Positions 1-64,000 of a DNA stretch of 64,000 nucleotides are shown here, one piece after another (position 1 is the stretch's first letter; each line of letters begins with the position of its first letter). A program made the translations under genes and the position numbers. The notes under the pieces were generated by a model. The model was not told where the DNA came from. It did not search any database and saw only the letters and a program-made list of their open reading frames with translations. This stretch comes from Amycolatopsis australiensis. GTDB lineage: Bacteria > Actinomycetota > Actinomycetes > Mycobacteriales > Pseudonocardiaceae. The DNA lies in contig NZ_FPJG01000006.1 in the NCBI RefSeq assembly GCF_900119165.1, positions 310,001 through 374,000 of the forward strand, written 5' to 3'.

Positions 1-2524
1 CGCCCTCGTCGTCCAGCGAGCCGCTGATCCGGCCCTTGGCGCCGCTCGTCTCGAAGACGCCGCCTTCGATGCGGTACTGGCTCGGCCCGCGCTGCTGGTC
101 ACCGCCGCCACCACCGGGCGCGGCACCCATGCCGCCCATCATGCCGCCCATGCCACCCATGCCGGTCATCCCGCTCATGCCGCCCGGCGCGCTCGCGGTG
201 GCTTGGTGCATTCCCGGGTCGACCGGGGTGGCGCCGAGCCCGGCACCGCCGTCGGACATCGGGAGCGACGCGTCGCTACCCGTGTGCGCACCCGGGTCGA
301 GCGAGACGGCGCCCGCGAAGTCGGCCGAACCACCGCCGGTGACGGCGGAGCCGAAGTCGCTCGCCCCGGCCGTCGTGGTCGCGTCGCCTGCCGCGCCGGC
401 ACCGGCCGCGACGCCGGCGTCGGCCGTCGCCACGGCGGGCTCCGCGGCGACGCCGCCACCGGCACCGCCGCCGAAGTCACCGGAGAAGTCCTGCCCGCCC
501 GGCGCGGTGAACCCACCGCCACCGGCGGCCGCCGCGCCCTGGGTGAAGCCCGGGTCCGGGTGGGGCGGCGCCGGGTCCTTCGTCAGCGGCGGCTCGGCGC
601 CCGGGTCGTGGTGGATCGCCGAGCCGGTGACGCCGTCGCCCGTGGTGCGGGCCGGGTCGGTCTTGGCCTCACCCGCCTTGGCCTCGCCCGCCTTGGGGTC
701 GTCCTTGTCGTCCAGCGTGTACGTGGTCGGCTCGCCCTTGCCGTCGTCGACCGTCACGATCGTGGGCCCGTTCGGGCCCTCCGGCCGCTCGGCGGTGATC
801 TTCAGGTTGCCGTCCTGGATGTGGATCTTGCCGTCCGGGCCCGGCTTGTAGGTGCCGTCGGCCGACGGCTGCCCCTCCTTGACCGCGCCCTGCGGGCCGA
901 AGCCGCCGTCGGCGGGCTTGGCGCCGTCCTTGCCCGCCTCGGCCTTGTCGCCGTCACCCCAGTCGAGGTGGTAGTCCTTCTTGTGGCCGTGGCCGTCGTC
1001 CACGGAGATGTCCTGCTTGCCCTCCTTGTCGGGCTCGGACATCTCGATCGTGTTGTCGCCCTTCTTGACCGACACCGTGTCCGTGTCGTCCAGGTCCTTG
1101 ATGGCTTCGCCGGTCGTCGGGTCGATCGGGTACGGCTTCCCGGTGGCCGGGTCGACCTCGAGGGGCTTGCCGGTGATCGGGTTCTTGCCGTCGTCGTGCT
1201 TCGCCGGCTCCTCGGCCTTGGGCGGCTCGGCCGCCGACGGCGTCGTGCTGCCCCCGCCGCCCGTGCTGCCACCAGCGCCCGTGCTGCCACCACCGCCGGT
1301 CGAGCCCCCGCCGCCGGTGGTCCCGCCGCCGCCGGTCGTGCCGCCGCCGTTGCCGTTGTGCGTGTCGCCGCCCTTGTCGCCGCCGGTGTTCTGCGTCTCG
1401 GTGAGCTGGTTGCGGTAGCCGTCCATGAACCGCTCGAGCGCGCCGAACTGCTGGTCGATCGTGTCCTTGGCGGATTTGCAGGAGCCGTTGAACGCGTTGA
1501 TCAGGCCCTGGTACTCCGTGGTGAACGCGCCATCCCGCCAGTACCGGCAGACGTTGCGGCCGTACTCCTTGTTCTCGTCGTTGAAGCCGCAGTCGTCGTT
1601 CTGCAGCCGCTCGGCGAGGTTCGTCTGGTTGCCGTTCTTCGCGTTGACGGCGTCGACCCAGCCGGCGACCTTCATGAAGTCGTCGAACTTGTCGGTCTCG
1701 CCGTTCGCGATCTTGAGGACGTCACGGGCCATGTTGATGTCGGCCTGCGCGATCGTCGTGCGGTGCAGCGCGAGGACCTCGTCGACCTTCTTCTTGACCG
1801 CGTCGTAGACGTGCGTCACGGTCTGCGGGATCAGCTTCGCGGCGCCGTCGATCTGCTGCGAAAGCTCCTTGGCGTGCGGCTTGATGACCTCGTCGTACTT
1901 GATCTCCGCCGCGTTCGCGCCCTTGCCCTTCCACTCCCCGAAGAGGGTCTGGAGCTCGGTGTCGCTCTTGGTGAGCGTGTCTTCGACGACCTTGTGCGCC
2001 TTGGCCAGGTCGTCGGCCTCGGTGAGGAACTTCTGGAACTGGATGCCCCGGTTCTCGTGGAACTTGTCCCGGATGTCCTTCTGCGAATCGATGTGCCCGG
2101 TGCCGCCCTTGATCTTGTTCCAGATCTCGTCGGTCCACTGCACCAGGAAGTCGACGGCGACGTTGCCCTGGTCGAGCATTTCGTCGGAGGTCTTCGCACC
2201 CGCGCCGAGCGTCGGCGTGGTGATTCCGTCGAGGTTCTTCTTCGCCTGGTTCTTGCGGTCGGTCTGGGCCTGCTGTTCCTTGCCCTTGGCGGCCGATTCC
2301 TGCTTCGCGCGGGCGACGATTTCGTCGGTGTCGTTCGAGTCGAACGGATCCCAGCCGTCGTTGTCGCCGTCGGAATACCCCTCGATGTACTCCTTGGCGT
2401 ACCGCTCTTCTTCGTCGTTGAAGTTGAAGGTGTTGCGGTCGTACTCCTCCATGAGCTCCGACTTCGTCTTCATGGAGACGTTCGGGTCGTCGAGGATCTT
2501 CTTGATTTCCGCCCAGTCGGCCAT
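1..2524 (-). CDS. Large WXG-like T7SS substrate candidate, 3' end outside window
   Basis: The frame stays open from an ATG at 2524 to the window edge (about 841 residues seen), so the C-terminus is missing. The N-terminal ~370 residues are charged and helical, with a W-K-G turn near residue 198 between predicted helices, as in WXG100-type T7SS proteins. A Gly/Thr/Ser linker follows (about residues 390-430, GGGGS/GGGGT-like), then a Pro/Lys/Asp-rich part with short GKP/TGKP phrases and a Gly/Ala-rich region. A Met/Gly-rich patch (nt ~125-190) leads into RGPSQYR near the visible end. I recognise no enzymatic domain. The ATG overlaps the TAA of the upstream EspC-like gene (TAATG), implying coupled translation, so the two are probably a secreted pair. 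Function is inferred from architecture and neighbourhood. Confidence 0.8.
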   Translation of the reverse strand, partial: MADWAEIKKILDDPNVSMKTKSELMEEYDRNTFNFNDEEERYAKEYIEGYSDGDNDGWDPFDSNDTDEIVARAKQESAAKGKEQQAQTDRKNQAKKNLDGITTPTLGAGAKTSDEMLDQGNVAVDFLVQWTDEIWNKIKGGTGHIDSQKDIRDKFHENRGIQFQKFLTEADDLAKAHKVVEDTLTKSDTELQTLFGEWKGKGANAAEIKYDEVIKPHAKELSQQIDGAAKLIPQTVTHVYDAVKKKVDEVLALHRTTIAQADINMARDVLKIANGETDKFDDFMKVAGWVDAVNAKNGNQTNLAERLQNDDCGFNDENKEYGRNVCRYWRDGAFTTEYQGLINAFNGSCKSAKDTIDQQFGALERFMDGYRNQLTETQNTGGDKGGDTHNGNGGGTTGGGGTTGGGGSTGGGGSTGAGGSTGGGGSTTPSAAEPPKAEEPAKHDDGKNPITGKPLEVDPATGKPYPIDPTTGEAIKDLDDTDTVSVKKGDNTIEMSEPDKEGKQDISVDDGHGHKKDYHLDWGDGDKAEAGKDGAKPADGGFGPQGAVKEGQPSADGTYKPGPDGKIHIQDGNLKITAERPEGPNGPTIVTVDDGKGEPTTYTLDDKDDPKAGEAKAGEAKTDPARTTGDGVTGSAIHHDPGAEPPLTKDPAPPHPDPGFTQGAAAAGGGGFTAPGGQDFSGDFGGGAGGGVAAEPAVATADAGVAAGAGAAGDATTTAGASDFGSAVTGGGSADFAGAVSLDPGAHTGSDASLPMSDGGAGLGATPVDPGMHQATASAPGGMSGMTGMGGMGGMMGGMGAAPGGGGGDQQRGPSQYRIEGGVFETSGAKGRISGSLDDEG

Positions 2525-2835
2525 TACCGGCTCCCCGCCGCGTTCGCCCGCGCACCGGCGTCCTGCTCCTGCGTGGAGTACTTGGAGCCGGCCGTCCCGA
2601 TGCCGGAGCCCAGGTTCATCAGCGCGTTGGAAAGCCCGGTGAGGCCGGCGCCGATTTCGTCGATGCCGGTCTTGTACTTGTCGAAACCGTCGCCGTGGAC
2701 GCGGCCCATGTCTTCTTTCTTCAGCTCGGTCGGCGCGACCTTCTTCGCTTCGGCTGCCGGGTCGTCGGCGACGTCCGCGAGGCGCATCTGCGCCCGCGTC
2801 ATCGCCTCGGAACTCGTCGCATAACCGTCTGGCAT
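2524..2835 (-). CDS. EspC-like type VII secretion target protein
   Basis: A 103-aa all-helical protein. I chose the ATG at 2835 because AAGGGGG lies 8 nt upstream; an upstream extension to 2925 exists but has no supporting ribosome site. Length, the helix-turn-helix pattern and a C-terminal segment resembling L.xxA.xxYxxxE (LGSGIGTAGSKYSTQE) recall the EspC family of ESX substrates, which are usually secreted with a partner. The stop codon overlaps the start of the large WXG-like gene by one base, so co-translation is likely. Assignment is by pattern, without a profile search. Confidence 0.7.
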   Translation of the reverse strand: MPDGYATSSEAMTRAQMRLADVADDPAAEAKKVAPTELKKEDMGRVHGDGFDKYKTGIDEIGAGLTGLSNALMNLGSGIGTAGSKYSTQEQDAGARANAAGSR

Positions 2836-2952
2836 GGTCGCTGCCCCCTTCGATCCCACAGTCCCTGGCTCGGGTTTCAAGACTGTGACGCGCCCGGACG
2901 CCGTTCGGTGCCGTCGCAGATGCACACAGAGTCTAGCGGTCGGCCGGGCGGC

Positions 2953-3216
2953 CTACCTGGGCTTTGCCGCGACCGCCTCGGCGATGACCTCGGCGACCCC
3001 GCGGACGTCGACCAGCCGGTCGAGCTCGTCCAGGTCGACCGACACGCCGTAGCGCACCTCGACCCGCGCGAGCAGCTGGACGCGCTGCCGGGACGTCATG
3101 CCGATGTCGTCGAACGGGGTCTCGTCGGTGAGCCGCTCGGGCGGCAGCTGCAGAGCGGTGCAGACGATCTTCCGGATCTCGACGGTGTAGCCGGCCAGGT
3201 CATCCATGGCGCTCAT
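2953..3216 (-). CDS. Acyl carrier protein
   Basis: An 87-aa carrier protein. The attachment site is DIGMTSRQR, where Ser within the G-M-T-S motif would carry the 4'-phosphopantetheine arm (the usual form is G-x-D-S-L). The rest fits the four-helix ACP fold, ending in VRGVAEVIAEAV. It overlaps the end of the acyl-AMP ligase gene by about 17 bp (less if the ATG at 3207 is used), so the two are co-translated. The known partnership is that a FAAL activates a fatty acid as acyl-AMP and loads it onto a stand-alone ACP. Type of acyl chain unknown. Confidence 0.88.
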   Translation of the reverse strand: MSAMDDLAGYTVEIRKIVCTALQLPPERLTDETPFDDIGMTSRQRVQLLARVEVRYGVSVDLDELDRLVDVRGVAEVIAEAVAAKPR

Positions 3217-4744
3217 TGTCGCCCCACCAGCGCTCGCGGGCCGCGGCGCGGGAGACCTTGCCGCTGGAGGTCCGCGGCACCGCGCCCGGCGGGACCAGCC
3301 ACAGCGCCCGCAGCGGCAGGTCGTGGCCTGCCGAGACGGCCCGCCGCACGGCCCTCGCCACCGTCTCGTCCGGGTTCACGCAGCCGGCCACGACCGCGAC
3401 GCCTTCACCCCGCTCGTCCCGGACGGCGAACGCGGCGACGCGCCCGGCCCGGACGCCGGGGTGCGCGGCCTCGACGGTGGCCTCGATGTCCTGGGGGTGG
3501 TGGTTGCGGCCGTCGACGATGATGAGGTCCTTGAGCCGTCCGGTGACGTACAGCTCGCCGTCGTGGACGAACCCGAGGTCGCCGGTGCGGAGCCAGCCGT
3601 CTTCGGTGAAGGTGCCGCCACGGCCCGGCCGGCCCCAGTAGCCGTCGGCGACGTTCGGGCCGGACACCCAGATCTCTTTGTCGACAAGGCGGATCCGCTG
3701 GCCGTACGGCCGCCCCACCGACACGCGCGGCTCGCCGTCGAACGTCGTCACGGTGGGGCCTTCGTCGCCCGCGCTCGTGACGAACACCGTCGCCTCGGCC
3801 AGCCCGTAGCACGGTTTGTGCGCGGTTCGCGGCAGCCCGAAGGGAGCGAAGGCCCGCTCGAAGGCTTCGACGGTGGCCGCGCGGACCGGCTCGCTGCCGT
3901 TGAGCACCGAGTTGACCTGCGAAAGGTCGACGTCCGTCAGCTCGACGGCGGCCTCGGCGGCCAGGTCGAAGGCGAAGTTGGGTGCCGCGGTGACCACGCC
4001 GGGGAACTCGGCGAGCAGGCGGATCCAGCGCAGCGGGTCGCGGACGAACTCCATCGGCGTGAAGAACACTGAGTGCGCGCCGAGGAACACGGGCGTGCCG
4101 ATGAGCAGGACCAGGCCCATGTCGTGGAAGAACGGCACCCAGCCGGCGAGGTGGGCCGACGCGTCGGCGTGGTAGCACCGCGTCGTCTGCCAGCAGGCGG
4201 CCACCAGCGCGCGGTGCGAGATCACCGCGCCGGCCGGGCGGCTGGTCGAGCCCGACGTGTACTGCAGGTAGGCCGGGTCGCGCATCGCCACCTCGGCGGG
4301 CGGCTCGGTGTCGCCGGGCTCGATGTCCTCGACGGCCAGCACGACGGCCGCCGGCACCTTGTCGAGGAGGTCCTTCGAGGTGAGGCACACCGCCGGGGTG
4401 GCGTCCGCGAACGCCGACTCGATCCGGGCGCGGTTCGTGCGGCTGGTCGGGACGGACAGCGGCACCGCGATGCGGCCCGCGTACAGCGTGCCCAGGAAGG
4501 CGACGACGTACCCCAGGTCCTGCCGGGCGACGATCGCCACCCGATCACCCGTTTTGGTGAACCGTCGCAGCTCGCGGGCGACGCCGCGAACCCGGGCGAG
4601 CACCTCGGGCCACGTCAGGGTGTGGTCGACCGGACCGGGGAAGGTGCGGCAGGTGAACGCCGGGCGGTCTTCGGCCGCGTTGCGGAGCAGGTAGTCCGTG
4701 AACGGCGTGGTCAGGACGTCATCCGGGACATCTGCGGGCGGCAC
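3200..4744 (-). CDS. Fatty acyl-AMP ligase-like adenylating enzyme (FAAL)
   Basis: An ANL-superfamily enzyme of about 514 aa. Motifs in order: YTSGST (A3, about residues 162-167), GWVPFFHDMG (typical of FAALs, ~201-210), NGSEPV, YGLAEAT (A5), WLRTGDLGF (A7), GRLKDLIIVDGRNHHPQDIE (A8 plus FAAL-type hinge) and a C-terminal PRTSSGK with the A10 lysine. FAALs make acyl-AMP and pass the acyl group to an ACP rather than CoA, and the next gene is an ACP. I preferred the GTG at 4744, preceded by AGGA at about 8 nt, over the GTG at 4795, which would run through the start of the divergent P450 gene. The segment between A5 and A7 is short for a FAAL, so confirmation of FAAL versus CoA ligase needs a profile. 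Confidence 0.88.
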   Translation of the reverse strand: MPPADVPDDVLTTPFTDYLLRNAAEDRPAFTCRTFPGPVDHTLTWPEVLARVRGVARELRRFTKTGDRVAIVARQDLGYVVAFLGTLYAGRIAVPLSVPTSRTNRARIESAFADATPAVCLTSKDLLDKVPAAVVLAVEDIEPGDTEPPAEVAMRDPAYLQYTSGSTSRPAGAVISHRALVAACWQTTRCYHADASAHLAGWVPFFHDMGLVLLIGTPVFLGAHSVFFTPMEFVRDPLRWIRLLAEFPGVVTAAPNFAFDLAAEAAVELTDVDLSQVNSVLNGSEPVRAATVEAFERAFAPFGLPRTAHKPCYGLAEATVFVTSAGDEGPTVTTFDGEPRVSVGRPYGQRIRLVDKEIWVSGPNVADGYWGRPGRGGTFTEDGWLRTGDLGFVHDGELYVTGRLKDLIIVDGRNHHPQDIEATVEAAHPGVRAGRVAAFAVRDERGEGVAVVAGCVNPDETVARAVRRAVSAGHDLPLRALWLVPPGAVPRTSSGKVSRAAARERWWGDNERHG

Positions 4745-4774
4745 GGCCCCATCCTGCCCTACCGTGTCGAACCG

Positions 4775-5659
4775 ATGGACGAGTTCGAACGGCACGGCGT
4801 CGCCGTGGTCTCCGGCCGCAACGCGTGCGCCCGCGCCCTGCGCTCCCCCGAGCTGACGTCGGATCCCGGCGGCGGCTCACCGAGCGTGCTGCTGCGCGAC
4901 GGCGACGATCACGCCCGGGTGCGTGGCGTGCTTCGGGCGATCATCGCCGGGCTGGAGCCGTTCCCGGACTCGCTGCGCGCCGCGGTCGAGGACGGGGTCG
5001 GCGGCCTGGGTCCGGCGTTCGACCTCGTACGCGACTTCGCGCGGCCGGTGGCGGGCACGGTTACGTCCGCGGTGCTCGGGGTCGACCTGGACGACGTCTT
5101 CCTGGACCGCCTGGAGGCGACGACGGCGAACCTCGACGTCTTCGGCGGCACGGACGGAGCGGGCCAGGCGGCGGCGTTCCGGCTGGCGGTGCAGCTGAGC
5201 CGGGCCGAGGCCGAGCCGGGCGGGTTGACGGCGCTGCGGGAGGCGCACGCGGCCGGGCGGCTCGACGACGACGAGCTGATGTTCAACCCGGTGGTGCTGG
5301 CCCACGCCGCCTACGAGAACTCGCTCAACTTCCTGGCGTGCGCGGGGCTGGAGCTGGCTTCGGGGTCGTCGCGGAGCGTGCGCGACATGGTGACGGCGAT
5401 CTGCCCGGCGCGGTACGTCCTGCGCTTCGGCCCGGCGGGCCCGGTGGCGGTCTCACTGGCCGACGGCCTGCCGTTCGGCCTGGGACGGCACGCGTGCCCA
5501 GGCTCCGGCGTCGCGCTGGCCGAGGCCGAGATCGCGCTCACCGCACTGGCCCGGCGTCTCGAGGGCGGCTGCGAGGTGGGTGAGGTGCGCTGGAAGACGC
5601 ACCCGGTGTTCCACGGCCTGGCCTCGGCGCCGGTGGTCGTGAGGTTACGAGACGGCTGA
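4775..5659 (+). CDS. Shortened cytochrome P450-like protein
   Basis: A 294-aa protein with a clear P450 heme-ligand loop, [10 protein letters not shown] (Cys ~241), followed by a matching L-helix ([17 protein letters not shown]). A helix-C-like [12 protein letters not shown] lies near residue 45. Bacterial P450s are usually ~400 aa; this one lacks an evident K-helix ExxR pair, and the I-helix region ([12 protein letters not shown]) lacks the acid-Thr pair used in oxygen activation. It may be a catalytically altered or heme-binding-only family member, or a decayed gene; the open frame and GC3 bias favour a maintained gene. It is divergent from the FAAL/ACP operon, with about 30 bp between starts, so shared regulation is likely. 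The 3' end overlaps glmM convergently by 15 bp. Confidence 0.75.
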
Positions 5660-6979
5660 GACCACGCCGGCCAGGCGATCGGCCGCGGCCTGGGCCGTCG
5701 ACTGCGCCGGGGCCTCCACCATCACGCGGACCAGCTGCTCGGTGCCGGACGGGCGCAGCAGCACCCGGCCCTCTTCGCCCAGCTCGGCCTCGACCTCGCC
5801 GATCGCATCACGGACCTCGGACGAGTCGGCGACCGCCGCCTTGTCCGCGACCGGGACGTTCACCAGCACCTGCGGGAGGCGGTTCATCACGGCCGCCAGG
5901 TCGGCGAGGGACTTGCCCGTCTCGGCCATGCGGCTCATCAGGCGCAGCGCGGTCAGCAGGCCGTCACCCGTCGTCGCGTGGGCCGGCAGCACGACGTGCC
6001 CGGACTGCTCGCCGCCGAGGGCGTAACCGCTGGCCCGCAGCTCCTCCAGGACGTACCGGTCGCCCACCGCCGTCGTGACGACGGTGATGCCGTGCGCCTT
6101 CATCGCCAGGTGCAGGCCGAGGTTGCTCATCACGGTCGCGACCAGCGTGTCCTTGGTCAGCTCGCCGGACTCCGCCAGGGCGAGGGCCAGGACCGCCATG
6201 ATCTGGTCGCCGTCCACCAGCTCGCCGGCGGAGTCGACGGCCACGCAGCGGTCGGCGTCGCCGTCGTGGGCGATGCCGAGGTCAGCGCCGTGCGCGACGA
6301 CCGCCTCGCGCAGCTTCTCCGGGTGGTTGGAGCCGCAGTGCTCGTTGATGTTGATGCCGTCCGGCTCGGCGTGCAGCGCGACGACCTCGGCGCCCGCGCG
6401 GCGGTAGACCTCGGGCGCGGCGGCCGACGACGCGCCGTTCGCGCAGTCGACGACGACCTTGAGCCCGGCCAGCGAGTGCGGCGTCGCGTTGACGAGGTGG
6501 GCGGCGTAGCGGTCGAGGGCGTCTTCGACGTCCGTGACGCGGCCCACACCGGCGCCGGTCGGGCGGACCGCGTCGGCGGACAGGCCGGCCTCGATCTCGT
6601 CCTCGATGCCGTCAGGGAGCTTGTGGCCGCCCGCGGCGAAGAGCTTGATGCCGTTGTCGGGCATCGGGTTGTGCGACGCGGAGATCATCACGCCCAGGTC
6701 GGCTTCGAGCGCGCCGACCAGGTAGGCGACGGCCGGCGTCGGCAGCACGCCGACGCGGAGCACGTCGGCCCCGGCGGAGGTGAGGCCCGCCACGACCGCG
6801 GCTTCGAGCATCTCGCCGCTGGCGCGCGGGTCGCGGCCGACGACCGCGACCGGCCGGTGCGAGCGGTCGTGCGCAGCCAGCACGCGGGCGGCGCTGGCCG
6901 CCAGCGAGAGCGCCAGCTCCGGCGTCAGCTCGGCGTTGGCCAGGCCACGGACCCCGTCGGTCCCGAACAGGCGTGCCAT
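5645..6979 (-). CDS. glmM: Phosphoglucosamine mutase
   Basis: A 444-aa phosphohexomutase that converts glucosamine-6-phosphate to glucosamine-1-phosphate for UDP-GlcNAc and peptidoglycan synthesis. Visible motifs: N-terminal [11 protein letters not shown], active-site phosphoserine loop SASHNP (Ser ~102), metal-binding DGDADR (~238-243), sugar-binding GGEQSGH and phosphate-binding [12 protein letters not shown]. Start at the ATG at 6979 is supported by AGGAGG about 7 nt upstream; a longer frame to 7006 adds non-conserved residues. It sits directly downstream of rpsI, as in mycobacteria, beyond a strong terminator. Confidence 0.98.
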
Positions 6980-7094
6980 CGATCGACCTCCTCGTACAAC
7001 CACCACGACAACCTAGCGATCCCGGCGGATCGCACTCCCCTGCCCCCGATGTCGCCCCGGACCGCGGAAACGACACAACTTCCGGTGAAAAACG

Positions 7095-7131
7095 CCGGAG
7101 CGCCCATCCGGTGGACGGATGGGCGCTCCGG
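7095..7131 (-). terminator. Intrinsic terminator after rpsI
   Basis: A perfect 16-bp inverted repeat (arms 7095-7110 and 7116-7131, 5-nt loop) lies 22 bp past the rpsI stop. On the minus strand it is followed by CG and then five T residues, so it is a conventional Rho-independent terminator for the rplM-rpsI transcript. It separates this unit from glmM. Confidence 0.9.
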
Positions 7132-7152
7132 TGGGTTGCGCCAGAGGCGCGA

Positions 7153-7662
7153 TCAGCGCTTGCTGTACTGCGGGGCCTTGCGGGCCTTCTTGAGGCCGTA
7201 CTTCTTCCGCTCCGTGGCGCGCGCGTCACGGGTCAGGAAGCCGGCCTTCTTGAGGGCCGGGCGGTCGTCCGCGTCGACCTCGACGAGCGCGCGGGCGATC
7301 GCCAGGCGCAGCGCACCGGCCTGGCCGGAGACGCCGCCGCCCTTGAGGTTGGCGAAGATGTCGAAGGAGTCCGGCTTCTCGACCGTGACCAGCGGCTCGC
7401 GGATGAGCTGCTGGTGCACCTTGTTCGGGAAGTACTCCTCGAGCGAGCGGCCGTTGAGCTTGAACTCACCGGTGCCCGGGACGACCCGCACGCGGACGAC
7501 GGCTTCCTTGCGGCGGCCGACGGTCTGGGCGTTGCCGCCCGCGGCCCGCGACGGGCGCGGCGCGGCGGGAGTCTCGCTGGTCGCGACGGCGCCGGTCTCG
7601 GTCGCCTCCGGCGTGACCTCGGGGGTCTCGGTCTCGGTGCTGGTCAACTGTTCCTCACTCAC
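7153..7662 (-). CDS. rpsI: Ribosomal protein S9 (uS9)
   Basis: A 169-aa small-subunit protein. The conserved S9 core ([51 protein letters not shown]) is complete. The last residues, SKR, reach the P-site tRNA in known ribosomes. An unconserved, Thr/Glu/Pro-rich N-terminal extension of about 45 residues precedes the core, as is common in actinomycetes. The GTG start overlaps the rplM stop by four bases (GTGA), so the two are co-translated. Confidence 0.98.
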
Positions 7663-8111
7663 TGCGCGACCTGCGCGATCTTGGTGATCTCGCGCGCCTG
7701 CGGCTGCTGCGCGGCGTGCGGGTGCTGCGGGCCGGCATACACCTTCAGCTTCTTCGCCTGGGCGCGGCCGAGCTTGTTCTTCGGCAGCATGCCCTTGACG
7801 ACCTTCTCGACGAGGTGCTCGGGCTTGGTGTCGAGCAGCTCGCCGAAGGAGCGCTTCCGCAGACCGCCCGGGTAACCGCTGTGCCGGTAGGCGAACTTCT
7901 GCTCGCGCTTGTTACCGGTGAGCGCGACCTTCTCGGCGTTGACGATGATGACGAAGTCACCGGTGTCCACGTGCGGGGCGTAGGTCGGCTTGTGCTTGCC
8001 GCGCAGCAGCGTGGCGACCTCGGTCGCCAGCCTTCCGAGCACGACATCCTCGGCGTCGATCACGTGCCAGGCACGAGTGACGTCGCCGGGCTTGGGGCTG
8101 TACGTGGGCAA
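7659..8111 (-). CDS. rplM: Ribosomal protein L13 (uL13)
   Basis: A 150-aa large-subunit protein that binds 23S rRNA early in assembly. Conserved features: [43 protein letters not shown] and the [21 protein letters not shown] stretch. The start is a TTG, supported by GAGGT 6 nt upstream and by alignment with the family N-terminus. It is first in the rplM-rpsI operon; a 261-bp divergent intergenic region to the lipoprotein gene must hold its promoter. Confidence 0.97.
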
Positions 8112-8372
8112 GGGTCTACCTCGTCGTCAACATTGCGTGTGGGTTCTGTGCGGGCCTAGCGCTTACGCGCCGCAGCGCACAACGACATATGAAGATACCC
8201 CCACGCCCACCGCGCCCGTGCATCGGGGGTGGGTGCGAGCGCCCATACTAGGCTTCGAGCGGCCCTGGCGCAGCTGGGACTCTACCCGGTTTTCCCCTCG
8301 AAGTGCCTGCACGCGCCGCCGCGACACGCGAGGATGGGACCCACCGGGCGGCACACTCGAGCAGGGGACGGC

Positions 8373-9266
8373 ATGCGGAAACGACCGACGGCGATCTTCG
8401 TCCTGGGTGCCCTCTTGGCCCTGGTCAGCGCCTGCGGCCAGGCGAAGGCGGGCACCGCGTTGCCGAAGGGCGACGACGCGGCCGACTACGTCGGCGCCAA
8501 GTTCGAACAGGTGATCGGCAAGCTCGGCCGGAGCATCACCGACACGCGCGACGTCACCAACTCGCTGGACGCGTACTTCAAGTTCGACGACAAGTGGATC
8601 CACAGCGTCGTCACCTCGGCCCGCACCGGCAGCCCGGAGAGCCGGGTGGTGCGGCACCGCTCCCTGAAGAACCCCGACGAGATCATCGACACGTACACCC
8701 CGGCCGACGGCGCGGTCGAGTACACCTACCTCGGCCCGGTCTACGTGCAGGCGGGCGTCTCGCCGACGGCGTGGGTGTCGATGCCGAAGCCGGAGGCCGG
8801 GCTGGTCCAGCCGTGCGTGTGGGGCGGGGTGCTGACGCCGTGCCGGATGGCCGACTCGACGGTCGACGCCTACCAGGCCGACAAGCGCGCGGTCCGCGGG
8901 GCGAAGAGCATGGGCGACGGAAAGACCGCGCTGACGGTCAACGTGCCGTTCGGGGTCTTCGTCAAGAACAAGGTCGAGATCCTGCCGCAGAGCATCGTCG
9001 ACCAGGTGGGGCCGGAGCTGAAGAAGGCGGCGGTGCCGACCACGATCACGCTGAACCCGGACGGCAGCCTGGTCTCGTTCGTGATGGAGGCCAAGTTCGC
9101 CGGCGACGGCCACCAGCTCGAGCTCAAGTACGACTTCCGGTTCACCGGCAAGGCGAGCCTGCAGGACATGCCGAAGCTGCCGGACGCGTCGCAGATCACG
9201 GTGCTGCCCGACCGGGCGGCGATGAACGAGTTCTACCGCCGGCTCGGCGAGGCGCAGGGCAGCTGA
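8373..9266 (+). CDS. Predicted lipoprotein of unknown function
   Basis: A 297-aa protein with a type II signal sequence: basic MRKR, a hydrophobic core and lipobox LVSAC (Cys 21 would be lipidated). The mature part is soluble, with alternating strands and several paired hydrophobic/charged segments; I do not recognise a family, though size and layout resemble LppX/LprG-like or DUF-type actinobacterial lipoproteins. AGGGGA lies upstream of the chosen ATG; a longer frame from 8229 lacks a ribosome site and would bury the signal peptide. It pairs with the following DUF4333 gene, 29 bp downstream, and is inserted between rplM and the esx pair. Confidence 0.85.
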   Translation: MRKRPTAIFVLGALLALVSACGQAKAGTALPKGDDAADYVGAKFEQVIGKLGRSITDTRDVTNSLDAYFKFDDKWIHSVVTSARTGSPESRVVRHRSLKNPDEIIDTYTPADGAVEYTYLGPVYVQAGVSPTAWVSMPKPEAGLVQPCVWGGVLTPCRMADSTVDAYQADKRAVRGAKSMGDGKTALTVNVPFGVFVKNKVEILPQSIVDQVGPELKKAAVPTTITLNPDGSLVSFVMEAKFAGDGHQLELKYDFRFTGKASLQDMPKLPDASQITVLPDRAAMNEFYRRLGEAQGS

Positions 9267-9295
9267 CGCGTGACCACGACCCGAGGTGATCTCCG

Positions 9296-9958
9296 ATGAC
9301 CCAGCCGCCCGACCCGCAGCAGCCGCAGTGGTGGCAGCCGCCGTCGAACCCGCCGGGCGCCCCGCCGGGCTGGCAGCCCGAGCAGCAGGCGACCGGCCCG
9401 CACGCCGGCCAGTGGCAGCAGCAGGCCGACCCGGGCTCGGGTTCCTACACGGGCCCGTGGAACCAGGGGGCGAGCGGGTCGTTCTCGGGGCCTTGGCAGC
9501 CGCAGCCGTCGTCGCCGTCCTCGCCGTCTTCGCCGCCCAGTGGTGGCTGGCCGGCCGCTCCGGGACAGCAGCAGTACGGCGGCGGGTTCCAGCCGGCCCA
9601 GTACGGCGGGCTAGGCGCGTTCCAGGCCGAGCCGGAGAAGAAGCCGAAGTCGACGAAGCCGTGGCTGATCGCGGGGGCGGCGGTACTGGTGGTGGTGCTC
9701 GGCGGCGGAGCGGCGTGGCTGCTGGGCGCGTTCCGCGGCGACGTCCTGGACCGGCAGTCCCTTCAGGACGGTGTGGTGAAGGTCCTGAACGAGAACTACG
9801 GCGAGCCGGACGTGAAGGACGCCCAGTGCCCGGCGAACGAAGCGGCCGAGAACGGCACGACGTTCGACTGCACGGTGAAGATCGGCGGCCAGGACAAGAA
9901 GGTGACGGTCCGGGTGCTCAACGACCGCCCGGAGTACGAGGTCGGCGCCCCACACTGA
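9296..9958 (+). CDS. DUF4333 domain membrane protein with Pro/Gln-rich N-terminus
   Basis: A 220-aa protein with three parts. The first ~120 residues form a Pro/Gln/Trp/Ser-rich cytoplasmic tail; one membrane helix follows (WLIAGAAVLVVVLGGGAAWLL, about 122-142); then a ~75-residue outside domain resembles DUF4333: a conserved helix (LQDGVVKVLNENYG), DAQCPANEAAENGTTFDCTV with two cysteines, and VTVRVLNDRPEYEVG. The function of DUF4333 is unknown; it is common in actinobacterial envelope proteins. It likely shares a transcript with the lipoprotein upstream. Confidence 0.85.
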   Translation: MTQPPDPQQPQWWQPPSNPPGAPPGWQPEQQATGPHAGQWQQQADPGSGSYTGPWNQGASGSFSGPWQPQPSSPSSPSSPPSGGWPAAPGQQQYGGGFQPAQYGGLGAFQAEPEKKPKSTKPWLIAGAAVLVVVLGGGAAWLLGAFRGDVLDRQSLQDGVVKVLNENYGEPDVKDAQCPANEAAENGTTFDCTVKIGGQDKKVTVRVLNDRPEYEVGAPH

Positions 9959-10011
9959 GTGCGCCCGGCCTGGGCCACGAGTCTCGGCGCCGATCACGCC
10001 GGTTTCCGGTG

Positions 10012-10375
10012 CTGCGCGCGAGTTCTGGCTCCGCCACGCCGGTTCTGGCCTCGCTCACGCGACTTCCGGATCACCGCACCAGTTCCGGCCCCGGCCACGC
10101 TAGTTCCGGCTCCGCCACGCCCGTTCCGGCCCCCGCACCGGTTCCAGCCCGCGGCCACGCCAGTTCCGGCTCCACCACGTGGGTCCCGGCAACGACCACC
10201 CACGTTCCGGATCACCGCACCAGTTCCGGCCCCCGGATCACACCAGTTCTGGTTACACCGCGCCGGTCCCGGGGCGACCACGCGGGTTCTGACCACACCG
10301 GGCCGGTCCGGGCCCGCTCACGCGAGGTCCGGGTTCCGCACCGGTTCCCGCCCCACCACGCCGGTTCCGGCGGCG
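10012..10375. repeat. Degenerate ~20-bp tandem repeat array between convergent genes
   Basis: About 17 imperfect units of roughly 20 bp run head to tail, with a consensus close to GTTCCGGCNCCGNCCACGCC (first clear unit near 10029, last near 10360). The G-T-T-C-C-G-G core recurs with variants GTTCTGG and GTCCCGG. The 503-bp stretch 9959-10461 holds this array and the terminator at its right end, with no convincing gene on either strand. It lies between the 3' ends of the DUF4333 gene and the esx pair. Confidence 0.8.
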
Positions 10376-10407
10376 GGGCCGCCAATTTCCTTCCCGTGCA
10401 ACAGAAA

Positions 10408-10442
10408 ACGGCGGGCCCCGCACCGGAGTGCGGGCCCGCCGT
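10408..10442 (-). terminator. Terminator after the esx pair
   Basis: A GC-rich hairpin (arms 10408-10423 and 10428-10442, one bulged C) lies about 20 bp past the stop of the downstream WXG100 gene. On the minus strand it ends in TTTT, so it should stop the esx transcript before the tandem repeat array. Confidence 0.8.
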
Positions 10443-10461
10443 GGTTTCCGGGGTCACCCGA

Positions 10462-10755
10462 TCAGAACAGGCCCTCGACGGCCTTGTCCGTGCTCTGGTA
10501 GCCGTCGGCGATCTGCGGCAGGGCGGCGGCGATCTGCGCCAGAACCTGCTTCAGGTCCTCGAACTTCTGGTCCCAGGTGCGCTGGGCCTGGTCGTACTGC
10601 TCCTTCGCGGCACCGGTCCAGGTGGTGACCAGCGGGCGGAGGTCGTCCTTCAGGCGGTCGAAGGCCTGCTGCAGCTCGTTGCCGGTGCTGTTGCAGTCCT
10701 CGGCGGCCGCGTGGATGGTGGCGTAATTGACGACAATGCCGGCGCCATCGGGCAT
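10462..10755 (-). CDS. esxT: WXG100 family protein, EsxT-like
   Basis: A 97-aa two-helix hairpin protein with the turn motif WTG (TTWTGAAKEQYDQAQ) in the middle, the hallmark of WXG100 secreted proteins. In position and pattern (LxxLWT..A..AYHAEQ in mycobacterial EsxT) it matches the ESX-4 pair member nearest rplM. It would be exported as a heterodimer with the adjacent EsxU-like protein. The symbol is assigned by synteny. The next gene upstream is 61 bp away. Confidence 0.9.
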   Translation of the reverse strand: MPDGAGIVVNYATIHAAAEDCNSTGNELQQAFDRLKDDLRPLVTTWTGAAKEQYDQAQRTWDQKFEDLKQVLAQIAAALPQIADGYQSTDKAVEGLF

Positions 10756-10816
10756 GATGTGCTCCTTCTGTGCTGCGAAAGTTTTGGTCGGGAAAAAGAA
10801 AGTCGGGGAACGGTGC

Positions 10817-11134
10817 TCAGCCGAGGGCCTCGAAGCCCTTGTTCAGGGCCGCGATCGTCTCCTGCTGCTGCTGCTCGGAACGCTCGTACTTCGAACCGGC
10901 CTCGCGGAGCAGGTCCGCGATGCGCTGCAGGGCCTGGTTCATCTGGCGGGCGTCGTCGTCGAAGCGCTGCATGACGTGGTCGAACGCCTTCTGGGCCTCA
11001 CCCTGCCAGCCGGCGCGGGTGGCCTCGATGCGGTCGCGCAGCGTCGCGAGGTTGCCGTCCATGCTGGTGCGGACCTCGGTCACGCGACCCTCGGCCTCGG
11101 TGAACTGCTGCGGTGTTCCCTGGAATCCAGCCAT
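10817..11134 (-). CDS. esxU: WXG100 family protein, EsxU-like
   Basis: A 105-aa WXG100 protein with the turn motif WQG (RAGWQGEAQKAFDHVMQRFDDD) and long flanking amphipathic helices; the C-terminal helix contains Y-E-R-S-E (near the YxxxD/E export signal form). It is the first gene of the pair; its product should bind the EsxT-like protein and be passed to EccC for export. Symbol by synteny with the mycobacterial ESX-4 locus. Confidence 0.9.
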   Translation of the reverse strand: MAGFQGTPQQFTEAEGRVTEVRTSMDGNLATLRDRIEATRAGWQGEAQKAFDHVMQRFDDDARQMNQALQRIADLLREAGSKYERSEQQQQETIAALNKGFEALG

Positions 11135-11385
11135 GCTGGAACCCCCTTCGTAAGAGTGGCCGGCCGTACCGGGTTCGTTCGTTGTACGGCCCTACGACGC
11201 AGACATTGCCATGACCGGTTCCCCCTTGTCGTGGTTTGCCCCCAAGTAGTTGCTTGAGTGAACGCCCGCCGCGGGAACCGGTCGCCGCACGTATTCCGCG
11301 GGGCCACCCGAGCGGCGATGCGCCACCCGAAAACGCGTTCTCCACCAGCGGAGTTAGCACACGCACAGCGATCTCCGGCCGATGG

Positions 11386-11721
11386 TCAGCCGTCGCGTTT
11401 CATGATTCGCATCTGGGAAAAGTCTTCGTCTTGGTCACCCGTCCGAGGGGCACGAACGGGAGGTTGCGAACGCGAAGGAACCTCGGGGACGCTCAGCCCG
11501 CGGGCCCGGCGGAACCGTTCGGCGGCCGCGCGCAACGTGCCGGGCGTCGGATCACCCGGCTTCTCGCCACGGCCGCCGCGTTTCAGGAGCTCCGCGTTCT
11601 CGCTGTGGTGACGCTGGTTCCGCGCCTTGGCGTTCCCGGCGACGCGGCGGGCGTGCGTCACCGCGTCCTGGCCGATCCGCCGGAAGGACGCCGCGGCGCT
11701 TTCGAACTCTTCGGACGGCAC
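11386..11721 (-). CDS. Small hypothetical protein in the ESX-4 locus
   Basis: A 111-aa, highly charged, Arg-rich protein without signal peptide or membrane segment. The first ~40 residues look helical (EEFESAAASFRRIGQDAVTHARRVAG) and could form a short WXG-like hairpin, but there is no WxG turn. It begins 16 bp after the Hsp70-type gene, so they are probably cotranscribed. I do not recognise the family. A 251-bp gap to the esx pair follows, presumably holding a promoter. Confidence 0.6.
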   Translation of the reverse strand: MPSEEFESAAASFRRIGQDAVTHARRVAGNAKARNQRHHSENAELLKRGGRGEKPGDPTPGTLRAAAERFRRARGLSVPEVPSRSQPPVRAPRTGDQDEDFSQMRIMKRDG

Positions 11722-11737
11722 CGCGTGCCCTCCTCTC

Positions 11738-13729
11738 TCAGTTGACGATGTCGACCGTGCGCACGGCCTGCGTGCAGGCCGCGGTGACCCGGTCGCGCAG
11801 CTGCGCCGTGGCGTACTGGCAGCCGACGTGGACCCGGATCCGCCCCTTCGCCACGACGTACCAGTCGACCTGGAGGTCGGGCCGGTCCGGCTTGCTCTCG
11901 TGGTAGCCGATCACGGTCCGGCCGGCGTAGGACAGGCTCGGGTTGACCGCGCTCCAGCGCTCGGGTTGCTCCTTCGCGCTGCGCTCCAGCTCGTCGACGA
12001 GCTTCTGCGGGTCGGCGGTCGCGTCGTAGTCCATCACGTACTCCTGCGCGACCAGCAGGTCGTTGCCGTCGCGGGACTCCTGCGGGTGGATGACCACCTG
12101 CCGGTCGGCGACCCGGTCGTCGGTCTGGACCCAGTCTTCGGGCGCGACGAACTTGAAGTCGTACTGCGAGAGCGTCCGGCCCGTCTCCGCCTGGGTGCCG
12201 GAGCGGTTGAACACCAGCACCCCGCCGACGACGAGCGCGGCCACGACGACCACCGCGACCGCGATGACACCCCAGAGCTTCCGGCGGCTCTTCGCGGCCG
12301 GTTCCGGGGCGGGCCGGACCGCGGGCGGCGAGGCGGGCTGCCCGGCCGGCGGCGTCCACGGACGGGCCGCCGGCTGGCCGTGGGGCGGTGAAGGCGGCGG
12401 TGCCGGGCGGTTCGCGTTCGGCGGCGGGCCGAACGACCCGGGCGGCGGCGTCCGCGGCGGGCTGGGGCGCGGAGCGACGTCACCGGGGCGGACGACCTCC
12501 GTGCGCTGGGCCGCCGGGCTGAGCGTGCCGCCCGGGACCGCGCCCAGCCGGGCCATCGCCTCGCCGGGCAGCGCCCCGGTGCGGTCCGGGTCCACCAGGA
12601 CCGCCCGCAGCGCGCCGCGCGCGACGACCGTCTCGGGCTGGTCGAGGCTCGTCGGCACGACGCCGGTGCGTTCGTGCACCAGCCGGGAGATCATCGGGAT
12701 CCGGCTCGACCCGCCGACCAGGAAGATGGCCGTGAGCTGCTTCGGCCGCAGGCCCGCGTCGGAGATCGCCGCGACGGTCAGCTCCACCGCGCGGCCCAGC
12801 GGGGCCGCGATCAGCCGTTCGAGGTCCTCGCGGGTGACGTGGGCGTCGGCGAACGGCGGCGGCATCGGCACGTCCGTGTAGGCGTGCCGCGACAACGTCT
12901 CCTTCGCGCCCCGCACGTCCTGGCGCAGCACCCGGCGACGGCGCCGGTCCACCAGCTCGCGCCCTTCGACCAGCTGCCGCCACGCGTCCGGGTCGGCCGC
13001 GGACACCAGCGAGCCGACGTGCTCCAGCAGCGCCTGGTCGATGTCCGCGCCGCCGAACGCCGGGTCGCCGCGGGTGGCGAGCACCTGGAAGCCGCCGCGC
13101 TGCGGGCGGCCGGCCCGGTCCCGCGCGGTCTCCGGCGGCAGCCGCCGCACCACGCTGACGTCGACCGTGCCGCCACCGAGGTCCAGCACGGCCAGCGCGT
13201 CGCCGGGACGGCCGCTGAACTCGACCGTGCGGTCGTTCGTCACGTCCTGCGGCGCGAACGTCGCCGCGTGGTACACCGCCGCCGCGACCGGCTCCGGTAC
13301 CAGCGCGACCTCGCGCGCCAGCCCGCCGGCCGCCTGCCGCAGCAGCCGGGTGCGGATCGCGCCCCAGTCCGCCGGGTGGGTCAGCACCAGCAGGTCGACC
13401 TCGGCGTCGCCGGCCAGGCGGCGTGCCTCGGCGACCGCCCGCGCCAGCACGGCGTGCACGACGTCGGTGACCCGCAGGACGTTCTCCCCGAGCAGCAGCT
13501 CGCCTTCGTCGATGCGCCGCTTCGGGTTCGGCTCGTACCGCGACGGGTCGACGGCCGCCTGCCGCTCGGCCTCCTGGCCGACGAACAGCGTGCCGTCCGC
13601 CGCCACGTACACCGCCGAGGACATCAGCGGCTGGCCGTCGATCACCACGACCTGCGGGTCGCGCCCGTTCACCGAGGCGACGACGCAGGTGCTCGATGTC
13701 CCGAAGTCCACCGCTACCCGGACCGTCAC
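11738..13729 (-). CDS. Hsp70-like ATPase fused to a T7SS-associated (Rv3446c-type) domain
   Basis: A 663-aa protein in four parts. Residues ~1-390 form an Hsp70/actin-fold ATPase: phosphate-1 loop VDFGTSSTCVV, phosphate-2 loop LDLGGGTVDVS, adenosine loop FLVGGSSRIPMI. A Pro-rich linker follows (~405-480), then one membrane helix (LWGVIAVAVVVVAALVVGGV) and an outside domain of ~150 residues resembling the C-terminal domain of Rv3446c-family T7SS-associated proteins (YDFKFVAPEDWVQ..., C-terminal CTQAVRTVDIV). The substrate-binding domain of true DnaK is absent. It lies between the esx pair and eccC, where Rv3446c sits in mycobacteria, so a role in energising or sensing secretion is plausible but unproven. 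Confidence 0.88.
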   Translation of the reverse strand: MTVRVAVDFGTSSTCVVASVNGRDPQVVVIDGQPLMSSAVYVAADGTLFVGQEAERQAAVDPSRYEPNPKRRIDEGELLLGENVLRVTDVVHAVLARAVAEARRLAGDAEVDLLVLTHPADWGAIRTRLLRQAAGGLAREVALVPEPVAAAVYHAATFAPQDVTNDRTVEFSGRPGDALAVLDLGGGTVDVSVVRRLPPETARDRAGRPQRGGFQVLATRGDPAFGGADIDQALLEHVGSLVSAADPDAWRQLVEGRELVDRRRRRVLRQDVRGAKETLSRHAYTDVPMPPPFADAHVTREDLERLIAAPLGRAVELTVAAISDAGLRPKQLTAIFLVGGSSRIPMISRLVHERTGVVPTSLDQPETVVARGALRAVLVDPDRTGALPGEAMARLGAVPGGTLSPAAQRTEVVRPGDVAPRPSPPRTPPPGSFGPPPNANRPAPPPSPPHGQPAARPWTPPAGQPASPPAVRPAPEPAAKSRRKLWGVIAVAVVVVAALVVGGVLVFNRSGTQAETGRTLSQYDFKFVAPEDWVQTDDRVADRQVVIHPQESRDGNDLLVAQEYVMDYDATADPQKLVDELERSAKEQPERWSAVNPSLSYAGRTVIGYHESKPDRPDLQVDWYVVAKGRIRVHVGCQYATAQLRDRVTAACTQAVRTVDIVN

Positions 13730-13841
13730 CAGCAGCTCCCGCAGTATTCGTCGCGATCCCCCGCACCCAGCCGAGCACGTCGGCGGGGCGCACTCCCGGG
13801 GAGGAACCTACCCTCCGCCGCGGCACGCCCCGCCGACGCGT

Positions 13842-16800
13842 TCAGTCGGGCTGGATCCACGAGACCTGGATGAGCTGCTTGCCGAACTTGCGGGTGAGCA
13901 TGTTGCCCCGGCCCGGCGGCATCGCGGACGGCTTGATGTTGCCGACCAGCGCGCCCTCGTCGCGCGAGCCGTTCATGACCATGCCCGGTGCCGCGATCTC
14001 CTTGAGCTTGCCGATGATCGGGTCGTACATGGCCTTGCTCGCGCCACCGGTGCGCCGGACGACGACCAGGTGCAGGCCGACGTCCTTGGCCTGGGGCAGG
14101 AAGTCCGACAGCTTCCGCAGCGGGTTGTTCGTCGAGGTGGCGACCAGGTCGTAGTCGTCGACCAGGATGAACAGCTCCGGGCCCTTCCACCAGGACCGCG
14201 TCTTCAGCTGCTCCTGCGTGACGTCCGGGCCGGGCAGGCGCCGGGTCATCGAGTTGAAGACGTCGCTGACCATGCTCTCCAGCTGCGCGGCCGAAACCGC
14301 GTACCCGAGCAGCGAGTCGCCCTGGATGAAGCCGAGCATCGTGCGCCGGTAGTCGACCAGCAGGATCAGCGCTTCCTTGGCCGTGTAGCGCTCCGAGATG
14401 CCCCGGGCGATCTGCCGCAGCAGGTTCGTCTTCCCCGACTCGCCGTCGGCGAAGGCGTAGAAGTGCGGCTCGGCGTTGAAGTCGAGGTAGATCGGCTGCA
14501 GGTCCTCCTCGTTGACGCCGATCGGGATCAGCTTGGAGTCGCGGTGGCTGTCGAGCTTGAGCACCTCTTCGTAGGTGATCAGCTCCGGCAGCAGGCGGAC
14601 CTGCGGCGCGACCCGGCCGCGCCACGCGCCCCGGATCTTCGCCACCGCGTCGGCGACGCCGGCCGCGATGGTCTCCGGGTCGCTGGACCCGTCGATCCGC
14701 GGCAGGCCGCCGAGCATGTGCAGCTTCTCCCGCGTCAGGCCACGGCCCGGCCGCCCCGCCGGGACGTTGACCGCGACGCGGCGGTCGATGTCCGACTCGG
14801 TCGGGTCACCGAGCCGCAGCTCGAACCGGGTGCCCAGCATGTCCTTGATCGCCGGGCGGATGTCGGCCCACCGGTTCGCCGCGATGATCACGTGCACGCC
14901 GTAGGACAGACCCTGCGTGGCGAGCCGGGTGATCGTCGTCTCCAGCTCCTCGAAGTCGTCGCGCAGCGCCCGCCAGTTGTCCACGACCAGGAACGCGTCG
15001 CCGAACGGGTCCTGCTCCGGCCGGATCTCGCCGCGGCGCTTGCGGTTGCGGAACTCGGTCATCGAGTCGATGCCCATCGCCCCGAACCGGCCTTCCCGCT
15101 CGGTGAGCAGGGTCGTCAGCTCGGCCACGATCCGGCGGGCCTTGTCCGGCTCGCGCCGGGCGACCGCGACGCCACCCACGTGCGGCAGGTCGGCCAGACC
15201 CGCCAGGGTGCCGCCACCGAGGTCGAGGCAGTAGAACTGCGCCTCTTCCGGGGTGTGGGTCAGCGCCATCGACATGATCAGCGTCCGCAGCATCGTCGAC
15301 TTGCCCGACTGCGGCCCGCCGACGATCACGCCGTGGCCCGCCGCGCCGGAGAAGTCGGCCCACAGCGGGTCGCGCCGCTGCTCGTACGGCCGGTCGATGA
15401 TGCCCAGCGGCACCTGCAGCCGCCCGTTGCCGAAGAAGCCGACCGGGGACAGGCCGCGGTCGTCGGTCGGGTTGAGGTTCGGCAGCAGCGTGTCGAGCGA
15501 GTTCGGGTCCTTCAGCGGCGGCAGCCACACCTCGTGCGCCGGCGGGCCCTGGCCCACCAGCCGCGAGACGATGACGTCCAGCTCGCTGGGCTCGACCGCC
15601 TCCTCGGACTGCGGCTGCTGGGCCACCGGCGCCTCGATCTGCTGCGGCTCCGGCTCCTTCGGCAGCTCGACGAAGTCCGGAACGAACAGCTGCGGCCGCT
15701 TGTCCGCGCGCACCACGGTCGCCGCCGGGCCCGCCGCCTTGATGCCGGCCGGCCGGTACGGGCCCGAGACGTAGGCCGCCTTGAACCGCACCAGCGTCGA
15801 GGTGTCGTACTTGAGGTAGCCACCACCGGGCACCGACGGCAGCTCGAACGCGTCCGGCACGCCGATCGCCGCACGGGACTCCGCCGCCGAGAACGTCTTG
15901 AGGCCGATCCGGTACGACAGGTGCGAGTCCAGCCCGCGCAGCTTGCCTTCCTCCAGGCGCTGGGACGCGAGCAGCATGTGCATCTGCAGCGACCGGCCCA
16001 GCCGGCCGATCGCGACGAACAGGTCGATGAAGTCCGGCTTCGCGCTCAGCAGCTCGGAAAACTCGTCACAGACGATGAACAACGCGGGCAGCGGGTCGAG
16101 GTCGGCGCCGTTCTCGCGGGCCTTCTCGTACTCCCAGACGTTCTTGAAGTTGCCGCCGTTCTTCAGCGCCTCCTGGCGCCGGTTCATCTCGCCGGCCAGC
16201 GCGTCCTTCATGCGGTCGACCAGCGTGACCTCGTCCGCGAGGTTCGTGATGACCGCCGAGACGTGCGGGGCCTTGTCCAGGCCAAGGAACGTCGCGCCAC
16301 CCTTGAAGTCGACGAGGACGAAGTTGAGCGTGCTCGACGAATGCGTCGCCAGCAGGCCCAGCACCAGGGTGCGCAGGAACTCCGACTTGCCGGAACCGGT
16401 CGCGCCGATGCAGAGGCCGTGCGGGCCCATGCCTTCGGCAGCCGCTTCCTTGATGTCCAGCTCGACCGGCTGGCCGTACTCGCCGACGCCGAACGGCACG
16501 CGGTAGCGGTCGCGGATCGGGCGGGGCCGCCACGCCTGCTGGACGTCGAAGGTCATCGGGTCGCCCGGGATGCCGAGCAGCTCCAGCAGTGACGGGTTGG
16601 ACAGCAGCGGCTCCTCGTCGCCGACGTCCTGCCCGCCCGCGCCACCGACGCGGTACGGCGAGATCAGCCGGGCCAGCGACTCCGTCTCGACCACGCTCAG
16701 CGTGTCCGGCCTGCCGAACCACTCGACACCGCCGGCGCTGCGCGCGCCCAGCCGCTCGGCCTCCACGACCAGCCGCAGGCCGCGGCGGGCGGCGAGGTTG

Positions 16801-17852
16801 CCGATGGAGTCGGACAGGTCGATCAGCGTGACGCCGACGAGCCCCTCTTCGAGGATGATCTGCTCTTCGCGGGTGACCTCGGCGTCGTCGATCACGATCA
16901 CGACGTGCGGCTGGTCCGGCGCCGGCGTGGCGTTGCGGGAGAACCGCTGGCGGTCACGCAGCTCCTCGTCGAGCCAGTTCTCGATCTGGGCCAGCGAACC
17001 GGCCATCATCCGCATCTGGCCGATGCCGTCCGACAACGTCGGGTGCTGGACGTGCGGCAGCCACTTCGCCCACTCCCACTCCTCCTTCGCCCGGCCCGCC
17101 GTGGCGACCGCGATCAGCACGTCGTCGGGGCTGTGGAAGGTGACCAGCTGGGCCAGCATCGCGCGGGTGAGGCCGCGGGTGAGCGCGCGGTCGCCCTGCA
17201 TGCTCACCGCGGCGAACCCGCGCAGGGTGATCTGGGTCGGCAGGTCCGGCACGATCGAGTGCGCGCGCACGAACCGGCGCAGCGCGAGGGTGGCGATCGG
17301 CTCCAGCTCGTCGACGGGCCCGGTCTGCGGCGGGACCAGCCGCGTGGCGAGGCGGTGCGAGCTGCGCCCGACGCGCAGGTGCAGGAAGTCCTGGTCGTTC
17401 TGGCGGCGTTCCCACATCCGGCGGCTGGCGGCCAGCGACCAGAGGGACTGGGGGTCGGGGTGGACCCATTCCAGGGCGGCTCGCTGGTCGACCATGGCTT
17501 CGCGGGCGCGGTCGCGCATCTGGCCCAGGTAACGCAGGTAGTCCTTGCGGTCCTCGTCCATCTCGGCGCGCTTGGCACCGCCGCCCTTGCCGCCGCCACC
17601 GGCCATCATCCCGAGCGTCCCGACGACCATCATGCCGCCCATGGCCATCATCATCGGGTTCCGGTTGCTGGCCTGGAACATGAAGACCATCATCCCGAGC
17701 GACGCGACGATCATGACGACCGGAAGCGCCTTCATGACGATGTTGCCGGGGATGACGCGGGGCACCTCGGGCGGCGGCTCGAGGTGCACCTCACCACCCG
17801 GCGGGCGCGGTGCCGCCAGCCGCGGCGACTTCTTGAACTGCAGCGTGCTCAT
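13842..17852 (-). CDS. eccC: T7SS ATPase EccC, ESX-4 type
   Basis: A 1336-aa FtsK/SpoIIIE-type motor of the T7SS inner-membrane complex. Two N-terminal membrane helices (~38-85) and a DUF-type stalk lead to three ATPase modules. Walker A motifs: GATGSGKS (~480), GGPQSGKS (~845), ADGESGKT (~1133); matching Walker B: LFIVCDEF, FLVVDNW, LFILVDDY. The second and third lack the canonical DE pair, as is usual in EccC. EccC recognises C-terminal signals of EsxA/B-type heterodimers. Start at the ATG at 17852 is backed by GAGGGG 7 nt upstream. Single-chain EccC (not split Ca/Cb) fits ESX-4. Divergent from eccD. Confidence 0.97.
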   Translation of the reverse strand: MSTLQFKKSPRLAAPRPPGGEVHLEPPPEVPRVIPGNIVMKALPVVMIVASLGMMVFMFQASNRNPMMMAMGGMMVVGTLGMMAGGGGKGGGAKRAEMDEDRKDYLRYLGQMRDRAREAMVDQRAALEWVHPDPQSLWSLAASRRMWERRQNDQDFLHLRVGRSSHRLATRLVPPQTGPVDELEPIATLALRRFVRAHSIVPDLPTQITLRGFAAVSMQGDRALTRGLTRAMLAQLVTFHSPDDVLIAVATAGRAKEEWEWAKWLPHVQHPTLSDGIGQMRMMAGSLAQIENWLDEELRDRQRFSRNATPAPDQPHVVIVIDDAEVTREEQIILEEGLVGVTLIDLSDSIGNLAARRGLRLVVEAERLGARSAGGVEWFGRPDTLSVVETESLARLISPYRVGGAGGQDVGDEEPLLSNPSLLELLGIPGDPMTFDVQQAWRPRPIRDRYRVPFGVGEYGQPVELDIKEAAAEGMGPHGLCIGATGSGKSEFLRTLVLGLLATHSSSTLNFVLVDFKGGATFLGLDKAPHVSAVITNLADEVTLVDRMKDALAGEMNRRQEALKNGGNFKNVWEYEKARENGADLDPLPALFIVCDEFSELLSAKPDFIDLFVAIGRLGRSLQMHMLLASQRLEEGKLRGLDSHLSYRIGLKTFSAAESRAAIGVPDAFELPSVPGGGYLKYDTSTLVRFKAAYVSGPYRPAGIKAAGPAATVVRADKRPQLFVPDFVELPKEPEPQQIEAPVAQQPQSEEAVEPSELDVIVSRLVGQGPPAHEVWLPPLKDPNSLDTLLPNLNPTDDRGLSPVGFFGNGRLQVPLGIIDRPYEQRRDPLWADFSGAAGHGVIVGGPQSGKSTMLRTLIMSMALTHTPEEAQFYCLDLGGGTLAGLADLPHVGGVAVARREPDKARRIVAELTTLLTEREGRFGAMGIDSMTEFRNRKRRGEIRPEQDPFGDAFLVVDNWRALRDDFEELETTITRLATQGLSYGVHVIIAANRWADIRPAIKDMLGTRFELRLGDPTESDIDRRVAVNVPAGRPGRGLTREKLHMLGGLPRIDGSSDPETIAAGVADAVAKIRGAWRGRVAPQVRLLPELITYEEVLKLDSHRDSKLIPIGVNEEDLQPIYLDFNAEPHFYAFADGESGKTNLLRQIARGISERYTAKEALILLVDYRRTMLGFIQGDSLLGYAVSAAQLESMVSDVFNSMTRRLPGPDVTQEQLKTRSWWKGPELFILVDDYDLVATSTNNPLRKLSDFLPQAKDVGLHLVVVRRTGGASKAMYDPIIGKLKEIAAPGMVMNGSRDEGALVGNIKPSAMPPGRGNMLTRKFGKQLIQVSWIQPD

Positions 17853-18138
17853 CGAAGGACCCCTCATTCAAACTCGACGATGGCGGCCACCGCGTGGTGC
17901 GCAAGGTGCGCGCAACAACCTATCGAACGCCGCGGGCGAATTCCGGCGGATGCCGGAACCCCTCGCTGGCGATGCCCCGCCCTCGTCCGGCGAGTGTACG
18001 GCCCGGCACCGACAGTAATCCGCGTTTCCGGGCGCCGACCTGCGGATGACGGTGAATTTCGGACGTTCCCTGATGACGGCGCCGTGGTTCGGTATAAGTT
18101 CCCCCGGGAGCAGTATCGACCGAGCGGGGGCAGTTGGA

Positions 18139-19533
18139 GTGGCTACGGGCACGACAGTTTTCAGCAGGGTGACGGTCGTCGCGCCCTCGACGCGCATCGA
18201 CGTGGCCCTGCCCGCCGACGTCGCGGTGGCCGACCTCCTGCCGATGCTGCTGGACATGGCCAAGGAGACCTCGCCCGACGGCGGCGCCCGCCACGGCGGC
18301 TGGGCGCTGGCCAAGCTCGGCGACGCCCCGCTCGACCCGAGCCGCACGCTCGCCTCGCTCGGCGTCGTCGACGGTGAGCTGCTGCAGCTGCGCAAGCGCA
18401 ACGAGAACCCGCCGCCGCCGCTGTACGACGACGTCGTCGACGCGATCGCCGAATCGACCCCGGACAGCTTCCGCCCCTGGACCAAGGAAACCGCGAACCG
18501 CTTCGGGCACATCGCGGGCGGACTGGCGCTCGTCGCCGCCGCGATCGCGTTGTTCATGAGCGGCTCGCTCTACGGCGGCAGCGCGCTCGGCGCGGCCATC
18601 GCCGGGGGCATCGGCGCGATCGCCTGCGTCGCGGTCGGCGCGACGCTCGCCAAGGCCTACCAAGCGGAAGCGACCGGGGTGCTGATCGCCGCGGCGGGTG
18701 GCCTGCCACTCGCCTTCGTGAGCGGGTTCTACATCGTCCCCGGCCTGTCCATGCGGGCGAACCTGCTGCTCGGCGCGGTCCTCGTGATCATCGTCGCCTC
18801 GGTCTGCATCATGGTGATCGGCGCCGGCATCACGACGTTCATCGCGGCCGCGACCGCGGGCACCTTCGGCGCGCTGGCCTTCCTGTTCGGCACGCTCGTC
18901 GCGCACCCGGCGGCCGGCATCGCGGCCGGCACGGTCGCGGTCGCCCTCGCCTGCATCTCGATCCTGCCGCGCGCCACCATCTGGCTCGCGAAGCTCCCGC
19001 TGCCGCACGTGCCCAGCAACGCCGAGGAGCTGAAGGAAGACTCCGGTTTCCCGGACTACCGGGCGATCGAGCGCCGCACGGCGGTGGCGCACAACTACAT
19101 GACCGGCCTGATGGTCGGCTGCGGCGCCACGGTCGCGCTGTCCGCGATCATCGCCGCCACCGCGCCCGGCGCGTTCGGGATCATCCTCGGCGTCGTCGCG
19201 ACGCTCGTGCTGCTGCTTCGCGCCCGCGCGTACGCGAACGGCGCCCAGGCGATCGCCCTGCTCACCACGGGCCTGGTCGCGGCGACCGGGATCGCGGTCG
19301 GCTGGCTGGTCTCGGCGAACGCGCAGAACCGCCTGCTCTACGTCTTCGGCGTGCTGATCCTGCTGGCGGCGGGCGCGCTCGTGGTCGGCGTGATCTTCCC
19401 GAACCAGCGGTTCTCGCCGCCGCTGCGGCGGACCGTGGAGATCATCGAGGCGATCTGCATCGCCGCCGTGCTGCCGCTCGCCCTGGGTGTGATGGACCTG
19501 TACACCACCCTGCGGCACCTGAACTTCAAGTGA
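18139..19533 (+). CDS. eccD: T7SS membrane channel component EccD
   Basis: A 464-aa protein: an N-terminal ubiquitin-like domain of ~85 residues (VFSRVTVVAPSTRIDVALP... LGVVDGELLQLR), a linker, then eleven membrane helices, as in EccD, which forms the dimeric membrane vestibule of the secretion complex. I chose the GTG at 18139, preceded by GGGGG at 8 nt, over the frame start at 18046. The 286-bp divergent gap to eccC should hold both promoters; a TATAAG at 18093-18098 is a possible -10 on the plus strand. Followed 21 bp later by the mycosin gene. Confidence 0.95.
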   Translation: MATGTTVFSRVTVVAPSTRIDVALPADVAVADLLPMLLDMAKETSPDGGARHGGWALAKLGDAPLDPSRTLASLGVVDGELLQLRKRNENPPPPLYDDVVDAIAESTPDSFRPWTKETANRFGHIAGGLALVAAAIALFMSGSLYGGSALGAAIAGGIGAIACVAVGATLAKAYQAEATGVLIAAAGGLPLAFVSGFYIVPGLSMRANLLLGAVLVIIVASVCIMVIGAGITTFIAAATAGTFGALAFLFGTLVAHPAAGIAAGTVAVALACISILPRATIWLAKLPLPHVPSNAEELKEDSGFPDYRAIERRTAVAHNYMTGLMVGCGATVALSAIIAATAPGAFGIILGVVATLVLLLRARAYANGAQAIALLTTGLVAATGIAVGWLVSANAQNRLLYVFGVLILLAAGALVVGVIFPNQRFSPPLRRTVEIIEAICIAAVLPLALGVMDLYTTLRHLNFK

Positions 19534-19554
19534 ACCGGATCGGGTGAATCTCGG

Positions 19555-21177
19555 ATGGCAGCGACCCGGCGTTTCGGCGCCACCCGGCGAACCACGACCG
19601 CTCTGCTGGCCGGCACGGTCGGCCTGTTGACGCCGTTGGCGATGACCCTGCCGGGCTGGGCCCAGGGGGCGCCGTCCGACGGTTACTTCGCCACCCCGCC
19701 CCCGGTCGACATGAGCAAGCTGATCCCGGACTCCCGGCAGCCGGACAAGAAGTACAAGCAGCAGAAGGGCTGCGTCCAGCGCAGCACGCTCGGCCAGAAC
19801 ATCGTGCTGAAGAACCGGCCGTGGGGCCAGGACTACCTGCAGATCTCGAAGGCACAGGAGATCGTCAAGGCGGCCACGGGCAGCGCCGGGGCCAACGTCC
19901 GGGTGGCGGTCGTCGACACCGGCGTCACGCAGCACCCGTGGTTCCAGAACCGCGTCAAGTCCGGCGGCGAGTACGTCGCGAAGCCGAACGGGAAACCCGA
20001 CGGCCTGGAGGACTGCGACGGCCACGGCACCGAGGTCGCCGGCATCATCGCGGCCAAGCCGGACAACGCGGAGGTCGGGTTCGTCGGCGTCGCCCCGGAC
20101 GCCACGATCTTGTCCTACCGGCAGCTGAGCGAGAACTACGAACCGGACAACACGCCTTCGTCGCCGCCGCCCTCGAGCAGCGGGACGCCGTCGTCGGGCA
20201 CCAACCCGCCGTCCGGGTCGGAGTCCGCCCTGCCGCCGAGCACGCAGGGCGGTGGCGGCGGTTCCGGCGAGAGCGACGGGACGTCCCCCGGGCAGTCGAA
20301 CGGCGGGCGCCAGCTGGAAAAGGCCGGCACGGCGGGCACGCTGAAGACGCTGGCCGAGATCATCCACGGCATCGCCGAGCGGCACGAGGCCGACATCATC
20401 AACATGTCGGTCGACAACTGCCGCCCCGCCGACGGACGCATCACCGAAGGCGAGCAGCAGGTCCAGGCCGCCGTCCATTTCGCCGCGTCGCAGGGCATCG
20501 TGATCATCGCGGCCGCGGGCAACGCGACGGACACGTGCCCGCAGAACGACCAGCCGGACGCGCGGAAGCCGAAGACGATCGTGACTCCGCCGTGGTTCGC
20601 CGACGACGTCCTGTCGGTGGGCGCGATCGACGAAACCGGCAGTGTGGCCCCGTTCAGCGTGCACGGGCCCTGGGTCGGCGTCGCGGCGCCCGGAACGAAG
20701 ATCATCTCGCTCGACCCGGCCGAAGGCTCGGACGGACTGGCGAACCTGACGTTCGAAAACGGCGACAAGGCCAGCGAAATCCAGGGCACGAGCTTCGCGG
20801 CGCCGTACGTTTCGGGCCTCGCGGCGTTGGTCAAGGCCAAGTACTCGAAGCTGGACGCGAAGGGCATCATCAACCGCATCAAGGAGACGGCTCAGCACCC
20901 AGCGGCACCGGGCGGCCGTGACAACTACGTCGGTTACGGCGTCATCGACCCGGTCGCCGCGCTGACCCAGAGCCTGCCGTCCGAGGTGGGGAACCAGGCG
21001 CCGATCCCGGCCCCGCAACAGGCCCAGCTCCCGCCCGCGAACCCGAACGACTCCACACCGATGATCGTGGCGCTGGCCGGCACCGGCGGTGGCCTGGTGG
21101 CGTTGCTGATCACCCTGTTCGTGATGCGCACCATCCGGCGCAACCGCCCGGCCGAAACCGGGCCCACCCGCCGCTGA
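19555..21177 (+). CDS. mycP: Mycosin, T7SS-associated subtilisin-like protease
   Basis: A 540-aa S8 serine protease. It has an N-terminal signal sequence (cleavage likely after GWAQG), the catalytic triad Asp ~121 (VVDTGV), His ~157 (DGHGTEVAG), Ser ~413 (GTSFAAPYVSG), and the oxyanion Asn ~323 (AAAGNATD). A C-terminal membrane helix (MIVALAGTGGGLVALLITLFVM) and RR-rich tail anchor it to the membrane. A Ser/Pro/Gly/Thr-rich insert (~195-255) lies between the His and Asn motifs, in the region of the exposed loops of mycosins. Mycosins stabilise the T7SS membrane complex and can process substrates. Confidence 0.96.
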   Translation: MAATRRFGATRRTTTALLAGTVGLLTPLAMTLPGWAQGAPSDGYFATPPPVDMSKLIPDSRQPDKKYKQQKGCVQRSTLGQNIVLKNRPWGQDYLQISKAQEIVKAATGSAGANVRVAVVDTGVTQHPWFQNRVKSGGEYVAKPNGKPDGLEDCDGHGTEVAGIIAAKPDNAEVGFVGVAPDATILSYRQLSENYEPDNTPSSPPPSSSGTPSSGTNPPSGSESALPPSTQGGGGGSGESDGTSPGQSNGGRQLEKAGTAGTLKTLAEIIHGIAERHEADIINMSVDNCRPADGRITEGEQQVQAAVHFAASQGIVIIAAAGNATDTCPQNDQPDARKPKTIVTPPWFADDVLSVGAIDETGSVAPFSVHGPWVGVAAPGTKIISLDPAEGSDGLANLTFENGDKASEIQGTSFAAPYVSGLAALVKAKYSKLDAKGIINRIKETAQHPAAPGGRDNYVGYGVIDPVAALTQSLPSEVGNQAPIPAPQQAQLPPANPNDSTPMIVALAGTGGGLVALLITLFVMRTIRRNRPAETGPTRR

Positions 21178-21189
21178 CCGCCTCCGGCG

Positions 21190-22212
21190 TCACCGCGCGG
21201 GCGGCGCCGGAGGTTGTTTCTGCGGGTTTTCTTCCTCGCCGATCACCGGCGGCGCCACCATTCCCGGCTCCCCCAGCAACTCCGACGGCTTCGTCACCGG
21301 ACGCGTCTTCGCGGGACGCCGTCCCTGACCGCCGCCCATGCCGAACGCCCCGAAGCCCATCATCGGCATCATCGGGACGCCCGACGCGCCGTGATTCGCC
21401 GAGCCGTCCGGCGCGGGCGGCTGGGCCGTGGTGTCCGCGGGTTGCCCGTCCGCCGGCGTGCCCGACCCGGTGTGCCGTCCCTCCGCGGGATCCGCTGCCG
21501 AGGACGGCGTCATCACTTCGTCGGCCGCGCCCGCTTCGTTCAGTGCCGTGTCGTGGAGCTTGAACCGCTCCTGCGGGTAGCGGTGGCGGATCTCGATGCT
21601 CCGCGAAGCCGCGTCCGGGTCGTCGACGCCGTCACACAGCCGGTCGAACGCCTCCATGACGTCGCGCGCGGTCTCGTACAACGCCTTCGCCGCGTCCTGC
21701 GTCTCCTGCAGCTGCGCGCGGGCCCGCTTCGTGCCGCCGCTCGGCAGCAGCATCGTCTCCGAGAGCAGCTCGGCCGCGTCCACCAGGACCTCTACCAGGT
21801 CGACGACCACGTGACGCAGCGTCGTCACCAGCTCGTCGAGCGCGCCGGCGAGGGTGGTGAGCGCCTCCTGGAGGTCGCCGCCCGCGGCCCCGATTTCCCG
21901 CATGTACGCGACGAACGAGTCCGCGTCGCGGCCCTCCCAGCCCGCGTCGAGCCGGCCGAGCTGGTCCTCCAGCCGGGCCGAGACGCCGGCCGCCGCGGCG
22001 GCCGCCTGCCGGAGCCGGTCGGCCTCGGCGCCGAGGTCTGCCCAGCGGCCGATCAGCGGCCGGAAGTACGTCTCGACGGGGTCGGGCACGCCGAGCCGGC
22101 CCGCGAGCTCGGTCAGGTAACCGAGGTACGGCTCCGCCGCCGCAGTGATGTCCTCGCCCGCGGTAGTGGCCGCCGGATGCGGGATGGACTCGGTCGAGCT
22201 CTCGGCCATCAT
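21190..22212 (-). CDS. WXG-like T7SS substrate candidate with Met/Gly-rich tail
   Basis: A 340-aa protein. The first ~200 residues form long helices with a W-E-G turn (~92-94, LDAGWEGRDADSF), like an elongated WXG100 or PPE-type hairpin. A Pro/Ala/Gly-rich linker and a Met/Gly-rich patch (MMPMMGFGAFGMGGGQG) with the following basic RRPAKTRP stretch end the protein; a similar patch occurs in the large protein at the left edge. No enzymatic domain is recognised. The start overlaps the preceding EspC-like gene by ATGA, so they are co-translated. Placement between mycP and eccB points to a substrate or partner of this ESX-4 system. Confidence 0.85.
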   Translation of the reverse strand: MMAESSTESIPHPAATTAGEDITAAAEPYLGYLTELAGRLGVPDPVETYFRPLIGRWADLGAEADRLRQAAAAAAGVSARLEDQLGRLDAGWEGRDADSFVAYMREIGAAGGDLQEALTTLAGALDELVTTLRHVVVDLVEVLVDAAELLSETMLLPSGGTKRARAQLQETQDAAKALYETARDVMEAFDRLCDGVDDPDAASRSIEIRHRYPQERFKLHDTALNEAGAADEVMTPSSAADPAEGRHTGSGTPADGQPADTTAQPPAPDGSANHGASGVPMMPMMGFGAFGMGGGQGRRPAKTRPVTKPSELLGEPGMVAPPVIGEEENPQKQPPAPPAR

Positions 22213-22544
22213 CCGTCGAGCCTCCCGGCGCGCTTGATCAGCTCCGCGGCCTCCGCGTCCTGGCCGCCGTGCCGCACCGTCACCTGCCGCAGCGCCTCCG
22301 CCGCCGAGCGCAGGGCCTCGGCGCCGTCCGTCAGCTGGCGCCGCAACGCGCCCGCGGCCCGGCCGTACGACTCACCGAGCCCGATCTGGGCCCCCAGCGC
22401 GCCGTAGGACTCCGCGGAAACCCCTTCGCCGCCTACGTCGGCCGCCGCCGCGTCCAGGTCGTCCGCGGCCTCCTCCGCCGTCTTGGCGTACTCGGCGACG
22501 ACGGCGCCGTCCATTCTCAAGCCGGCCACGGCACCTCCGCTCAC
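22209..22544 (-). CDS. EspC-like T7SS target protein
   Basis: An up to 111-aa, Ala-rich all-helical protein without membrane segments, ending GGQDAEAAELIKRAGRLDG. Size, composition and pairing with a larger WXG-like partner resemble EspC-type secretion targets. The start is unsettled: GTG at 22544 opens the frame, a GGAGG at ~22537 lies closest to the GTG at 22529 (only ~4 nt), and an ATG follows at 22514. Its stop overlaps the next gene. Cotranscribed on the minus strand downstream of eccB's 3' neighbour region. Confidence 0.7.
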   Translation of the reverse strand: MSGGAVAGLRMDGAVVAEYAKTAEEAADDLDAAAADVGGEGVSAESYGALGAQIGLGESYGRAAGALRRQLTDGAEALRSAAEALRQVTVRHGGQDAEAAELIKRAGRLDG

Positions 22545-22592
22545 CCAGGACTGTCCGAGCGTGTGACGCCCGTGGCCGGCCGATGGTTCCGG

Positions 22593-24233
22593 TCAGCTGC
22601 CCGCCGGCTGCGCCGCGGTCGGGAACGTGCCCGCGTTCGGGTCGATCGGCACCGAGTCGAACTGCTTCAGCACGTCCTGCGTGTTCAGCGACGCCCCGGT
22701 CGGCAGCAGGCCGATGATCGACTCGGGCGCGGGCTGCCGGTTGTTCAGGCCGATCGCGTCCGCCGTCGCCGCGTCCGGGACGCTGTAGCGCACCCCGCGG
22801 TCGGAGATCAGCTGGATCGCGCCCTTGCCGAAGCTGGCCTTCCCGGTCGCCGACTGCACGACCGCGCCGAAGCCCGGCTGCATGTAGAAGCCCGTGATCG
22901 GCACGCGGTTCGGGCCCGGGGTTGTGACCTTGATCGTGGCGAACTTGGGTCCGTGGCTGTTCTGGCCCGGCAGCTGGGTGTCGACGTACACCGACGTGTG
23001 GCCGTCGCGGTTGTCGCCGTCGCCGACCACCGACCAGCCGAGGCAGGCGACCGCGGAGTTCTTCGTCGCGTCGAGGACCGTCGGCACCGAACGCGGGAAG
23101 TCGTCGACCTGGATGTAGTCCGGGTCTCCGGGCCGCAGCACGCGGACGCCGGACAGCTTGTCGAGGCCGAGCGTCCGCAGCTTGCTCGCGCTGCCGTGCT
23201 TCGCGACGCGCATGACGTCGGCGACCGCCTGCGACACCTGCTGGATGCCGGTGGTGGTGATGGCCCAGTACTGCGCCTGCTCGCCCGTGGGCTGCGTGGC
23301 GAAGACGTCACCCGCGGCCAGCCCGTCCAGATCGGCCGGGGCCGCGCCGTCCGGGATCTGCGGCGGCGTCAGGCGCGGCACCTCGGGAATCGCGTTCAGC
23401 AGGCCCTGCGTGATCTTCCGCGGCTTCTGGTTCAGCAGCTGCAACGCGGTCGAAACCGCGTTGTGCGAGTCGCTCGTGTCGATCTCGGCGCGGACGGTGT
23501 TGGCGTTCGGGCGGTTCTGCGTGCTCGGCAGGCGGTAGATCAGGTACGTCTTGCCGTTGTCGGCCGCCGCCAGCAACGCCTCCTTCTCCCCGAGCTCGGT
23601 GCCGAGACCGCTCGGCGCGACACCGCCGAAAACGTAGGTGTTCGTCTTGCCCGTGTCGGGATTCGGCAGCGACGGGTCGAGCTGAACCTGGTCGCACACC
23701 GCCCAATTGGGGGAAATCCGCTGGGAGTCCGTCGGAATCAGCTGCGGGCCGTCCGGAATACCGGTCAGCTTTCCGCGCGGAATGTCCTTCAGTTGTTCGT
23801 CGGAAACGACCGTGGGATTCTTCACACTCGCCGGGCTGGCCGGCGCCGGAGCGGGCGCCGCCGTCGCCCCGCCGGTGCCGCCCGCGCTCGACTGCTTCTG
23901 CTGAGCCAGCAGCAGAAGCCGCGCCGAAGCGAGGTTGAACGTCGGGACGAGCGTCTTCGGGTTCCCCATCACGACGTAGACCGTGCCGGACTGCTCACCG
24001 ATCACGATGTTGCCGGAATCCGGCACCGACGGCGCCGGGCTGAGCAGCCCCCAGACGACGAAGACGATCATGCCCAGCGCGCCCAGCACCACACCGACGA
24101 TCGTGGCGCGCGTGTGCGTGCGCATCGGGTCGTGCAGCATCACGGCGTCACGCCGCACCAGCGCCGACTGCATGCGCCGTAGGACGAACTGATACGCCTG
24201 GACCTGAGACTTAGTCGTGGGTGTTGATGGCAT
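22593..24233 (-). CDS. eccB: T7SS core component EccB
   Basis: A 546-aa bitopic protein of the T7SS membrane complex. A short cytoplasmic N-terminus (PTTKSQVQAYQFVLRRMQSALVRRD, family signature) leads to one membrane helix (~45-66) and a large outside domain of repeated units around a central core (VMGNPKTLVPTFNLASARLLL; two Cys near WAVCDQ and VACLGW). An Ala/Pro-rich insert follows LLLLAQQKQ. In mycobacteria EccB dimerises outside the membrane and contacts mycosin. Divergent from eccE with a 153-bp gap that should carry both promoters. Confidence 0.95.
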   Translation of the reverse strand: MPSTPTTKSQVQAYQFVLRRMQSALVRRDAVMLHDPMRTHTRATIVGVVLGALGMIVFVVWGLLSPAPSVPDSGNIVIGEQSGTVYVVMGNPKTLVPTFNLASARLLLLAQQKQSSAGGTGGATAAPAPAPASPASVKNPTVVSDEQLKDIPRGKLTGIPDGPQLIPTDSQRISPNWAVCDQVQLDPSLPNPDTGKTNTYVFGGVAPSGLGTELGEKEALLAAADNGKTYLIYRLPSTQNRPNANTVRAEIDTSDSHNAVSTALQLLNQKPRKITQGLLNAIPEVPRLTPPQIPDGAAPADLDGLAAGDVFATQPTGEQAQYWAITTTGIQQVSQAVADVMRVAKHGSASKLRTLGLDKLSGVRVLRPGDPDYIQVDDFPRSVPTVLDATKNSAVACLGWSVVGDGDNRDGHTSVYVDTQLPGQNSHGPKFATIKVTTPGPNRVPITGFYMQPGFGAVVQSATGKASFGKGAIQLISDRGVRYSVPDAATADAIGLNNRQPAPESIIGLLPTGASLNTQDVLKQFDSVPIDPNAGTFPTAAQPAGS

Positions 24234-24386
24234 TCTCGACCTACAGCTCTCCCCGTCGCGGTACGGTTCCGCAGGATAGCCGTACGGGGACCGTCTGGTG
24301 TGGGGTTTCTACCAACTCCGGCTAGGGTCGGACACCCCGGGACCCGGCTTCCGGGTACGCAAGCACGAGGGGAAGAGAACGCGCGG

Positions 24387-26342
24387 ATGTCCGTCAGCAC
24401 GCCTCCACGTCCGCCTGGCCCGCCCGGGCCGCCGCCACCCGGCCGCCCGCCGGGCCCGCCGCCGCGGCCGGGCAGACCGGGCGGCGTTCCCGGCGGACCC
24501 GGTGGCGTTCCCGGTGGACCCGGTGGCGTTCCCGGTGGACCCGGTGGTGTGCCGGGTGGACCCGGTGTTGCTCCCGGCGGACCCGGTGGTGTGCCGGGTG
24601 GACCTGGCGGCCCCGGTGGCGTGCCCGGTGGACCTGGCGTGCCCCCGCGTGGGCCTGGCGGTCCTGGTCCGGGCGGGCCTGGCGGCCCCGGCCCTGGCGG
24701 TCCCGGCCCCGGCGTGCCCAGTGGGCCTGGTGGCCCGAGTGGACCCGGCGGCCCCGGTGGTCCCGGCGGGCCTGGTGGTCCCGGCGGGCCTGGTGGACCT
24801 GGCGGCCCCGGACCTGGCGGCCCAAGTGGCCCCGGCGGCCCCGGCCCCGGTGGACCTGGCGGCCCTGGCGGAGGCGGCCCCGGACCTGGCGGCTCCGGCC
24901 CGGGCGGTCCCGGTGGACCTGGCGGTCCCGGCGGCGGTGGTGGTCCTGGCGGCCCCGGCGGCGGCCAAGGCGGACCGGGCGGTCCCGGTGGTGGTGGTCC
25001 CGGCGGGGGCGGGCCTGGTGGACCTGGCGGTCCCGGCCCCGGCGGACCGGGTGGTTCGCCGGGCTCCGACGACAGCGGCCCCGCCGCCGGGTCCGGTGCG
25101 GTGCGGATGGCGCCGCCCGCGCGGCGGCGTTCCTCCGGTGTCAACCTCGGCCCGCTGCCCGTGGCGAACCTCGTCGTGCTCGAGGTCGGCCTGGCCGTCG
25201 GGCTCGTGCTGCTCGCCATCGACATGTCGCTCAAGTGGGTCGGTGTCGGCGTTCTCGGCCTGGCCCTGCTCGTCGCGGTGCTGCGCTGGCGTGGCCGCTG
25301 GTTCACCCAGTGGGTCGGGCTGACGCTGCGGTACTCGTTCCGTTCACACGATCGGGTGGCGAACCCGCTGCCGCCGAGCACCGTCGAGGAGCTCGCCGCC
25401 GAAGAGACCACCGTGACCGGGCCGGAAGACGCGCGCGTCAACCTTCTCCGCATCGCCGTGCCGGACCTCGTGGTCGCGCACGGCGTCGACCACGAACGCC
25501 AGCAGGTCGGGATCGCGTGGAACGACGGCACCTGGACGGCTGTGCTGCTCGTCGAGCCGACGCCGGCGCTGATCACCCAGGCCGGTGGCGCGCCCAGCCT
25601 GCCGCTGTCCGCGCTCGCGCCCTGCCTCGAGGACCGCGGCGTGGTCCTCGACTCGATCCAGATGATCTGGCACTGCTACCCCGGCAGCGCCGCCCTGCCC
25701 GCGGACTCGCCCGCGCTGAGCTCCTACATGGAGGTCCTCGGGCCGCTGCCCGCGGCGGCGCGGCGGACGACGTGGGTCGCGATCCGGCTCGACCCGAAAC
25801 GCTGCCCGGCCGCGATCCGCGAGCGCGGCGGCGGTGTCGTCGGCGCCCACCGCGCGCTCATCGGCGCGCTTTCGCGGGTGCGCAACGCGCTGGAGTCCCA
25901 GGGCGTGCCGACGCGGCCGCTCGACCCGGACGAGCTGCTGCGGGCGAGCATTTCGGCCGCGGAGCTCACCTCCGTCGCCGGCTCCCCGAACAAGGTGACG
26001 TTGCAGGAGCGCTGGTCCGGCGTGACCGCGGCCGGCATCGGGCACGCCAGCTACGCGATCACCGGCTGGCCGAAGGGCAAGATCACCGGCAGCCTGAACG
26101 CGCTGACGAGCGTCCGCGCCCTCTCGGCGACGCTCGCGATGTCGATCTCCCCGGCGGCCGACGAGGGCAAGATCGGGCTGCGCGGCGTCGTCCGGCTGAG
26201 CGCGCGGAACCCGCGTGAGCTCGACGCCGCCGACCAGCGGCTGAAGGGGCTGTCCGAGCGGCTGGGCGTCGACCTGACGCCGCTGCGCGGGCTGCAGGTC
26301 TCCGCGTTCGCGGCGACGCTGCCGATCGGAGGTACGGCATGA
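24387..26342 (+). CDS. eccE: T7SS component EccE with Gly/Pro-rich repetitive N-terminal tail
   Basis: A 651-aa protein. Residues ~4-230 are a low-complexity Pro/Gly tract: an initial Pro-rich part, six or seven copies of the heptad GGVPGGP, then long GGP/GPG runs that are partly collagen-like in triplet form. After a short acidic linker, two membrane helices (LVVLEVGLAVGLVLLAIDM, GVLGLALLVAVLRW) precede an EccE-type domain to the end (VNLLRIAVPDLVVAHG, ITGWPKGKITGSLN). EccE sits at the periphery of the T7SS complex. Start at the ATG at 24387 has GAGGGGAAGAG upstream. ESX-4 of M. tuberculosis lacks eccE, whereas other ESX-4 loci retain it. Confidence 0.9.
   Translation: MSVSTPPRPPGPPGPPPPGRPPGPPPRPGRPGGVPGGPGGVPGGPGGVPGGPGGVPGGPGVAPGGPGGVPGGPGGPGGVPGGPGVPPRGPGGPGPGGPGGPGPGGPGPGVPSGPGGPSGPGGPGGPGGPGGPGGPGGPGGPGPGGPSGPGGPGPGGPGGPGGGGPGPGGSGPGGPGGPGGPGGGGGPGGPGGGQGGPGGPGGGGPGGGGPGGPGGPGPGGPGGSPGSDDSGPAAGSGAVRMAPPARRRSSGVNLGPLPVANLVVLEVGLAVGLVLLAIDMSLKWVGVGVLGLALLVAVLRWRGRWFTQWVGLTLRYSFRSHDRVANPLPPSTVEELAAEETTVTGPEDARVNLLRIAVPDLVVAHGVDHERQQVGIAWNDGTWTAVLLVEPTPALITQAGGAPSLPLSALAPCLEDRGVVLDSIQMIWHCYPGSAALPADSPALSSYMEVLGPLPAAARRTTWVAIRLDPKRCPAAIRERGGGVVGAHRALIGALSRVRNALESQGVPTRPLDPDELLRASISAAELTSVAGSPNKVTLQERWSGVTAAGIGHASYAITGWPKGKITGSLNALTSVRALSATLAMSISPAADEGKIGLRGVVRLSARNPRELDAADQRLKGLSERLGVDLTPLRGLQVSAFAATLPIGGTA
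24483..24638 (+). repeat. 21-bp tandem repeat inside eccE
   Basis: Six contiguous 21-bp units (24483-24608) and a seventh after a 9-bp insert encode GGVPGGP-type heptads. Units 2 and 3 are identical and others differ mainly at third positions. A further ~400 bp of GGN-CCN repeats follows to about 25065. The length is likely variable between strains through slippage. Confidence 0.9.
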
Positions 26343-27058
26343 CTTCCCGCGTCCGTGACGCCGGGCAGAACACCGGCGTGGCGCCGGAGTTCACCGTGGA
26401 CCCCGCGATGCTCGACGCGATCAGCCCCTCTGGCGACCGCGGCGGCATCGTGCTCGGCTCGGGCCTGAAGGGCGAGCCGCTGACGATCTCGGCGCTGCGC
26501 TCGGCCCCGACGCGCATCGTGCTGGTGGGCGGGCTGTACCTGGCCCGCCAGGTGGCCATGCGCGCGATGGCCGTCGGGGCGTGGGTCGTCGTCGCGACCG
26601 GCCGCCCGACCGAGTGGCAGGTGCTGTCCCGCGCCGCCGGCAGCCGCGACGGCCGCCCGTCGCCTCTGGTGCAGATCCGCCGGCTCTCGCCGGTCGAGCT
26701 GCCGCGGCCGTCGGAGGACGCGCCGCTGCTGGTCGTCACCGACGGCGGCCCGACCCCGCAGGACCTGTTCCCGCCCCGCTCGCCGTGGCAGACGACGGTC
26801 TACGTGCTCCCCTACCTGCACCCGCAGGCGGGCGCGACGGCGAACGCGGCCGACCTCGTGCTGATGCAGCGGCTCCCGGCCGGCCAGGCCGAGCTGGCGG
26901 CCCGTATCTGGCGCCTGCCGCCCCAGATGATGCGCCAGCTGACGACGTTGAAGGACGACCAGGTCGTCGCACTGGGCCGCAACCTCTGGCGCCCGCTGCG
27001 CCTGGTCACCACCGCCAAGGAACAGCAGCTCCTGGGCCCGGTCCGCCGCGGCGACTGA
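26339..27058 (+). CDS. Conserved hypothetical protein coupled to eccE
   Basis: A 239-aa soluble-looking protein, without signal peptide or clear membrane helix. It overlaps the eccE stop by four bases (ATGA), so it is translated with EccE. Segments such as RIVLVGGLYLARQVAMRAMAVGAWVVVATGR suggest an alternating beta-alpha (Rossmann-like) core, and the end is rich in Arg/Leu. I do not recognise the family. Its position makes it a candidate accessory subunit of the T7SS complex, possibly binding EccE or nucleotides; this is inference only. Confidence 0.8.
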   Translation: MTSRVRDAGQNTGVAPEFTVDPAMLDAISPSGDRGGIVLGSGLKGEPLTISALRSAPTRIVLVGGLYLARQVAMRAMAVGAWVVVATGRPTEWQVLSRAAGSRDGRPSPLVQIRRLSPVELPRPSEDAPLLVVTDGGPTPQDLFPPRSPWQTTVYVLPYLHPQAGATANAADLVLMQRLPAGQAELAARIWRLPPQMMRQLTTLKDDQVVALGRNLWRPLRLVTTAKEQQLLGPVRRGD

Positions 27059-27071
27059 CCTGCCCGCGGCA

Positions 27072-27111
27072 GTGAGTGAGAAACAGGGTCAGCACACTGT
27101 TTCTCACTCAC
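27072..27111. terminator. Bidirectional terminator between the eccE operon and truA
   Basis: A perfect 15-bp inverted repeat (arms 27072-27086 and 27097-27111, 10-nt loop) lies between convergent transcripts. The right arm contains the truA stop codon. The arms include AAACAG/CTGTTT but no long T run, so termination relies on the stem. It can serve both strands. Confidence 0.75.
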
Positions 27112-28012
27112 GAGCGGCCGGGGAAGTGCGGACGTTGCGGGTTTGCTCGGCGCGAGCGGCCAGCTCGGCGTCCGGCGGGTAGTCCACGCCCAGCAGCGTG
27201 AGGCCGTGGGCCGGGGCCACCGCGCTGTCGCGGATGCCGCTCGCCAGCACCTTCGCCGGCCACGCGTCGCTGCGGCGGCCGTCGCCCACCAGGAGCAGCA
27301 CGCCCACCAGGCTGCGGACCATCGAGTGGCAGAACGCGTCCGCCGACACCCGCACCTCCAGCAGGTGCTCGTCCACCCGCTCCCACTCCAGCCGCTGCAG
27401 CTCACGGATCGTCGTGCCCGTGTCACGCTGCTTGCAGTACGCGGCGAAGTCGTGCAGCCCCAGCAGTTCCTCGGCCGCCGCGTTCATCGCGTCCGTCGAC
27501 AGTGGACGGTTCCACGCCAGGGTGTCGTGGCGGCGCAACGGGTCGACACCCCACGGCGCGTCCGACACCCGATAGCGGTAGTGACGGCGGATCGCCGAGA
27601 ACCGGGCGTCGAAGCCCGCCGGCGCGACCCGGGCGCCCAGCACGCGGACGTCGCCCGGCAAGAGGCGGTTCCAGCGGCCCGTCATGCGCGTCAGATCCGG
27701 GATGCCTTCCGGGGAAACGGGAATCCGGCCGGAAGGGGAAGCCAGCGGCACGACGTCGACGTGCACGACCTGCCCGGTCGCGTGCACTCCGGCGTCCGTG
27801 CGGCCCGCCACGACCGCGGACTTGGCCACCGAGGCTCCCGGCGGCTGCCGGTGCAACGCCTCCTCCAGCACGCCCTGGACCGTGCGACGGCCCGGCTGGC
27901 GGGCCCACCCCGAGAAGTCCGTGCCGTCGTAGGAGACGTCCAGGCGCAGACGAACGAGCCCGCCCTCCCCGGTGGGGGTGGCGGGCTCGTCCGGTGTCGA
28001 ATCGGCCGTCAG
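27104..28012 (-). CDS. truA: tRNA pseudouridine synthase A, CTG start
   Basis: Isomerises uridines 38-40 of the tRNA anticodon arm. Conserved parts: LRLDVSYDGTDFSGWARQPGRRTVQG, catalytic Asp in AGRTDAGVH, FDARFSAIRRHYRYRV, and DAFCHSMVRSLVG. The conserved N-terminus reaches back to about nt 27950, but no ATG, GTG or TTG lies in frame between the rplQ stop and the GTG at 27871, which would remove ~47 conserved residues. The best start is CTG at 28012, four bases after rplQ's TGA, with AAGAAGGA 7 nt upstream inside the rplQ 3' end. The result is 302 aa. Co-translation with rplQ is implied. A sequencing error is the alternative. Confidence 0.92.
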   Translation of the reverse strand: MTADSTPDEPATPTGEGGLVRLRLDVSYDGTDFSGWARQPGRRTVQGVLEEALHRQPPGASVAKSAVVAGRTDAGVHATGQVVHVDVVPLASPSGRIPVSPEGIPDLTRMTGRWNRLLPGDVRVLGARVAPAGFDARFSAIRRHYRYRVSDAPWGVDPLRRHDTLAWNRPLSTDAMNAAAEELLGLHDFAAYCKQRDTGTTIRELQRLEWERVDEHLLEVRVSADAFCHSMVRSLVGVLLLVGDGRRSDAWPAKVLASGIRDSAVAPAHGLTLLGVDYPPDAELAARAEQTRNVRTSPAARE

Positions 28013-28015
28013 GAC

Positions 28016-28570
28016 TCAGTCCTTCTTGGCGTCCGCGTCGGTTTCCTCCGAAGCCGGAGCTTCGGTGGTCTCCTCGGCCTTGGCCTCCTCGGCGGCCGGG
28101 GCCTCTTCGGCGGCCGGCGCCTCGGTGGTCTCCTCCGCAGCGGGAGCGGCGGCCTTCGGCTCGTCCTTGGCGAACTTCGTCTTCCGAGCGCGCTCGGCTT
28201 CCGACGTCACCGTCTTCTCGGCCACCAGCTCGATGACGGCCATGGGCGCGTTGTCACCCTTGCGCGGCATCGTCTTGGTGATCCGGGTGTAGCCACCCGC
28301 GCGCTCCGCGAAGTGCGGGCCGATCTCGGCGAACAGCTTGTGCACGACGTCCTTGTCACGGACGACCTTCTGCACCTGACGACGGTTGTGCAGGTCGCCC
28401 CGCTTCGCCTTCGTGATCAGCTTCTCGGCCAGCGGACGGACCCGCTTCGCCTTCGCCTCGGTCGTCGTGATCTTGCCGTGCTCGAACAGCTGCGTGGCCA
28501 AGTTGGCCAGGATCAGCCGCTCGTGCGCGGACGACCCGCCGAGCCGGGCTCCCTTGGTAGGGGTGGGCAT
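28016..28570 (-). CDS. rplQ: Ribosomal protein L17 (bL17)
   Basis: A 184-aa large-subunit protein. The conserved core ([47 protein letters not shown]) covers the first ~125 residues. A C-terminal acidic Ala/Glu/Pro-rich tail of ~55 residues (repeats of [16 protein letters not shown]) extends it, as in several actinomycetes. The last codons carry the ribosome site for truA. It follows rpoA by 41 bp. Confidence 0.98.
28020..28027 (-). promoter_or_regulatory. Shine-Dalgarno for truA within rplQ
   Basis: AAGAAGGA on the minus strand, within the Lys-Lys-Asp codons that end rplQ, lies exactly 7 nt before the CTG at 28012. This placement supports the non-canonical truA start. Confidence 0.65.
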
Positions 28571-28611
28571 TGGTTCTCCTAGTTCAGCTCACAGCGTCCA
28601 GGCACAGGGCC

Positions 28612-29682
28612 TCAGAGCTGCTCGGTCTCTGCGTAGTCCTGGCCATCGTCGTGGCCGTCCGAAATCCCGTCGGCAATGCCGCCCACACCCTCGGACCAGC
28701 CTTCACCGTCGTAGCTGGCGGCAGCCGCGGTCGGGTCGAACCCGGGCGGGCTGTCCTTCAGCGCGAGGCCGAGGCCGACGAGCTTCAGCTTGACCTCGTC
28801 GATCGACTTGGCGCCGAAGTTGCGGATGTCGAGCAGGTCCGCCTCGCTGCGCGAGACCAGCTCGCCCACCGTGTGGATGCCCTCGCGCTTGAGGCAGTTG
28901 TACGACCGGACGGTGAGGTCCAGGTCCTCGATCGGCATCGCGTAGGCGGCGATGGTGTCCGCCTCCTGCGGCGACGGGCCGATCTCGATGCCCTCGGCGT
29001 CGACGTTCAGCTCGCGGGCGAGACCGAACAGCTCCACCAGCGTCTTGCCGGCCGACGCGACGGCGTCGCGCGGCGTGATCGACGGCTTGGTCTCGACGTC
29101 CAGGATCAGCTTGTCGAAGTCGGTGCGCTGCTCGACACGGGTGGCCTCGACCTTGTAGGTCACCTTGAGCACCGGCGAGTAGATCGAGTCGACCGGGATC
29201 CGGCCGATCTCCGCGCCCGCCTGCTTGTTCTGCAGGGCCGGAACGTACCCGCGGCCGCGCTCGACGACGAGCTCGATCTCGAGCTTGCCCTTGCCGTTCA
29301 GCGACGCGATGTGCAGATCCGGGTTGTGCACGGTGACACCCGCCGGCGGCACGATGTCGGCCGCCGTGACCTCACCCGGGCCCTGCTTGCGCAGGTACAT
29401 GGTGACCGGCTCGTCCTCTTCCGAGGACACCACGAGCTCCTTGAGGTTCAGGATGATGTCGGTGACGTCTTCCTTCACCCCGGGAACGGTGGTGAACTCG
29501 TGCAGCACGCCGTCGATGCGGATGCTCGTCACGGCCGCGCCGGGGATGGACGACAGCAGCGTACGACGCAGCGAGTTGCCGAGCGTGTAACCGAAGCCGG
29601 GCTCCAGCGGTTCGATGGTGAACCGGGAGCGGGTCTCGTTGACCGTCTCTTCGCCGAGAGCCGGCCGCTGGGAAATCAGCAT
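28612..29682 (-). CDS. rpoA: RNA polymerase alpha subunit
   Basis: A 356-aa protein. N-terminal assembly domain ([26 protein letters not shown] features absent as expected; [23 protein letters not shown]) and C-terminal DNA/activator-binding domain ([26 protein letters not shown]..., [15 protein letters not shown]) are both complete. The ATG at 29682 is preceded by AAGGAAAACAAGGA. In the alpha operon it lies between rpsD and rplQ. Confidence 0.98.
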
Positions 29683-29775
29683 TCCTTGTTTTCCTTTCCA
29701 GACGGCGCCCGCCATATGACGCCGAAGGGATGGCGAGGCGGCGGCGCACTGGGGGCGCCGCCGCCCGTAACTCGA

Positions 29776-30381
29776 TTACTTCGAGTAGAGCTCGACGATC
29801 AGCTGTTCCTGAACCGGAACGTCGATCTGCGCGCGCTCCGGCAGCTGGTGGACCAGCACGCGGAGGTTCGACGGGACGACCTGCAGCCACGCCGGGACCG
29901 GACGCTCGCCGAAGGACTCCTTCGCCACGACGAAGGGCAGCATCGAGAACGACTTCGGCCGCACGTCGATGATGTCCCACTTCGAGACCTGGAACGATGG
30001 GACGTTGACCTTCTTGCCGTTGACCAGGAAGTGGCCGTGGCTCACCAGCTGACGCGCCTGGCGGCGCGTGCGGGCGATGCCGGCGCGGTAGATCACGTTG
30101 TCCAGGCGGGACTCGAGGATCTGCAGCAGGTTCTCACCGGTCTTGCCCGGACGCCGGACGGCTTCCTTGTAGTACCGGACGAACTGACGCTCGAGAACGC
30201 CGTAGGTGTAGCGAGCCTTCTGCTTCTCCTGCGACTGCAGGAGGTACTCGGACTCCTTGATGCGCCCGCGGCCGTGCTGGCCCGGCGGGTAGGGGCGACG
30301 CTCGAAAGCCTGGTCGCCGCCGATGAGGTCAACCTTGAGGCGACGCGAGATACGCGTCGCGGGGCCGGTGTAACGAGCCAT
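29776..30381 (-). CDS. rpsD: Ribosomal protein S4 (uS4)
   Basis: A 201-aa primary 16S rRNA binder and 30S nucleator. The start has MARYTGP, and the S4 RNA-binding domain (SRLDNVIYRAGIARTRRQARQLVSHGHFLVNGKKVN) is complete. The CxxC-type zinc site near the N-terminus seen in some bacteria is absent here (a C-minus form). In many bacteria S4 represses the alpha operon by binding its mRNA; no leader fold was checked here. 24 bp after rpsK. Confidence 0.98.
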   Translation of the reverse strand: MARYTGPATRISRRLKVDLIGGDQAFERRPYPPGQHGRGRIKESEYLLQSQEKQKARYTYGVLERQFVRYYKEAVRRPGKTGENLLQILESRLDNVIYRAGIARTRRQARQLVSHGHFLVNGKKVNVPSFQVSKWDIIDVRPKSFSMLPFVVAKESFGERPVPAWLQVVPSNLRVLVHQLPERAQIDVPVQEQLIVELYSK

Positions 30382-30404
30382 TTCTTCTTACTCCTCCCCG
30401 TTCC

Positions 30405-30812
30405 TCAGACCCGGCGCCGCTTGGGCGGGCGGCAGCCGTTGTGAGGCTGCGGGGTCACGTCCTGGATGGTGCCGACCTCGAGGCCGGCCGCCTGCAGCGA
30501 GCGGATCGCCGTCTCGCGGCCCGAACCCGGGCCCTTCACGAAGACGTCGACCTTCTTCATGCCGTGCTCGGCGGCCTTGCGCGCGGCGTTCTCGGCGGCC
30601 ATCTGCGCGGCGAACGGGGTGGACTTGCGCGAGCCCTTGAAGCCCACGTGCCCACTCGACGCCCACGCGATCACGGCACCGGTCGGGTCCGTGATCGAGA
30701 CGATGGTGTTGTTGAAGGTGCTCTTGATGTGCGCGTGACCGTGCGCAACGTTCTTCTTTTCCTTGCGGCGGACCTTCTTGGCCCCGGCCGCAGTACGAGA
30801 CTTCGGTGGCAT
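30405..30812 (-). CDS. rpsK: Ribosomal protein S11 (uS11)
   Basis: A 135-aa small-subunit platform protein. The family core ([46 protein letters not shown] and the C-terminal [18 protein letters not shown]) is complete; a short Lys/Arg-rich N-terminus precedes it. It follows rpsM by about 200 bp on the minus strand, with rpsD directly downstream. Confidence 0.98.
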
Positions 30813-31012
30813 GTTCTGAGGGATCTCCTGTTAGCGCGCGTTCTCTTGGTGAGCGGCGACCGCTTCGGCCTGGCCGCGCCGGATGATCGAACCGGCGTCG
30901 GTGTACAGGTTGCGGAGCGCCATCGGGCGGGCGTAGAGCGCCTTGGGCGAGACACAAGCCGAGCCGCGGCGGTGAACGCCACCCATCTGCACGACCTTCT
31001 TGCCCTGGACGC

Positions 31013-31393
31013 TCACTTCTTGCCAGCCTTCTTCTTGCCGGCGACCGTCTTCTTCGGACCCTTGCGGGTGCGGGCGTTCGTCTTGGTGCGCTGACCACGG
31101 ACGGGAAGCCCGCGGCGCCAGCGAAGACCCTCGTAGCACCCGATCTCGATCTTCCGACGGATGTCGGCGTTCACCTCGCGGCGAAGGTCACCCTCGACCT
31201 TGAAGTTCTCTTCGATGTACGTACGCAGCTTGGCGAGATCGTCATCGCTGAGGTCTTTGACGCGGGTGTCCGCGTTGATCTCGGCAGCCTTGATGAGCTG
31301 CTTCGAGCGGGTACGGCCGATGCCGTAGATGTACGTAAGCGCGATCTCCACCCGCTTTTCGCGGGGAAGGTCCACGCCAGCGAGTCGTGCCAT
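31013..31393 (-). CDS. rpsM: Ribosomal protein S13 (uS13)
   Basis: A 126-aa protein of the 30S head that contacts S19 and the 50S subunit. Complete from [22 protein letters not shown], through GIGRTRS, to [27 protein letters not shown] and a Lys-rich tail. Upstream is a 204-bp gap to rpmJ with no gene. The 200-bp gap to rpsK contains no convincing gene. Confidence 0.98.
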
Positions 31394-31597
31394 TGGCGCT
31401 GATGCTCCTTCATAGATTTCGTCTTCAGGTCTGCTCCCCGTCCGGTTCCGGGACCGACTCGCCTGTCGTGCCCTCGGCTTGCGCTTCGGGTGTCCCGGCC
31501 CCGGCCTGAAGCCCGGGGGTGAACCGGACCGCTTGCGTGGCCCGGCAGGTGCGGGGAGTTGTGTTAGCCGTCAATCACTCTGGTCGAGTGCCGGCGA

Positions 31598-31711
31598 TCA
31601 GCCCTGCCGCTGCTTGTGCCGCAGGTTCTCGCAGATCACCATGATCCGGCCGTGGCGGCGGATCACCTTGCACTTGTCGCAGATCTTCTTGACGCTCGGC
31701 TGGACCTTCAC
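31598..31711 (-). CDS. rpmJ: Ribosomal protein L36 (bL36), zinc-binding form
   Basis: A 37-aa protein, complete: [21 protein letters not shown] then [13 protein letters not shown]. The Cys-x-x-Cys...Cys...His set is intact, so this is the zinc-binding (C-plus) form. GTG start at 31711, stop TGA at 31598-31600. It sits between infA (34 bp away) and rpsM, the usual place in actinomycetes. Too short to be found by simple length cut-offs. Confidence 0.97.
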
Positions 31712-31745
31712 GTCTTCTGCTCTCCTGCTTCTGAGCTGCTCGTGA

Positions 31746-31967
31746 TCACTTGTAGCGGTAGACGATGCGACCACGAGAGAGGTCGTAGGGCGAGAGCTCC
31801 ACGACGACCCTGTCCTCCGGCAGGATGCGGATGTAGTGCTGCCGCATCTTGCCGCTGATGTGTGCCAGGACCTTGTGACCGTTCTCCAACTCGACGCGGA
31901 ACATCGCGTTGGGGAGCGGCTCGACTACGCGGCCTTCGACCTCGATGGCCCCGTCTTTCTTCGCCAT
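31746..31967 (-). CDS. infA: Translation initiation factor IF-1
   Basis: A 73-aa S1-like OB-fold factor that binds the A site of the 30S subunit. The conserved run ([67 protein letters not shown]) is complete. First gene of the infA-rpmJ-rpsM-rpsK-rpsD-rpoA-rplQ-truA run; a 257-bp non-coding region upstream, before map, should carry the promoter. Confidence 0.98.
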
Positions 31968-32131
31968 GTCCTCCGCATTTCCTTGGTCGACACTGCCTGT
32001 CGCTACACTGTGTGATCGAGTCGAGCACTAGTGCTGGGTTGGGTGGTGCGTCGACACACTGGTGCCCGACTCCCAAGACCGTGAATTCACGAGCGCGCAG
32101 GATCCGGGCGCGATAAGTGCGCCGACTTGAC

Positions 32132-32161
32132 AGTGTACGCAACCCGTGTCGCGACCCCCAA
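32132..32161 (-). promoter_or_regulatory. Possible promoter for infA operon
   Basis: On the minus strand TTGGGG (32156-32161) and TACACT (32132-32137) are separated by 18 bp, a fair sigma-70-type match. It would start transcription about 155 nt before infA. It rests on consensus match alone. Confidence 0.3.
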
Positions 32162-32224
32162 ACCGGGGGTGACCATGGTAGGAGATCACTGCGTTGACCC
32201 GGCGCCAACGAACGAAAGCGCAGG

Positions 32225-33001
32225 TCAGGCGTCTTCGGGGGCGGTGAGCACCCAGGGACCGTCCTCGGTGACCGCCACCGTGTGCTCCCAGTGGGCCGCG
32301 CGCGAGCCGTCGGCCGTGACGACCGTCCAGCCGTCGTCCAGCTCACGCGTCTCGCCGCCGCCACCGGTCAGCATCGGCTCGATCGCCAGCGCCATGCCGG
32401 GCTTGAGCCGCGGGCCCTTGCCGGGCTTGCCGACGTTCGGCAGGAACGGGTCCATGTGCATCTGGCGGCCGATGCCGTGGCCGCCGTACTCGACGATCAT
32501 CCCGTAGTCGACGCCGTCGTCCCGGCCCGCGCGTTCGGCGGCCGTCTGGACGGCGTGGGAGATGTCGGTGAGCCGCCCGCCGGCGGTGACCGCCTCGATG
32601 CCGGCCCACATCGCCGCCTCGGTGGCCGCGGACAACGCCAGGTCGGCGTCGGAGACCTTGCCGATGGCCAGCGTGACGGCGGAGTCGCCGTGCCAGCCGT
32701 CGAGGATCGCGCCGCAGTCGACCGAGATGAGGTCACCGTCGGCGAGGACCTGCGTCTTCGCCGGGATGCCGTGGACGATCTGCTCGTTCACCGACGCGCA
32801 GATCGACGCCGGGAAGCCGTGGTAGCCCTTGAACGACGGCACCGCGCCCGCGTCCCGGATCGTCTGCTCGGCCAGCTCGTCGAGCTCGGCGGTGCTGACA
32901 CCCGGTTTCGCGGTGGCACGGACGGCCGCCAGCGTACGGGCCACGACGAGCCCCGCGGCGCGCATGGCTTCCAGCTCGCCGGGGGTCTTGACCTCGATCA
33001 T
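32225..33001 (-). CDS. map: Methionine aminopeptidase, type I
   Basis: Removes the N-terminal Met from nascent proteins. The M24 metal ligands are in [19 protein letters not shown] (two Asp), [13 protein letters not shown] (His), MALAIEPML (Glu) and [11 protein letters not shown] (Glu). The N-terminus is [21 protein letters not shown] with the ATG at 33001; a GTG at 33049 overlapping the adk stop would add 16 unconserved residues. The family signature favours 33001 but no clear ribosome site precedes it. Lies just after adk, as in many bacteria. Confidence 0.95.
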
Positions 33002-33045
33002 GCGCCCGCGGCGGAGCACTTGCAGAACACGCAACCCTCCGAGAT

Positions 33046-33600
33046 TCACGTGCGGTCGCGCAGCGCTTTCAGCACCCGGCCGGAGATCTCCTCGACGCTG
33101 CCGACCCCGTCGACGGTCACCAGGATGCCGGCGTAGTACTCCAGCAGCGGCGCGGTCTCCGACACGTAGATCTGCTGGCGGCGGCGGATGACCTCTTCGG
33201 TGTCGTCCGCGCGGCCGCGCGACATGAGCCGGGCGACGACGACGTCCTCCGGGACCTGCAGCTGGATCACCGCGTCGAGCGTGACGTCGGCCTCGCCGAG
33301 GATCTCGCCGAGAACCTCGGCCTGCTTGGTGTTGCGGGGGAAGCCGTCGAGCAGGAAGCCGGCCTTCGCGTCCGGCTCCGCCAGGCGCTCGCGGACCATT
33401 TCGTTGGTCACCGAGTCGGGCACGAGCTCACCCGAGTCCAGGTAGCGCTTGGCCTCCTGGCCGAGCGGCGTCTCCTGGCCGACGTGGGCGCGGAACAGCT
33501 CACCCGTGGAGATGTGCGGGACGCGCAGCTGCTCCGACAGGGCCACCGCCTGCGTACCTTTGCCCGCACCGGGCGGGCCGACGAGAACCAGGCGCGTCAC
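33046..33600 (-). CDS. adk: Adenylate kinase, short form
   Basis: A 184-aa enzyme that interconverts ATP + AMP and 2 ADP. P-loop [13 protein letters not shown]-binding [13 protein letters not shown], and a short LID ([18 protein letters not shown]) without the four-Cys zinc insert of the long type. Four-base overlap with secY upstream and with map downstream points to tight coupling in secY-adk-map. Confidence 0.97.
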
Positions 33601-34904
33601 TTCAAGAACCCTTCGTAGTTGCGCTGCATCAGCTGGCTTTCGATCTGCTTCACGGTGTCGAGGCCGACACCGACCATGATCAGCACAGCCGTGCCACCGA
33701 ACGGGAAGTTCTGGTTGTTCCCGCTACCGGTCACCGACAGGAAGAAGTTCGGAAGGATCGCGATGATGCCCAGGTACAGCGAGCCGGGGAGGGTGATCCG
33801 GCCGAGCACGAAGCTCAGGTACTCCGCGGTCGGACGCCCGGGACGGATGCCCGGGATGAACCCGCCGAACTTCTTCATCTCTTCCGCACGCTCGTCCACG
33901 TTGAACGTGATCGTGATGTAGAAGTACGTGAAGAAGATGATCAGCGCGAAGTACAGCAGGATGTGGACCCAGTTGCCCTGGTTCACGATGTAGTTCTTGA
34001 TGAACACCTGCCAGCCGGAGTTGCTGTTCTGGTCGCCGACGAGGCGGCTGATCAGGTCCGGCAGGTACAGCAGGGACGAGGCGAAGATGACCGGGATGAC
34101 GCCGGCCTGGTTCACCTTGATCGGCAGGTAGGTCGACGTGCCGCCGTACATCCGGCGGCCGATCATGCGCTTGGCGTACTGCACCGGGATCCGGCGCTGC
34201 CCCTGCTCGACGAAGATGACGCTCGCGATGATCACGAGCCCGAAGACGCAGATCATCGTCAGCGCGATGCCGCCGCCGTTGGACAGGATGTTCCCGCCCT
34301 CGACCGGGATGCGCGCGGCGATGTTCAGGAAGATCAGGACCGACATGCCGTTGCCGACGCCGCGCTCGGTGATCAGCTCGCCCAGCCACATCATGACGGC
34401 GGTGCCCGCGGTCATGGTGATGACGATGATCGCCAGCGAGTAGACGCTGTTGTCCGGGATGATCGGCGACTGGCAGTCGGGGAAGAGCTGCTTGCGGTCC
34501 GCGAGCGCGACCACGCCGGTGGCCTGCAGGATCGCCAGCGCGATCGTCAGGTACCGGGTGTACTGGGTCAGCTTGCCCTGGCCGGACTGCCCTTCCTTCT
34601 TCAGCTCCTCGAACCGCGGGATGACCACGGTGAGCAGCTGGATGATGATACTCGCCGTGATGTACGGCATGATGCCGGTCGAGAAGAGCGACAGCTGCAG
34701 CAGCGCACCGCCGCTGAACAGGTTCAGCAGCTGGTAGACGCCCTCCTGCTGCGCCTGGGAGCTACAGGCCTGGACGGCTCCGTACGAGATCCCGGGTGCC
34801 GGAATGGTCGCACCGATTCGGTAGACCGCGACGATGGCTAGCGTGAACAGGATCTTCTTGCGTAGATCCGGCGTCGCGAGAGCCGAGCGGAAGGCGCTGA
34901 ACAC
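33597..34904 (-). CDS. secY: Protein translocase subunit SecY
   Basis: A 435-aa channel subunit with ten membrane helices. The N-terminus is [37 protein letters not shown] (family form); helix-7/8 region GIPVVIFASS-like [15 protein letters not shown] and the C-terminal [15 protein letters not shown] are complete. The GTG at 34904 is preceded by GAGGAGGT at 7 nt, a strong site; a longer frame to 35060 is not conserved. Secondary signal: secY is not directly after rplO here (see inserted genes at 35160-36904). Confidence 0.97.
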
Positions 34905-35007
34905 GCGGGGGACCTCCTCGGCGTCGTCGGCCGTCCTCAACCGACGATCGGCTTGGCCGGCACGGGGCCGGCGGGAACACACAGCACTACTGGCACGCAA
35001 GCCAGGA

Positions 35008-35037
35008 ACGCTTCGGGGCACACTCGTCCCGAAGCGT
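35008..35037 (-). promoter_or_regulatory. Hairpin in the secY leader
   Basis: A perfect 10-bp stem (ACGCTTCGGG / CCCGAAGCGT, arms 35008-35017 and 35028-35037) with a 10-nt loop lies ~105 nt before secY. It could be a leader element of the secY-adk-map unit, or a terminator for the LysE-type gene upstream; no T run follows. Confidence 0.45.
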
Positions 35038-35159
35038 GTCGCCGACTCTAACAGCTTCACACGGCGTGTCCGCAGTGCGTGTGCGTTTTCCGTACCAAGG
35101 TTGCTCCGGCGGGTTGATCCACATCGTCGTCTTGGCTCAGAACCTTGACAGGAAGTGGA

Positions 35160-35783
35160 TCACGCGTTCGACGTCGCGAGCACGCCGGCGAGCCCGACGA
35201 GGACCACTCCGGTGCCGCGGTCGACGTTGCGCCGGGCCCGCCGGGTCAGCTCCGCCGACTTCACGGCCGCGCCGACCCCGACGTAGACCGAGCCGGCCAG
35301 GAACTCGGCCAGCAGGTAGACCGCGCCCAGCAGTGCGATCTGGGCCGGAAAGGGCCCGTGAGCTGCGTCGATGAACTGCGGGACGAACGCGGTGAAGACG
35401 AGGATGGCCTTCGGGTTGGTGATCGCGACGCCGAACTCCTTGCGCGCGACCCGCCAGGCCGTGGTGGGCTCGGCGAGCGGCCGGACCGTGCCGGTTTTGT
35501 CCCGGAAAGTCGACCAGAGCAGGCGCACGCCGAGGAAGAGCAGGTAGCCGGCGCCGGCCCACTTGATGATCGTGAGCGCGGTCTCGGACGCGGCCAGCAG
35601 CTGCCCCAGCCCGGCCGCGACGGCGGCGATCAGCAGCGTGAAAGCGGTCAGCCTGCCGGCCAGCCCGGCGAGGCCGCGGCGAACACCCTGCGTCATCCCG
35701 TGGTGGAGCCCGAGCAGGTTGTTCGCTCCCGGCGTAAGCGCGATGAGCACCGACGCGGAGAAGAAGAGCAGCAGCCAGGACAC
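35160..35783 (-). CDS. LysE/RhtB family amino-acid exporter
   Basis: A 207-aa membrane protein with about six hydrophobic helices. The N-terminal GANNLLGLHHGMTQGVRRGLAGLAGRL matches the LysE/RhtB signature (PGPN-type helix pair), with the conserved KWAGAGYLLFLGVRLLW and FGVAITNPKAILVFTAFVPQF in the middle. The substrate cannot be told from sequence. GTG start at 35783. It interrupts the usual rplO-secY neighbourhood. Confidence 0.93.
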   Translation of the reverse strand: MSWLLLFFSASVLIALTPGANNLLGLHHGMTQGVRRGLAGLAGRLTAFTLLIAAVAAGLGQLLAASETALTIIKWAGAGYLLFLGVRLLWSTFRDKTGTVRPLAEPTTAWRVARKEFGVAITNPKAILVFTAFVPQFIDAAHGPFPAQIALLGAVYLLAEFLAGSVYVGVGAAVKSAELTRRARRNVDRGTGVVLVGLAGVLATSNA

Positions 35784-35881
35784 GTTCCCACGGTAGCGGG
35801 CGCCGGCGAGCGATTATTTCGCCGCGCTCACCCGCGAACCGGCCGGGGCGTCCCGGGTAAGCCGGGGCCGCACGGCTGCGG

Positions 35882-36904
35882 TCATTCGTCGTCGGGCGGC
35901 AGGACGGTGATGGCGACGCCGTCGGGCGGGGTCGGGGTGTCGGCGTAGGCGAGGGCCGGGTCGGACCAGTTGTCGCCGGCGTGCCACCACGCGGGCAGGT
36001 GGGCCAGGACGGCCGCGGCGGCGGCGAGGACGGCCGCCCCGATCAGCAGCCACATGCCGGTGGCGGTGACGACCTCCAGGTCGATGCCGCCGGAGAGCGC
36101 GCCCCACCCGACCCCGCTCATGCCGATGGTGACGACGACACCGGCGGTGAAGAACGCGCCGGCGGAGACGAGCCACCGGGCGAGGCCGCGGCCGGGCCGC
36201 GAGAACCCGGCGAACGCGGCGGCGGCCAGCACGACGACGGCGAGGACCACGGGGATCCCGACGGGCGCGGCGGCCTGGTCGATGACCTGCCCGGGCACCT
36301 CGGTGTGGGTGGCCCAGGCGGTTTCGGTGACCGTGAGCCGGTCGCCGAAGAAGATCCGCGGGGCGTGCGGGTTCGGCTGCAGCCGGAAGAGCGGCAGGAA
36401 ACAGCCCCCGACGGCCATCAGGGCGGCCACGGCGGTGAGAAGGGGCGGGAGGAGGCGTGCGGGGCCGGACGGGGCTTCCTGGGCTGGGAAAACGGGGATC
36501 TGGGCTGCCTGAGCCGGGGGCGGTGCGGGGTGTCCGGGTAGTTGGGCGACCGGGAACGGCGGGGACTGCGCCTCCGGCCGGGGTGCGGTGCCGTCGGCTG
36601 GGAAGGTGGGTGGCTCCGCGGCCTGTGGGCTCGGTGGTGCCTCGGGCCGGAAGGGCGGTGGAGCGGGCGTGGGCTCGGCCGGGAACGCCAGCGGACCGCC
36701 CGCCGGCTCAGCCGAGGCGCTCAGCGGCCCCGCGAGAAAGCCAGGCGCCGCCTCGGCCGGGAACGACGGCGACTCCCCCACCTGCCCAGCCGAGGCGCTC
36801 GGCGCCCCGGCGCCCGGCTCGACGCCCTCGATCTTCGGCGGTTCGACCGGGAAGCTCAGCGGGGACTCCGGGCCTTCGGGTGGGTCCTGCGACGGTCTGT
36901 CCAC
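35882..36904 (-). CDS. Proline-rich four-helix membrane protein of unknown function
   Basis: A 340-aa protein. Residues 1-~150 are a disordered Pro/Ala/Glu-rich tail with a recurring phrase x-F-P-(A/V)-E/D/Q (SFPVE, SFPAE, AFPAE, TFPAD, VFPAQ and others) spaced by 12-30 residues. About four membrane helices follow (ALMAVGGCFLPLF, IPVVLAVVVLAAAAFAGF, WLVSAGAFFTAGVVVTIG, WLLIGAAVLAAAAAVLAHL), then a short polar tail. GTG start with GGAGG at 8 nt. I do not recognise the family. It lies in a gap between rplO and the LysE-type gene, convergent with nothing. Confidence 0.85.
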   Translation of the reverse strand: MDRPSQDPPEGPESPLSFPVEPPKIEGVEPGAGAPSASAGQVGESPSFPAEAAPGFLAGPLSASAEPAGGPLAFPAEPTPAPPPFRPEAPPSPQAAEPPTFPADGTAPRPEAQSPPFPVAQLPGHPAPPPAQAAQIPVFPAQEAPSGPARLLPPLLTAVAALMAVGGCFLPLFRLQPNPHAPRIFFGDRLTVTETAWATHTEVPGQVIDQAAAPVGIPVVLAVVVLAAAAFAGFSRPGRGLARWLVSAGAFFTAGVVVTIGMSGVGWGALSGGIDLEVVTATGMWLLIGAAVLAAAAAVLAHLPAWWHAGDNWSDPALAYADTPTPPDGVAITVLPPDDE

Positions 36905-36963
36905 CTCGTGATCCTCCGTCCGGATCCGCCCCGCGGCAAGGAACCTGTCCGGCCGGGAACGCC

Positions 36964-36998
36964 GAAGGCCCGCCTGGCAGAGCCAGACGGGCCTTCGT
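36964..36998 (-). terminator. Terminator after rplO
   Basis: A near-continuous hairpin: outer arms CGAAGGCCCG and CGGGCCTTCG (36964-36973 and 36989-36998), with an inner TGGC/GCCA stem. It lies 11 bp past the rplO stop on the minus strand and ends the spc transcript before the inserted membrane genes. No T run. Confidence 0.75.
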
Positions 36999-37009
36999 AC
37001 GTGTACCGC

Positions 37010-37456
37010 TCAGTTGGTGGTGGCGGAGCCACCGGCCGCTTCGAGCTTCTCCTTGGCGGAGCCGGAGAACGCGTCCGCGGTGACGTCCAGCTTGACGCCG
37101 TTCACGTCGCCGTTGCCGAGGACCTTCACCAGCTTGCCCTTGCGGACCAGACCGCCCTTGACGAGTTCCTCGGCGCCGATCTTGCCGCCGTCCGGGAACA
37201 CGCGGGCGATGTCGCCCACGTTCACCGGCTGGTACTCGGTGCGGAAGCGGTTCTTGAAGCCACGCAGCTTCGGGAGCCGCATGTGGATGGGCATCTGCCC
37301 ACCCTCGAACCCGGCGGGCACGTTCTTCCGGGCCTTGGTGCCCTTCGTACCGCGACCGGCCGTCTTGCCCTTCGAACCCTCACCACGGCCCACGCGGATC
37401 TTGTCGCGCTTGGCGCCCGGAGCCGGACGCAGGTGGTGGATCTTGATGGCCGTCAT
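37010..37456 (-). CDS. rplO: Ribosomal protein L15 (uL15)
   Basis: A 148-aa late-assembly large-subunit protein. Conserved N-terminal [33 protein letters not shown] and the core [19 protein letters not shown] are present. Overlaps rpmD by four bases. It is the last gene of the spc operon before a terminator, instead of continuing into secY. Confidence 0.98.
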
Positions 37457-37638
37457 GCCTGGACCTCCTCGACCTCCACCAGATGGCGGACGGTGTGGAT
37501 CAGGCCGCGCACCTGGGGGGTGTCTTCACGCACGACGCTCTGGCGGATCTTGCGCAGCCCGAGGGTGCGCAGCGACTCGCGGTGAGCGTGCTTCGTGCCG
37601 ATTTTGCTCTTGACCTGGGTGACCTTGAGCTGAGCCAT
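37453..37638 (-). CDS. rpmD: Ribosomal protein L30 (uL30)
   Basis: A 61-aa protein with the family core [24 protein letters not shown] and [24 protein letters not shown]. The ATG at 37638 gives the usual L30 length; an upstream frame to 37710 is a shadow of rpsE. Four-base gap from rpsE, overlap with rplO. Confidence 0.97.
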
Positions 37639-37642
37639 GAGA

Positions 37643-38287
37643 TCAGACCCCCTGGCCGGCACGCTGGCGCAGCATCCGGGCCGGGGCGACGTCCTCGAGC
37701 GGCAGGCCACGGCGGGCCGCCACCTCCTCCGGACGCTGCAGACCCTTCAGAGCCGCCACGGTCGCGTGCACGATGTTGATGGCGTTGTCGGAGCCGAGCG
37801 ACTTCGACAGCACGTCGTGGACACCCGCGCACTCCAGCACCGCGCGCACCGGGCCACCGGCGATGACGCCGGTACCGGCCGAAGCCGGACGGAGCAGCAC
37901 GACACCGGCGGCCTCCTCACCCTGGATCGGGTGCGGGATGGTGCCGCCGACGCGCGGGACGCGGAAGAAGTTCTTCTTCGCTTCCTCGACGCCCTTGGCG
38001 ATGGCCGCGGGAACTTCCTTGGCCTTGCCGTAGCCGACGCCGACCTGACCGTCGCCGTCACCGACGACCACCAGGGCGGTGAAGCTGAAGCGACGACCGC
38101 CCTTGACGACCTTGGCGACGCGGTTGATCGTCACGACCTTCTCGAGGTGCGGGGTCTTGTCCTGGGCCGCCCCGCCACGGCCGCTGTCGCGCCGGTCCCG
38201 GCGGTCGCGACGGTCACCGCGGTCGTTGCCGCCCTGCCCGCCGGGTCCGCCCTGGCCGCCGCCGAATTGCCGTGTACGTCCCGGCAT
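37643..38287 (-). CDS. rpsE: Ribosomal protein S5 (uS5)
   Basis: A 214-aa protein of the 30S decoding region. It starts [11 protein letters not shown] and has a Gly/Arg/Asp-rich N-terminal tail ([25 protein letters not shown]), then the conserved [33 protein letters not shown] and [22 protein letters not shown] at 38287; the longer frame is not conserved. Confidence 0.97.
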
Positions 38288-38324
38288 CAGGCTGTCCTTC
38301 CCTGCTTCTGCAACTGCGTCATTC

Positions 38325-38723
38325 TCAGAACTCCAACCCCGCCTCGCGGGCGGCGTCGGCGAGCGCGGCGATGCGGCCGTGGTAGGCGTTGCCGCCACGG
38401 TCGAACACCACAGCCGAGATCCCGGCGCTCTTGGCACGCGCGGCGACGAGTTCCCCGACCTTGGCGGCCTTGGCCTTCTTGTCGCCCTCGAGCGCCCGGA
38501 CGTCCGCCTCGAGGGTGGACGCCGACGCCAGGGTGTGACCGGCGAGGTCGTCGATCACCTGCACGGCGATGTGCCGCGAGGACCGCTTGACGACCAGGCG
38601 CGGACGCTGGTCCGTGCCCGAGACCTTCTTGCGGAGGCGGAAGTGCCGACGGGCCTTCGCGACGCGGCGGCGGGTCGAGATGTCCTTGCCCACCGGCTTG
38701 CGCTTCGTAGTCGTGTCGCTCAT
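38325..38723 (-). CDS. rplR: Ribosomal protein L18 (uL18)
   Basis: A 132-aa protein that helps bind 5S rRNA. The core [29 protein letters not shown] and [26 protein letters not shown] is complete. The ATG at 38723 is preferred; a GTG at 38729 overlaps the rplF stop and adds two residues. Confidence 0.97.
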
Positions 38724-38725
38724 GA

Positions 38726-39265
38726 TCACTTACCCGTCTTTCCGACCTTGCGGCGGATCTTCTCACCCTCGTACCGCAGGCCCTTGCCCTTGTACGGGTC
38801 CGGGCGCCGCAGCCGGCGGATGACCGCCGAGATCTGGCCGACCTTCTGCTTGTCGATGCCGGAGACCGAGAACCGGGTCGGGCTCTCCACCTTGAAGGTG
38901 ATGCCTTCCGGGGCCTCGATCTTCACCGGGTGGCTGTAGCCGAGGGCGAACTCGAGGTCCGAGCCCTTGGCCTGCACGCGGTAACCGACGCCGTGGATCT
39001 CGAGCTTCTTCTCGTAGCCCGAGGTCACCCCCACGACCAGGTTGTTCACCAGCGTGCGGGTGAGGCCGTGCAGAGCCTTGCTGGTGCGCTCGTCGTCCGG
39101 GCGCTTGACCACCAGCGCGCCGTCCTCGCCGCGCTCGACCGTGATCGGCTCGGCGACGGTGTGCTCCAGGGTGCCCTTGGGACCCTTGACCGTGATGTGC
39201 TGACCGTCGATGGTCACCTCGACCCCGGAAGGGACGGCGACCGGCAGCTTTCCGATGCGTGACAT
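38726..39265 (-). CDS. rplF: Ribosomal protein L6 (uL6)
   Basis: A 179-aa protein of two similar domains near the GTPase centre. Complete from [17 protein letters not shown] through [13 protein letters not shown] to [20 protein letters not shown]. The ATG at 39265 gives the normal family length; the 248-aa frame extends into non-conserved sequence. Confidence 0.98.
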
Positions 39266-39281
39266 GCCTGTACCCCCTTCC

Positions 39282-39680
39282 TTACCAGACGTAGGCGAGG
39301 ACTTCGCCGCCCACGCTGTTGCGCTTGGCCTGCCGGTCGGTCTGCAGGCCCGAGGACGTCGAAATGATCGCGATGCCCAGGCCGCCGAGCACGGACGGCA
39401 GTTCGGTCGATTTGGCGTAGACCCGCAGGCCGGGCTTGGAGACACGCCGGAGGCCGGCGATGCTCCGCTCACGGTTGGGGCCGTACTTGAGCTCGACGAC
39501 GAGGTTCTTGTGCTTCTCGCCCGGCTCGTCGCGGTAACCCGCGATGTAGCCCTCGCGCTTGAGGATCTCGGCGATGTTCGCCTTGAGCTTCGAGTGCGGG
39601 AGCTTGACCTCGTCGTGGTACGCCGAGTTCGCGTTGCGCAGACGCGTCAAGAAGTCTGCGATGGGGTCGGTCATCGTCAT
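39282..39680 (-). CDS. rpsH: Ribosomal protein S8 (uS8)
   Basis: A 132-aa 16S rRNA binder that also represses the spc operon in many bacteria. Conserved [18 protein letters not shown], and the C-terminal [26 protein letters not shown]. Followed by rplF, 16 bp away. Confidence 0.98.
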
Positions 39681-39765
39681 GGTGACCTGTCAACCTTTCT
39701 CGCCCTGGTTCCCCGCCCGCCGGAGCGGGCGGGGCCTGTGGCGAAGTGGAGTTTTAAAAAGGCTC

Positions 39766-39951
39766 TTACCAGCTGGACTTGCGGACGCCGGGCAGCTCGC
39801 CCGCGTGTGCCATCTCGCGAAGGCAGATCCGGCAGAGCCCGAACTTGCGGAACACGGCGTGCGGGCGGCCGCACCGCTGGCAGCGGGTGTAGGCGCGCAC
39901 GGCGAACTTCGGCTTCTTCGCGGCCTTGTGGACCAGTGCTTTCTTGGCCAT
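39766..39951 (-). CDS. rpsN: Ribosomal protein S14 type Z (uS14, zinc-binding)
   Basis: A 61-aa short form with two CxxC pairs (CQRCGRP and CRICLRE), i.e. the zinc-binding variant used in the spc operon of Gram-positive bacteria. A longer, zinc-free paralog may exist elsewhere. Between rplE (4 bp away) and rpsH. Confidence 0.98.
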
Positions 39952-39955
39952 CGGC

Positions 39956-40519
39956 TCAGTTCTCCTTGAACGGGAAGCCGAGCTTGCGCAGCAGCGCCCG
40001 GCCCTCGTCGTCGTTCGTAGCGGTCGTGACGACGGTGACGTCCATGCCGCGCGGGCGGTCGATGGAGTCGGGGTCGATCTCGTGGAACATCGACTGCTCG
40101 TTGAGACCGAACGTGTAGTTGCCGTGGCCGTCGAACTGCTTCGGCGAAAGCCCGCGGAAGTCGCGGATACGCGGCAGCGCGATGGTCAGCAGCCGGTCGA
40201 GGAACTCCCACATGCGGTCGCCGCGCAGCGTGACGCGCGCGCCGATCGGCTGGCCCTCGCGCAGCTTGAACTGCGCGATGGACTTGCGGGCCTTGCGGAC
40301 CTCGGGCTTCTGGCCGGTGATCGCGGCGAGGTCGCGGACCGCGCCTTCGATCAGCTTGCTGTCGCGGGCGGCGTCGCCGACGCCCATGTTGACGACGACC
40401 TTCACCACGCCCGGGATCTGGTGGACGTTGGCGAAGGAGAACTCCGCCTGCAGCTGGCCCTTGATCTCGTCGCGGTAGCGCACCTTGAGGCGCGGCGCGA
40501 CCTTCTCTGCGGTGGTCAT
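39956..40519 (-). CDS. rplE: Ribosomal protein L5 (uL5)
   Basis: A 187-aa protein that binds 5S rRNA and contacts tRNA in the P site. Complete core ([60 protein letters not shown]). Its start overlaps the rplX stop by one base (TGATG). Confidence 0.98.
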
Positions 40520-40833
40520 CAGATGTCCTTACCGTTCCGGCGCGAGATCCGGACCTTCTTGCCGTCCTCGCCGATGCGGTAACCCACCCGGGTCGGCTTG
40601 CCGTCCGAGTCGACCACCATCACGTTCGAGACGTGGATCGGCGCCTCCTGCGTGACGATGCCACCGGACTGCGCGCCGCGCTGGGTCTGGGTGATCCGCG
40701 TGTGCTTCTTGATCCGGTTCACGCCCTCGACCAGCACCCGCTGACGCTCCGGGTAAGCCTGGATGACCTTGCCCTTGGCGCCCTTGTCCTTGCCGGCGAT
40801 GACGACGACCGTGTCGCCCTTCTTCACCTTCAT
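40519..40833 (-). CDS. rplX: Ribosomal protein L24 (uL24)
   Basis: A 104-aa early-assembly protein with a KOW motif ([36 protein letters not shown]). I start at the ATG at 40833, with GGAGGT at about 6 nt, where it overlaps the rplN stop by one base; an upstream GTG in the same frame adds one residue. Confidence 0.97.
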
Positions 40834-41201
40834 CACAGCACCTCCGGCGCGAGCGAAATGATCTTCATGAACTTTCGGTCGCGCAGCTCGCGGCCCACCG
40901 GGCCGAAGATGCGGGTGCCCCGGGGCTCGTTGTCGTTCTTGATGAGCACGGCGGCGTTCTCGTCGAACCGGATGTAGGAACCGTCCGGACGACGGCGCTC
41001 CTTGACCGTGCGGACGATGACGGCCTTGACGACGTCGCCCTTCTTCACCCCGGCAGCCGGGATGGCGTCCTTCACGGTGGCGACGATGATGTCGCCGATG
41101 CCGGCGTAGCGCCGCCCGGAGCCACCGAGAACCCGGATGCAGAGGATTTCCTTCGCACCCGTGTTGTCGGCTACCCGAAGCCGCGACTCCTGCTGGATCA
41201 C
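40833..41201 (-). CDS. rplN: Ribosomal protein L14 (uL14)
   Basis: A 122-aa highly conserved protein at the subunit interface. GTG start at 41201 ([18 protein letters not shown]), supported by AGGAG 5 nt upstream and the invariant family length; the 138-aa frame includes non-conserved residues. Confidence 0.98.
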
Positions 41202-41291
41202 GTCAACTCCTGTATGTCGCGCCGGTTCTCGCCCGCTTGTGAGGTCCACATTGGCGAGCCTTGCGGAACTAAAGACTCCTGAGAGCCCTGC

Positions 41292-41570
41292 TTACTTGGC
41301 CTTCTCCACGATCTGCACCAGGCGCCAGCGCTTCGTCGCCGACAGCGGACGGGTCTCCATCAGGGTGACCCGGTCGCCCACGCCGGCCTCGTTGTTCTCG
41401 TCGTGCACCTTCACCTTGGAGGTGGTGCGGACGACCTTCGAGTAGCGGGGGTGCTTCTTGCGGTCCTCGAGCTCGACCACGATCGTCTTGTTCATCTTGT
41501 CCGAGACGACGTAGCCCTCACGAACCTTGCGGTAGTTCCGGGCCGTCGCCTCGGTGGTGGGCTCGCTCAT
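41292..41570 (-). CDS. rpsQ: Ribosomal protein S17 (uS17)
   Basis: A 92-aa OB-fold small-subunit protein. Core [34 protein letters not shown] and [17 protein letters not shown]. Overlaps rpmC by four bases (ATGA). Confidence 0.98.
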
Positions 41571-41812
41571 GCGGCACCTTCACTCTCGGCGTCGGGGGCA
41601 ACGGACAGGCCGAGTTCACGCTCGCGCATGACCGTGTAGATCCGCGCGATGTCCGTGCGGACAGTGCGCAGACGGCGGTTGTTGTCGAGCTGCCCGGTCG
41701 CCATCTGGAAACGGAGGTTGAACAGCTCCTCCTTGTACTCCTTGAGACGCAGGACGAGCTCTTCCGCGGTGAGCTCACGCAGCTCCGATGCCTGAACGGC
41801 TCCGCTCGCCAT
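41567..41812 (-). CDS. rpmC: Ribosomal protein L29 (uL29)
   Basis: An 81-aa helical protein near the exit tunnel. The core [34 protein letters not shown] is conserved; a short Ala/Ser N-terminus and Glu-rich C-terminus flank it. One-base overlap with rplP (TGATG) and four-base overlap with rpsQ. Confidence 0.97.
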
Positions 41813-42231
41813 CAGAACTCACCACCTTCACGGGTCACGATGCGGCACTTCATGGGCAGCTTGTGGATCGCGCGGCGGAGCGCCTCACGGGCGGTCTCCT
41901 CGTTCGGGAACGAGATCTCGAACATCACGCGGCCCGGCTTCACGTTGGCGATCCACCACTCGGGCGAACCCTTACCGGAACCCATGCGGGTCTCGGCCGG
42001 CTTCTTGGTCAGCGGGCGGTCCGGGTAGATGGTCGTCCACACCTTGCCACCACGCTTGATGTGACGGGTCATGGCGATACGAGCGGACTCGATCTGCCGG
42101 TTCGTCACGTAGCTGTGCTCAAGCGCCTGGATGCCGTACTCGCCGAAGTTGACCTTCGTGCCACCCTTGGCGGCGCCGTGGCGCTTCGGGGAGTGCTGCT
42201 TCCGGTGCTTGACCCTGCGCGGGATGAGCAC
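41812..42231 (-). CDS. rplP: Ribosomal protein L16 (uL16)
   Basis: A 139-aa A-site protein. GTG start ([23 protein letters not shown]), then [37 protein letters not shown] and [23 protein letters not shown], all conserved. Three bases after the rpsC stop. Confidence 0.98.
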
Positions 42232-42234
42232 GTC

Positions 42235-43067
<833 letters not shown>

Positions 43068-43068
<1 letters not shown>

Positions 43069-43478
43069 TACCGGCCACCTGCCTTCTTGTTGCTCTTCTT
43101 CTCCGCGGGGCGGGACTCGACCACGACGGTGATGTGGCTCGTCCGCTTGCGGATCCGGTAAGCGCGGCCCTGGGCACGCGGACGGATGCGCTTGAGGGTC
43201 GGGCCCTCGTCGGCCGTCGCGGACTTGATCCAGAGCGTCTCCGGGTCCAGCTGGAGGTTGTTCTCGGCGTTGGCCGCCGCGCTGGCGATGACCTTCGCGA
43301 GCGGGGTGCTGGCCGCCTGCGGCGCGAACCGGAGCACGGCCAGGGCCTCGCTGACGCTACGACCCTTGACGAGCTCGATCACCCGGCGCACCTTGGTCGG
43401 CGAATCCCGGACGAAACGAGCCCGCGCGACGGCCGTAGGCAGCTCTTCTGCCGTGGCCGCGTTGGACTGGGCGTTCAT
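43068..43478 (-). CDS. rplV: Ribosomal protein L22 (uL22)
   Basis: A 136-aa protein lining the exit tunnel. Core [35 protein letters not shown] and [26 protein letters not shown] is intact, with the extended loop that macrolide-resistance mutations can alter showing no gross change. Ends at the rpsC start. Confidence 0.98.
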
Positions 43479-43506
43479 CTGCTTCCCTTAACTGTCTCGT
43501 GCCCGC

Positions 43507-43788
43507 TCAGCGGCGGCGCGACTTGCGGTCGTCCTTGATGTGGCCCTTGAAGGTCCGCGTCGGGGCGAACTCGCCCAGCTTGTGACCCACCATCGCCTCG
43601 GTGACGAACACCGGGACGTGCTTGCGGCCGTCGTGCACCGCGATCGTGTGACCCAGGAAGTCCGGGATGATCGTGGAGCGGCGGGACCAGGTCTTGATGA
43701 CCGTCTTCTTGCCCGATTCGTTCAGCGCGTCCACCTTCTTGAGCAGGTGGTCGTCCACGAACGGGCCCTTCTTCAGGCTGCGTGGCAT
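43507..43788 (-). CDS. rpsS: Ribosomal protein S19 (uS19)
   Basis: A 93-aa head protein contacting S13. Complete [68 protein letters not shown]. Preceded by rplB, 18 bp away. Confidence 0.98.
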
Positions 43789-43806
43789 GTGCTTCTACCT
43801 CCCTGC

Positions 43807-44640
<834 letters not shown>

Positions 44641-44655
44641 TGTCAGCTCAGTCCT

Positions 44656-44967
44656 TTACGCGGTGGGTCCGCCGAAGATCTCGATCGCCTTGCTCTCGGG
44701 CGAAAGAGTCACGATGGCGCGCTTGGTGTCCTTGCGCTTGCCGAAGCCGGCGCGAGTCCGCTTCCGCTTGCCCTGGCGGTTGGCCGTGTTGACGCTGACC
44801 ACCTTGACGCCGAACACCTTCTCGACCGCGATCTTGATCTGGGTCTTGTTGGCGTCCGGGCGGACGATGAACGTGTACTTGTGGTCCTCGAGCAGCCCGT
44901 AGGACTTCTCGGAGATGACCGGCGCGAGCAGGATGTCGCGGGGGTCCGGAATGGCGACCGAACTCAC
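44656..44967 (-). CDS. rplW: Ribosomal protein L23 (uL23)
   Basis: A 103-aa exit-tunnel protein that docks SRP and trigger factor. Core [35 protein letters not shown] and [21 protein letters not shown] are conserved. GTG start overlaps the rplD stop by four bases. Confidence 0.98.
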
Positions 44968-45653
44968 TTCTCGTCACTCCCTTCCGTGACCTCGCCCGAC
45001 CGCGCGGAAGCCTTGACGGCCTTGCCGCGGACGGGGCCGGCGACGAACGCGTCGTACGCGGCCTTGGTGAACACGACGTCGTCGTTGACCAGCACGTCGT
45101 AGGTGTTGAGCTGGTCGGCCCAGAGCAGGTGCACCTCGGGCAGGTTGCGCAGCGAAATCCAGCTCAGCTCGTCGGCGCGGTCCAGCACCACCAGCACGCG
45201 CTTCGCCTGCGTCACCGCGGCGAGGGCGGCCTTGGCGGCCTTCGTGGACGGCTTCTCGCCGGTCACCAGCTCGGTGACGACGTGCAGCTGGCCGGCGCGC
45301 GCCCGGTCGGAGAGAGCGCCACGCAGGGCGGCGGCCTTCATCTTCTTCGGGGTGCGCTGGGTGTAGTCGCGCGGCGTGGGGCCGTGCACGACGCCACCGC
45401 CGGCGAACTGCGGCGCGCGGGTCGAACCCTGGCGGGCACGGCCGGTGCCCTTCTGCCGGTACGGCTTCTTGCCGCCACCGGAGACCTCACCGCGGGTCTT
45501 CGTGTCGTGCGTGCCCTGGCGCGCGGCGGCCTGCTGGGCCACCACGACCTGGTGCATCAGCGCGACGTTGGCCTGCACGTCGAAGATCTCCTCGGGGAGA
45601 TCGACCGTGCCGTCGGCTTTACCGGCCGGGGTCTTCAGCTCGACGCTTGTCAT
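44964..45653 (-). CDS. rplD: Ribosomal protein L4 (uL4)
   Basis: A 229-aa protein whose long loop lines the exit tunnel; E. coli L4 also represses the S10 operon. Core VYQA-type region [59 protein letters not shown] is complete. Three bases after rplC. Confidence 0.98.
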
Positions 45654-45656
45654 TGA

Positions 45657-46307
45657 TCAGTTACCACCCTTCGCGGCGCTGCGCACGAACAGCAGGCCGC
45701 CCTTGGGACCGGGCACGGCGCCCTTGATCAGCAGCAGGCCGTCCTCGGCACGCACGGCGTGCACGGTCAGGTTCTGCGTGGTGACCCGGTCGTTGCCCAT
45801 CCGGCCTGCCATGCGCAGGCCCTTGAAGACGCGGCCGGGGGTGGCGCAGCCACCGATCGAACCCGGCTTGCGGTGCACGGCCTGGGCACCGTGGCTCGCG
45901 CCCTGGCCCTTGAAGCCGTGGCGCTTCATGACACCCGCGTAGCCCTTGCCCTTGCTGGTCCCGGTCACGTCGACCTCGGTGCCGGCGGCGAACACCTCGG
46001 CGGTGATCTCCTGGCCGACCTCGTAGGTCTCGGCGTCGGTGGTGCGCAGCTCGGCGAGGAACCGCCGCGGGGTCACGCCCGCCTTGTCGAAGTGGCCGGT
46101 GCGCGGCTTGTTCACCTTGCGCGGGTCGACCGCGCCGAACGCCAGCTGCACGGCCGCGTAGCCGTCCTTGTCCTGGGTCCGAACCTGGGTGACCACGTTC
46201 GGGCCGGCCTTGACGACGGTCACCGGGACGACCCGGTTCTGCTCGTCGAAGACCTGGGTCATGCCGAGCTTGGTGCCCAGGATGCCCTTCACTTGCCTGT
46301 CAGACAT
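45657..46307 (-). CDS. rplC: Ribosomal protein L3 (uL3)
   Basis: A 216-aa protein near the peptidyl-transferase centre. Core [57 protein letters not shown] and [23 protein letters not shown] are intact. First after rpsJ in the S10 operon. Confidence 0.98.
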
Positions 46308-46338
46308 GAGTCTCTTATCTCCGCCGCTCGCCCAACGC

Positions 46339-46644
46339 TTACTGGATGTTGACGTCGACGCTCGCCGGCAGGTCGATGCGCATGAGCGCGTCGACCGTCT
46401 TCGGCGTCGGGTCGAGGATGTCGATCAGACGCTTGTGCGTGCGCATCTCGAAGTGCTCGCGCGAGTCCTTGTACTTGTGCGGCGAGCGGATGACGCAGTA
46501 AACGTTCTTCTCGGTGGGCAGCGGCACCGGCCCGACAACCCGGGCGCCGGTGCGCGTGACCGTCTCCACGATCTTGCGCGCCGAGGTGTCGATCGCCTCG
46601 TGGTCGTAGGCCTTGAGCCGGATGCGGATCTTCTGTCCCGCCAT
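46339..46644 (-). CDS. rpsJ: Ribosomal protein S10 (uS10)
   Basis: A 101-aa protein, also NusE in antitermination. Complete [34 protein letters not shown] through [33 protein letters not shown] at 46644 matches the invariant length. It opens the S10 operon; the upstream ~400 bp to tuf holds its leader. Confidence 0.98.
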
Positions 46645-46752
46645 GGTGGCTGCTCGTTCCTTGTCGTCTCGTGCCGCTATCTCACAAACCCGGCTGGGTG
46701 TTTCCACCCAGGGCGCGGGTTTCCGCAGTTCAACGGCCCTGTCCCCGGTCCA

Positions 46753-46769
46753 CGCGGTCGGGCGTGTCG
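46753..46769 (-). promoter_or_regulatory. 17-nt leader motif shared by rpsJ and rpsL, copy 1
   Basis: The 17-mer CGACACGCCCGACCGCG (minus strand) lies 109-125 nt before rpsJ and is identical to a stretch before rpsL. Here it sits in a small hairpin: GTCGGGCG and CGCCCGAC pair around the loop CGACA. The surrounding bases are also partly shared (GG-C-CGACACGCCCGACCGCG-G). Function unknown; a common post-transcriptional control is plausible. Confidence 0.6.
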
Positions 46770-46836
46770 CGCCCGACGCACAGACGGATCCCGCGGGATC
46801 GTCGTCTTGCCTGGTCTTCCTCAACGTGAGGAGGCT

Positions 46837-46977
46837 ATGAGCCGGCTGGACCGTCTCACTGCCCTTGCCCGCTCGCCTGCAACCCGAAGGAAGAGCTCGG
46901 CGGACCGTGGCCACTCGCACCGAGGCGGCCGGACCCTCGCAGAGGATCGGCCGCCCCAGGACGAGCAACCTGAATAG
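46837..46977 (+). CDS. Candidate 46-aa ORF, weak
   Basis: ATG preceded by GAGGAGGCT, a near-perfect ribosome site, opens a 46-codon frame ([19 protein letters not shown]...), ending in TAG. It is on the strand opposite to the ribosomal operons in the S10 leader. Codon third-position GC is about 72%, well below the neighbours, and the composition is Arg/Ser-rich, so it may be chance. Confidence 0.25.
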
Positions 46978-46996
46978 TGTCGCACACGTGAGTTGA

Positions 46997-47035
46997 CGCC
47001 CCGCACCCGGGGGTGTATTGCCCGGGTGCGGGGCG
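46997..47035 (-). terminator. Terminator after tuf
   Basis: A perfect 15-bp stem (arms 46997-47011 and 47021-47035, 9-nt loop) begins 6 bp after the tuf stop. No T run follows, but the stem is very stable and it separates the str operon from the S10 operon. Confidence 0.8.
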
Positions 47036-47041
47036 CCTACG

Positions 47042-48235
<1,194 letters not shown>

Positions 48236-48364
48236 TGGAATGTCCTCCTGGACTGATTTCGCTTTGTGCTCGCAGGGCGGCGTGGCTGCCGCCCTGCGAA
48301 TGTTCCTTCGTCGGTGCTGCGGACGTTCAGGAGAGTCCCTTAATGCCCGCGTGCGGTGGGGGTG

Positions 48365-50464
<2,100 letters not shown>

Positions 50465-50527
50465 GAGAATGTTCCCCTGTCTCAAGCGTGGGGCCCGGCA
50501 TGGCTTGCATCTGATGCCGGGCGGAAA

Positions 50528-50998
50528 TCACCAGCGGTAGTGCGCGAAGGCCCGGTTGGACTCGGCCATCTTGTGCGTGTCCTCGCGACGCTTCACGGAG
50601 GCACCGAGGCCGTTCGAAGCGTCCAGGAGCTCGTTCTGCAGGCGCTCGATCATCGTCTTCTCGCGGCGGGCCTGCGAGAAGGAGACCAGCCAGCGCAGCG
50701 CGAGGGTCGTGGAGCGGCCCGGCTTGACCTCGATCGGCACCTGGTAGGTGGCGCCACCGACGCGGCGGCTCTTCACCTCGATGGTCGGGCGCACGTTGTC
50801 GAGGGCGCGCTTCAGCGTGACGACCGGGTCGGTGCCCGTCTTCTCGCGAGCGCCTTCGAGCGCGCCGTACACGATGCGCTCGGCCAGGGACCGCTTCCCG
50901 TCCTTCAGCACCTTGTTCACCAGCTGGGTGACCAGCGGGGAGGCGTAGACGGGGTCGGAGATCAGCGGCCGCTTCGGGGCCGGACCCTTGCGGGGCAT
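50528..50998 (-). CDS. rpsG: Ribosomal protein S7 (uS7)
   Basis: A 156-aa head protein that nucleates 30S 3' domain folding and represses the str operon in E. coli. Complete [34 protein letters not shown] and the C-terminal [18 protein letters not shown] overlaps the rpsL TAA by one base. Confidence 0.98.
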
Positions 50999-51372
50999 TA
51001 GCTCTTCTCCTTCTTCGCGCCGTACCGGCTGCGCGCCTGCTTGCGGTTCTTGACACCCTGGGTGTCGAGCGAACCGCGGATGATCTTGTAACGGACACCC
51101 GGAAGGTCCTTCACACGACCACCGCGCACGAGCACCATCGAGTGCTCCTGCAGGTTGTGGCCCTCACCGGGGATGTAGGCGGTGACCTCGATGCCGCTGG
51201 TCAGCTTCACACGCGCGACCTTGCGCAGCGCCGAGTTCGGCTTCTTGGGGGTCGTGGTGTACACGCGGGTGCACACGCCACGCCGCTGCGGGCTCCCCTT
51301 GAGTGCCGCCGTCTTCTGCTTGGCAGCCTTGTCCTGGCGGCCCTTGCGGACCAGCTGCTGGATCGTGGGCAA
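50998..51372 (-). CDS. rpsL: Ribosomal protein S12 (uS12)
   Basis: A 124-aa decoding-centre protein. TTG start at 51372 (AGGAAG at ~8 nt), giving [13 protein letters not shown], then [22 protein letters not shown] and [14 protein letters not shown]. Lys43 and Lys88 are the streptomycin-sensitive residues. First gene of the str operon (rpsL-rpsG-fusA-tuf). Confidence 0.97.
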
Positions 51373-51421
51373 TGGACCAGCTTCCTGTCGTGATCTGCTT
51401 CTTCGTGTCTTCACCGGCCCC

Positions 51422-51438
51422 CGCGGTCGGGCGTGTCG
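51422..51438 (-). promoter_or_regulatory. 17-nt leader motif shared by rpsJ and rpsL, copy 2
   Basis: The same 17-mer as at 46753-46769, here 50-66 nt before rpsL on the minus strand. The flanks also match in part, with GGGC and GCCC able to pair around the loop CGACAC. Identity over 17 bases in two unlinked leaders is unlikely by chance. Confidence 0.6.
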
Positions 51439-51795
51439 GCCCGCGTCACGGTCTCGCGACCGGTAACTTCCCGGAGGAATTTTCCGTCGGAACCCCGACC
51501 TGCCGAAGCCGGTGACCGGGTGCCTGAGCACCCCGCCCATGCGCACGGCACGCGGAGCGGCCCGACGCCTGCCGGGCACGGTCTCCAAAGATACCCGCCC
51601 GGGTCCGGACGGAGCGCGGCGGGGGGTCTGAAGGTCGGCGAACGTCCAGCCTACCCCCGAACACGGTCGGGCCGCGGGATGTTCCAGGGTCCGGTCGCGC
51701 CGGACCCGGCGCTTTGTAGAACACCGTGGGCCTCGGGGTTGTTCCCGCTGCGCGGGCTCGGCTGGGGCGCCTCGGGCTGGACCGCTCCGGGCTGG

Positions 51796-51988
51796 GTGAG
51801 GTAGGCCCCGCGGGGCAGCCTGCGGGTCGCGAGTTGGCCCGGCCCGGATGACGTGACCGGCGCGGGCCAGCCCTGCCGGGTGTGGGTCCGCCCGGCCCGG
51901 GTGAAATAGCCCGCGCGCGGGCCAGCCCGTCGGCTGCGGCCCGCCCGACTCGGGTGAGGTACCCCGCGCGGGCGAGGTCGCCGACTCG
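51796..51988. repeat. Degenerate 52-53-bp tandem repeat
   Basis: Three full units and one partial unit: 51796-51847, 51848-51900, 51901-51953, 51954-51988. Each starts GTGA/ATGA and carries CGCGGG..CAGCCCG..GG..CCGCCCGGCCCGG-like blocks; spacing is regular at 52-53 bp though sequence has drifted. It is not part of a gene. Confidence 0.8.
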
Positions 51989-52144
51989 ATTCTCACTGGG
52001 TCGCGTGGCCCGCCTCACCCGACCGAGGGAGCCGGAGAGCCACCCAGCAGCTGGAACGCCGAAGCCGGGCGCGGCTTCAACCGGCGCCGCGGTCGTACTC
52101 CACCCTCACCGGGTGGGCGTGGCCGACACGGACGGGCCGGCCGG

Positions 52145-52220
52145 TCGACGGCGAACCCGGGCGTGACCATGCCCGTTCGGCGCGGCCCGAACCAGCCCCT
52201 CGACGGCGAACCCGGGCGTG
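52145..52220. repeat. 21-bp direct repeat, 55 bp apart
   Basis: TCGACGGCGAACCCGGGCGTG occurs exactly at 52145-52165 and 52200-52220. The 55-bp spacing is close to the tandem array period to its left and may be its continuation. It lies just upstream of the 51-aa gene's 3' end. Confidence 0.85.
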
Positions 52221-52241
52221 GCCCGCCCGGGTCCGGCCGGC

Positions 52242-52397
52242 TCAGTCCTCGTCCGGCTTCGCGTGGTCCGGCTTGCCGGGGTTCGGGTCACGCGAGAGGT
52301 CGATGAGCGGGTGCACGCCCGCCCCCTCCGGGGCCGCGTGGCTGCCCGTCGACTTCGGCTCTTCCGTGGGCCGCTCGGCCCCTTCGCTGCTGGTCAT
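52242..52397 (-). CDS. Small 51-aa protein of unknown function
   Basis: A short gene with ATG at 52397 and GAGGAG 6 nt before it; stop TGA at 52242. Third codon positions are nearly all G or C, as in the neighbours, so it looks genuinely coding. The product is hydrophilic and Glu/Pro/Lys-rich (MTSSEGAERPTEEPKS..., ending KPDHAKPDED), with one short less polar part (VHPLIDLSRDP). No family recognised. It lies alone between the repeat region and the divergent YbaB-like operon. Confidence 0.7.
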   Translation of the reverse strand: MTSSEGAERPTEEPKSTGSHAAPEGAGVHPLIDLSRDPNPGKPDHAKPDED

Positions 52398-52553
52398 CAC
52401 GCACTCCTCGCGTTCTTCCCCTGCTTCCCCTTGCGGCCGGAAACCTACCCATTACCCGGTCGGGTGATGCAGTGGGATCGGATCCGGCGTTCCGTGCGTC
52501 ACACTGTCGCCGAGGGGCCACGACGAGTGGCGGGACGGGGAAGGGATCACGAC

Positions 52554-53111
52554 ATGTCGGCCGAGTTCGACCAGCTGGTGACCGAGTTCGAACGGTTCCA
52601 GGCGAGCATCCGGAACGTCGACGACCGGTTCGCCGGTGTCGGGGCGATGCGCCAGGAGCTGACCGAGCTGCGGGCGAGCGCGTCCTCGCCGGACGGGGGC
52701 GTGACCGTCGTCACCGGGCCCGGCGGTGCGGTCCTCGACGTCAAGTTCACCGACGCGGCCCTCGCGAAGGGCCCGCAGGCGCTCTCGGCGACGCTGCTGA
52801 CCACCCTGCGCGAGGCCGTCGGCGAGGCCGCGCGGCGGCAGGCGGTGATCGTCCAGGAGCACATGGGCGACGGTCTCGGCCTCGTCGACCAGGTCCTCGA
52901 GACCCAGGCCGTGGCGTTCGGAACCAGCGTCGAGGAACTGCGGTCGAAGCTGGCGGAAGCACCGGCGAGCCCGGCGCCACCGGCCGAGGACTTCTCCGAG
53001 GAGCGGGTGCTGCGCCAGTCCGACGCGCCACCACCACCGCAGGCGCCGCCCGCGGGCGGCGGGTCCGCCGGCGACCGCTTCCTCCGGAACCTGTTCGACG
53101 AGGAGGACTGA
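52554..53111 (+). CDS. YbaB/EbfC-family protein, EspL-like
   Basis: A 185-aa protein. Residues ~1-130 match the YbaB/EbfC fold: an N-terminal helix, then VTVVTGPGGAVLDVKFTDAAL and a long C-terminal helix (LSATLLTTLREAVGEAARRQAVIVQEHM). An Ala/Pro-rich linker and FLRNLFDEED end it. YbaB proteins bind DNA, but EspL of the ESX-1 locus has the same fold and supports substrate stability. Because two secretion-type proteins follow in the same operon, a substrate-chaperone role is the better guess. ATG at 52554 with AAGGGA upstream. Confidence 0.85.
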   Translation: MSAEFDQLVTEFERFQASIRNVDDRFAGVGAMRQELTELRASASSPDGGVTVVTGPGGAVLDVKFTDAALAKGPQALSATLLTTLREAVGEAARRQAVIVQEHMGDGLGLVDQVLETQAVAFGTSVEELRSKLAEAPASPAPPAEDFSEERVLRQSDAPPPPQAPPAGGGSAGDRFLRNLFDEED

Positions 53112-53458
53112 TGCCCGACGGAGCCGGCGGCTACCGCGTCCAGGTGGACGCCCTGCGCGCCTACGTCGGCGACCTGGCCGCGTACCGGGACCAGGGCGCC
53201 AAGATCACCCGAAAGGTGGGTCAGTCCGACGTCGGCGACAAGTCGTGGGGCGTCGTCGGCCTCTTCACCAAGCAGGGGTACGACGAGACCCTGCGGGAGC
53301 TGCAGGACCTGCTGCGGTCGATGGCCGACGGCCTGACCTCCGCGCAGGAGAAGTTCACCGACGCGGCCAACGTCTACCAAGGCACCGAAGACGACCACAA
53401 GACGTTCTTCGGCCAGGTCGAGGTCCTCCTCGACGGGCCGGGCAAGCCGAAGCACTGA
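53111..53458 (+). CDS. EspC-like T7SS target protein
   Basis: A 115-aa helical protein (DALRAYVGDLAAYRDQGAKITRK..., LRSMADGLTSAQEKFTDAANVYQGTEDD), with a C-terminal YxxxE/D-like export pattern (YQGTEDD). Its start overlaps the previous stop by one base (TGATG). Same general type as the proteins at 2524-2835 and 22209-22544. Function by pattern. Confidence 0.75.
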   Translation: MPDGAGGYRVQVDALRAYVGDLAAYRDQGAKITRKVGQSDVGDKSWGVVGLFTKQGYDETLRELQDLLRSMADGLTSAQEKFTDAANVYQGTEDDHKTFFGQVEVLLDGPGKPKH

Positions 53459-53468
53459 GGGGGCGGCC

Positions 53469-54707
53469 ATGGCCGGAGTGGAAGACGTCGCGAGCGGCAT
53501 CACCGTCAAGTCCGACGCCCCGGACACGATGGGCAACGCGATCAAGGCGACCCCGTTCGTGGGCGGCGCGGTGACCGTCGGCAAGGACGCCGTCTCGGTG
53601 GTCAAGGCGGTGACCGCGCCGCACCCGGACGGCGCCGACATCACCCTGGGCCTCGGCACGATCGCCACCGACACCGCGAGCTTCATCCAGTCGAGCTCCA
53701 GCACGATCACCGACATCGCCACCGACCCGCTCGGCTGGCTGGTCGGGCAGGGGCTGAACTTCCTGATCAGCGTGGTCCAGCCGGTGCAGGACGCGATCCA
53801 CTTCGTCAGCGGTGACGGCCCGGCGCTCGGCGTGGCGGCGGAGAACTTCGGCGCCATCGCGACCGGCCTGGACCAGCTGTCCAAGAACTTCGCCCAGGTG
53901 GCCGACGAACGCCTGAAGGACTGGCACGGCGACGCGGCCGACGCGGCCAGGACGTCGCTCGGGGAGTTCGCGCACGGCATCGGCGGCGTGGCGGGCAAGT
54001 CCGGCGACCTCGCGCAGATGCTGCAGCTGAACAGCATGCTGATGAGCTTCATCGAGGAGCTGATCAAGGCCATCCTCACCGAGTTCATCACCTGGCTGAT
54101 CATGCTGTGGGTGCCGGCGCTGGCGGCCGCGGTGCCGACGTGCGGCGCCTCGACGGCGGCGGCGGGCGCGGCCACCGAAGGCGAAGCCGTCGCGACGACC
54201 GCGCGGACCACGCAGAAGGTGTCGAAGCTGCGGGAGATCCTGCAGAAGGTCCTCGACTGGCTGAAGCAGCTCAAGGACAAGCTGGCCGCGACGAAGCTCG
54301 GCAAGGCGCTGACCGAAGGAAAGACGGCGAAAAAGCTGACGGAGATCGCCGAGAAGAACGAAGGCAAGACGCTGCTCGAGAAGACCATGGGCGAGGACGG
54401 CATGCTCGGCAAGCGCTGGGCGAAGGCGTGGGAGAACCCGGTCGAGGACGCGGCGGGCAACATCCAGTACAAGCCGACCATCCTGAAGACCGGCGCCACG
54501 GAGGCGCTGAAGAAGGGTGGCGAGGCGGCGGTCAAGGGCGTCCTCGGCTTCAACCCGGCCAACCCCGGCGACAACCCGGCCAAGACGGTGAACGACCACC
54601 TCGGCAAGCTGAACAGCCACGTCAAGAACGCCAAGAAGGCGAGCGGCTACGGCGAAACCGGCGAAGACCAGCCGGACGAGCAGACCCGCTCGGAGCTGGA
54701 CTTCTGA
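53469..54707 (+). CDS. Large WXG-like T7SS substrate candidate
   Basis: A 412-aa protein. Residues ~60-200 are helical and include DWHGDAADAAR, a W-x-G turn as in WXG100 proteins, with hydrophobic stretches around it (FITWLIMLWVPALAAAVP). A Lys-rich amphipathic part and a polar C-terminus follow (EDQPDEQTRSELDF). I see no known toxin or enzyme domain. It sits 10 bp after the EspC-like gene with GAGGGGG before its ATG. Probably the partner substrate of this operon. Confidence 0.8.
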   Translation: MAGVEDVASGITVKSDAPDTMGNAIKATPFVGGAVTVGKDAVSVVKAVTAPHPDGADITLGLGTIATDTASFIQSSSSTITDIATDPLGWLVGQGLNFLISVVQPVQDAIHFVSGDGPALGVAAENFGAIATGLDQLSKNFAQVADERLKDWHGDAADAARTSLGEFAHGIGGVAGKSGDLAQMLQLNSMLMSFIEELIKAILTEFITWLIMLWVPALAAAVPTCGASTAAAGAATEGEAVATTARTTQKVSKLREILQKVLDWLKQLKDKLAATKLGKALTEGKTAKKLTEIAEKNEGKTLLEKTMGEDGMLGKRWAKAWENPVEDAAGNIQYKPTILKTGATEALKKGGEAAVKGVLGFNPANPGDNPAKTVNDHLGKLNSHVKNAKKASGYGETGEDQPDEQTRSELDF

Positions 54708-54709
54708 CG

Positions 54710-55339
54710 ATGCAGACGGTGCTGGTCGTCGCTGTCCTGGTGGTCGTGGCCGCGGTGGCCGCGGCGATCTGGTGGCGCTCGAACACGAAGTTCGTCGAGA
54801 GCCGCGAAGAGCACTGGTTCAAGGCGTTCGCGGCCGAGCGGGGCGGGACGTTCCACAGCGGCGTCGGCGCGGGGCCGGCGCCGACGTTCGGGGTGACCCA
54901 CCCGTCGGGCCGTCCGCTGGCGGGTAGCGCGCGCACGGCATGGGTGGAGTTCCGCCACCGCGACCACTCGGTGATCGCGATCGACGCGCAGGAGCCCTAC
55001 CGGCACTTCGACGGCCACACGCAGTTCCGCGACATCCACGTCACGCAGGTCGCCGTGCCGCCGTGCCCGGAGCTGCGGATCGTGCCGGGCAAAGCGCTGT
55101 CGATCCCCACCCTGCCGCCGGACTCGCCGCTCGAGGCCGCGCTGGCCCACTGGCTGGCGGCGAACCCACGGTTCGCGCAGCGTCCCGTGGTCGTCGAGCA
55201 CGGGTCCGCCCGGACCTGGGGGCCCGGCTGCGCGACACGGCAGAACATCGTCGCCGACGCCGACTACCTCGTCGACCTCGCCGGACAGCTGCCCGCCGCG
55301 CTGTGGGGCGTCAGCGGCGCCGCGCCGTCAGGTGAGTGA
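54710..55339 (+). CDS. Membrane-anchored protein of unknown function
   Basis: A 209-aa protein with an N-terminal membrane helix (VLVVAVLVVVAAVAAAIWW) then a domain with FRHRDHSVIAIDAQEP, HFDGHTQFRDIHVTQV and FAQRPVVVEHGSARTWGPG, predicted alpha/beta. ATG 2 bp after the previous stop. Family not recognised; 3' end overlaps the next gene convergently. Confidence 0.7.
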   Translation: MQTVLVVAVLVVVAAVAAAIWWRSNTKFVESREEHWFKAFAAERGGTFHSGVGAGPAPTFGVTHPSGRPLAGSARTAWVEFRHRDHSVIAIDAQEPYRHFDGHTQFRDIHVTQVAVPPCPELRIVPGKALSIPTLPPDSPLEAALAHWLAANPRFAQRPVVVEHGSARTWGPGCATRQNIVADADYLVDLAGQLPAALWGVSGAAPSGE

Positions 55340-55535
55340 GCCCGGCCGACAGCGCGAACACCAGCCCCAGTCCCACCACGTACGGGCCCGCCAGCAGGGC
55401 GAATCCCGCGCCGACGTTGGCGTCGGGCTCGTCGGATCTGGCCTGGAAGCCGATCGCCCCCACCGACAGCAGGATCGCCCCCACCGTGATCAGCAGGACG
55501 GCCACCACCGCGAGGCGCTTCGTGACAGTCGTCAT
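55311..55535 (-). CDS. Small two-helix membrane protein
   Basis: A 74-aa protein with two hydrophobic helices (LAVVAVLLITVGAILLSVGAI, FALLAGPYVVGLGLVFAL). The ATG at 55535 is close behind a GGGGA, a poor spacing. Its 3' end overlaps the preceding plus-strand gene by 29 bp. Confidence 0.65.
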   Translation of the reverse strand: MTTVTKRLAVVAVLLITVGAILLSVGAIGFQARSDEPDANVGAGFALLAGPYVVGLGLVFALSAGLTHLTARRR

Positions 55536-55593
55536 TTCCCCATGGTGCCCGGGGCCGGCCGAATTCGCTGGACAGCGTCCCCAGGATGAGGGC

Positions 55594-56073
55594 GTGGAAT
55601 GGACCATCACCGAACTGCCCGTCGACCACCCGGACGCCGTCGCGATCATGCGCGAGTACATGGCCGAAGTCGCTTCGCGCTATTTCGGGCGTCCGGTCAC
55701 CGAAGCGGAGATCACGCACTACGTGGCCGAGGAGCCCGGGACCGACCTGGTGCCGCCCACCGGGGCGTTCCTGCTCGGGCGGCGCGGCGGAGAGCTCGCG
55801 GGCTGCGCCGGGACGCGGGTCGTCGCGCCGGGGGTCACCGAGCTGACGAAGGTCTTCGTCAGGCCGGCCCACCGCGGCACCGGCGGCGGTCCCGCGCTGG
55901 TGGCGGCCGCCGAGGACGCGGCGCGCCGGCTCGGCTCGCGCCTCATGCGGCTCGACACGCGCCACGACCTCGTCGAGGCCCGCGCGCTCTACGCCAAGAC
56001 CGGGTACGCCGAGGTCGAGCCGTTCAACGACGAGCAGTTCGCCGAGCACTGGTTCGCGAAGGCGCTCAACTGA
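55594..56073 (+). CDS. GNAT-family N-acetyltransferase
   Basis: A 159-aa protein. Motif A is ELTKVFVRPAHRGTGGGPALVAAAEDAARRLGSRLMRLDT (acetyl-CoA binding R/Q-x-x-G-x-G/A form). C-terminal GYAEVEPFNDEQFAEHWFAKAL matches small GNATs. Substrate unknown. GTG start with AGGATGAGGG upstream. Confidence 0.9.
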   Translation: MEWTITELPVDHPDAVAIMREYMAEVASRYFGRPVTEAEITHYVAEEPGTDLVPPTGAFLLGRRGGELAGCAGTRVVAPGVTELTKVFVRPAHRGTGGGPALVAAAEDAARRLGSRLMRLDTRHDLVEARALYAKTGYAEVEPFNDEQFAEHWFAKALN

Positions 56074-56524
56074 CGCAGGCGGCGACCTCGCCGGCCGCGG
56101 ACCGGTGCGCCGACACCACCCGGCCGCCGACCGAGACGCGGCATTCGACCGCGCCGCTGCCCTGGCCGAGCAGCTGGACCGAGCCCGGCGACGGCCACGT
56201 GAGCTCCTTCCGCCACGGCAGCGTGACGTTCAGCTCCTGGTGGACCAGGCCCTGCCCGCTCGTGTCGTAGACGACCGTCGCCGTGCCGGTGCCGGTCAGC
56301 TCGTACGTCACCTGGTAGCCGGCCGGGGCCGGCGGGGTCGACGTGTACGTCGCCGTCGCCATGATCGTGCGCGGCGGGACCGACGACAGCGACGGCTCCC
56401 CCACCACCGCGACCGGCGGCGGGGGCACGGGTGAGCCGTCGTCGCCGAGGACGAAGATGCCGGCGGTCACCGCGGCGATCGCGATCACCGCGATGGCGAG
56501 CCTGCCGGCGAGTTGCCGGTTCAT
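56066..56524 (-). CDS. MmpS-like membrane protein
   Basis: A 152-aa protein with an N-terminal helix (LAIAVIAIAAVTAGIFVLG) and an outside beta-rich domain (VTYELTGTGTATVVYDTSGQ, LPWRKELTWPSPGSVQLLGQGSGAVECRVSVGG, final C-V) resembling MmpS proteins of mycobacteria; the Cys pair is typical. MmpS proteins assist MmpL exporters, but no mmpL is near. 52 bp after the small secreted gene upstream on this strand. Its end overlaps the GNAT gene by 8 bp. Confidence 0.75.
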   Translation of the reverse strand: MNRQLAGRLAIAVIAIAAVTAGIFVLGDDGSPVPPPPVAVVGEPSLSSVPPRTIMATATYTSTPPAPAGYQVTYELTGTGTATVVYDTSGQGLVHQELNVTLPWRKELTWPSPGSVQLLGQGSGAVECRVSVGGRVVSAHRSAAGEVAACVS

Positions 56525-56576
56525 GGGGACTCCCCGGGGAAAGCGGCGGCCCCTCGCGCGAGGGGCCGCCGTCGGG

Positions 56577-56807
56577 TCAGAAGGAGGGCAGGATCTTGCC
56601 CGGCACGCCGTTGATCGACTGGATCAGGCCGAGCACCGGGACGCCGAGCGGGGCGAACGTCCAGATGTTGTTCAGGCCGCTGGTGTCCGGCTCGTCGACC
56701 ACGACGACACCGGGCGCCTCGGCGGCCAGCGCCGGCGCCGCCGCGCCGAAGAGGGCCGCTCCGGCGAGGACCGCGGCACCGGCCGCGCGGGCGAGGTTCT
56801 TCTTCAT
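56577..56807 (-). CDS. Small secreted protein A
   Basis: A 76-aa protein with a typical signal peptide (KKNLARAAGAAVLAGAALFGAAAPALA|AEAP). The ~45-residue mature part has the phrase LNNIWTFAPLGVPVLGLIQSINGVPGKILP and no Cys. Related in pattern to the next gene. Unknown function. Confidence 0.8.
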   Translation of the reverse strand: MKKNLARAAGAAVLAGAALFGAAAPALAAEAPGVVVVDEPDTSGLNNIWTFAPLGVPVLGLIQSINGVPGKILPSF

Positions 56808-56833
56808 GGTTCGCTCCTTGTCGGTTCGACGGT

Positions 56834-57040
56834 TCAGGAAACAGCGGTGACGAGGCCGAAGAGCGGCGCGAGCAGGTCGACCGGCTGGCCGAGCGGGCCG
56901 AGCACGCTGCCGAGGTCGACGCCGGGGACGAGCCAGACCGAGCCGTCGGTCGGGGCCGCACTGGCGACTCCGCAGGCCAGGCCGGTGAACGCCGTCGCCG
57001 CGGCGAGCGGGAGCAGCACGCGGGCAGCAAGACGCTTCAT
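56834..57040 (-). CDS. Small secreted protein B
   Basis: A 68-aa protein with a signal peptide (MKRLAARVLLPLAAATAFTGLACGVASA|APT) and a short Leu/Gly/Pro-rich end (VPGVDLGSVLGPLGQPVDLLAPLFGLV). AAAGGAAA lies 6 nt before the ATG at 57040. Shares PLG/VP-type phrases with protein A. 25 bp after the large membrane gene. Confidence 0.8.
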   Translation of the reverse strand: MKRLAARVLLPLAAATAFTGLACGVASAAPTDGSVWLVPGVDLGSVLGPLGQPVDLLAPLFGLVTAVS

Positions 57041-57065
57041 GGATTTTCCTTTCTTCACAAGGGTT

Positions 57066-58778
57066 TCAGCGGAGAACCGACGTGATCGGCACGATGGTTC
57101 CGTCGGGCACCCACTGGCCCGCGTAGTCGCGGTCCATCACCATTCCGGTGGCGTGGGGTTCGGTGGGGTACATCGGCATGGCGTTGACCTGGGCGGCGGC
57201 GAAGATCTGCACGTCACCCGCCGGGTGGCCGGCGCCGAGCCAGTTCCGGAAGCCGCCCACCGTCGGGCTTTCGCCGCCGAAGCGGTCGCCGACCGCGACG
57301 GCGTACCCGACCGCCGTGGCTTCCCGGGGGTCGAACCGCAGCGGCAGCGACGCGCTCGCCACCGCGTTGACGATCGGCCCGTTCAGCAGCCACGGCGCCA
57401 GGTAGAGCCCGTACTGGTGGGTGGGCTGCAGGCGCTGCAGCTCCGCGGCCCGCGTCATCGCCGTGTACCCGGCGGCCCAGCCGGCGACGACGACGAGCGC
57501 GGTGTCGGGCCCGGCGTCCGGCCGCACGGCCAAGCCGGCACGCGCCGCGGTGTCGCGTACCAGTTTCGCCGCCGCGACACCCCGCGGTGAGCCGTCCCCG
57601 ACGAGCGTGATGCCGGACGGCTTCCGCTCGCCGAGGAACTCCACGAGCTTCACCAGCGCGCCGGCGTCCTCCGGCGTCAGCGCGTCGGACGGGCACGACG
57701 TCAGCACGTCGGCCCGGCCCGCGACGAGCCCGCCGAGGGCCGCCGACGCGCATTCCGGCGCGTCGGCGTCGGTGATCGGCGGACCCGGTGCGTCGCCGGC
57801 GTCGACCTCGACGACCGTCGTCGTGTCACCGCGGCGGATTTCCAGGTCGCTGCGCCCCGGCGGCAGCTCGACGTCGGCCCACGTGCCCTCGGCGCCCGGC
57901 CGCGCGACGGCCTTGGTGACGATCCCGCCGCGGACGCCGGCGGCGAGGTCGCCGCCCGCGCTCGCCGGGAAGTGGACGACGTTGTGGCCCGGCCGTTGCG
58001 GGCTGACCAGCACGGGAAAGCCCGGCCCGCCGGCCAGCAGCGGCACGCCCGGCACGGGCAGCGGCGGTGGCGCCGGGATGGCGCCGAGCGCGCTCCACGC
58101 GAGGAACCCGAGCGCGACGCCGATCGCGCCGAGCCGGTAGGCGCGGTCCCGCCGGACGGCGGCGAGCACGCTCACCGCGACCGGCAGGACCACCAGTGCC
58201 ACCACCACGACCCCGAAGACCGTCGTGTACAGCCGCCGGTCGAAGCCGAGCCCGGAGAGCCCGGACCGCACCGCGCCGGCCAGGACGAGCAGGCCGCCGA
58301 GGGTGATCGCGAGCGGGCCCGGCCGCCACCCGGACGACGGCGGCACGGCCGGTCCGAGCAGCGCGAAGCCGAACCACACCGCGGCCGCGGCGACGAACAC
58401 CGAGTCGAGCGCGAACTCGACGCCGGTGCCGCCGAGCGACGTCTCCAGGACGACCAGGGCCAGCAGCGCGACCGACGCCCAGCGCCCGGCCCGCGGCCAC
58501 CGCAGCAGCACGGGCACGGCCACCGCGAGGACGACGTGCACGGCGAGCGCGACGACGTTGACGTCGACCGCGAACGCCGACACCACGGCGAGCAGGGCCG
58601 AAAGCCCGCCGAGGCCGGACAGGACGAGCTTCCGCGTGCGTGGAAGCTCGCCCACCAGCGGGCGCAGCAGGCCGCCGCCGGCGAGGAACGCCGTCGGCAA
58701 CAGCATCGCCAGCCGCAGCAGCACCGCCAGCACGTCCACTGTGGACGAGCCGGTCACCGGGTCGTGGTGGTGGTCCAT
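57066..58778 (-). CDS. Polytopic membrane protein with a large C-terminal domain
   Basis: A 570-aa protein. Residues 1-~245 have about eight membrane helices after MDHHHDPVTG (three His), reminiscent of CopD-type copper proteins, but I cannot confirm it. The rest (~250-570) is a predicted outside domain with short Gly/Pro-rich segments (PLPVPGVPLLAGG, HNVVHFPASAGGD, FGGESPTVGGFRNWLGAGHP). Four bases after the propeller gene, so the pair is co-expressed. Unknown function. Confidence 0.75.
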   Translation of the reverse strand: MDHHHDPVTGSSTVDVLAVLLRLAMLLPTAFLAGGGLLRPLVGELPRTRKLVLSGLGGLSALLAVVSAFAVDVNVVALAVHVVLAVAVPVLLRWPRAGRWASVALLALVVLETSLGGTGVEFALDSVFVAAAAVWFGFALLGPAVPPSSGWRPGPLAITLGGLLVLAGAVRSGLSGLGFDRRLYTTVFGVVVVALVVLPVAVSVLAAVRRDRAYRLGAIGVALGFLAWSALGAIPAPPPLPVPGVPLLAGGPGFPVLVSPQRPGHNVVHFPASAGGDLAAGVRGGIVTKAVARPGAEGTWADVELPPGRSDLEIRRGDTTTVVEVDAGDAPGPPITDADAPECASAALGGLVAGRADVLTSCPSDALTPEDAGALVKLVEFLGERKPSGITLVGDGSPRGVAAAKLVRDTAARAGLAVRPDAGPDTALVVVAGWAAGYTAMTRAAELQRLQPTHQYGLYLAPWLLNGPIVNAVASASLPLRFDPREATAVGYAVAVGDRFGGESPTVGGFRNWLGAGHPAGDVQIFAAAQVNAMPMYPTEPHATGMVMDRDYAGQWVPDGTIVPITSVLR

Positions 58779-58782
58779 CGGC

Positions 58783-60639
58783 CTACCTGACGTCCGCGTC
58801 CGCGACCACGAACAGCTCGGAGTGCGGCTTGGCGTTGCCGAAGTCCCCGTGCGGCCACGACTTGCGGTTGAAGTTGATGCCGACCTGGCCGGTGAACTCG
58901 TCCCGGAAGTTCTGGTCGACCGACACCCTGCCGTCCGGCCCGAGGTTCAGCAGGTTGACCTTGTGGTCACCGTCCAAACCGGACCGCGCGACGAAGTAGT
59001 TCGACACCGCGAGGTGCTGCGGCGACGTGGTTTCGTGGTAGAGGCCGTCGTCGCCGAGCACGAAGTTGTCGTAGGCGCCCCAGTGCGGGCCCGCGCCCGG
59101 CGTGCCGGGGTTGATCGGGGCCGCGCCGACGACGGTCGGCAGGTCGCCGCCCCCGCCCTGCTGCGCCTTCGCCTTCGTGTCGATCCGGCCCTCGATGTCC
59201 TCGATCCGGTCGCCGGCGTTGACCAGCTTCTGGATGTCGAGCACGTAGACGCCGCCGGTCGTGCCGGGGTCGTCGGCCGACAGAGTGCCTTTCTGCCGCC
59301 CGACGATCGCGCGGTAGAGGTACTTGTCGTCCGGGCTGGTCTGGATCCAGCCGCCGTTGGAGCTGGCGCCGTTCGAGTCGTTGTTCGGGTAGATGGCCTT
59401 GTTGGCGGCGCCGTCGTCGAACACCTCGATCCAGTGCGGCTCGGCCGCCGTGATGTCCGGGGTGTAGAACACCGCGCCGCCCTGCATGGTCTGGGCGAAC
59501 GCGCCCTTGTGGCCCGGCAGGTTGGTCACCGTGGTCTCCATGACCGCGCGGCTCTCGGCGTGCAGCGGGTCGGCCGGGTCGGCGCGCGGGCCGTCCTGCA
59601 GGTACGACACCGACTTCAGCTTCGGGTGGTTGCGGTCGGAGATGTCCCAGGTCCGCACGGTCGGCCGGCGCAGGTACGGCGACGGCTGCTTCACCGGGTC
59701 GAGGATGATGTTGCGCGGCTCGGCGTAGTCGCTCGTGACGAGCGTGTTCAGGTCCTCGCGGGCCTGGATGCCGTGCGGGTTGGCGCAGGTCGGCGTGCCC
59801 AGCTGCGGCAGGTTGTCGCACAGCTTCCGGTTGTCGCCCTGCGGCGTCGCCGCGGGCGACTCCGAGAGCACCTGCGCGTTCTGTCCGAAGTGGACGACCT
59901 CGCCCGGGCTGCCCGCGAAGCCGTTGCCGATCTGGGTGGAACCGTCGGCGTAGGTGTGCGGGCCGGGCACGACCGGCCCGCCCATGTAGGTGCCGTACGC
60001 GGTGCCGTCCTTCAGCACCCAGTAGGCGTCCGGCACCGAGCCGCCGAGCGTGTTGGTCGGCAGGCTGACTCCCTTGAGCTTCAGCTGCGGCAACGCGCTG
60101 ACGTCGAACGCGTAGGTCGCGGCGGCGAACAGCGCGCCGGCGTAGATGGTGTCGCCCTTGTGCCACACGTACTGCATGTGGTGCGGCTCGTTCTCGACCA
60201 GCGGGCCGACGGTCGCGGTGTTGACGACCTTGCCGTACGTCGGCGAACCCTGCGTCGCGTCGATCACGGCGAGGAAGTCCGGGCCGGGCAACGCGTTCTT
60301 GATCTTGTTGAGGCCGCCGCCGAGCGTGCCCGGCAGGTTCTTGACGTCCTTGACGAGCGTGTCGGCGATGTTCTCGTCACCGGCCCAGACCAGCAGCCAC
60401 TTCTTCGGCGTGCCGCCCGCCGAGCGCGCTTCGGCGGCCAGGTCCTTGGTGACCAGGTGGTTCTGCACCCAGTACTGCTTGCCGTCGGACGCGGTCTTCG
60501 CGTCGGTGACGGTCTGGACGTCGGCGTAGGCGCCGGTGGCCGAACCGGTGTACGTGACCGCGCCGACGGCGAGGGCGAGCGCCGCGGCACCGGTCACCAC
60601 CTTTCGCCACCGGCCCGGACGCGACGGATGTGATCGCAT
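58783..60639 (-). CDS. Secreted propeller protein, SBP56/methanethiol oxidase-like
   Basis: A 618-aa protein with a signal peptide (VVTGAAALALAVGAVTYTGSATGAYA). Mature part has propeller-type repeats and His-containing phrases as in selenium-binding/methanethiol oxidase family: GPLVENEPHHMQYVW, CANPHGIQARED, TSDYAEPRNI, RTWDISDRNHPKLKSVSYLQDGPR. Those proteins use His/Cys sites for copper. Start at the ATG at 60639, AGGGAG close upstream. First gene of the operon with the membrane protein. Family call is tentative. Confidence 0.7.
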   Translation of the reverse strand: MRSHPSRPGRWRKVVTGAAALALAVGAVTYTGSATGAYADVQTVTDAKTASDGKQYWVQNHLVTKDLAAEARSAGGTPKKWLLVWAGDENIADTLVKDVKNLPGTLGGGLNKIKNALPGPDFLAVIDATQGSPTYGKVVNTATVGPLVENEPHHMQYVWHKGDTIYAGALFAAATYAFDVSALPQLKLKGVSLPTNTLGGSVPDAYWVLKDGTAYGTYMGGPVVPGPHTYADGSTQIGNGFAGSPGEVVHFGQNAQVLSESPAATPQGDNRKLCDNLPQLGTPTCANPHGIQAREDLNTLVTSDYAEPRNIILDPVKQPSPYLRRPTVRTWDISDRNHPKLKSVSYLQDGPRADPADPLHAESRAVMETTVTNLPGHKGAFAQTMQGGAVFYTPDITAAEPHWIEVFDDGAANKAIYPNNDSNGASSNGGWIQTSPDDKYLYRAIVGRQKGTLSADDPGTTGGVYVLDIQKLVNAGDRIEDIEGRIDTKAKAQQGGGGDLPTVVGAAPINPGTPGAGPHWGAYDNFVLGDDGLYHETTSPQHLAVSNYFVARSGLDGDHKVNLLNLGPDGRVSVDQNFRDEFTGQVGINFNRKSWPHGDFGNAKPHSELFVVADADVR

Positions 60640-60992
60640 GGGTCTCCCTGTTCGTGTGTCGGACGGAAAACGGGCGCGCTGAACCGCCGGTTCACCATGG
60701 AACCGTTGGGACACAACGGAAAACGCGGTCAGCTGGCGTCGGCGGAATATTCGCGCCAACCGGGCGGAGCGTCCAGGCGTGATCAAAGAATGAGAATTGA
60801 CCCGGTCGGGTGAATTTCCCACGACGCGGACCGAGTTGCACGCGCCGATTACACCGAAAGGGTGAATACGACTACGCGCCGACGTCTAGACCAATCGGCT
60901 GTGTCACCGTTGGTCACAATGGTGCAGCCCCGGCGCCTGAACGCCGGGGCTGCGCGTTACGAACTCGTTATGAAGTGCCGGGAACTTTCGCC
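60640..60992. other. Non-coding region upstream of propeller operon
   Basis: A 353-bp stretch between the zinc-ribbon gene and the propeller gene, both on the minus strand. It carries the terminator of the zinc-ribbon gene at its right end (60924-60953) and presumably the promoter of the propeller operon; no clear -10/-35 pair is seen. No gene. Confidence 0.7.
60924..60953 (-). terminator. Terminator after zinc-ribbon gene
   Basis: A perfect 12-bp stem (GCAGCCCCGGCG and its complement, arms 60924-60935 and 60942-60953, 6-nt loop) 39 bp past the stop. Only a weak T-rich tail follows. Confidence 0.75.
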
Positions 60993-61634
60993 TCAGAGCT
61001 TGGTGCCGCAGTCGGAGCAGAACAGCGCTCCCGGCTTGTTGCCGTCGTTCCCGCAGCCGGCGCAGCGGACTTTGCTGGCCAGCGCGGTGCCGCAGGAGGA
61101 GCAGAACTTCCCGCCGTCGGCCTTCAGGCCGCAGCCCGGGCACGTGACCTTCGCGCGGGTGTCGATGTCCAGGCCCGAAGTCCAGTCCTTTTCGCGCACC
61201 TTGTCCCAGATCTGGTCGCGCTGCGCGGACGCCTGCGCGCGCGAGATCTCCTCGGCGACGCTCGGCGAGCACCGCAGGCACTGGCCGATCTCCTCGTTCC
61301 AGCACTGGTCGTGGCACATCCAGTCGCCGCAGCCCCGGCACTGGCGGAAGCTCGGGGTGATCTCCTTGACCGCCGCGGCCAGCGCGCGGTCCTTGGCGGG
61401 CGAATTCGTCGCGCGGTCGTAGCGCCACTGGTCGGCCGAGTTGCTCAGGTCCCGCAGCGTCCCGCCGAAGAACGAGCCGACGGCCCGAAGCACGCTTCGC
61501 CCGGTCTCGACGTTGTCGCGCTGGAATGCGGACCGATAGCCGTTGCCGCAACGTTCACAGCGGAACTCGAACTGATATCCCTGCGTGTTCGACAGGTCCG
61601 AGAAGTTGTCCGTGAAGGGCACAGAGTCAGCCAC
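60993..61634 (-). CDS. Zinc-ribbon protein of unknown function
   Basis: A 213-aa soluble protein with at least four Cys-x-x-Cys knuckles: FRCERCGNG near the start, CRGCGDWMCHDQCW...CLRC in the middle, and two tandem ribbons at the end (CPGCG...CSSCG and CAGCG...CSDCG). An acidic/basic linker with EKDWTSGLDIDTRAKV lies between. GTG at 61634 is chosen; the frame runs further upstream without support. Could bind nucleic acid or proteins. Downstream of the MFS gene on the same strand. Confidence 0.85.
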   Translation of the reverse strand: MADSVPFTDNFSDLSNTQGYQFEFRCERCGNGYRSAFQRDNVETGRSVLRAVGSFFGGTLRDLSNSADQWRYDRATNSPAKDRALAAAVKEITPSFRQCRGCGDWMCHDQCWNEEIGQCLRCSPSVAEEISRAQASAQRDQIWDKVREKDWTSGLDIDTRAKVTCPGCGLKADGGKFCSSCGTALASKVRCAGCGNDGNKPGALFCSDCGTKL

Positions 61635-61695
61635 GGCCCATCTTCGCCAGCGGGTACCGGCGGCGACGACGAGAGATTTGCCGACAACGGCCCGG

Positions 61696-62871
61696 CTACC
61701 GGCCGTCACGAGGGACGAGCAGCACCAGCGGCAGCAGCGCCAGCACCCCGCCGACGACCGCGACGAGCCCGTACCCGCCGCCGGCGAACAGCTGCCCCGA
61801 ACCGAGCCCGGCCAATGCCGACGCCGACCACACGACCGCGTCGACGGTGCCCTGCATCCGGCTGCGCGTCTCCGGCGCGAGGTCCCGGCTCAGCTGCGCG
61901 CTGCCGCCGACGAACACGAGGTTCCACCCGTACCCGAGCAGGAACAACGCCACCGGCAGGCCCGAGGTGTGCGCGGTCGGGGCGGCGAGCGCGGTCGCCG
62001 TGGCCACCGCCAGCACGCCGAGCCCCGCGTTGACCGTGACGCGCGGGCCCCACCGGTCGGCGATCCGGCCGGACAGCGGGGCCAGCGCGAACATGCCGAT
62101 CAGGTGCGCGCCGAGGACCCAGCCGACGACGTCGAGCCCGTGCCCGTGGTTCTGCAGCTGCACCGGCGTCATGGTCATCACCGCGACCATCGTGAGCTGC
62201 GCGGCGACCATCGCGACCAGCGGCCGCGCGATCGTGGCCGGCCGCACCGGACCGCGGGCGGCGATCGGCGCCCGCGGTGGCGGGACGTGCCGTGGCAGGA
62301 ACGCCGCCGCCAGTGCCGCTCCCGCCGTGGCGAGCACGGCGACCGCGACCGGCCCGGACAGGGAGGGCCGGCCGAACCCGGCCGCGACGTCGGCCGCCGG
62401 GGCCATCAAGGCCGGGCCCGCGAGCGCGCCGATGGTCCCGCCCCAGACGACGATCGAGAGCGCGCGGCCCCGCTGTTCGTCCGGGAAGAGGTCCGCGGCC
62501 AGGTAGCGCGACAGCTGCGCGCCGCCGTTGCCGACGCCGACCAGCAGGATGCCCAGCAGGAGCGGCACCACCGACGTGGCCAGCGCGGCCGCGAATGCGA
62601 TCAGCGCGCCGGCCAGCGCGACGCCGTACCCACTGGCCAGCACGCGACGGCGGCCGTGACGCGGCAGCAGCAGTCCCGCGCCGAGCGCCCCGGCCGCGGT
62701 GCCGAGCACGCTCGCGACGCTCGGCAAACCGCTCCAGCCCGGGCCGCTGCCCGCCGCGACGATCAGCGTCGCCGCGGTGCTCAGGCCGACCGTGGCCGTG
62801 TTGAGCAGCGCGACGCCGGCGAACAACGCCGCCATCGACCGGGTCCGGCCAGTCACCGTCAAAGTCCCCAT
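61696..62871 (-). CDS. MFS transporter
   Basis: A 391-aa protein with twelve predicted membrane helices and the central cytoplasmic loop after helix 6. Motif-A-like GRIADRWGPR lies in the second half, between helices 8 and 9. A drug- or metabolite-efflux type is likely. The ATG at 62871 is preferred over 62880. Divergent from the Lrp-type regulator, with 95 bp between, so it is a likely target of that regulator. Confidence 0.92.
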   Translation of the reverse strand: MGTLTVTGRTRSMAALFAGVALLNTATVGLSTAATLIVAAGSGPGWSGLPSVASVLGTAAGALGAGLLLPRHGRRRVLASGYGVALAGALIAFAAALATSVVPLLLGILLVGVGNGGAQLSRYLAADLFPDEQRGRALSIVVWGGTIGALAGPALMAPAADVAAGFGRPSLSGPVAVAVLATAGAALAAAFLPRHVPPPRAPIAARGPVRPATIARPLVAMVAAQLTMVAVMTMTPVQLQNHGHGLDVVGWVLGAHLIGMFALAPLSGRIADRWGPRVTVNAGLGVLAVATATALAAPTAHTSGLPVALFLLGYGWNLVFVGGSAQLSRDLAPETRSRMQGTVDAVVWSASALAGLGSGQLFAGGGYGLVAVVGGVLALLPLVLLVPRDGR

Positions 62872-62966
62872 GACCAGCAACGTTAGGGAGTTCCGGCCGC
62901 GCTTCGAAGGGACGGCGAACGGGATTTCGGTCGTCCGGGCCGCGCTTCGGCAGGAAGATGGGGCCC

Positions 62967-63467
62967 ATGACCTTTCGTTCGGAAAAGCCGCTGGACGACG
63001 TCGACTGGCGGCTGCTGGAGCTGTTGCAGGCCGACGGGCGGCTGTCGTTCAAGGAGCTCGGCCGCCGGATCAGCCTGTCGGCACCGGCGGTGGCCGAGCG
63101 CGTGCGGCGGCTGGAGGAGACCGGCGTGATCACGGGCTACCGCGCGCAGGTCGACGCGCGGCGGGCGGGCCAGCCGCTGCAGGCGTTCGTCGAGATGCGG
63201 TGCGCGTTGAGCAGCTGCCTGCTGAAGACGTCGAAGTCGGCGGACTACCCGGAGGTGGTGGAGATCCACCGCCTCAGCGGCGACCACTGCACGATGCTGA
63301 AGATCCGGGCGGCGTCGCTCGAGCACTTCGAGGGGCTGCTGGAACGGCTGGGGAAGCACGGCGAGCTGCGGTCGTCGGTGGTGCTGTCGACGCAGTACGA
63401 AGGACGGCCGGTCCAGCCGCCGCCGGACGACTTCCTCCGCGCGACGAAACCCGACGGCTGGTCGTGA
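62967..63467 (+). CDS. Lrp/AsnC-family transcriptional regulator
   Basis: A 166-aa protein. N-terminal helix-turn-helix (LDDVDWRLLELLQADGRLSFKELGRRISLSAPAVAERVRRLEETGVITGYRA) and C-terminal RAM ligand-binding domain (FVEMRCA..., SGDHCTMLKIRA). It probably controls the divergent MFS gene. ATG at 62967, GGAAG upstream. Confidence 0.95.
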   Translation: MTFRSEKPLDDVDWRLLELLQADGRLSFKELGRRISLSAPAVAERVRRLEETGVITGYRAQVDARRAGQPLQAFVEMRCALSSCLLKTSKSADYPEVVEIHRLSGDHCTMLKIRAASLEHFEGLLERLGKHGELRSSVVLSTQYEGRPVQPPPDDFLRATKPDGWS

Positions 63468-63515
63468 CCCGGAAGGCGGCTGCGTCCCCGGTTCCCGGCT
63501 GATAGACGAGAAGGT

Positions 63516-64000
63516 ATGCCGATCTTCTCCCGCCGGGTGCGCGGCTGGGCCGTCACCCTCGCCGCGCTGGCCGGCCTGGCCGTCCCCGGCACCGCCGAGG
63601 CCACGCCGGCCGCGTCCCGTGCCTTCGTCGCCCTCTCCGACGTCGCGCCGTCGATCCTGCAGGACATCCGGTACGCCACCGACCACAACTTCGTCGGCCG
63701 GCGCATCGACGGGTACCTCGAGCCCACCTGCCTCCTGACCCGGCAGGCCGCCGAAGGGCTGCGGAAGGCGCAGGCGCGGCTGCTCAGGCAGGGCTACACG
63801 CTCAAGGTGTACGACTGCTACCGCCCGCAGCGGGCCGTCGACCACTTCGTGCGGTGGGCGAAGGACCTCGCGGACGAAAAGATGAAGGCGGAGTTCTACC
63901 CGGACGTCGCCAAGGACCGCCTCTTCGCCGACGGGTACATCGCCGCGAAGTCGGGACACAGCCGGGGCAGCACGATGGACCTGACGCTCGTGGCGCTCCC
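63516..64000 (+). CDS. Secreted VanX-type D-Ala-D-Ala dipeptidase, 3' end outside window
   Basis: An M15-family enzyme of which ~161 residues are in the window. A signal peptide (WAVTLAALAGLAVPGTAEA) precedes the VanX core: DIRYATDHNFVGRRIDGY, DCYRPQRAVDHF, and the zinc-site SGHSRGSTMDLTLV (His ~148, Asp ~155). The known reaction is cleavage of D-Ala-D-Ala. True VanX is cytoplasmic; the signal peptide here points to an extracytoplasmic muropeptide role rather than vancomycin resistance. No van cluster is seen nearby. Confidence 0.93.
   Translation, partial: MPIFSRRVRGWAVTLAALAGLAVPGTAEATPAASRAFVALSDVAPSILQDIRYATDHNFVGRRIDGYLEPTCLLTRQAAEGLRKAQARLLRQGYTLKVYDCYRPQRAVDHFVRWAKDLADEKMKAEFYPDVAKDRLFADGYIAAKSGHSRGSTMDLTLVAL

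Follow-up and report, generated by a model that had tools for sequence, protein, structure and literature searches.

Translation of truA, the gene for tRNA pseudouridine(38-40) synthase, very probably begins at a CTG codon (minus strand, 28012-28010) at the end of the upstream gene rplQ, as judged from the sequence by elimination of other starts and by comparison with relatives. CTG starts are known in bacteria but rare, and one kept throughout a family in a core gene is new. All positions are those of the window, the whole 64,000-nucleotide stretch that was analyzed, which belongs to a genome of 9.3 Mb. A search of open-access titles and abstract openings, with the terms used, found no work on a truA CTG start or on the rplQ-truA junction.

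The gene for ribosomal protein L17 (rplQ, 28016-28570, minus strand) ends with TGA at 28018-28016, leaving a gap of 3 nt before the CTG, and the junction on the minus strand reads GCC AAG AAG GAC TGA GTC CTG ACG GCC GAT. From this TGA the truA frame is open through to its stop at 27104. As the earlier note had stated, no ATG, GTG or TTG is found in this frame after the rplQ stop before the GTG at 27871-27869, 47 codons past the CTG; this GTG is internal to truA and would give a product of 255 aa lacking the conserved SYDGTDFSGW...RTVQ stretch. The CTG is the sole NTG among the first truA-frame codons past the rplQ stop, and the Shine-Dalgarno-like sequence AAGAAGGA (28027-28020), inside the end of rplQ, does indeed lie 7 nt before it. 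The window thus combines a Shine-Dalgarno sequence and an in-frame CTG with the lack of any canonical start able to yield the whole of TruA. Because the rplQ TGA sits in the truA frame, translation of truA should begin shortly past it, and the linker that follows, which is kept in frame, confines the start to the first codons after that stop. A small hairpin was predicted at 28005-28030 (-9.2 kcal/mol for a 28-nt stretch), in which AGGAC of the Shine-Dalgarno sequence pairs with GTCCT across the rplQ TGA, the TGA lying in the loop and the first two bases of the CTG in the stem. It was weak or absent in some of the eight loci folded (L262, L270 and L224); it could mask the truA start until a ribosome arrives at the rplQ stop. 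No promoter was found by a sigma-70 scan of 27700-28700. The L17 protein itself has a long acidic and Ala-rich tail and scored 258.3 bits against NF051448 (L17, sunset domain variant), below the cut-off of 280. Elsewhere in the window, a long open frame on the plus strand (24300-26342) begins with an extended Gly/Pro-rich repeat, and a long frame is open on the opposite strand as well.

The CTG-started product (27104-28012, minus strand) has 302 aa plus the stop. It was matched by the TIGR00071 profile from residue 23 with 152.4 bits (cut-off, 142.85), and a second TruA model, NF000622, gave 99.4 where 308 is required. Solved TruA structures (1vs3, 2nqp and 1dj0) align from residue 20 or 21, near nucleotide 27950, which is where the earlier note had placed the limit of the conserved N-terminus. 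The translation holds the motif AGRTDAGVHA, aligned with 1vs3 (counterpart in 2nqp, AGRTDAGVHG), within which the catalytic Asp lies. The nearest named relatives by TruA, among the matches listed, are Amycolatopsis bullii and A. iheyensis, each with 93% identity.

Relatives were collected by a TruA search of 80 genus genomes (all 80 matched) and 297 family genomes (293 matched), giving 351 distinct genomes. The rplQ-truA junction was read at 234 loci from 233 of these, one genome (G062) contributing two loci. The sample consists of 54 loci from the initial searches, 150 from the matches listed and 30 further family loci picked to span other genera; the first two sets are referred to as the first 204 loci. 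One genus member whose locus lies at a contig edge (G017) and about 117 other family genomes fall outside it. Eighty additional loci from named species partly overlap the 234, and those numbered from L066 on served as an outgroup. Frame and length changes were counted on a FastTree tree, a rough tree that makes these counts approximate.

The putative truA start was CTG in 217 of the 234 loci, GTG in 10, TTG in three, ATC in three and none in one. The in-frame CTG lies between -1 and +7 of the rplQ stop in all 217, and some in-frame start was present between -1 and +13 in 233 of 234. Among the first 204 loci, CTG was located at -1 in 132, at +7 in 46, at +6 in 13 and at +5 in two, the remainder carrying GTG at -1 (five), TTG at +3 (three) or ATC at +6 (three). 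The 30 more distant loci had CTG at -1 (23), GTG at -1 (four), CTG at +6 (one) and GTG at +13 (L300), with none near the stop in L290. The start overlaps the rplQ stop by 4 nt in 164 of 234 loci, as CTGA in 155 and, in nine with GTG precisely at -1, as GTGA. Of 233 family loci, 202 have a Shine-Dalgarno-like core ahead of the start. The relatives show no clear ATG elsewhere, and 16 of the 17 loci without CTG have GTG, TTG or ATC at or near its site. Two members of the window's genus (L168 and L170) have TAA TTG in place of the CTG pattern, and in L247 a frame change is accompanied by TGA TTG, so that these three frame-shifted loci carry TTG directly after the rplQ stop. In three loci of genus g43 (L262, L263 and L265) the rplQ stop is in the truA frame, no in-frame ATG, GTG, TTG or CTG was found close to it, and ATC stands where relatives have CTG; an ATC start is possible there on sequence grounds.

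The CTG is also kept where rplQ stops before it. Among the loci read, 58 of the window's genus have rplQ ending AAGAAGGAC TGA upstream, and every one of them keeps GTCCTG unchanged, the linker columns after it being variable; family-wide, 65 loci have rplQ ending GAC TGA, with CTG in 62 and ATC in three. A sequencing error hiding an ATG or GTG, which the earlier note had named as a way in which its reading could fail, is rejected because independent genomes agree on CTG. No ATG, GTG or TTG occurs between the CTG and the core Tyr in 122 of the 217 CTG loci, and none before the hairpin position described below in 178 of 217. The other 95 of 217 hold some such codon between the CTG and the TruA core, which counts against the CTG start. 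The CTG start proposed in the earlier note is thus upheld by comparison; the family-wide spread, the usual CTGA overlap of 4 nt and the hairpin in the first codons are features that it did not contain.

The linker between start and hairpin behaves as a translated sequence. In the first 204 loci, which hold 143 distinct linkers, 0 stops were present in 1071 codons in frame, and the other two frames of the same linkers had 19 and 40 stops in 928 codons each. Every TGA stop places an NTG codon at -1, and the telling point is therefore whether truA keeps to the -1 frame. With rplQ ending TCC TGA and truA in any frame (148 loci), truA remained in the -1 frame in 146, while the distance from stop to core, for which 17 different values were found, underwent 42 or more changes; only two changes of frame were counted (L247 and L290). 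By contrast, the same distance in Streptomyces (22 loci fetched and 20 read, L110 and L113 being unreadable) was spread over the three frames (8, 6 and 6), and 14 of the 20 loci had an in-frame stop between the rplQ stop and the TruA core. A related test, multiples-of-three lengths within the overlap group (46 changes), was circular in part, the frame being what defines that group, and the test on the 148 loci took its place. Against translation of the linker, the peptide itself is nearly free to evolve, with 128, 111 and 152 changes at the three codon positions (81-nt group) and synonymous shares of 40/98, 34/96 and 10/85 in frames 0, 1 and 2. Codon-position constraint, a weak signal, was dropped as support for linker translation.

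A strong terminator-like hairpin, GAGCCCGCC...GGCGGGCTC (27956-27988, minus strand), lies inside truA codons 9-19, at the same place before the core in 210 of 234 loci, and is directly followed by the codons GTT CGT (27950-27955), a conserved U-richer tail, so that hairpin and tail together overprint codons 9-21. The outer nine pairs are formed in 124 to 128 of the 128 distinct sequences from these 210 loci, and three of them have changed on both sides (G-C to A-T and C-G to T-A); the register of the inner stem varies, and two of its pairs form in only 69 and 87 of 128. The 42-nt hairpin stretch of the window folds at -34.6 kcal/mol versus -19.5 (sd 3.8) for 1000 synonymous recodings, none of which was so low, and in a sample of every sixth locus (39 loci) z had a median of -4.0, with values from -5.2 to 1.3. 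In the first 204 loci, the Val codon after the hairpin was GTT in 165 of 185 cases versus 75 of 1769 elsewhere, and the Arg codon was CGT in 160 of 204 versus 185 of 1872. The conserved hairpin, together with GTT CGT kept against codon usage, argues for an RNA or DNA signal written into the first codons of truA, and the overprinted hairpin would be a clear example of such a signal shaping a coding sequence. The signal is probably a terminator or attenuator after the ribosomal protein operon. The stem is GC-rich, as in intrinsic terminators, and the tail GTTCGTCT has 4 T in 8 with its T-ending codons strongly kept against codon usage; the site went unreported in a terminator scan that requires 5 T in 8. 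Attenuation in particular is conceivable, if somewhat doubtful.

It was also considered whether a weak start codon is itself selected. In the 164 overlap loci the T and G of the CTG are dictated by rplQ, since its TGA makes the -1 codon NTG, and the C is the third base of the last rplQ codon. TCG or TCA at that codon would make GTG or ATG in the overlap form and leave L17 unaltered, and yet in all 148 loci where the last codon is Ser it is TCC, with 0 changes. A control Ser (in VTSEA), read in 40 of the 148 loci, was TCC in 17, TCG in 14, AGC in seven and TCT in two, with at least 10 changes, and the other Ser codons of rplQ in the 164 overlap loci were TCG 506 times, TCC 334, AGC 227 and others 58. 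The idea that TCC before TGA is unusual in itself was tempered by a control from the window's own genome. In a 436.8 kb sample, C was the commonest base before TGA (127 of 226 predicted TGA-ended genes), and Ser before TGA was TCC in seven, TCG in four, TCA in two and TCT in one. Because C before TGA is common and the UCC can pair with GGA of the Shine-Dalgarno sequence in the small hairpin of the window, the codon record suggests, and does not show, selection for a weak truA start. In the same sample, 96 neighbouring pairs have a TGA stop and the next gene is open in the -1 frame in 22; the -1 codon was GTG in 11, CTG in six and ATG in five, and the gene caller, which accepts canonical starts only, gave all 22 genes such a start. 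One contig of this genome (C1, 72.8 kb) carries a repeat, since the same gene-junction sequence occurs at minus-strand positions 3079 and 65718, near its opposite ends.

Three other readings of the junction were weighed. Translation might start only after the hairpin, at GTT 27955 or CTG 27949, on the model of actinobacteria whose TruA begins near V/M-R-L-R-L-D; the upstream frame would then be incidental. Most of the Streptomyces relatives read have in-frame stops after rplQ and an in-frame GTG nearer the core, TruA homology begins only at residues 20-23, the linker peptide is weakly constrained, GGGGAGGG precedes the site, and ATG or GTG stands 24 nt before the core Tyr in five of the 30 distant loci (L288, L292, L294, L312 and L314). 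The SD-like stretch GGGGAGGG, however, would be locked within the hairpin. Moreover, among the first 204 loci 185 have GTT or GTC as the codon at -24 and none has ATG, GTG or TTG there, and the codon at -18 is varied (CTG in 128, GTG in 18, GTT in 13, TAC in eight, and others). An untranslated linker, finally, would neither go through 42 or more changes in length with just two in frame nor be stop-free in frame 0 alone, and a start beyond the hairpin is accordingly regarded as improbable.

Conservation of the CTG might instead be a by-product of the TCC TGA end of rplQ, or of a small Shine-Dalgarno-masking hairpin that needs the UCC, with the true start elsewhere nearby (GTC or ACG) or varying. 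Two of the three bases of the CTG or GTG do belong to the rplQ TGA in 164 of 234 loci, and the pairing of UCC and the frequency of C before TGA noted above fit such an origin. It would account for the kept C and not for where translation begins; it also sits poorly with the unchanged CTG of the 58 genus loci where rplQ stops earlier and with the 16 of 17 non-CTG loci that have GTG, TTG or ATC there or close by. We consider it very unlikely. An L17-TruA fusion, produced through read-through of the stop or through frameshifting so that truA would need no start of its own, is suggested by the shared frame of the two genes in the window, where only TGA GTC precedes the CTG. The distance from rplQ stop to core Tyr, modulo 3, is 2 in 166 loci, 1 in 47 and 0 in 21 of the 234, and because the frame relation differs in this way between relatives no single recoding event fits all loci; the fusion, which is scarcely credible, was rejected.

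Given a CTG start, termination-reinitiation is likely to be the main route to truA translation. Such coupling requires overlaps or very short gaps, distances of -4 and -1 nt being far more frequent than any others (PMC10666635), and the window has a very short gap of 3 nt. A ribosome that has completed L17 would halt at the TGA (28018-28016), which in most relatives overlaps the start as CTGA. The terminated ribosome would be held by AAGAAGGA at the end of rplQ and would restart on the nearby CTG with fMet-tRNA, after which it would traverse the strong hairpin in codons 9-19. Because CTG is a poor initiator, TruA output would be a low fraction of that of L17 and would come mostly from ribosomes arriving via rplQ. 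In PMC11497404, initiation complexes on CUG are described as having a lower stability than complexes on AUG, GUG and UUG. Among Shine-Dalgarno-led starts in Mycobacterium smegmatis reporters, PMC4633059 gives CTG as 0.03%, not enriched and nearly inert as a free start, versus ATG 20.5%, GTG 22.2%, TTG 28.7% and ATT 9.8%, so that CTG should initiate poorly in a related group, a point against the CTG start of truA. A paper on reinitiation at non-canonical codons (PMC4648390) deals with eukaryotic translation and was unused as support.

A bolder proposal is that selection keeps the CTG as a start reserved for reinitiation, one that is too weak to serve free ribosomes and usable after L17 release on an overlapping or adjacent UGA, and that the hairpin acts as an attenuator unless a ribosome trails the polymerase, so that translation of L17 would set TruA at two levels. 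This is put forward tentatively, as a rather unlikely whole. If true, the choice of start codon at truA would encode coupling, not just a weak start, and near-cognate starts could be common where stop and start overlap, with annotation overlooking them. The usual gene finders for bacteria search for ATG, GTG and TTG. The family-wide CTG start of TruA suggests either a looser start rule for reinitiating ribosomes or that weak initiation is wanted, and either reading would alter start annotation at overlapping genes.

The arrangement also occurs outside the family. Of 296 class genomes scanned for a pattern (GAGTCCTGA followed by GAGCCCG), 24 matched, the window's own genome included. The truA region was then retrieved from 13 of the remaining 23 matches and from 11 non-matches; the pattern was located at truA in seven of the 13 and elsewhere in six. 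Nineteen of 25 class loci were readable (not L339, L342, L344 and L356-L358), the rplQ end of L355 being doubtful. CTG at -1 in the truA frame was observed in 10 of the 19, five picked by the pattern (L334, L335, L346, L350 and L354) and five not (L337, L343, L349, L351 and L352), and the other nine had GTG, later or unclear starts. In L349, from another family, CTG at -1 is followed by 14 codons to the TruA core with no canonical start between. This locus has little room for the long hairpin.

Several known systems resemble parts of this junction. The ATGA and GTGA pairs that operate by termination-reinitiation are like rplQ-truA in the 4-nt overlap (164 of 234 loci; the window has a 3-nt gap) and in a Shine-Dalgarno sequence within the end of the upstream gene. 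Unlike those pairs (PMC10666635), the overlapped start is CTG in 155 of the 164 loci (GTG in nine), and for truA the coupling is deduced from the arrangement. Isolated bacterial CTG starts share the CUG initiator; AUG-to-CUG switches are very rare, two among 61,358 ancestral AUG starts being given in PMC5622118, and, unlike these isolated switches, the truA CTG is kept across the family and occurs in others. The hairpin is akin to translation-sensitive intrinsic terminators and attenuators in joining a strong stem to a U-enriched tail between a ribosomal protein gene and the next core, but it differs in having only 4 T in 8 in the tail and in lying within coding sequence. Conserved near-cognate starts (AUU and others) are familiar from infC and similar genes, and to our knowledge TruA has no link to IF3 autoregulation. 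The truA CTG is like the infC-type starts in being a near-cognate codon kept over a large clade, and unlike them in being tied to an upstream stop codon.
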